Positions 1-33,582 of a stretch of 33,582 bases of DNA are shown here, piece after piece. The stretch is from contig PERF01000015.1 in the NCBI GenBank assembly GCA_002928495.1, positions 1 to 33,582 of the forward strand. The letters run 5' to 3'. This stretch comes from Methylobacter sp. Lineage in GTDB: Bacteria > Pseudomonadota > Gammaproteobacteria > Methylococcales > Methylomonadaceae. The notes beneath the pieces are model-generated. The model worked only from the letters and a program-made list of their open reading frames with translations. It was not told the DNA's origin and searched no databases. Position 1 is the stretch's first letter; each line of letters begins with the position of its first letter. Made by a program: the position numbers and the translations under genes.

Positions 1-1316
1 TTTTGTTTAAGCCATCTGCCTAGCTTGCCGAGATTTTTTCTCAGGCGGTTGGCAAACATTTCCGCCTGGGCGCTTGAGTTTTCGGTTTGGCTGGCGGCTT
101 GAGCGACATGGGCCAGGCGTTCGTCCTCGTTCTTGGCTTTGGGGATGAAAAATGCGGATTCTTCAATGCGCAGGCGTAGTAATTTGCATTCCAGAGCGCC
201 GTTGTACAGTGTGATCGGTTTTTGCGAGCGTATGCCTAAGCGGAAGCCGAGTTCGGGGTTGCTGATGATGATGCCGGCTTGCCAGCCCGGAAAGTTTTGT
301 TTTAAGGTGTGGCCGAAGCGTTTGTAGAGTTCGGCAATCTCGTTTTCGTCACCCAAGCGTTCACCATAAGGCGGATTGCAGATAACCAACCCCGGCTTCC
401 AGCTTTCTGCCGGCTGAGTGTCGGCTATGTTACGGCGTTCAACGTGGATATAGCGGCTTAAGCCGGCGTTGGCAATATGTTGCAAGGCGGCGTTGACGGC
501 ATGGCGGTCCTGATCGAAACCCACGATCACCGGTAGCTGCAGCAAGCCCTGGGTTTTGCGTATTTCCGCTTCCGCAAGCAGTTTTGCCCAACAGACGGCA
601 TCGTGTTGTTTCCAGCGGGTAAAACCGAAATGCGACCTATTTAATCCCGGTGCATAATCGGCGGCAATCAGAGCGGCTTCTACCGGCAAGGTGCCGGAGC
701 CGCACATAGGGTCTACTAGCGTGCCGCCGGATTTGGCAATCTCGGGCCAGCCGCTACGGAGCAGCATGGCAGCGGCCAGGTTTTCCTTGATCGGCGCTTT
801 GACAGCGGTTTCCCGGTAATCGCGCCGGTGCAGGCTGGAACCGGAAAAATCAAGGCTCACCTGGGCATTATCGCCTTGCAAATGCACGTTGATATGAATA
901 TCCGGTTGTTCGGTATCAATGCTGGGCCGTTTTTGAAATTTGGCGCGCATTTGATCGACTACGGCGTCTTTGACCTTTAACGCGCCGAAATGAGTGTTGG
1001 TATAAACCTGCGAATTTTTTACCGTGAAGGTCACCGCCAAGCTGTTATCGGGCGTCATGTGCTCGAACCAGTTGATGTGCTTAATGCCGTTATACAAATC
1101 GTCCTGAGTTTTGACCGGAAACGTGGTCAGCACCAGCAAAATCCGGTTGGCAATCCGGCTCCACAAGCATGCGCGGTAGGCGGTTTCCAGCGTGCCGCTG
1201 AAGCTACAGCCGGCCAGGGTCGGTTTAATATTATCGGCGCCGAAGGTGTTAAGTTCTTCGGCCAATAGAGGTTCCATCGCCTTGGGGGTGGTGGCGAAAA
1301 AAGCGTAGATGGTCAT
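1..1316 (-). CDS. rlmL: THUMP-domain class I SAM-dependent 23S rRNA (guanine-N2)-methyltransferase, RlmL-like; 3' end lies outside the window
   Basis: Manual minus-strand reading from ATG at 1316: MTIYAFFATTPKAMEPLLAEELNTFGADNIKPTLAGCSFSGTLETAYRACLWSRIANRILL... with LVDPMCGSGTLPVEAALIA and VICNPPYGERLG (NPPY) motifs. Open to the window edge, so absent from the ORF track. Confidence 0.88.
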   Translation of the reverse strand, partial: MTIYAFFATTPKAMEPLLAEELNTFGADNIKPTLAGCSFSGTLETAYRACLWSRIANRILLVLTTFPVKTQDDLYNGIKHINWFEHMTPDNSLAVTFTVKNSQVYTNTHFGALKVKDAVVDQMRAKFQKRPSIDTEQPDIHINVHLQGDNAQVSLDFSGSSLHRRDYRETAVKAPIKENLAAAMLLRSGWPEIAKSGGTLVDPMCGSGTLPVEAALIAADYAPGLNRSHFGFTRWKQHDAVCWAKLLAEAEIRKTQGLLQLPVIVGFDQDRHAVNAALQHIANAGLSRYIHVERRNIADTQPAESWKPGLVICNPPYGERLGDENEIAELYKRFGHTLKQNFPGWQAGIIISNPELGFRLGIRSQKPITLYNGALECKLLRLRIEESAFFIPKAKNEDERLAHVAQAASQTENSSAQAEMFANRLRKNLGKLGRWLKQ

Positions 1317-1326
1317 GAGGGGATTC

Positions 1327-1346
1327 GGAGGCGGTGAGCCGCCTCC
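1327..1346. promoter_or_regulatory. GC-rich 8-bp hairpin GGAGGCGG-TGAG-CCGCCTCC between the FKBP gene and rlmL
   Basis: Perfect inverted repeat with a 4-nt loop, 10 nt before the rlmL ATG (minus strand), no U-tract on that strand. Confidence 0.5.
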
Positions 1347-1360
1347 TTTCAGCAACGGCG

Positions 1361-1837
1361 TTATTGAACTTTGATCAGTTCAACGTCGAAAATCAAGGTG
1401 GCGTTGGGTGCAATCGGGCCGGCGCCATGTGCGCCGTAAGCCAGTTCGGAAGGGATAAAGAAGCGGTACTTAGCGCCTTCCTTCATTAGTTGTAAGCCTT
1501 CAGTCCAGCCGGGAATCACGCGGTTGAGCGGAAATGTGGCCGGTTGGTTGCGGCTGTAGGAGCTGTCGAATTCTTTGCCGTCGATAGTGGTGCCCTGGTA
1601 ATGCACGGTCACATTGTCGGTAGCGGAGGGCGATTTGCCTTCGCCCGGAGTCAGCACTTCATACTGCAAGCCGGTAGCGGTGGTGACGATATTGGGTTTT
1701 TTGGCGTTATCCGCCAGAAAAGCCATGCCAGCTTGTTTGTTTTCTTCAGGGCTGGTGGCATTTGCAATCGAAAGCATAGTGATTCCTATAATGATAAGGG
1801 TTACAAATGATGCGGCTTGCACACGAAACTTGCTCAC
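1361..1837 (-). CDS. FKBP-type peptidyl-prolyl cis-trans isomerase with N-terminal signal/anchor
   Basis: VTVHYQGTTIDGKEFDSSYSRNQPATFPLNRVIPGWTEGLQLMKEGAKYRFFIPSELAYG is a typical FKBP domain. Confidence 0.95.
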   Translation of the reverse strand: MSKFRVQAASFVTLIIIGITMLSIANATSPEENKQAGMAFLADNAKKPNIVTTATGLQYEVLTPGEGKSPSATDNVTVHYQGTTIDGKEFDSSYSRNQPATFPLNRVIPGWTEGLQLMKEGAKYRFFIPSELAYGAHGAGPIAPNATLIFDVELIKVQ

Positions 1838-1895
1838 AGATTCTCCAGTTTTTGGTTACGAGAAGTTTTAGTTTAGCAAAAAATCCGTAGGAAGA

Positions 1896-2498
1896 TTATT
1901 CCAATGTGCATTCGTTTAATTGCTTTTGAAATAATTGTCCGCGTTTTGCGACTTTGTCGGCAACTTTCAGCAGCCAGGGTTTTTGTAAGTGGCTTTTGCG
2001 CTGATAACCGCCATGGCCTTCATGATACGCCAAATACAGGTTTTTGGTATCGGTAACTGCAATGCCCAGTTGGTTATGGCTGACGGCACAATACCAGCCT
2101 ATGAAATCGGCGGCATCGGCAAAGTCTTCGCGGTCTGCCGACCAGCGACCGGTTTGCTTTAGGTAATGTTCCCAGGTTTCGTTTTTGGCTTGGGCATAGC
2201 CGTAGGCGCTGCTGCTTCTAAACCAGGGGATCACACCCAACAGCCAGGGTCTTGCCGGCTCGGCATCGGCAACAAAACGCGATTCCTGGTGCATGATGGC
2301 CATTTGCACATGCACCGGGATTCCCCATTTACGGTAAGCGTGCCGGCTATCGCCCAGCCAGCCGTCTTTTTCCGTGAACGTGTCGCACAAGTTGTTGGCG
2401 TTGTGCGGTGGAGCGGTTATGCAGCCAGCCAAAGCCAGGATGGCGGCGCAGAGCAAAAGCTTTAAGCTTATTGGAGGAAACATAGAAAATTTCGGCAA
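1896..2498 (-). CDS. Transglycosylase SLT-like lipoprotein
   Basis: Lipobox LALAGC; QMAIMHQESRF catalytic-Glu motif and SSSAYGYAQA typical of SLT-like lysozyme folds. Confidence 0.8.
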   Translation of the reverse strand: MPKFSMFPPISLKLLLCAAILALAGCITAPPHNANNLCDTFTEKDGWLGDSRHAYRKWGIPVHVQMAIMHQESRFVADAEPARPWLLGVIPWFRSSSAYGYAQAKNETWEHYLKQTGRWSADREDFADAADFIGWYCAVSHNQLGIAVTDTKNLYLAYHEGHGGYQRKSHLQKPWLLKVADKVAKRGQLFQKQLNECTLE

Positions 2499-2570
2499 AA
2501 ATGTCTATGGATTCAGGTAAAGATAAATTATCCCACTATACTAGAATAGTTTTCATATTAAATACGGGTT

Positions 2571-3221
2571 ATGGATCATGAATTCAATGATAGACCGGGC
2601 TTACGCAAAAATTTATCCACCCAGGGAGTGGTTTTTTTAGCCGGTCAGGAACGTCCGGTCACGGTGAGAAATTTATCGATAACCGGTGTATTAATTGAGC
2701 TTAACAACATTACCCGTGCGGGTGAGCATGATTCCAGCCAGGATTTATACGAGTTGGCGCTGGATGCCTTAAAAGTGGATATTTTTCTGCCCGACATGCG
2801 CATAGCCGGTGAAGCCGATGTGGTGAGGGTGGATATGGAAAACGATAAGGTGTTGCTGGCGTTGGAATTTAACAACATCAGCCACGATGTCGATAATTTG
2901 CTGTACAAGCGTAAAGTCTACCGCAAGAACATGTCGGTGCCCGGCAGCATTCTATTAGGCGGGCAATACCTGGATTTCGATACCGTCAATGTTTCGGTAG
3001 ACGGCATCATGATCGAGCTTAAAGAAACCGTGCGCGTGGAGCCGGGGCTAGTGACGGTTTTTGAATTTCATGAACTGGACTTGCAAGGCGAAGCCAGAAT
3101 AATATGGGTAGATGTTTTGGCTACCGGTCAAATGCTGATGGGTATGCAATATGTGCACATGGAAAAAACCGTGATCCCCGATGTGCCGCAATTCGAGCGT
3201 ATCGATGTAAGCCCGGCCTAA
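2571..3221 (+). CDS. Tandem PilZ-domain protein (two PilZ repeats)
   Basis: Two copies of RxxxR plus NxSxxG: RPGLR...NLSITG and RKVYR...NVSVDG. Confidence 0.82.
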   Translation: MDHEFNDRPGLRKNLSTQGVVFLAGQERPVTVRNLSITGVLIELNNITRAGEHDSSQDLYELALDALKVDIFLPDMRIAGEADVVRVDMENDKVLLALEFNNISHDVDNLLYKRKVYRKNMSVPGSILLGGQYLDFDTVNVSVDGIMIELKETVRVEPGLVTVFEFHELDLQGEARIIWVDVLATGQMLMGMQYVHMEKTVIPDVPQFERIDVSPA

Positions 3222-4252
3222 GCCGCTATTAGTTTCTGATGTTTGGTTTTATTGCGGGTTTGCCAAAATTGCTCGGCCAGTTGCTGAGCCTGCTCTTGGC
3301 TGTCCGCCTTACCCAGTAATTTAAGTGCCACGGCGGCGGTGCCGGTAATCGAAGCCAAGGCGAAATCGTCTTCCATTTGACCCTGCCAGATCAAGGGTAG
3401 GTGTTCAGGTTCCAGGGTTTCCGGTTTCACGTGGCGTAGCTTGAATAAAGCCGGCCAGTTTTCGTCGGATAGCTCACCCAGATGCACGCTTTGCACCAAA
3501 CAATCCATATCCGGGTTGCGCTCGGTCTCGCCGCCTTCGCCTTTTAATACCGCCATATGCGGCTGTTCCAACAGAGCTGCCGCCAACTGGTGCACTGGGC
3601 GGTAACCGGGATGAAAAATACCTTGTATGCTGTATTGAGCATTAAACGGGTTAAGCAGCCTGACCAGCGTATGCACCGGCGAGCGCAGCCCCAATACGGG
3701 CCTTAGCTCGATAATATCATTCAGTTTTGGGCAAAATTGCTCCAGCGAGAGATAGCTGAAGTTGCGCTCTTCAATTTGGCGCATGGCTTCGCCGGTGCTT
3801 TGGGCGGGAGTGATGCCCAGATAAGCCAATGCCTCCTGGGTGTAGAAGCGGCCGGCGGAGTGGCCGCTGGCGCCATGCATGAAAACTTTAATGCCGTGGT
3901 CGGCCAGTAACAAGGCGGATAGCAGGAACCAGGGTAAATGCCTGCGTTTGCCGGCATAAGTTGACCAGTCCAGATCCACATGCACCCGATTTTCCGCCAA
4001 TCCCACTGCATCGCGCACGGCTTTGACAAAGCCGGCCAACTCTTCCGGGCTTTCTTCTTTAACGCGCATCAGCATCATAAACGCGCCCAACTGTTCCGGT
4101 TTGACTTCACCCGCCATAATCATGGCCATGGCTTGGTAGGCTTCTTCCTGAGTCAACGGTCTTGAGCCTTTTTTGCCTTTGCCTAAAATACGAATGTAAG
4201 GCGCGAAAGGATGTTCGGGTATTGGCGTGGCTTCGTGGTGGCTAAAGGTCAT
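3218..4252 (-). CDS. ybiB: Anthranilate phosphoribosyltransferase-like glycosyl transferase family protein (YbiB/TrpD2 type)
   Basis: MIMAGEVKPEQLGAFMMLMRVKEESPEELAGFVKAVRD, typical of the TrpD2/YbiB N-terminus; GLRSPVHTLVRLLNPF; KGEGGETERNP. Confidence 0.85.
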   Translation of the reverse strand: MTFSHHEATPIPEHPFAPYIRILGKGKKGSRPLTQEEAYQAMAMIMAGEVKPEQLGAFMMLMRVKEESPEELAGFVKAVRDAVGLAENRVHVDLDWSTYAGKRRHLPWFLLSALLLADHGIKVFMHGASGHSAGRFYTQEALAYLGITPAQSTGEAMRQIEERNFSYLSLEQFCPKLNDIIELRPVLGLRSPVHTLVRLLNPFNAQYSIQGIFHPGYRPVHQLAAALLEQPHMAVLKGEGGETERNPDMDCLVQSVHLGELSDENWPALFKLRHVKPETLEPEHLPLIWQGQMEDDFALASITGTAAVALKLLGKADSQEQAQQLAEQFWQTRNKTKHQKLIAA

Positions 4253-5138
4253 ACAAGGTAAACCGGAAGTAATGGTCCAGCAGCAATGCCGCGAACACCA
4301 GCGATAAATAGATGATGGAAAACCAAAAGGTTTTCATGGCAGTGGCGTCGTCTTTTTTGCGCATCATGATGACGGCCTGATATATAAATTTAAAGCTTAG
4401 CGGCAAAGCTACCAGCAAGTATAAAAGTCCGGTCATGCCGGTGAGGTAAGGCAGTAGCGTGACCAACAGCAACAGCACGGTATACAAAAGAATGTGCAAA
4501 CGCGTAAATTCGGTGCCGTGCGTCACCGGTAGCATGGGGATGGCAGCTTTGGCGTATTCATTGCGGCGGGCTATGGCCAGCGCCCAGAAATGCGGCGGGG
4601 TCCAGACGAAGATAATCAAAAACAGCAGCAAGGCGTAAGGATGCACTTGATTTGTCATCGCGCACCAGCCAAGCAGCGGCGGCGCCGCGCCTGCCGCGCC
4701 GCCGATGACGATGTTTTGCGGCGTCATGCGTTTAAGATAAACCGTGTAGATGATGGCATAGCCGATTAAGGAGAAAAAGGTCAACGTTGCCGTCAACAGA
4801 TTGACCATAATAATCAGCACAGCCATGGATAGCGCCGCCAGCACTGCGGCAAAAACCAGCACATTGCTGGCTTCAATGCTGCCTTTGGGTAGTGGCCGGT
4901 GCTTGGTGCGAGCCATTTCGGCATCGGCTTTCTGATCAATGTAATGGTTGATGGCCGCTGCCGAGGCAGACGCCAGGGCGATACCTATGGTACTGTAGAC
5001 CAATAGGCCAAGCGGCGGCATGCCGGGCACGGAGAGCAGCATGCCGACAACGGCGGTGAACAAAATCAGGGCAACCACTCTGGGCTTGCACAGCTCCAGA
5101 TAGTCTTTCCAAACGGGCGTGGCCGTAGCGGTGCTCAT
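4242..5138 (-). CDS. cyoE: Protoheme IX farnesyltransferase (heme O synthase)
   Basis: UbiA-family protein: ELCKPRVVALILFTAVVGMLL, NHYIDQKADAEMARTKHRPLPKG, WTPPHFWALAIARRNEYAKAAIPMLPVTHG. Confidence 0.96.
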   Translation of the reverse strand: MSTATATPVWKDYLELCKPRVVALILFTAVVGMLLSVPGMPPLGLLVYSTIGIALASASAAAINHYIDQKADAEMARTKHRPLPKGSIEASNVLVFAAVLAALSMAVLIIMVNLLTATLTFFSLIGYAIIYTVYLKRMTPQNIVIGGAAGAAPPLLGWCAMTNQVHPYALLLFLIIFVWTPPHFWALAIARRNEYAKAAIPMLPVTHGTEFTRLHILLYTVLLLLVTLLPYLTGMTGLLYLLVALPLSFKFIYQAVIMMRKKDDATAMKTFWFSIIYLSLVFAALLLDHYFRFTLYDL

Positions 5139-5240
5139 GGCTTAACAAATTCCAACTTCATCATGATCGTATAGAATACTGTGAACTATTGATTAATGAA
5201 ATAGTCGCAAGCGCCGTTACCCATTAATAAAGAGGGAGAT

Positions 5241-6621
5241 ATGAAATACACACTCTTGGCGGCCGCATTGCTTGGTTTGCCTTCGTTACAGGCACACGCG
5301 GAAGCTAAAGTTTCCGAGCACATGCTGGCCAATGGTCTGAAAGTTCTGGTGAAAGAAGACCACCGTTCACCGGTGGCGGTTTCCCAGGTATGGTACAAAG
5401 TCGGTTCCAGTTACGAGCCCGGCGGCATTACCGGCATTTCGCACATGCTGGAGCACATGATGTTCAAAGGTACCGATAAGCACCCGCCGGGAGTTTTCCA
5501 GGATCATAGCCGAAAACGGCGGCGACGAGAATGCTTTTACCGGTCGTGACTATACCGCGTATTTTCAAACCATGGACAAATCCCGGCTGGAAGTCAGCTT
5601 CGAACTTGAAGCCGACCGCATGCGCAATTTGCATCTGTTACCCGAGGAACTTAAAAAAGAACTGCAAGTGGTAACCGAAGAACGCCGCATGCGCACCGAG
5701 GATAAACCCCGTGCCAAGCTTGAAGAATACAGTCTGGCCATGACTTATTCCAACAGCCCTTACCGTAACCCGGTAATCGGTTGGCCTGCCGATATTGCCA
5801 GCTACACGGTCGAAGACCTGCAAGCCTGGTACCAGCGCTGGTACGCACCCAATAACGCGACTTTAGTGGTGGTCGGCGATGTCGAGCCGAAAGCGGTTTT
5901 CGAGCTGGCGGAAAAATACTTCGCCGGGTTAAAACCCAGCACCATCGAACCTTTAAAACCGCAGACCGAAGTCGAACAAGTCGGCTTGCGGCAAATGACC
6001 GTCAAACTGCCGGCCAAACTGCCGTACCTGATGATGGCGTATAAAGTGCCGACGCTGAAGACCGCCGAAGACGAGAAAGAAGCTTACGCGCTGGAAGTTT
6101 TGGCCGGGGTTTTGGACGGCGGCGGCAGTGCCCGTTTATCCAAAGAGCTGGTGCGCGGTAAACAAATTGCGGTATCCGCCGGCGCATCCTACGACATGGT
6201 TGCCCGCTTGACTGAATTGTTTGTGCTGGAAGGCACGCCCGCCGACGGCAAATCAGTGTTAGATGTGCAAAAAGCCTTAAAGGCTCAGGTTGAACGTTTG
6301 CAAAAAGAACTGATCACCCCCGAGGAACTGGCCAAAATCAAAGCGCAAGTGTTGGCCGGCGCGGTTTATGAGCGCGATTCCATGTTTTATCAGGCCATGC
6401 AGCTGGGCATGATGGAAACTGTGGGCATAGGCTGGAAAAAAGTCGAGGAATACGTGGACAAGGTCGGCCAGGTGACGGCTGAGCAGGTGCAAGCGGTAGC
6501 CCGTAAATATCTGATCGACGACCATTTAAGCATCGCTTATTTGGAGCCACAAGCCATCAGCACCAAAACCGTCAATGACGGCGGCCAAACCGGACAAGGA
6601 GAAATCAACCATGCGCGTTAG
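5241..6621 (+). pseudogene. M16 family zinc metallopeptidase (HxxEH-bearing subunit), disrupted by one frameshift near 5489
   Basis: ORFs 5241..5549 and 5572..6621 join into one M16 protein: HMLEHMMFKGTDKHPP + (G)EFSRIIAENGGDENAFTGRDYTAYFQTMDKSRLEVSFELEADRM. May be a sequencing error rather than a true pseudogene. Confidence 0.85.
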
Positions 6622-7920
6622 TTTGTTAGGACTCATTTTTCTGGTGCTAAGCCAGCCGGTCTGGGCGGCGGCGAAAATAGAACATTGGCAGACTGCGCAC
6701 GGCAGCCGCGTGTACTTTGTGCGCACCGAAGGCTTGCCTTTAGTGGATATTGAAGTGGCTTTCGATGCCGGCAGCGCGCGCGACGGCAAGCAGTTCGGCT
6801 TGTCCGCGTTAACCTCAGGGATGCTCGATACCGGCGCCGGCAGCTGGAATGCCGATGACATTGCGCAACGTTTCGAAAGCGTGGGCGCCAGCATGAGCAC
6901 CGGCATATCTCAGGATATTGCCTGGTTGTCGTTGCGTACATTGACGCAGAAACCCATGTTGGACACAGCCCTGGAAACGTTGCAAACGATATTGGCCAAG
7001 CCGCGCTTTGCCGAAGAGGATTTCAAACGCGAAAAAAGCCGTACCTTGTCAGGCATCAAACAACGCGAGGAATCGCCGGGCCAGCTGGCCAATATTGCGT
7101 TTTACCGCGCGTTGTACGGCGACCATCCCTACGGCCATCCGGCTTCGGGCGTTAAAGAAACCGTCCAGCCGTTAAAAACCGAGGATTTGCGCCGGTTTTA
7201 CAAAAGCTATTACGTTGCCGCCAATGCCGTAGTCGCCATTGTCGGCGATGTAACGCGCGAGCAAGCCGAAAAAATCGCCGAGCAGCTGCTGGGCGGTGTG
7301 CCGGCCGGGCAAAAACCCGAGTCTATACCTGAGGTGGCGATGCCTGCCAAAGCTGTAGCACAGGATATTCAATTTCCATCTTCGCAAACCCATGTTTTGG
7401 CCGGCGTGCCCGGTACTTATCGGGGCGATAAGGATTATTTCAGCCTGTATGTGGGTAACCACATCCTGGGCGGTAGCGGGCTGGTATCCAAATTGTTCGA
7501 AGAAGTACGCGAAAAACGCGGACTGGCATACAGCGCGTCCAGCTCGTTGTCGCCCATGTTACGCAAAGGCCCGTTTGTGGTAGGTTTGCAGACCCGAAAC
7601 GATCAAACTCGGGAAGCCTTACAAGTGATGAATACCACGGTGAGCGAATTTGCCGGCAACGGCCCAGCGAAGCTGAATTAACCGCCGCCAAGAAAAATAT
7701 CACCGGCGGTTTTGCCATGCGCTTCGATACCAACAAGGAATTGCTGAACTATGTGGCGGTCATCGGTTTTTACGGCTTGCCGCTGGATTACCTGGATACT
7801 TTTCAGCACAACATCGAGCAAGTCACGGTGGATTCCATTAAGCAGGCATTCAAAGATCGCATCGATCTTAATGTATTGCAAACTGTCACCGTCGGCGGCG
7901 AAGGCGCCCGTGCAAAATAA
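6611..7920 (+). pseudogene. M16 family peptidase-like partner lacking HxxEH, disrupted by one frameshift near 7664
   Basis: ORF ending at 7681 (...SEFAGNGPAKLN*) and ORF 7717..7920 join as ...FAGNGP(S)EAELTAAKKNITGGFAMRFDTNKELLNYVAVIGFYGLPLDYL.... Start taken as the MRVSLLGLIFLVLSQPVWA signal peptide. Confidence 0.85.
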
Positions 7921-8473
7921 ACTCAGGATTATCGGCGGCGTCTGGCGCAGCCGGCAGCTTCGGTTTACCGAAGTGCCGGGCCTCAGGCCTACGCCGGGTA
8001 GAGTCAGGGAGACCTTGTTTAACTGGCTGCAAATGGATATAACCGGGAAAAACTGCCTGGATTTATATGCCGGTAGCGGCGCCCTGGGGTTTGAGGCGGC
8101 TTCCCGCGGCGCCCAATCGGTCATCCAGGTGGAAGCCAACGCCCAGGCCTGCCGTAGTTTGCATGAAAATCGGCAGGCTTTGTCGGCCACGCAAATCCGC
8201 ATTGTGCAAATGGATGTCATGCAGTTTCTGGCCGGTGACGCGCAAGCCTATGATATTGTTTTTTTGGATCCGCCGTTCGGTCAAAATCTGGTGCCGCAAA
8301 CCTGTTTGTGGCTGGAGCAAAAAGGCTGGCTGTCGCCGTATTCCAAAATTTACCTGGAAACCGAACGCCAGTTTGACCCGGCGGGAATTCCGGTCGGCTG
8401 GCAGTGTCTTAAAAGCAAAACCGCCGGCGAGGTTGCTTATCATTTGTTTCAGCGCAATGTTTTCAATGAGTAA
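7910..8473 (+). CDS. rsmD: 16S rRNA (guanine(966)-N(2))-methyltransferase RsmD (GTG start overlapping the upstream stop)
   Basis: KLRIIGGVWRSRQLRF...GLRPTPGRVRETLFNWL...LDLYAGSGALGFEAASRGA...DIVFLDPPFG. In-frame GTG at 7910, inside the longer ORF 7751..8473. Confidence 0.93.
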   Translation: MQNKLRIIGGVWRSRQLRFTEVPGLRPTPGRVRETLFNWLQMDITGKNCLDLYAGSGALGFEAASRGAQSVIQVEANAQACRSLHENRQALSATQIRIVQMDVMQFLAGDAQAYDIVFLDPPFGQNLVPQTCLWLEQKGWLSPYSKIYLETERQFDPAGIPVGWQCLKSKTAGEVAYHLFQRNVFNE

Positions 8474-8518
8474 AGGTAAGCGGCTGCTAAATTTTTTCAA
8501 TAACTTGTCTTGATATAA

Positions 8519-9282
<764 letters not shown>

Positions 9283-9325
9283 TCAACCTTTTTTTAAACC
9301 GAGTGTTCCAACCCCGGAGACGCCA

Positions 9326-10111
9326 ATGAAACGTTTGTTCCTGTTGATAATGTTTGTTTTCAGCCCTTTCAGTGAAGCGGCGCTGCACGAGGAGATTGTT
9401 GAATACAAGGCGGCGGACACAGCGCTGACCGGTTATCTGGTGTGGGACGACAGCAAAGGCGCAAAGCAACCCGGCGTATTGGTGGTGCATGAATGGTGGG
9501 GGTTGAACGACTACGCCCGCCAGCGTGCCCGAATGTTGGCCGAATTGGGTTATACCGCGCTGGCGGTGGATATGTACGGTAGCGGCAAAACCACCGAGCA
9601 TGCCAGCGAAGCCTCCGGTTTTGTTAAAACGATACAAGAGCGCGCCGGGGCGTCAAAAGAGCGGTTTCTGGCCGCCAAAGCGGTTTTGGAAAAACAAGCC
9701 ACGGTGGAACCCGGAAAAATCGCGGCTATAGGCTATTGTTTCGGTGGTTCAACCGTGTTGAATATGGCGCGGACCGGAGTGGATTTGGCGGCCGTGGTCA
9801 GCTTTCACGGCAATTTGGCGACCCAAACCCCGGCCGGGCCGGGATCTGTCAAGGCCAAAGTTTTAGTGCTCAGCGGCGCTGACGACGATTTCATCACCCC
9901 GGAGAGCGTTGCCGATTTTAACCAGGAAATGACTGCTGCCGGTGCCGACTACCGTTTTATCGATTATCCGGGCGCCAAGCATGGCTTCACCAATCCGGAT
10001 GCCGACCGGCTGGGGAAAGCCAATAACATACCGATTGCTTATCAGGCCAAGGCTGATCACGACTCCTGGCTTGCCATGCAGGAACTGTTCAAACAGGTTT
10101 TTGGCCGGTAA
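9326..10111 (+). CDS. Dienelactone hydrolase family protein, secreted (signal peptide)
   Basis: PGVLVVHEWWGLNDYARQRARMLAELGYTALAVDMYG and GYCFGGS nucleophile elbow. Confidence 0.93.
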   Translation: MKRLFLLIMFVFSPFSEAALHEEIVEYKAADTALTGYLVWDDSKGAKQPGVLVVHEWWGLNDYARQRARMLAELGYTALAVDMYGSGKTTEHASEASGFVKTIQERAGASKERFLAAKAVLEKQATVEPGKIAAIGYCFGGSTVLNMARTGVDLAAVVSFHGNLATQTPAGPGSVKAKVLVLSGADDDFITPESVADFNQEMTAAGADYRFIDYPGAKHGFTNPDADRLGKANNIPIAYQAKADHDSWLAMQELFKQVFGR

Positions 10112-10204
10112 TAAAATACCGTTTTTCGGCTTTTAAGTAGTTGATAGTTGCCGTTGGCCGGTGCGTACAGCCACGGCGGTTATTTGCATCCACTGTAGAT
10201 TGAT

Positions 10205-11350
10205 ATGTCTTTTACCTCGCAAGCCGGAAAGCCGGCTGCCGGCCGTAAATTTTGGGTTTTTGTTGCGGTTGCGGTTTTACTCGCCGGTGTTGGCTTGGCG
10301 GTATGGCAGTCAATCATTCATGCTGCCGGAGAGCCTGCGGCCCGGACCGCGCAAGTAATACCCTCGCTTACGGTCAGCAAAACCCAACCGCACCGGCAGC
10401 AATGGCCTGCGGTTATTGAAGCCTCCGGTGCGATTGCGCCTTGGCAGGAGGCGGTGATAGGCGCGCCAATTTCCGGATTGCGGTTAATCGAAGTGCGAGC
10501 CAATGTTGGCGACAAGGTCAAACGCGATCAATTGCTCGCGCGATTTGACGCCGGTTTGCTGCATGCGGAAGAGGCTCAGCTGATGGCCAATCTAGTTGAA
10601 GCCGAAGCCACTGCCAGGCAGGCGCAAACCAATCGCTACAGGGTGCTCAAATTAAAAGGCGTAGGCAGTTTAAGCGAACAAGATCTTCTGCAATACGTCA
10701 CCCAGGCTGAGTCTGCGCGGGCTAGAGCCAATGCTATCAGAGCCCAGGTAGCCGCCAAGCAGTTGCAGCTTAATTACACCCAGGTGAAAGCGCCGGACAG
10801 CGGCGTGATCAGCTCGCGGGAAGCAACACTGGGAGCGGTAGCTATCAGCGGCCAGGAATTATTCCGGTTGATCCGGCAAAATCGTCTGGAATGGCGCGGC
10901 GAGTTAACGGCTTCGCAGCTTTCGCAAATTCAGCCCGGACAAAGCATTCAACTGTCACTGCCAGACGGCAGTCAGGCCAACGCCACGCTACGGCAGACGG
11001 CGCCGGCCATGAACGAGCAATCAAGGCTGGGGCTGGTTTACGCCGATATCGAAAACAATAGCAATGTGCGGGCCGGCATGTATGCCACCGGCCGCATCGT
11101 GCTGGCCAGCACAGCGGCATTGGTGTTGCCTGCGGCCAGCGTCATTATTCGTGACGGGCGTAGTTATGTGGTCAAGCTGAACACTAGCGATGAAGTCACC
11201 GCGGTCAGTTTGCAGGCGGTTAGCACCGGCCGCCGGGAACACGGTGAAGTGGAGATAACGCAAGGATTGGCCGCTGTCGATTGGGTCGTTGTCCAAGGCG
11301 CAGGTTTTCTTAACGATGGCGACTGGGTGCGGGTTTCTGCCGGTGGCTAG
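10205..11350 (+). CDS. RND efflux transporter periplasmic adaptor subunit
   Basis: HlyD/MFP layout: single N-terminal TM, lipoyl/barrel-sandwich halves, coiled-coil hairpin, LNYTQVKAPDSGVISSREATLGAVAISGQELFRL. Confidence 0.92.
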   Translation: MSFTSQAGKPAAGRKFWVFVAVAVLLAGVGLAVWQSIIHAAGEPAARTAQVIPSLTVSKTQPHRQQWPAVIEASGAIAPWQEAVIGAPISGLRLIEVRANVGDKVKRDQLLARFDAGLLHAEEAQLMANLVEAEATARQAQTNRYRVLKLKGVGSLSEQDLLQYVTQAESARARANAIRAQVAAKQLQLNYTQVKAPDSGVISSREATLGAVAISGQELFRLIRQNRLEWRGELTASQLSQIQPGQSIQLSLPDGSQANATLRQTAPAMNEQSRLGLVYADIENNSNVRAGMYATGRIVLASTAALVLPAASVIIRDGRSYVVKLNTSDEVTAVSLQAVSTGRREHGEVEITQGLAAVDWVVVQGAGFLNDGDWVRVSAGG

Positions 11351-11368
11351 GTTTTGGGAAGGCTGAGT

Positions 11369-14300
11369 ATGAATATCTCCACTTGGTCAATCCTGAATCC
11401 CATTCCGATTTTTCTGTTGTTTTTTCTGCTGACCCTGGCCGGCATACGCGGCTTTCAGCAATTGCCCATTCAGAGTTTGCCGGACCTGGATTTGCCTAGC
11501 GTTAATATCCGCCTGGCACTACCCGGCGCCGCGCCGTCCCAGCTGGAAACCGAAGTGGCGCGCAAGGTGGAGGATTCGGTCGCCACCTTGTCCGGCATCA
11601 AACATATCCGCACTTCGATTACCGACGGTTTGGTGGTGATTAGTGCCGAATTCGTGCTGGAGAAGCAACTGTCGGACGCCTTGATCGAAACCAAAGATGC
11701 CTTGGATCGGGTGCGCGCCGATTTGCCCAACAATCTGGAGCCGCCAACCGTGAGCGCGGTCATTGTCGGCGGGGTGCCGACAGTCACTTATGCGGTCTCG
11801 TCAACCAAACTTGATGAAGAGGCGTTGTCCTGGTATATCGACAACACACTCAGTAAAACCTTGTCCGGCGATCCGGGAATCGGCCGCTTCGAGCGTTTGG
11901 GCGGTGTGCAGCGTGAAGTGCTGATCGAAGTCGATCCGGTTCGGCTGGCGTCGCTCAATGTCACGGCAACCGATGTTTCCAAGGCGTTGCGCCGGGTTCA
12001 GCAGGAATCGTCGGGCGGGCGCGGCAATTTGGGTTTAAAAGAGCAGTCGGTTCGCACGCTGGCAACGGTGCGGACGGCAGCCGATCTCGACAGCCTGCCG
12101 GTTGCCGCCGGTAACGGCCAGGACGTGCGCTTGGATCAAATCGCCAGCGTCCGTGATGTTCCCGCCGAACGCAGCCAGATTGCCACATTGGACGGCAAGC
12201 CGGCAATTGCGTTTAATATTTTCCGCGCGAAAGGCTTCGATGAAACGCGGGTTGCGGAAAATGTCAGCCAAGCCCTGGCAAAACTTCAGCAAGCCGATCC
12301 CAGCTTGAGCTTTACCTTGGTGTCCGGCTCAGTCGCTTATGCCCACGAACAATACCGTGGCTCCATGACCATGTTGTACGAAGGCTCAATATTAGCGGTG
12401 CTGGTGGTTTGGTGGTTTCTTAGGGATTGGCGCGCCACGCTGGTTTCGGCTTCGGCATTGCCGCTGTCTATTCTGCCGGCTTTCGCAGTCATGCACTGGC
12501 TGGGTTTTTCCTTGAATATGCTGACTTTGCTGGCGCTGGCCATCGTTGTAGGCATACTGGTGGACGATGCCATCGTTGAAATCGAAAATATCGAACGCCA
12601 TGCCAAAACCGGCAAATCCATACGGCAGGCGGCGATAGATGCGGTCGAGGAAATCGGGCTCGCGGTTATCGCCACGACCATGACACTGGTGGCGGTATTT
12701 ATGCCTACCGCCCTGATGAGCGGCATTCCCGGCCTGTTCTTCCGGCAATTCGGCTGGACCGCCGTGGTGGCGGTGCTGGCGTCGTTGCTGGTGGCGCGCA
12801 TGTTGACGCCGATGCTGGCAGTGGCCTGGTTAAGCGCAAGGCCGCATAACGCCGAACCGGATAACCGACTGATGCAATGGTATCTCCAAGTGGTGACCTG
12901 GACTTTGTCTCACCGTATTGGCGTAGTGCTATTCTCGGTGCTGTTCTTTATCGGCTCCTGCGCCTTGTTGCCGCTACTACCCAAAGGCTTTGTGCCGCCG
13001 GCCGATCGGGGTTATTCCTCGATTAGTTTTCAACTACCGCCCGGGAGTGCTTTGCCGGATGCCGTGCAAGTTGCCGAGGCTATGCAAGCCGAACTCCGCG
13101 ATATTCCAGGCATAGCGCACCGGTTGGTTACTATCGGTAACAACCAGGTAATCGGCGGCGGCTTGACGCAAGCCGGCGAAGTCCGCAAGGGTACCTTGAT
13201 TTTGTCGTTGCAGGAACGCGCTAAGCGCCCGCCGCAGGCTGAAATCGAGCAAGCCGTACGCAAGGCCTTACAGAAAGTCCCCGGCGCACGTTTTACCATC
13301 GGCGTGGGTGCACCGGGTGAAAAGCTGACGTTGATTTTATCCAGCGATAATGTAGCGGCATTGAAGGCAGCGGCGCGGAATTTGGAGCGCGAGTTGCGCG
13401 GCATGGGCGTGCTGGGAAATATTAATTCCACCGCCAGCCTGGAGCGCCCGGAGATAGTTATCCGGCCCGACTGGCAACGGGCCGCCGAGCTGGGCGTCAC
13501 TGCCGAGCTGATTGGAGAGACGATGCGTATTGCCACTACCGGCGATTTTGACACGCAACTGGCCAAACTCAATCTGGACAACCGCCAGCTCAATATCCGC
13601 GTGCGCATGCCGGAACAAGACCGGCAAAACCTGGACATATTGGGCAATTTGCGGGTACGCACCACCAACGGTCTGGTGCCGCTGGCCAGTATTGCCGGGT
13701 TATCGCTGGAAAGCAGCCCGCTGCAAATCGACCGCTTCGACCGGCACCGTTACGTTACCGTTAACGCCGAACTGGGTGGACTGCCGTTAGGCAAAATGCT
13801 GGCCGCCGCCAAGGCGCTGCCGGCGGTACAAAATCTGCCATCCAGCGTCAAGTTGATTCACACCGGCGATGCCGAAATCATGAATGAACTGGCGGCTAAT
13901 TTCGCCTTGGCCATGTTGACCGGATTGCTGTGCGTATTTTGTGTTTTGGTGCTGTTGTTTAAGGACTTTTTCCATCCTCTGACGATTTTATCGGCCATTC
14001 CCCTGTCTCTAGGCGGCGCTTTTGTGCTGATGTTGATGACTCAAAGTGAGCTTAACCTGCCTTCCATGATCGGTTTTGTCATGTTGATGGGGATAGTCAC
14101 CAAGAATTCTATCCTGCTGGTCGAGTACGCCTTGGTCGGCATGAACGAGAGGCAGATGTCTCGGCATGATGCCTTAATCGATGCTTGCCGCAAACGTGCG
14201 CGACCAATTTTGATGACCACGCTGGCCATGATTGCCGGCATGCTGCCGATAGCCTTGGGCTTGGGCGCCGATGCCGGTTTCCGCCAACCGATGGCGATTG

Positions 14301-14452
14301 CCGTGGTGGGCGGCTTGGTGAGCTCTACGTTTTTGAGTCTGGTGGTCGTGCCGGTCACATTTACCTATGTTGACGGTATCCGGCGGCGTTGGCAAACACT
14401 TTGGAAATCCGGCAAGCCTGCAAGTGAACTGACCACTGCCGAGCTGGAATAG
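11369..14452 (+). CDS. RND efflux transporter permease subunit (AcrB/MexB-like superfamily)
   Basis: About 1,030 aa; LPDLDLPSVNIRLALPGAAPSQLETEVARKVEDSVATLSGIKHIRT; VGILVDDAIVEIENIERH; MLMGIVTKNSILLVEYA. ATG at 11369 preferred over the TTG start at 11354. Confidence 0.96.
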   Translation: MNISTWSILNPIPIFLLFFLLTLAGIRGFQQLPIQSLPDLDLPSVNIRLALPGAAPSQLETEVARKVEDSVATLSGIKHIRTSITDGLVVISAEFVLEKQLSDALIETKDALDRVRADLPNNLEPPTVSAVIVGGVPTVTYAVSSTKLDEEALSWYIDNTLSKTLSGDPGIGRFERLGGVQREVLIEVDPVRLASLNVTATDVSKALRRVQQESSGGRGNLGLKEQSVRTLATVRTAADLDSLPVAAGNGQDVRLDQIASVRDVPAERSQIATLDGKPAIAFNIFRAKGFDETRVAENVSQALAKLQQADPSLSFTLVSGSVAYAHEQYRGSMTMLYEGSILAVLVVWWFLRDWRATLVSASALPLSILPAFAVMHWLGFSLNMLTLLALAIVVGILVDDAIVEIENIERHAKTGKSIRQAAIDAVEEIGLAVIATTMTLVAVFMPTALMSGIPGLFFRQFGWTAVVAVLASLLVARMLTPMLAVAWLSARPHNAEPDNRLMQWYLQVVTWTLSHRIGVVLFSVLFFIGSCALLPLLPKGFVPPADRGYSSISFQLPPGSALPDAVQVAEAMQAELRDIPGIAHRLVTIGNNQVIGGGLTQAGEVRKGTLILSLQERAKRPPQAEIEQAVRKALQKVPGARFTIGVGAPGEKLTLILSSDNVAALKAAARNLERELRGMGVLGNINSTASLERPEIVIRPDWQRAAELGVTAELIGETMRIATTGDFDTQLAKLNLDNRQLNIRVRMPEQDRQNLDILGNLRVRTTNGLVPLASIAGLSLESSPLQIDRFDRHRYVTVNAELGGLPLGKMLAAAKALPAVQNLPSSVKLIHTGDAEIMNELAANFALAMLTGLLCVFCVLVLLFKDFFHPLTILSAIPLSLGGAFVLMLMTQSELNLPSMIGFVMLMGIVTKNSILLVEYALVGMNERQMSRHDALIDACRKRARPILMTTLAMIAGMLPIALGLGADAGFRQPMAIAVVGGLVSSTFLSLVVVPVTFTYVDGIRRRWQTLWKSGKPASELTTAELE

Positions 14453-14528
14453 TCCATGATAGGATTGAACTTGCAGGACAAATGCGGTATATACCGTTTC
14501 ATCATACCTTCAACCATTAAGAATCGTT

Positions 14529-15068
14529 ATGGCCGGACAATCGTTGCAAGATCAATTGTTAAAATCGGGTTTGGTCACTTCCGCTCAGGTCAAAACCGTT
14601 AAAACGGATAAACATAAACAGGTTCAACAGCAGCGCAAAAATAAAATCGCGGCGCAGGACGAGGCCAAGCAGTTAGCGCAACAGGCCAAGGCGGAACAAG
14701 CGGAAAAAGACCGCTTGTTAAACCAACAACGGCATCAGGAAGAGCAGCAAAAACAACTGGTTGTGCAAATTAAACAGCTGGTGGAAGCCAACCGCTTGGC
14801 GCAGGCTACCGATGGCGAAGCCTATCATTTTGCCGATCGCGGTAAAATCAAAACACTTTACGTCAGCTCAAACGTGCGTGCCCAACTGGTAGCCGGGCAG
14901 GTCAATGTGGTCAGGGTGGGGCAAAGCTATGAACTGGTCCCGGCGCAGGTTGCCGAAAAAATCCGGCAGAAAGACCCGGTTTGGGTTATCGATAATCCTG
15001 CTTCTTCAGCGGGTGAGGAGGGTTCGGAATATGCCGGTTACCAAGTTCCGGATGATTTAATCTGGTAA
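14529..15068 (+). CDS. DUF2058 domain-containing protein (YaiL-like)
   Basis: MAGQSLQDQLLKSGLVTSAQVKTVKTDKHKQVQQQRKNK with a lysine/glutamine-rich coil; HFADRGKIKTLYVS. Confidence 0.87.
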   Translation: MAGQSLQDQLLKSGLVTSAQVKTVKTDKHKQVQQQRKNKIAAQDEAKQLAQQAKAEQAEKDRLLNQQRHQEEQQKQLVVQIKQLVEANRLAQATDGEAYHFADRGKIKTLYVSSNVRAQLVAGQVNVVRVGQSYELVPAQVAEKIRQKDPVWVIDNPASSAGEEGSEYAGYQVPDDLIW

Positions 15069-15081
15069 GCCCGGAAATTTT

Positions 15082-16659
15082 TTAGCCTAGGCAGCAGCGA
15101 TTGCGGCCTTGTTGTTTGGCCTGGTAAAGCGCTTGATCGGCGCGCTCAAACACCGAATCAGCATCATCTTCGGCAGTAAATTCGGCGATACCGCAAGAAA
15201 TGGTAATGGGTATGGCAGTGCCGCCGGCATTGAATTTGGTGCGTTCTATAACGATGCGCAGCTGGTCGGCAATTTTAAATGCTTGGTTCTTGTTGGTATT
15301 GGGCAGCAGGATAACAAATTCTTCTCCCCCGATACGGGCAGGAAAGTCGTACTTTCTACAATGCTGGGATAGTTGTTTGGCAATAATAGCCAGCGTCCGG
15401 TCACCTGATTTGTGGCCGAAATTGTCGTTAATGGATTTGAAAAAATCGATGTCGATGACAACTAACGATAATGGCGACCCGTTGCGCTGCATGCGTGAAA
15501 ACTCGCGAGTCAACTGCTCTTGATAAGCCAGCCGGTTTGGTAAACCGGTTAAAGTATCGCGCATGGCCAAAGATTCCGCCATTTGCAATTTTGATTTTAA
15601 TTCGGCCGATTCAGTTTCCATGGACTGCAATTTGGTGTTCATCACATCCAATTGCTGTTGCCACTGTTGGCGCTGCAAGCTTTCGTTTTGATTTTGTTGG
15701 GCAATTTCTTGGGTAATTTCAGTTAACTTCACGTTGATGATGGCCTTTAGCGGTTCCAGTTTGGTGGCTTGGCTGGAGTGAAGTTGAAGTTGCTTCATCT
15801 GATCTGAAATCGATTGATCGTGTTTTTCCCGGTTTAGAGAGGCTTCTAACACGGCTGACCGGGCGCCGGTGAGCGTGCTGCCCAGGTCAATAAGTCGGTC
15901 GGTTAGCTGGGCCAAAAAGCGGTCGATTTCCTGTTGCTCTTGTTCAAGATGCTGCTTGATGTTAAGAATTAAGGCAATCACATCATCCAGCAGGTTTTCC
16001 AATAGCGGGGTTGGCTTCGAGGTATTGAGTTTTTGTTTTAATTCAAGGGCTTGTTCGGAAAATAGCTCAGGGATCTCGATGTTTTCCATGAGCCTGAGCA
16101 ATTGTGCGGCGATGACTTCGCATTCAATATAGTCTTCATACGCTTCCTGCGCTTCGCGTGTGCCGCTTTCAGCATTCTGCACCGGCAGTTGAAACGGCCC
16201 CATGGCCTCAAATAAGGCATTTAAAAATGCTTTGCCGTTGTAAAACGTATTATTCTGCAGTTGGGACCGTAAATCCGCCAGGTTTAAGGTTTGCGGCGAG
16301 TTTACATAAAGCCGCTCCAGAAAATCGAAAACCAAAGCGCAATCAATAGGCTGTGGCCGGTCTTCCGTGTCGGAGATTCTGGCCAGCGTATTGGTCAGGT
16401 TGTTCAGCTCGGCCTGCAGTTTTTTATCATTAACGCCGTCTCTTAAGCTGTCGCGCAAAGCCAGCATGTGGTTATCGATGTGAGGATCGAATCCGGATGC
16501 GGTAATCGAGAGCTTTACAATCACTTTGCACAGCAGAGCTTGCTTTTCCTCAAGTTCATTTATCGACTTATCGTGGCGGTCGAACAGAGTCGTGTATTTA
16601 GTGCGCCAGTAGTTGTCTTCGTGTTGAGATTCCGGCTCGTCGTGCTTGGGTGTGCTCAT
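15082..16659 (-). CDS. GGDEF-domain diguanylate cyclase with long coiled-coil N-terminal region
   Basis: RDTLTGLPNRLAYQEQL...VVIDIDFFKSINDNFGHKSGDRTLAIIAKQL...RKYDFPARIGGEEFVILLPNT. GGEEF active site and RxxD I-site both intact. Confidence 0.93.
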   Translation of the reverse strand: MSTPKHDEPESQHEDNYWRTKYTTLFDRHDKSINELEEKQALLCKVIVKLSITASGFDPHIDNHMLALRDSLRDGVNDKKLQAELNNLTNTLARISDTEDRPQPIDCALVFDFLERLYVNSPQTLNLADLRSQLQNNTFYNGKAFLNALFEAMGPFQLPVQNAESGTREAQEAYEDYIECEVIAAQLLRLMENIEIPELFSEQALELKQKLNTSKPTPLLENLLDDVIALILNIKQHLEQEQQEIDRFLAQLTDRLIDLGSTLTGARSAVLEASLNREKHDQSISDQMKQLQLHSSQATKLEPLKAIINVKLTEITQEIAQQNQNESLQRQQWQQQLDVMNTKLQSMETESAELKSKLQMAESLAMRDTLTGLPNRLAYQEQLTREFSRMQRNGSPLSLVVIDIDFFKSINDNFGHKSGDRTLAIIAKQLSQHCRKYDFPARIGGEEFVILLPNTNKNQAFKIADQLRIVIERTKFNAGGTAIPITISCGIAEFTAEDDADSVFERADQALYQAKQQGRNRCCLG

Positions 16660-16691
16660 AGTGCTTGTTGTTTCGGCGTTTGGTTAAAGCT

Positions 16692-17312
16692 TTAGTGGCC
16701 AGTGCTTTCCTGTTTGATGAGTTTATCCATGACTTCAATGATTTTTTCCGGGCTGCCTGCCAGCGGGCCGTTGGTTTTATATTTGCCATTGATAATCACG
16801 GCAGGTACTCCGGTTATGCCGTAGCGGGCAGGCATGGCTTGGGCCTGGCGCATTTTGGCGTCTACCGCGAATGAATTGAAAGCAGTGCGGAAATCCTGTT
16901 CCTTGACGCCGTGCTCGACAAAAAACTTGGCAAGTTGGTCTTCGCTGTCGAGTTTTTGCTTTTTACTCTGTACCACCTCAAAAAAATCATGATTAATTTT
17001 GTCGACCACGCCCAGTGTCTCGGCCGTAAAATAAGCTTTGGCGTGTTTGCCCCATAACTCGTTGAAAATAGTCGGCTGGCGGACAAAATCGACATTGGCG
17101 GGTTTGTTTTTAAGCCATTTTTCCATGTAGGGCTCCAAGGCATAGCAATGCGGGCAACCGTACCAGAAGAATTCTATGACCTCAATTTTCGCTGGGTCGC
17201 GTGTCGGCTGGGCCGGCGATAATGCTTCATAGCCGGTGGATTCCGCTCTTACCAACGCCGCGCACATCATTAAGGCGAGTAATAAAACGTTACGGATGCG
17301 TTTTTTTAACAT
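16692..17312 (-). CDS. dsbA: Thiol:disulfide interchange protein DsbA
   Basis: Signal peptide; EFFWYGCPHCYALEPYMEKWL (CPHC); YGITGVPAVIINGKY (cis-Pro). Confidence 0.95.
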   Translation of the reverse strand: MLKKRIRNVLLLALMMCAALVRAESTGYEALSPAQPTRDPAKIEVIEFFWYGCPHCYALEPYMEKWLKNKPANVDFVRQPTIFNELWGKHAKAYFTAETLGVVDKINHDFFEVVQSKKQKLDSEDQLAKFFVEHGVKEQDFRTAFNSFAVDAKMRQAQAMPARYGITGVPAVIINGKYKTNGPLAGSPEKIIEVMDKLIKQESTGH

Positions 17313-17454
17313 GACAATCTCCTTTTTGTTATTTCAGGCTTTAAGCGGTTTTGAAAAAAACCGGGTGGCGGGCCGTATAACCATAAAAGCATAGTTATTA
17401 ACCCGAAAAATGCAATTACGGCCAGTATGAAAGCCGGTTGCATCAGGTTTTGGC

Positions 17455-17478
17455 CAGCCTGCCGGGATCAGCAGGCTG
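17455..17478. terminator. Hairpin CAGCCTGC-CGGGATCA-GCAGGCTG just downstream of cytochrome c4 (minus strand)
   Basis: 8-bp perfect stem, 8-nt loop, no clear U-tract; could be a weak terminator or mRNA-stabilising hairpin. Confidence 0.35.
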
Positions 17479-17489
17479 CGTGTGTGACC

Positions 17490-18169
17490 TTATTTCATGA
17501 CGGAAATTCTATAAGCGACGGCTTTTATTTCTTCGTCAGTCATTTTCTTGGCAATCATGTGCATCATGTTGTCCGGGTTCATCGCGCGCGCGCCGGATTT
17601 AAAATCGTTGAGGGTTTTAATCAGGTAGTCGCGTGCTGGGAGTGCACAACTGGAAAAGCAGCGGGTTTGTTGCCTTCGCCGTGCGGGCCGTGGCAAGCGA
17701 TACAGGCCGACACTTCCCGGGTTAAATCGCCGTTGCGGTACAAGTCGCTGCCTTGGGCGATAAGTTCTTCCACGGTTTTGGCGGTGTTCGGCGAATTATC
17801 TTCGTTATCTTCATCGTCGTCATTGGCCGGTAGTACCGGCATGTCGTTACGGGAAATTTTTTGCGCCGCGTAAAATGCAGCCAAATCGGCGATGTCATCA
17901 TCCGATAAAGCTTTGGCCATGGATGACATCATGGCATCCTTGCGCTTACCGGCCTTAAATGCCAGAAGCTGATTGACCAGATACGAGGCATGCTGCTGGG
18001 CTAGCTTGGGAAAAGTGGTGCTTTCGCTGTTGCCGTCAGCGCCGTGGCAACCCGAGCAGGAAGCGGATTTTTCTTTTCCGGCGTGAATATCGCCTGCTGC
18101 GTGTAAAATAGTGTTAACACTGGTTAAGGCTATGGCAGCGGTGAGCACCAGTAATTTTTTTTTCATCAA
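17490..18169 (-). pseudogene. Diheme cytochrome c4 family protein, interrupted by one frameshift near 17631
   Basis: ORF 17621..18169 carries CSGCH and CIACH heme motifs; the remainder HADYLIKTLNDFKSGARAMNPDNMMHMIAKKMTDEEIKAVAYRISVMK is in ORF 17490..17696, one frame over. Confidence 0.85.
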
Positions 18170-18273
18170 ATTCCCCTTTGGAGTTTAAGCCACCCAGGTG
18201 GCAACTTTATTTAATAGCTACCGGCTGTCGGTGGCCGAATTTTACTCCAACTTGGGCTATGAAGCGAGACGGC

Positions 18274-18894
18274 ATGAATCCCATTTACTTCCAGGCAAAA
18301 TTTTTAAGCAGCGCTGCCGATCTTGGCGGCGCACCCTCTGACGAAGGCTTGGAGATAGCTTTTGCAGGGCGTTCCAATGCCGGTAAATCCAGCGCCATTA
18401 ACACTATCACCCGACAAAAAAATCTGGCCAGGACCAGTAAAACTCCCGGGCGCACGCAATTATTGAATTTTTTTTCCGTGAGCGGGCCATTGCGCTTAGT
18501 GGATCTGCCGGGCTACGGTTATGCGCAAGTACCGGCGGAGGTCAAAAAGCAATGGCATGCCATGATGGAGCGTTATTTAACCGGGCGTGAATCGCTATGC
18601 GGCATTGTATTGGTGATGGATGCACGCCGCCCGTTGACCGATTTCGATTGGCAGATGCTGGAATGGGGGGGGCACAATGGCCTGCCGATGCACATTTTGC
18701 TGACTAAAGCCGATAAACTGCCGGATAGTATTGCCGCAAAAACGCTTGCTTCGGTGCAAGAGGCGTTGGATCACAGCGGATTTCCCTATAGCTTGCAATT
18801 GTTTTCGGCGTTAAAGAAAAAAGGCGTGGAAGAGGCCCATCAGGCATTAGACCTTTTGTTTGCGGCTGTCGGGGCTGGCGGTGATAACCCGTAG
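18274..18894 (+). CDS. engB: Ribosome biogenesis GTP-binding protein EngB/YihA/YsxC
   Basis: EIAFAGRSNAGKSSAINTI (G1), TPGRTQLLNFF, RLVDLPGYGYAQVP (G3), LLTKADKL (G4). ATG at 18274 (or 18259) is likelier than the ORF-track start at 18178. Confidence 0.95.
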   Translation: MNPIYFQAKFLSSAADLGGAPSDEGLEIAFAGRSNAGKSSAINTITRQKNLARTSKTPGRTQLLNFFSVSGPLRLVDLPGYGYAQVPAEVKKQWHAMMERYLTGRESLCGIVLVMDARRPLTDFDWQMLEWGGHNGLPMHILLTKADKLPDSIAAKTLASVQEALDHSGFPYSLQLFSALKKKGVEEAHQALDLLFAAVGAGGDNP

Positions 18895-18910
18895 CATATG
18901 CCGACGGGCA

Positions 18911-18944
18911 ATAAAAAAGCCCCAAAAGCGTTTGCCTTTGGGGC
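18911..18944 (-). terminator. Rho-independent terminator read on the minus strand
   Basis: Minus-strand reading GCCCCAAA-GGCAAACGCT-TTTGGGGC-TTTTTTAT: 8-bp stem (18919-18926 / 18937-18944) followed by a U-tract. No U-tract on the plus-strand side, so it does not look like the engB terminator. Confidence 0.8.
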
Positions 18945-19014
18945 CGAGGGGATCAGCAAATGACAAAAAAGGGGGGAAATTGTCAAGCTGATTGTGATGC
19001 TTCCTGGCATACAC
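18911..19014 (-). ncRNA. Putative small RNA of about 105 nt in the Spot 42/ErsA syntenic position (engB-polA interval)
   Basis: Terminator at 18911-18944; stem-loop 18952-18992 (ATCAGC-TTGACAA-TTTCCCCCCTTTT-TTGTCA-TTT-GCTGAT); candidate -10 TATCTT (19021-19026) and -35 TTGAAC (19043-19048), 16-bp spacer, with an A/T-tract upstream. No minus-strand ORF explains it. Confidence 0.58.
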
Positions 19015-19020
19015 GAGTTT

Positions 19021-19048
19021 AAGATAAATGCACGAATGGAAAGTTCAA
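19021..19048 (-). promoter_or_regulatory. Candidate sigma70-type promoter for the minus-strand sRNA
   Basis: TTGAAC-N16-TATCTT (4/6 each) preceded by A/T-rich UP-like sequence AAAAATTTTTTATCACAAAAAATTTAAT. Confidence 0.4.
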
Positions 19049-19168
19049 ATTAAATTTTTTGTGATAAAAAATTTTTCCGGCGCGCTAACCTTGCAGCGGA
19101 CAGGAAAAATGGTTGATCCCAGCGGTTGAAAAAATCTCGTGGGAAAGACTCAGTTTTTATTGAATAAT

Positions 19169-19184
19169 CCGGTAAATTTACCGG
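19169..19184. promoter_or_regulatory. Perfect 16-bp palindrome CCGGTAAATTTACCGG upstream of lemA; possible operator
   Basis: Exact inverted repeat about 28 bp before the lemA ATG (19213). Confidence 0.4.
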
Positions 19185-19212
19185 CCAGCTAAACTTAAAT
19201 TAAGGCGTGCAC

Positions 19213-19803
19213 ATGCGTTCGATTATTAACATACTCATTCTAACCGCGATATTGGCGCTATCAGGTTGCGGTTATAACACCATTCAGGCTCAGGATGAGC
19301 AGATTAACGCCAGTTGGGCGGAAGTGCTTAACCAATATCAGCGGCGTGCCGATTTGGTCCCCAATCTGGTGAATACGGTAAAAGGTTATGCCGGCCATGA
19401 AAAAGAGGTTCTGGAAACAGTTACCGCTTCCCGTGCCAGAGCCGGCAGTATCCAGGCCACACCGGAATTACTGAATGACGAGCAGGCCTTTGCTAAATTT
19501 CAGGCCGCCCAAGGCGAGTTGTCATCGGCTTTGTCAAGATTGATGGCGGTTTCGGAAAACTATCCGCAGCTTAAGGCGGATGCCGGCTTCCGGGATTTGC
19601 AAGCGCAACTGGAAGGCACGGAAAACCGCATTACGGTGGCCAGAAACCGTTACATTGCCGCTGTTAAAGACTACAACATCACCGTGCGTTCATTTCCCAG
19701 CAACTTAACGGCCAAGCTATTCGATTACACGCCCAAACCTTCGTTTACGGTTGAAAACGAAAAAGCCATAGCGGCGCCGCCTACCGTGGATTTCGGCAAA
19801 TAA
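19213..19803 (+). CDS. lemA: LemA family lipoprotein
   Basis: LILTAILALSGCGYNTIQAQDEQINASWAEVLNQYQRRADLVPNLVNTVKGYAGHEKEVLETVTASRARA is the typical LemA signature. ATG 19213 preferred over GTG 19207. Confidence 0.96.
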   Translation: MRSIINILILTAILALSGCGYNTIQAQDEQINASWAEVLNQYQRRADLVPNLVNTVKGYAGHEKEVLETVTASRARAGSIQATPELLNDEQAFAKFQAAQGELSSALSRLMAVSENYPQLKADAGFRDLQAQLEGTENRITVARNRYIAAVKDYNITVRSFPSNLTAKLFDYTPKPSFTVENEKAIAAPPTVDFGK

Positions 19804-19804
19804 C

Positions 19805-20679
19805 ATGCAGTTTGCCAAGGCGACAGTCGCCGCGTTTTATTACTGATTTGTTCAGGCTGGCTGTTGGCCGCTTTAAGCGAGACGCCCGTGCCGGCATTGG
19901 CGGCACGGGTTACCGACTTGGCAGGTGTTTTTACGGCCGAACAGAAATCCGCACTGGAAGCCCGGCTGGCGGCTTTGGAAAGCCAAAAAGGCGTTCAGAT
20001 TGCTGTGCTGACGGTACTTACCACTCAACCGGAAGCCATTGAACAGTATTCCATTAATGTCGCCGAACAATGGAAACTGGGCCGTAAAAGCGTGGATGAC
20101 GGAATTTTACTATTGCTTGCCAAAGACGACCGCAAAACCCGCATCGAAGTTGGCTATGGTTTGGAAGGTGTGATTCCCGACGCCGTGGCCAAGCGCATTA
20201 TTGAAGAAATCATGATTCCGTTTTTCCGTAACGGGGATTACTACGGCGGCATCAATGCCGGGGTGGAAAAGCTGGTCGGTTTGGTGCAAGGGGAGTCCTT
20301 ACCGCCGCCGGAAGCCAAGTCCGCTGATGTTTTCCTGTCAGGGCCTTATGTTTTCCTGGTTTTTGTTATTGCGCTGTTTTCAGGCAGCTTAATGCGCGCT
20401 ATTTTTGGGCCGGTATTGGGCGGGCTGCTCAACGGCGGCATTTGCGGCGCGTTGGTGTGGTTTTTGGGCGGCGGCTTGGTTTTGGCTTTGATAGCAGGGG
20501 TGATAATCATGCTGTTTTCGCTAGGTAACAATGGTTCATCCGGCCCCGGCGGCGGCTATTACGGCGGCGGAGATTTAAGCGGAAGTCGCTCTTCCTGGGG
20601 TGGATTTTCCAGCGGAGACAATGGCTTTTCAGGTGGCGGCGGAGATTTTGGCGGCGGTGGCGCCTCGGGGAGCTGGTAA
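19805..20679 (+). CDS. TPM domain-containing (YgcG-like) membrane protein with Gly-rich tail; possible frameshift in the signal-peptide region
   Basis: ARVTDLAGVFTAEQKSALEARLAALESQKGVQIAVLTVLTTQPEAIEQYSINVAEQWKLGRKSVDDGILLLLAKDDRKTRIEVGYGLEGVIPD; C-terminal GGGGDFGGGGASGSW. Only TTG (19864) is an in-frame start; ATG 19805 is one frame off. Confidence 0.9.
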
Positions 20680-21179
20680 TGCGGATTTTACGGTTTTTAC
20701 GGCATAGTTGTACTTTCCCCTGGCAGGTGCGCCGGGTGTTTCCCAAACGTAGTCTTAGCGTTATTGAAACCCTGGTGCGCGAAAGCGAATGCTCGCATTT
20801 GGCTGAGCTCAAGTTTGTCGTGGAAGCGGCATTGAGCCCTGGCGAATTAATTCGCGGCATGACAGCCAGACAGCGCGCCTTGGAAGTGTTTTCGCAGCTG
20901 AGATTGTGGGATACCGAACACAATAGCGGGGTTTTGATTTATTTGCTGCTGGCGGACCGCCGGGTTGAAATCATCGCCGACCGAGGTATTAATGCTAAGA
21001 CCGGCTCCGATGTGTGGGAGTCGATTTGCCGGGCTATGGAAGCACAATTCCGAACCGGAAATTTTGAGCAAGGCGTATTGTCCGCCATCACGCAGATTAC
21101 CGTATTGTTGCAGCGACATTTTCCTGCGCAAGGCCAGCTAAACGCCAATGAGATAGGCGATAGTCCGGTTTTGCTTTAA
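20679..21179 (+). CDS. TPM domain-containing protein (second copy, no Gly-rich tail)
   Basis: HNSGVLIYLLLADRRVEIIADRGINAKTGSDVWESICRAMEAQFRTGNFEQGVLSAI; adjacent to the first TPM gene. Confidence 0.88.
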   Translation: MRILRFLRHSCTFPWQVRRVFPKRSLSVIETLVRESECSHLAELKFVVEAALSPGELIRGMTARQRALEVFSQLRLWDTEHNSGVLIYLLLADRRVEIIADRGINAKTGSDVWESICRAMEAQFRTGNFEQGVLSAITQITVLLQRHFPAQGQLNANEIGDSPVLL

Positions 21180-21224
21180 GTTGTTTTTGTGGTAACTATG
21201 CATTATGGGGTCAGAAATAGTCCG

Positions 21225-21330
21225 AATAGCAACCGCCCTTTTTTAAAAGGGGAGCTAGGTGGATTTTTTCAAAAAACTTCCCCTCGCTCCTCGTTTTCGA
21301 AGAGGGGAACCGCTAGCGCTGAGCGCTGGC
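21225..21330. repeat. Intergenic palindromic repeat-like element
   Basis: cgcccttttttaaaaggggagctaggtggattttttcaaaaaacttcccctcgctcctcgttttcgaagagggg: nested inverted repeats in a form resembling dispersed intergenic repeats of many bacterial genomes. Confidence 0.45.
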
Positions 21331-21388
21331 AGAACGGCGCTTTTGTTGGTCATTCTTGAGCGTGGTAAGGCATTAAGCGGGAGTAAAT

Positions 21389-22285
21389 ATGAGGATTTTG
21401 ATCACCGGCGGTACCGGGTTAATCGGGCGGCAGCTTTGCAAAGCGTTGTTGCATGAAGGGCATGAGTTGACGGTGTTGAGCCGAAATCCTCTATCCGTGC
21501 CTATCAAATGCGGGCAAGCGGTTAAGGCCATGCAAAGTTTAAGCGAATGGACGCCGGATCAGGTATTTGACGCCGTGATCAATCTTGCCGGTGAGCCGAT
21601 TATTGACTTGCCCTGGACTGAAGCCCGCAAGAAACGCCTTTGGGATAGCCGGGTTAGCCTGACTGCCGAGCTGGTTAATAGAATCGAGAGAGCGGATCAA
21701 AAACCCAAAGTGCTGCTCAGTGGTTCAGCGATCGGCTATTACGGCGATTGCGGCAGCACCCTAGTAGATGAAACCGCCCCGCCTGCATCGGATTTCGGCG
21801 CGGCGTTATGTGCGGCCTGGGAAAAAGCCGGTTTGAAAGCGGCGGAAAGCAATGTCAGGGTTTGTTTCCTTCGCACCGGTTTGGTTTTAGATGCCGCAGG
21901 CGGTTTGTTGGGCAAAATGCTGTTGCCTTTCAAACTGGGTTTGGGCGCCAGCCTGGGCAGTGGCCACCAGTGGATGAGCTGGATTCATATCGATGATTAT
22001 GTCGCCATCGTGCTGCGTTTGTTAACAGAGCCGGGGGCAATCGGTATTTTCAATATGACGGCTCCCAAGCCGGTCACCAATAAAGAATTCACCGACACGC
22101 TGGCAAAAACACTATGCCGCCCGGCTTTCTTGTTTGCGCCATCCCTCGCACTGAAGCTGGGATTGGGCGAGCGGGCTTATCTCTTATTAGGCGGCCAACG
22201 GGTCATTCCGGCCAAAGCCCAAGCCTTGGGCTATGAATTTATCTATCCGGAACTTGATGGTGCGTTAAAGTCGTTATTGGGCTGA
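21389..22285 (+). CDS. TIGR01777 family oxidoreductase (SDR39U1/YfcH-like epimerase)
   Basis: MRILITGGTGLIGRQLCKALLHEGHELTVLSRNP; LSGSAIGYYGDCG; SWIHIDDYVAIVLRLL. Confidence 0.94.
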   Translation: MRILITGGTGLIGRQLCKALLHEGHELTVLSRNPLSVPIKCGQAVKAMQSLSEWTPDQVFDAVINLAGEPIIDLPWTEARKKRLWDSRVSLTAELVNRIERADQKPKVLLSGSAIGYYGDCGSTLVDETAPPASDFGAALCAAWEKAGLKAAESNVRVCFLRTGLVLDAAGGLLGKMLLPFKLGLGASLGSGHQWMSWIHIDDYVAIVLRLLTEPGAIGIFNMTAPKPVTNKEFTDTLAKTLCRPAFLFAPSLALKLGLGERAYLLLGGQRVIPAKAQALGYEFIYPELDGALKSLLG

Positions 22286-22287
22286 GT

Positions 22288-25017
22288 TTAATGCGCTTCA
22301 TCCCAATTAATGCCAACTCCGGTTTCCACCACCAACGGAACGGATAACTGGGCTGCCGAACTCATCAGGTCTTGGATTTTAGCCTGGTGCTGGTCTAACA
22401 TGGCTTCCGGCACTTCAAACACCAGTTCGTCGTGCACTTGCATAATCATTAGGGTGCCGCCGGATTCGCGTTGCAGCCATTGGTCGGTGGCAATCATGGC
22501 GCGTTTGATAATATCGGCCGCGGTGCCTTGCATGGGCGCGTTGATGGCGGTGCGTTCGGCATACTGGCGCATGGCGGCGTTGCGCGACTGAATGTCCGGC
22601 AAGTACAAGCGCCGGCCGAACAACGTTTCCACATAGCCTTGCTCGCGTGCTTGCGCCCGGATGTTGTCCATGTAACGTTTTACGCCGGGATAGCGGGTGA
22701 AGTACAGATCGATATATGACTGCGCTTGCTGGCGCGACAAGCCCAATTGCTGCGCCAAGCCGAACGACGACATGCCGTAAATCAGGCCGAAATTGATGGC
22801 TTTGGCGGAGCGTCGCAAATCGGCGGTGACCAATTCGGGCTCCACGCCGAATACTTCGGCCGCGGTGGCGCGGTGGATGTCCTCGCCTTGGCTGAATGCT
22901 TTCAGCAGCCCTTCATCGCCGGATAAATGCGCCATGATGCGCAGTTCGATTTGTGAATAGTCGGCGGCAACGATTTTACAGCCTTCCCGGGCGATAAACG
23001 CTTGGCGGATTTTCCTGCCCTCGGCGCTGCGGATGGGTATGTTCTGCAGGTTGGGATCGGACGACGACAAGCGTCCGGTCGCCGCCACGGCCTGATGGTA
23101 AGAGGTATGGATGCGGCCGGTTTTCTCGTTAACTTGCTGCGGCAGTTTGTCGACGTAAGTCGATTTGAGTTTACTAAGTCCACGGTGTTCCAGAATCAGC
23201 CGGGGCAGCGGGTAATCCATAGCCAGTTCCTGCAACACCGATTCTTCGGTGGAAGGCTGGCCTTTGGGGGTTTTTTTCAGCACCGGCAGCTTCAGTTGAT
23301 CGTACAAAATTTCCTGAATCTGTTTAGGAGAACCCAGGTTAAAGGTCTTGCCGGCAGTTTGGTGAGCTTCTTGCTCCAAGGCGCAGATTTGCCCCGATAA
23401 TTCCAGGCTTTGCTGCGCCAACATGGCGGTGTCTATGAGTACGCCGTTTTGCTCCATACGGGCCAAAACCGTGATCAAGGGGATTTCCAGTTCGCGGTAG
23501 AGTGTGTCCAGGGGCGGTATCTGTTGCAGTTTGGGATACAGCACTCGATGCAGGCGCAAGGTAATGTCGGCATCCTCGGCGGCATACGGGGCGGCTTGTT
23601 CCACCGGTACTTCGGCAAAGCCGATTTGTTTGGCGCCTTTGCCGGCGACTTCTTCGTAGTGGATGGTGACGGTATCCAGGTATTTTTTCGCCAGATCGTC
23701 CATGTTGTGTTTAGTAGCAGTGCTGTCCAGGACATAGGATTCCAGCATGGTGTCATGGACAATGCCGTTAAGCCGGATGCCGTGGTTGGTCAGCACGTGC
23801 GCGTCGTATTTGAGGTTTTGGCCGACTTTGGCGTGGTTTGCATCTTCCAGCAGCGGGCGGAGTTTTTCCAGGGTTTGGGTGCGGTCAAGCTGTTCCGGGG
23901 CGCCGGGGTAGTCGTGCGCCAGCGGCACATAGGCGGCTTTGCCGGGCTCGACGGCAAACGAAACGCCGACAATTTGGGCTTTGCTGTAATCAAGATCGGT
24001 GGTTTCGGTATCGAAAGCGAACAACTCAGCGGTTTTAAGTTTTTCCAGCCAGTCGTCAAGCCGGGCTGCGGAGAATATGCTTTCGTATTCGACGGCTAAG
24101 CCGCTGAAATCCGGGCTGTCGGCCTGAGGCGCGGGAGCGGTCGGCTCGCCGGTTTCCGGCGTATTCAGTACTTTGAGCCAGGTTGAAAAACCCAGGTCTG
24201 TCAACAGGTGTTTCAGTTCGGCCTTGTCCATAGGCTGCTGCTTGAGGTCCTCCATGCTGTAGGGTAGCTCCAGGTCGCAGCGGATGGTGGTCAGCTGTTT
24301 GGATAACGGCAGCTGGCCAAGGCTGGCGCGCAGATTATCGCCGATTTTGCCTTTGATTGCGTCGGCGTGAGCAATCAGATTGTCCAGCGTCTGGTAGTCT
24401 TGCAGCCATTTGGCGGCGGTTTTGGGGCCAACTTTGGGTACGCCGGGGATGTTGTCCACGGTGTCTCCGATCAGCGCCAGATAATCAATAATCTGGTCGG
24501 GCCTGACGCCGAATTTTTCGATGACACCTTGGATATCCAGCCGGGTATTGGTCATGGTGTTTTCCAGGATGATATGTTCGTTGACCAATTGCGCCATGTC
24601 TTTATCGCCAGTGGAAATAATAACTTGGTAACCTTGTTCCACGGCATGCAAGGCCAACACGCCCAGGACATCGTCAGCTTCAATATTGGCCTCGATGATC
24701 AAAGGCAAGCCCATGGCGCGGATAACATTGTGCAAAGGTTCGATTTGTACGCGCAAATCGTCGGGCATGGGCGGACGGTGGGCTTTGTACTGGTCGTATA
24801 AATCGTTGCGGAAAGTTTTGCCGGGCGCGTCAAAAACCACGGTGATGAAATCGCTGTGATACTCGGCGATCAGCTTGCGCAGCATACTGGTAACGCCGTG
24901 GATGGCATTGGTTGGCAAGCCTTGCGGGCCGGTCAACGGGGGGATGGCGTGGTAGGCGCGAAATAAAAACGACGAACCGTCGACCAGAATCAGACGTTTT
25001 GGAGTGGGTTGCAGCAT
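22288..25017 (-). CDS. polA: DNA polymerase I (5'-3' exo, 3'-5' exo and polymerase domains)
   Basis: LILVDGSSFLFRAYHAIPPLTGPQGLPTNAIHG; FAFDTETTDLDY (DxE exo motif); DYSQIELRIMAHLSGD; RRSAKAINFGLIYGMSSFGLA; QVHDELVFEVPE. Met at 25017 likelier than 25080. Confidence 0.97.
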   Translation of the reverse strand: MLQPTPKRLILVDGSSFLFRAYHAIPPLTGPQGLPTNAIHGVTSMLRKLIAEYHSDFITVVFDAPGKTFRNDLYDQYKAHRPPMPDDLRVQIEPLHNVIRAMGLPLIIEANIEADDVLGVLALHAVEQGYQVIISTGDKDMAQLVNEHIILENTMTNTRLDIQGVIEKFGVRPDQIIDYLALIGDTVDNIPGVPKVGPKTAAKWLQDYQTLDNLIAHADAIKGKIGDNLRASLGQLPLSKQLTTIRCDLELPYSMEDLKQQPMDKAELKHLLTDLGFSTWLKVLNTPETGEPTAPAPQADSPDFSGLAVEYESIFSAARLDDWLEKLKTAELFAFDTETTDLDYSKAQIVGVSFAVEPGKAAYVPLAHDYPGAPEQLDRTQTLEKLRPLLEDANHAKVGQNLKYDAHVLTNHGIRLNGIVHDTMLESYVLDSTATKHNMDDLAKKYLDTVTIHYEEVAGKGAKQIGFAEVPVEQAAPYAAEDADITLRLHRVLYPKLQQIPPLDTLYRELEIPLITVLARMEQNGVLIDTAMLAQQSLELSGQICALEQEAHQTAGKTFNLGSPKQIQEILYDQLKLPVLKKTPKGQPSTEESVLQELAMDYPLPRLILEHRGLSKLKSTYVDKLPQQVNEKTGRIHTSYHQAVAATGRLSSSDPNLQNIPIRSAEGRKIRQAFIAREGCKIVAADYSQIELRIMAHLSGDEGLLKAFSQGEDIHRATAAEVFGVEPELVTADLRRSAKAINFGLIYGMSSFGLAQQLGLSRQQAQSYIDLYFTRYPGVKRYMDNIRAQAREQGYVETLFGRRLYLPDIQSRNAAMRQYAERTAINAPMQGTAADIIKRAMIATDQWLQRESGGTLMIMQVHDELVFEVPEAMLDQHQAKIQDLMSSAAQLSVPLVVETGVGINWDEAH

Positions 25018-25188
25018 GAAAATTAAAGGCAAAACGCAAAATGCTAGAGTAACATTTTTGACTGTTTTGAGCTTGGGCAAATAAATCTAAGAATTGAGAA
25101 AAATTAAATAAAAACTCAATTTATTTACTAGATTTTTATTATAAACTATGCGGTCTTTATGAGTGTTTTATAAGAGCAGGAGATAAAA

Positions 25189-26226
25189 ATGCCAAATGCA
25201 AAACAGATGACTTTCGAATTTACCGGCCGAGGCGGCGAGTATTTTCGTATCTGGATGGTAAACACCTGTTTAAGCATTGTTACTTTAGGAATTTATTCAG
25301 CCTGGGCCAAAGTCCGGCGTAATCAGTACATTTACCGGCACACGCTACTGGATGGTTCGGGCTTTGATTACCACGGCGACCCGAAAAGCATTTTAAAAGG
25401 GCGGATTATGGCCGTGGTTTTGTTCGGAGGTTATTCGCTGATTAGCCAATTCAACCAGCAGGCCGGTTTAGTAGCGTTGGTGCTGATTTTGTTGGTAATG
25501 CCCTGGTTGTTGGTGCGTTCGCTGTGTTTTAAATTGCATAATACCAGCTACCGGGGATTACGCTTCGCATTTCACGGCAGTGTGAAAGGGGCCTTTGTCA
25601 ATTTACTGGGGTTGCCGATACTGGGGTTACTGACTTTTGGCGTGCTGTGGCCATGGGTACAACGCCGCATGGTGGGTTACGTGCGTGAAAACAGTGCTTA
25701 CGGCAATCTGCAGTTTAGTTTTGAGGCCGGAACGGGGCAGTTTTACCGCGCCTATGCCATGATTGTGCCGATTGTAATTTTTATTTTTGTGCTCTTGATG
25801 AGCTCGGTGTACTTATTAGGCAGTTTAGGTGCAATTCCCATCCAAGAAGCCAAGCTGACCCCCGTTAGCTCTTTCGCGGCGGCGTTAGGTACCTACTTGG
25901 CGTTGTTTGTGCTGGTTATGCCGTACTTGGAAGCCAGGCTGCAGAACTTGGTTTGGAACCACACAGCCTTAAATAGCCATCAGTTTTCCGCCGATTTACG
26001 CGCCAGGGATTTGTTATGGATCATGTCGGCTAACTTGTTTTTGATTGTACTTACCTTGGGGTTCTATAAACCTTACGCGGAAATCCGTTTGTTGCGCTAC
26101 CGGCTGGAACACATACACTTGCTGCCGTATGGTGACCTGGATCAATTCACTGCGGGGCTGCAGAGCCAGGCATCGGCGGCCGGCGAGGAAATCAGCGATA
26201 TGTTTGACTTTGATATATCCTTGTAA
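25189..26226 (+). CDS. DUF898 family (YjgN-like) multi-pass membrane protein
   Basis: FEFTGRGGEYFRIWMVNTCLSIVTLGIYSAWAKVRRNQYIYRHTLLDGSGFDYHGDPKSILKGR, with the motif echoed later (LLWIMSANLFLIVLTLGFYKPYAEIRLLRY). Confidence 0.94.
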   Translation: MPNAKQMTFEFTGRGGEYFRIWMVNTCLSIVTLGIYSAWAKVRRNQYIYRHTLLDGSGFDYHGDPKSILKGRIMAVVLFGGYSLISQFNQQAGLVALVLILLVMPWLLVRSLCFKLHNTSYRGLRFAFHGSVKGAFVNLLGLPILGLLTFGVLWPWVQRRMVGYVRENSAYGNLQFSFEAGTGQFYRAYAMIVPIVIFIFVLLMSSVYLLGSLGAIPIQEAKLTPVSSFAAALGTYLALFVLVMPYLEARLQNLVWNHTALNSHQFSADLRARDLLWIMSANLFLIVLTLGFYKPYAEIRLLRYRLEHIHLLPYGDLDQFTAGLQSQASAAGEEISDMFDFDISL

Positions 26227-27255
26227 ATGCCGGTAACAGGGGTTTATTTCGACGGCCAAAGCTCAAAACGCCAGAGCGTAACGCTGGAGCTGGCTCAAGG
26301 TGTTTTAAAGCTTAACAGCGATAGCGCGCAGTTTAGCGTGCCCGCCGGCGAACTGAAGATTGCGCCCCCGCTGGGCCGCGCGGCGCGGGTGATTTATTTA
26401 CCCGGCGGAGCGCATTGCGAAATCGCGCAAGAGGATTTTGAAACGCTGTTTCCGGATCAGGCCAAGGCTTTAGTGCCCCTGCTTGAACAGCATTGGCCGG
26501 CGGTTGCGGCAGCGTTGGTTATTACGCTGGCCGTGGTGGCGGCCGCTTATGTTTGGGGCTTACCTTATGCCGCCGAAGTCACCGCCGGTAAAATTCCACC
26601 TGCCATATCGGCCAGGCTGGACCGGCAAGTGTTGGCCAATTTTGATGAGGTCTGGTTTGAACCCAGCCAGCTTCCCGCTGACCGTCGCCAGGCAATCTCT
26701 CAAGCTTTTAATGGCTTGGTATTTCCGGATGCGGGTAAACCGGGCGAGCTGATTTTCCGCCTTAGTCCGAAGTTAGGCGCCAATGCGTTTACTTTTCCCG
26801 GCGGCAGTATTGTCGTGCTGGATGACTTGGTCAATCTGGCCGACAATGATCAGGAAATTATCGCCGTTTTAACGCACGAGGCCGGCCATGCCCATGACCA
26901 TCATGCCATGCGGCAGATGCTACAAGCATCGGTGGTTGGCATGGTAACGCTTTGGTACGTGGGGGATATCAGCCATTTGTTATCGGTAATAACAACAGTA
27001 TTGCTGCAGACGCGCTATTCGCGCGAATTTGAACGGAATGCCGACGCTTTCGCCGTCACCTTGTTGCACGCCAATCATTTATCCGGATTGTCGTTGGCCG
27101 GCATGCTGGAAAAATTACAAAATCAGGGTAAAGACAGCAAACTGCTAAAACAGCTGCCCGCGCCGGATAGCGTTTATAAAGTTTTGAATTACCTATCTAC
27201 ACACCCCGATACCGACGAACGCATAAAAATGTTACGCGCTACGGAACGCCCCTAG
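26227..27255 (+). CDS. M48 family membrane-associated metallopeptidase
   Basis: VLTHEAGHAHDHHAMRQM (HExxH); SREFERNADAFAVTLL third-ligand region; one N-terminal TM. ATG immediately follows the DUF898 stop. Confidence 0.93.
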   Translation: MPVTGVYFDGQSSKRQSVTLELAQGVLKLNSDSAQFSVPAGELKIAPPLGRAARVIYLPGGAHCEIAQEDFETLFPDQAKALVPLLEQHWPAVAAALVITLAVVAAAYVWGLPYAAEVTAGKIPPAISARLDRQVLANFDEVWFEPSQLPADRRQAISQAFNGLVFPDAGKPGELIFRLSPKLGANAFTFPGGSIVVLDDLVNLADNDQEIIAVLTHEAGHAHDHHAMRQMLQASVVGMVTLWYVGDISHLLSVITTVLLQTRYSREFERNADAFAVTLLHANHLSGLSLAGMLEKLQNQGKDSKLLKQLPAPDSVYKVLNYLSTHPDTDERIKMLRATERP

Positions 27256-27368
27256 TTTTAATGAGGCCAACCGGCTTGGTCTGATGCTTATTGTATGATA
27301 GTTTGTGGCTTGGTTTTTCACTTCCTGAGGATAGTTTCTTGAGCGAGCCGACAACTGATCCGTTCAGC

Positions 27369-28334
27369 ATGATTATGAAATGCGTCGCCTACCAGCAAGG
27401 TCACAGCCTGGGCGACATCAGCATTGAAGCGATCAGCGAAGTTCTCAAATTGGAGCATACTTTTGTCTGGCTGGGTTTACGGGAACCCGATCAGGGTTTG
27501 CTGTTTAAAATTCAGGAGGAGTTCGGGCTGCACGAGCTGGCGATTGAAGACGCCTGCACCGCCCACCAGCGCCCTAAAATCGAAGAATACGGCGATACGG
27601 TGTTTTTAGTGCTGCATACCGCCATCCTAACCGATACCGGAGTCGATATCGGTGAAACCCATATTTTTGCCGGGCCGCGCTTTCTGGTGACCGTGCGCCA
27701 CGGTTCCTCGCGCAGCCACGAGAAAGTCAGAACCCGTTGCGAAGCCATGCCCAGGCAGCTGGCCAGGGGGCCGGGCTTTGCTTTGTATTCGATTATGGAT
27801 TTTATAGTCGACAATTACGTACCCATTCTTGACGGCTTGCAGCAACGTTTTGAGGCATTGGAAGCGGCGATTTTTGCCAATCATCCCAGCCGCCAGACCA
27901 TGGAAGGCTTGTATGAGTTAAAACGGGAATTGCTCATGCTGCATGGCGCTATTATCCCCATGATCGATATTTGCAACGAGCTGATGCGTTTCCATAGCGC
28001 CGTCGTGCCCAAGGATGTCAGTGTCTATTTCCGCGATGTTGCCGACCATATCAAACGCATCGACCACAGCATATCGGCAATCCGTGAGATGCTGATTTCC
28101 GCCATGCAAGTGCATTTGACGTTTGAAACTGTCCGGCAAAACGAAGTCGTCAAACGCTTGGCCGGCTGGGGCGCGATTTTGGCGATCCCGACCATGGTGT
28201 TCAGCTGGTACGGCATGAACTTCAAGTATATGCCGGAATTGAACTGGCCATTCAGCTATCCGCTGGTCATCGGCGCGGTGTTAATCGGCAGTGCGCTGGT
28301 TTACCGCAGGCTGCACAAGGGTGGCTGGCTGTAG
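27369..28334 (+). CDS. corA: CorA family magnesium/cobalt transporter
   Basis: KIEEYGDTVFLVLHT...C-terminal GMNFKYMPELNWPFSYP carrying the CorA GMN motif. Start may be 27291. Confidence 0.92.
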   Translation: MIMKCVAYQQGHSLGDISIEAISEVLKLEHTFVWLGLREPDQGLLFKIQEEFGLHELAIEDACTAHQRPKIEEYGDTVFLVLHTAILTDTGVDIGETHIFAGPRFLVTVRHGSSRSHEKVRTRCEAMPRQLARGPGFALYSIMDFIVDNYVPILDGLQQRFEALEAAIFANHPSRQTMEGLYELKRELLMLHGAIIPMIDICNELMRFHSAVVPKDVSVYFRDVADHIKRIDHSISAIREMLISAMQVHLTFETVRQNEVVKRLAGWGAILAIPTMVFSWYGMNFKYMPELNWPFSYPLVIGAVLIGSALVYRRLHKGGWL

Positions 28335-28369
28335 ATCCAATCAACCGCGGTATTACTTTTTTAACCAAC

Positions 28370-29069
28370 ATGAATTCAAAAAAGCGACCTTTATGGGTTT
28401 CGATCAAGCGTTTTATCCGGCAAAACATCGCTAAACCCCACGATAAAATTTCATTTTTATACCAATTAAAATCGGGTGCGGAAATACTGGATGTCGGTTG
28501 CGGCAATAACTCGCCATTTCTAGTCAAAACGATTTTACCGGATTGTGTTTATACCGGTATTGATATTGGCGATTATAATCAAACCCGACCCAATCTTGCC
28601 GATCATTATATTGTTACCGGCCCGGAAGATTTTGCCGGGCAAATCAGTCGGTTTAAAGATTGTTTTGATGCGGTAATTTCCACGCATAATATCGAACACT
28701 GTTATGAACGGGAAAAGACCGTCGCTGCCATGCTTGATGCAGTCAGGCCAGGCGGGCAGCTTGATGACTTTTCCTTGCGAGCAGAGTGTCAACTTTCCCA
28801 GTAGAAAAGGGACGTTAAATTATTATGATGATCCTACGCATCGGGATTTGCCGCCGGATTTTAATAGCCTGATAAAGCAAATAAAAGCCAAAAATTTTGC
28901 GGTGGAAGTGGCTATTTCAAGCCATAAGCCGTTTGTATTCTGGGTTATTGGTTGTCTTAATGAATGGCGTTCAAAAACAAATAATCATACGGACTATTCC
29001 ACATGGGCGTTTTACGGTTTTGAATCGATTATTAAAGCCAGAAAGCTAAAAGCCGCGGATACGGAGTAA
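28370..29069 (+). pseudogene. Class I SAM-dependent methyltransferase, interrupted by one frameshift near 28763
   Basis: EILDVGCGNNSPFLVKTILPDCVYTGIDIG...DAVISTHNIEHCYEREKTVAAMLDAVRPGGQL then, one frame over, TFPCEQSVNFPSRKGTLNYYDDPTHRDLPPDFNSLIKQI. Confidence 0.82.
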
Positions 29070-29083
29070 AGCGTTAGCGCAAG

Positions 29084-29860
29084 CTAATATTGAATTTTTA
29101 ACCAGTCAAAATTATCCGTCAAGTTCGCTACCGGCTTGTATTCCGCGCCAATCCAGCCTGGGTAACCGGATTTTGCAATGGTAGCGAATATCTGGGGAAA
29201 ATCGATTGCGCCGGTGCCGGGTTGGCCGCGTCCGGGGCAGTCGGCAAACTGGATATGGCCGATGCGGGCCCAATGCCGGGTGATAAAATCGGTCATGTTT
29301 TGCTGCATACGGTGTTGATGGTAAATATCGTATTGCATGAACAGGTTGGGGTGGTTGAGTTGTTCCAGCACTTCAAGCATCTGATCGCCGGTGCTAATGA
29401 TAAAGCCCGGCATATCCAGCGTATTGATGGCCTCGAAAACGGTTTTCACACCCAGCGTTTGCATGCCATCCGCCGCATATTGCAAGTTGGTAATAAACGT
29501 CCCCCAATAGTCGGCCAGATTTTCCGGATTCAGACAGCGGCCCGGCAAAACGTTGACGGCCTGGGGTTTTAAGATGTCGGCATAAGCCATGGCCTGATCG
29601 ACGGACTGACGGAATTGCGCGTGTTTTTCCGGTACGCAGGCCAGGCCCTCGCCGCCTTGTAGCAAGTCGTCGGCGGCGATATTGAATAACACCAGTTGCA
29701 GTTCCAGGCGGTCCAGTTCCTGTCGGATTTGTTGTGCGCTTAAACTATACGGAAACTGCATTTCAACGGCACTAAAACCGGCTTGTCGGGCGGCTTGAAA
29801 GCGTTGCGGCAGTTCCAGTTCGGTAAACAGCAGACTCAGGTTGGCGCTAAATTTCAACAT
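29084..29860 (-). CDS. hyi: Hydroxypyruvate isomerase family protein
   Basis: MLKFSANLSLLFTELELPQRFQAARQAGFSAVEMQFPYSL...VFEAINTLDMPGFIIST...QYDIYHQHRMQ...HIQFADCPGRGQPGTGAIDF. Confidence 0.92.
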   Translation of the reverse strand: MLKFSANLSLLFTELELPQRFQAARQAGFSAVEMQFPYSLSAQQIRQELDRLELQLVLFNIAADDLLQGGEGLACVPEKHAQFRQSVDQAMAYADILKPQAVNVLPGRCLNPENLADYWGTFITNLQYAADGMQTLGVKTVFEAINTLDMPGFIISTGDQMLEVLEQLNHPNLFMQYDIYHQHRMQQNMTDFITRHWARIGHIQFADCPGRGQPGTGAIDFPQIFATIAKSGYPGWIGAEYKPVANLTDNFDWLKIQY

Positions 29861-30737
29861 GCGGCGATTGATACAATTTAATCAAGGTGGCGGGATCGTG
29901 TTCCAAAAAGCCGTGGCTGCCGTGCACTTGCATAAGCTGGGCCGCCAAGGCGGACAGCGGGATTGCGCTACCCAGCTGTTTGCCGGTCTCCACGGCCATG
30001 TTCAAATCCTTAAGCAAGGTTTTAACCCGCCATTTAACCGGTTCAAAAGTGCCGGAAGCCATCAAAGGTGCGGTGATTTGCAGGGGCTTGGAATCGGCAA
30101 AACCACCTGCCAAGGCTTCCGGTATACGGCTGGCATCGACACCAGCTTGCGCGGCCAGCGCCATCATTTCGGCGATGACCATAACATTGCAGCTCACGAT
30201 CATCTGATTGCAGATTTTCGTCAGCTGGCCGCTGCCCACCGGGCCCATGTGAGTCAACTGCCGGTACAGGGGCGCCAGCACTTCCCGGGCCACGGCAATA
30301 TCGCTATCGGTGCCGCCGGCCATGATGGCCAGGGTGCCTTGTTCGGCCCCGGCCACGCCGCCCGATACCGGGGCATCCACCCAGCGCATGCCGCAGTGCC
30401 GGTCTAGGGCCGCTGCCAACTCACGGGTGGTTTCGGGGCGGATGCTGGAAAGATCGAGCACCAGTTGGCCGGGTCGACCCTGGGGCAGAATATGGCCGGT
30501 GACCACCTGGGCCACGGCTTCACTGTCGGCCAGACACAGCAGAATGATGTCGGAAGCCGCCACCAGCGCTGCGATGGATTCACAGGCCAGCGCGCCGGCG
30601 GCGACTGCCGGTATTAGCTTATCGGGCGTGCGGTTCCAGCTATGGACGCGGTAGCCTGCTTTCAGCAGGCGTAAGGTCATGGGCAAGCCCATCAGGCCGA
30701 TGCCTATGAAACCCAGGGTAAAATTTTTTTTGTTCAT
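29847..30737 (-). CDS. NAD(P)-dependent beta-hydroxyacid dehydrogenase, probably 2-hydroxy-3-oxopropionate (tartronate semialdehyde) reductase
   Basis: LGFIGIGLMGLPMTLRLLKAGYRVHSWNRTPDK; WVDAPVSGGVAGAEQGTLAIMAGG; GSGQLTKICNQMIV. Confidence 0.9.
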   Translation of the reverse strand: MNKKNFTLGFIGIGLMGLPMTLRLLKAGYRVHSWNRTPDKLIPAVAAGALACESIAALVAASDIILLCLADSEAVAQVVTGHILPQGRPGQLVLDLSSIRPETTRELAAALDRHCGMRWVDAPVSGGVAGAEQGTLAIMAGGTDSDIAVAREVLAPLYRQLTHMGPVGSGQLTKICNQMIVSCNVMVIAEMMALAAQAGVDASRIPEALAGGFADSKPLQITAPLMASGTFEPVKWRVKTLLKDLNMAVETGKQLGSAIPLSALAAQLMQVHGSHGFLEHDPATLIKLYQSPHVEI

Positions 30738-30820
30738 GTGTGATCTTTTCGTTGCCAACCGGGGTCTGTGTTAAGGTTGGAAACATCATAGCATTTTGAT
30801 TTTGGCGGATAGGTGTAAAA

Positions 30821-32509
30821 ATGTACATTAAATGGCTTGCGGTAAGCGGGCTAACGCTGATTTTAGGATTACCGTCCGCGCTTGCCGCCGGTAAGGCCGC
30901 AATTGCCAGTGCCCATCCTTTGGCGACCGAAGCCGGGTTTGAAATTCTTCACCAAGGCGGCAATGTGTTCGATGCCGCAGTCGCCGTGGCGGCTGCTTTG
31001 GCAGTGGTGGAACCGGCCGGTTCCGGCCTGGGCGGTGGCGGTTTCTGGCTGCTGCATACGGCAGGGAATAATCGCGACATTATGATAGACGGCCGCGAGA
31101 AGGCGCCGCTGGCCGCGCACAAAGATATGTTCTTGGACACCGAAGGCAAGGCCATCCCACAACGCGCGCGCGAAGGCGCGTTGTCGGCCGCTATTCCCGG
31201 TCTGCCGGCCGCGTTGGCGCATGTATCGGAACATTACGGCAAGCTGCCGTTAACCACGGTTTTGGCGCCGGCTATTCGTTACGCCCGCCAGGGTTTTGCG
31301 GTCAGCGCGCATTACCGGAAGTTTCTGGAATTTAGAAAAACCGGCATGCAGGCGTTTCCCGAGGCTGCCGCCATTTTTTTACATGACGGTGAAATCCCGC
31401 CTCTGCATAGCATTTTACGGCAGCCGGATTTGGCCGCTACCCTGGAGCGTCTGGCGGAATCCGGCCGCGACGGGTTTTACCAGGGTAAAGTTGCCGAACA
31501 ACTGGTTGCCGGCGTCAAGCAGGCCGGCGGCATTTGGACTCGGGAGGATTTGGCGCAATACCAAGTCGTTGAACGTCAGCCGGTTACCGGCGAGTACCGG
31601 GGCATGAAGCTGACGTCGGCGGCGCTGCCGTCGTCCGGCGGTATCATTCTAATTGAGGTGCTCAATATTCTGTCTGCTTATGATCTCAGTCAACTTGATG
31701 TCGTCACCCGCAACCACTTGATAATTGAAGCATTTCGCCGGGCCTACCACGATCGCGCCTTGCTGCTGGGCGATGCCGATTTTATCGAGGTGCCCGTCAA
31801 ACAGTTGTTAAGCCCTGATTACGCCGCCGGTTTGCGTAGCAGCATCCGTTTTGACAAGGCGTTGCCCAGTGCGGCGTTGTCGGGTGAAAATACAGACGGC
31901 GAAGAGGGATCGAATACCTCGCATTACTCGATTATGGACGATGAAGGTAATCGGGTTGCCGCTACCGTCAGTATCAATTTTGCGTTCGGCTCGGGGCTGG
32001 TGCCGCCGGGTACCGGCGTGCTGCTGAACAACCATATGGACGATTTTGCGATTAAAACCGGTGCCGCCAATGGCTACGGCTTGGTCGGCGGGTTCGCCAA
32101 TGCCGTGGCGCCGGGTAAGCGTATGTTATCGAGCATGACCCCGGTGTTTTTGGAAAGCGATACGCTGGTGGCGGCGCTGGGTACCCCCGGCGGCAGTCGG
32201 ATTCCCTCCATGGTTACCTTGGCCGCGCTGGCGATGGCGGCCGGTGAAACCGGCCCTGATGCTTGGGTTAGCCGGCCGCGATTTCATCATCAATATCTGC
32301 CCGATGTCGTCGAGTATGAAACAGCCGCTTTTGATGCCGCCATGCTGGAAGGTTTATCGGCTAAAGGCCATCAGCTTAAAGCGGTGCGCTGGGAATACGG
32401 CAACATGCAAGCGGTTGCCTTTAGCAAGGACGATAAAGTCTTGCGTGCGGCCAGCGACCCGCGCGGCGAAGGCCGGGGTTTAGTCAGAACGATAAATCAT
32501 GAGCACTGA
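30821..32509 (+). CDS. ggt: Gamma-glutamyltransferase, autoprocessing; putative catalytic Thr codon at 31916-31918
   Basis: ASAHPLATEAGFEILHQGGNVFDAAVAVAAALAVVEPAGSGLGGGGFWLL; SNTSHYSIMDDEGNRVAATVSINFAFGSG; MLSSMTPVFL. Confidence 0.95.
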   Translation: MYIKWLAVSGLTLILGLPSALAAGKAAIASAHPLATEAGFEILHQGGNVFDAAVAVAAALAVVEPAGSGLGGGGFWLLHTAGNNRDIMIDGREKAPLAAHKDMFLDTEGKAIPQRAREGALSAAIPGLPAALAHVSEHYGKLPLTTVLAPAIRYARQGFAVSAHYRKFLEFRKTGMQAFPEAAAIFLHDGEIPPLHSILRQPDLAATLERLAESGRDGFYQGKVAEQLVAGVKQAGGIWTREDLAQYQVVERQPVTGEYRGMKLTSAALPSSGGIILIEVLNILSAYDLSQLDVVTRNHLIIEAFRRAYHDRALLLGDADFIEVPVKQLLSPDYAAGLRSSIRFDKALPSAALSGENTDGEEGSNTSHYSIMDDEGNRVAATVSINFAFGSGLVPPGTGVLLNNHMDDFAIKTGAANGYGLVGGFANAVAPGKRMLSSMTPVFLESDTLVAALGTPGGSRIPSMVTLAALAMAAGETGPDAWVSRPRFHHQYLPDVVEYETAAFDAAMLEGLSAKGHQLKAVRWEYGNMQAVAFSKDDKVLRAASDPRGEGRGLVRTINHEH

Positions 32510-33218
32510 GTTCAACCTGCCGCCGCATACGGTGGACTTGTGGCGAGGCACGGTCAGCCACGAGGCACAGCATCCGCTTTTTGACGCCTGGTTAAGCCCG
32601 GATGAGCGCCGGCGCATGTTGCGGTTTAAATTTCCGGCTTTGCAGACTCGGTTTTTGCACATTCGCGGTAGCCTGCGGCAGATAATGGCGGGTTACGTCA
32701 ACGAACCGCCCGAACGTCTGCGCTTTGCTTACAGTGAATTCGGCAAACCGTATTTAGCGGATTATCCCGCGCTGGCATTCAACTTGTCGCATACCGGTGA
32801 TGATTGGATTATTGCCGTGGGCTGTTGTCCGCTGGGCGTGGACCTGGAACACTGCAAGCCCAGGGACAGCTTGCCTGAACTGGTCGGGCGTTTTTTTGCC
32901 GGGCAGGAGGCCGCGTTTTGGCAGGCATTGCCCGAGAGCCGGCGGTTGTCGGCGTTTTATCAGCTGTGGACGTGTAAAGAGGCGTTTTTAAAGGCGACCG
33001 GCCGGGGGATTGCCGCCGGTTTGCAAGACTGCGTGTTGGATACGGACAGTTTTCAGCGCTTTTTACAGGTTCCCAAGGCTTACCAGCCGGCTAGCCAATG
33101 GCAACTTTTAACCCAACACAGCGGTCTTGTTCATTGTGTGGCTTTGGTCTGCCAAAGTTCAGAGCCGCAAACGGTTAGACATAAATCCATCCGGCGCTTA
33201 GAATTGCCAACAGTCTGA
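32499..33218 (+). CDS. Sfp-type 4'-phosphopantetheinyl transferase
   Basis: FAYSEFGKPYLADYPALAFNLSHTGDDWIIAVG; PLGVDLEHCKPRD; LWTCKEAFLKATGRGI. Overlaps the ggt stop by 11 nt. Confidence 0.93.
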   Translation: MSTEFNLPPHTVDLWRGTVSHEAQHPLFDAWLSPDERRRMLRFKFPALQTRFLHIRGSLRQIMAGYVNEPPERLRFAYSEFGKPYLADYPALAFNLSHTGDDWIIAVGCCPLGVDLEHCKPRDSLPELVGRFFAGQEAAFWQALPESRRLSAFYQLWTCKEAFLKATGRGIAAGLQDCVLDTDSFQRFLQVPKAYQPASQWQLLTQHSGLVHCVALVCQSSEPQTVRHKSIRRLELPTV

Positions 33219-33241
33219 TCGCTACCCAATCAGGTGGAGCC

Positions 33242-33582
33242 ATGAAAAAATTACTTATATTAGCGTTCATTGCAATTCCCGTGCATGCAACCGATATTTA
33301 CCGGTGCGGCCCCGGAAAATATCAACAAAAACCCTGCCCGAACAATCCCAATACCGCACCGGTTGTGTATCAGGACATCAGTAAGGAAGATCAACTGGCG
33401 GCGCAAAAAGCCTATGAGGAACATGCTAAGGAAGTTGCGGAGCAAGAGGCTGCCCGTCAACAACAGCGGGAGATTGAGCACGCCCGGCAGGCGGAGCGCG
33501 ACCGGGCGCTGGCAGCGCAACGCCAGGCGGACGCCGTGCAAGCGATTAACGCCGCGCGGGAACGCGCCGAAATCCGCAGTCG
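33242..33582 (+). CDS. DUF4124-like periplasmic protein, 3' end outside the window
   Basis: MKKLLILAFIAIPVHATDIYRCGPGKYQQKPCPNNPNTAPVVYQDISKEDQLAAQKAYEEHAKEVAEQEAARQQQ... (signal peptide, DIYRC...YQQKPCP, then a charged coil). Confidence 0.75.
   Translation, partial: MKKLLILAFIAIPVHATDIYRCGPGKYQQKPCPNNPNTAPVVYQDISKEDQLAAQKAYEEHAKEVAEQEAARQQQREIEHARQAERDRALAAQRQADAVQAINAARERAEIRS

Follow-up and report, generated by a model that had tools for sequence, protein, structure and literature searches.

The minus strand of the gap between engB and lemA, at positions 18911–19047 of the window (the whole stretch of 33,582 nucleotides that was analysed), carries a promoter, followed by a hairpin whose loop exposes six C's (C6) and by an intrinsic terminator. 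This is a conserved structured RNA gene with a sigmaE-type promoter, an exposed C-rich loop and linkage to polA and engB. With a probability of about three in four, we consider it to encode a sigmaE-driven, trans-acting sRNA of methanotrophs which resembles ErsA and sX13 in locus and architecture, masks ribosome-binding sites with its C-rich loop and is a probable ortholog of ErsA. The window is contig 15 of the draft genome of a gammaproteobacterial methanotroph, with pmoB in the same genome as seen by inspection of open reading frames. Gammaproteobacterial methanotrophs thus gain a candidate envelope-stress sRNA, seen by comparison in dozens of genomes and absent from Rfam. In the open-access literature searched, there was no report of such an RNA in these organisms.

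The gene is convergent with engB, which encodes the YihA GTPase (18277–18894, plus strand; MMR_HSR1, E=6.9e-19) and is 58–69% identical to the EngB of relatives, those with names including Methylococcales MAGs. The gene for DNA polymerase I, polA (22288–25080, minus strand; DNA_pol_A, E=8e-167), is on the same strand as the sRNA but 3.2 kb upstream. The two are separated in the window by plus-strand genes at 19207–22285, namely lemA (starting at 19207), a TPM-domain gene, a further open reading frame and an epimerase gene. The sequence-only reading had placed engB forward and both the sRNA and polA on the minus strand; the strands are right, though polA is not adjacent here. Since other genes intervene between polA and the sRNA, the sRNA gene retains its own promoter and terminator when its neighbours change. 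Amongst the relatives the arrangement is tighter, with polA on the same strand within 250 nt in 40 of the 44 members that have it in view, and a convergent engB within 200 nt in 34 of the 43 that have engB in view. Neither gene is in view in 12 of 64 members (L067, L069, L072, L075, L078, L082, L084–L087, L089 and L103); either the sRNA gene has moved in these or its neighbours have.

The −35 element of the promoter, TGAACTT (19041–19047, minus strand), is followed 15 nt later by the −10 element ATCTTA (19020–19025, minus strand). In all 64 relatives [GT][GA]AACTT is found at the same place, in one case ending in A, and the full motif, [GT][GA]AACTT-N14–16-NTC, is present in all 64 at a near-constant distance from the RNA. 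Its AACT and TC never vary, an A follows three bases after the TC in 61 of 64, and 15 nt is the commonest spacer (51/64). By the known consensus, this motif is of the sigmaE/AlgU type. The same DNA had previously been read, in a shifted register, as a sigma-70 promoter, TTGAAC-N16-TATCTT. This does not hold: the conserved element is TGAACTT-N15-ATCTTA and a sigma-70 scan gave nothing at the sRNA promoter site. The genome of the window encodes an ECF sigma factor (algU), RseA/MucA, MucB and a DegP-like protease (mucD) in one cluster, and with this cluster and the promoter motif present, transcription of the sRNA may be sigmaE/AlgU-dependent. The algU/rpoE-mucA-mucB-mucD cluster is located on contig 51 of the window genome (L312:3462–4200), where a candidate sigmaE-type auto-promoter, GAACTA-N15-GTCATT, was seen by eye just upstream of the sigma gene. 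Over both strands of the whole window the sigmaE-type motif has two matches, one of them the sRNA promoter. The second, GGAACTT-N14-GTC at 22249–22272 on the plus strand, is located at the epimerase gene's 3′ end, pointing to the 3′ end of polA, and is probably due to chance.

The predicted sRNA (18911–19016, minus strand) is approximately 103–106 nt long with a putative start at 19014 ± 3. In both the minimum free energy and the centroid fold it begins with stem-loop 1 (SL1), GUG.AUGC/GCAUCAC, at 18994–19014 on the minus strand, the loop of which is not C-rich. Stem-loop 2 (SL2), AUCAGC...GCUGAU (18952–18992, minus strand), has an inner UGACAA/UUGUCA stem that is longer than in the relatives and a 13-nt loop, UUUCCCCCCUUUU, containing the C6 run that we propose as the seed (18971–18976, minus strand; unpaired probability 1.0). 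The intrinsic terminator has a stem of 12 pairs, 7 of them GC, formed by GGCCCCAAAGGC and GCUUUUGGGGCU (18918–18945, minus strand), and in the sequence the stem is followed by the U tract TTTTTTAT (18912–18917, minus strand). The sequence-only reading had described the C6 stem-loop, a CCCCUC stretch and the terminator, and all are located where it had put them. The predicted RNA folds with an energy of −40.4 kcal/mol against −22.5 ± 3.1 for shuffled sequences (z = −5.8), none of 200 shuffles being as low. Because there is no T tract after the stem on the plus strand, this is not the terminator of engB. Rather it would serve the sRNA's own transcript, as only the minus strand has the U tract, and upstream on that strand the first gene, polA, is 3.2 kb off behind plus-strand genes. 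That the RNA has no open reading frame, as had also been stated, is not strictly correct. Two frames run through the terminator, one of 56 codons from an ATG at 19010 and one of 55 codons from a GTG at 19014, but no Shine-Dalgarno sequence was seen before them and on inspection neither start nor length is kept in relatives.

A direct DNA search of 61 relatives gave no useful match and homology was therefore sought through synteny. When the engB flanks of relatives were read, the same element was found between polA and engB. A covariance model built from six relatives with the window left out (R1) had the window locus as its sole window match, at 20.5 bits. In the family, which spans 29 genera, it matched strongly in about 60 of the 237 genomes. 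A second model, R2, built from 64 relatives and again without the window, matched only 18912–19019 on the minus strand of the window, over model positions 1–109 and ending 17 nt from engB, with 30.6 bits (E=2.5e-5), a score which genome-wide is inside the background of roughly 30–38 bits seen in unrelated genomes. No other match at E≤0.05 was found in the genome of the window. As the background reaches these values, membership of the window sRNA rests jointly on score, place and promoter. The Methylococcales polA/engB sRNA is the family defined by R2, and in the window there is a full-length covariance match beside engB, the promoter motif and an unpaired C-run in SL2. One match (L112), with neither promoter nor synteny, was discarded as a false positive.

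The structure of the 64 members covaries strongly. Double changes are found in 25 of the 30 pairs, 91.6% of cells are paired as against 78% in shuffles, and 255 cells have double changes compared with 68 ± 7 in shuffled alignments and 10–47 when the structure is slid. By helix, double changes affect all seven pairs of helix 1, five of the eight pairs of helix 2, which is 99% paired, and 10 of the 12 pairs of helix 5, the terminator. The covariance check that the sequence-only reading had proposed thus returns a conserved and covarying structure, and a model blind to the window recovers the locus. The C-rich loop that it had picked out is likewise shared: three to seven C's in a row occur in the middle region of 62 of the 65 members, with a mean unpaired probability of 0.93. 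In one of the 62 (L093) the run is paired and off the loop, and by inspection the loops of this member and of the three without a run have C/U-rich motifs such as UCUCC.

At the Rfam gathering score there is no match for the window sRNA, in agreement with the earlier description of it as apparently unannotated. The models for ErsA (RF01719) and sX13 (RF02232) have no match in the window at E≤10, the ErsA model finds no relative above its cut-off, the sX13 model has no match in 20 relatives, and the Spot_42 model (RF00021), whose gathering score is 80, reaches 12.5 bits in the window. Since those models reject it, we do not file the sRNA under ErsA, sX13 or Spot 42. Sub-threshold matches in the window to NmsRb, NsiR1, SdsR and others are weak and were judged to be driven by the terminator, and a weak RF01719 match elsewhere in the window genome (C54) is the terminator after pmoB. 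Two further families touch on the locus but not on the window: anti-hemB (RF02837, Burkholderia), with weak matches to the polA-engB RNAs of other Gammaproteobacteria of up to 46.6 bits against a gathering score of 49.5, and alpha-r14 (RF02344, Alphaproteobacteria), with a weak match of 31.6 bits to one family member.

The closest likeness is to ErsA of Pseudomonas, which is transcribed from the polA-engB interval in a sigma22-dependent manner and represses algC by pairing with its ribosome-binding site with Hfq (PMC6321483, PMC8575079). ErsA (Pseudomon-1) lies directly after polA on the polA strand and has a sigmaE-type promoter, GAACTT-N16-GTC, C-rich loops, an intrinsic terminator and a length of about 110–130 nt, all of which we count as likenesses. 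In one genome with an ErsA match above cut-off (G471, 121 bits) the gene follows polA and has the promoter GAACTT-N16-GTCATA. The position of ErsA, in the polA-engB interval on the polA strand, is also that of the gene in the relatives, whereas in the window it is beside engB and 3.2 kb from polA. The body of the methanotroph RNA, on the other hand, is not alignable by the Rfam model. ErsA has several C-rich loops and a long U-rich linker domain, while the methanotroph sRNA has a single C-rich loop and no linker domain; SL3 of ErsA-like RNAs is absent from it and its terminator loop is not C-rich. The methanotroph sRNA is probably a diverged ortholog of ErsA.

The sX13 RNA of Xanthomonadaceae (RF02232) is similar in another way. 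In the passages of PMC3771888 on which we draw, it is an RNA of about 115 nt always found after polA, with three hairpin loops of C4–C5, and represses mRNAs with G-rich motifs without Hfq. The methanotroph sRNA has such a loop in SL2 only and does not match sX13 in sequence, and no sigmaE promoter is described in those passages. The same passages mention alpha-r7 and Spot 42 as located at polA, and ask whether other bacteria carry sRNAs there; our results bear on this question for a C-loop sRNA, and tie ErsA and sX13, which were described separately, by promoter, locus and architecture.

The alternative is convergence, in which a different sRNA would have arisen behind polA and gained its sigmaE promoter and C-loop independently of ErsA. 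We regard this as unlikely, though it deserves to be taken seriously: R2 scores ErsA at 15 bits (E=0.65 in 240 kb), which is not significant, and the bodies of the RNAs differ. Against it, locus, strand, promoter and the order SL1–SL2 are common to many gammaproteobacterial families. Of 41 polA-engB intervals from other Gammaproteobacteria, 20 have the promoter motif on the strand of polA, as compared with 3 that have it on the other strand and 2.7 for shuffled sequences. Folds of 19 of the slot RNAs, judged by eye, mostly have SL1 beside an SL2 with a CCUCCC-type loop, then a further CCCC hairpin and a terminator; SL1, SL2 and the terminator are retained in the methanotroph RNA, which is without the third hairpin and its C-loop. 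Across the class, the R2 matches outside the family do not exceed background level. The weak R2 matches all lie within the slot and none outside it, 26 of the 30 being on the strand of polA, though terminators could explain part of this. We tentatively propose that polA-engB is an ancient sRNA locus at which ErsA, sX13 and the methanotroph RNA may derive from one sigmaE-driven anti-Shine-Dalgarno RNA, the promoter and SL1–SL2 core being kept and other hairpins gained or lost, with Spot 42 as a rewired occupant.

Some further features of the slot were noted. The polA-engB intervals of many gammaproteobacterial families (L161–L247) contain C-loop sRNA-like elements with matches to RF02837, RF02232 and RF01719 below the gathering scores. 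We suggest that a single kind of RNA is divided among these Rfam families. One gammaproteobacterium has a slot RNA that is apparently inverted, on the engB strand (L165:2276–2382; R2 41.7 bits), and similar inversions were suggested by inspection at L048, L039 and L170.

Returning to the function of the methanotroph sRNA, we infer its transcription, mode of action and targets as follows. RNA polymerase with the envelope-stress sigma factor AlgU/RpoE would start the sRNA at about 19014, and the RNA would end at its own terminator to give about 105 nt. SL1 may act as a buffer hairpin abutting SL2, whose open loop exposes a run of four to seven C's. This could pair with G-rich Shine-Dalgarno or enhancer segments of the AGGGGG type in target mRNAs and block ribosome loading, so that envelope stress would lower the translation of a set of proteins. 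Masking of G-rich ribosome-binding sites by the C-loop is the most likely mode of action, with the promoter type, the loop and the relatives in support. A scan of the window genome for AGGGGG-N3–10-ATG gave no consistent excess over a reversed control (19 and 18 vs 21 and 6), and targets are therefore unsupported. Amongst the candidates, named by inspection, were HU-like, transhydrogenase-like and TssC-like proteins and others, which in the absence of consistent enrichment we do not claim as targets.

The scan result would also fit an RNA that acts as a sponge or binds protein, titrating Hfq or another C-binding protein, for instance, rather than pairing with mRNAs, as would the exposed C-rich loop with its U-rich flanks. 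It would seem improbable, however, given that the C-loop relatives ErsA (PMC6321483) and sX13 (PMC3771888) pair with mRNAs.

Spot 42 (Enterobacteria, Vibrionaceae) shares with the methanotroph RNA the slot between polA and engB/yihA and its orientation, spf being in the same slot and orientation in E. coli. As a sigma-70/CRP gene, however, Spot 42 differs in promoter type, and it is not known to have a C-rich anti-Shine-Dalgarno loop. The sequence-only reading had offered the sRNA as a positional counterpart of Spot 42 and ErsA alike. For ErsA this stands, the gene of the relatives being directly between polA and engB, but the even-handed comparison with Spot 42 is not supported, promoter type and C-loop architecture pointing to the side of ErsA and sX13. 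That an unrelated, Spot 42-like CRP/sigma-70 sRNA merely occupies the same slot is very improbable, for all the agreement in position, with a sequence score of 12.5 bits against 80, no sigma-70-like site and a sigmaE-type element that is invariant in 64 relatives.

It is equally hard to credit that the element is just a terminator, or the 3′ end of polA, with an incidental hairpin upstream and no separate RNA gene, even if no single element is stronger than the terminator and the one weak outside match that was inspected was a terminator. In the window, plus-strand genes put 3.2 kb between the element and polA, the nearest upstream gene on its strand; in the 12 of 64 members noted above, polA and engB are both out of view; and conservation with covariation extends to the promoter, SL1 and SL2.
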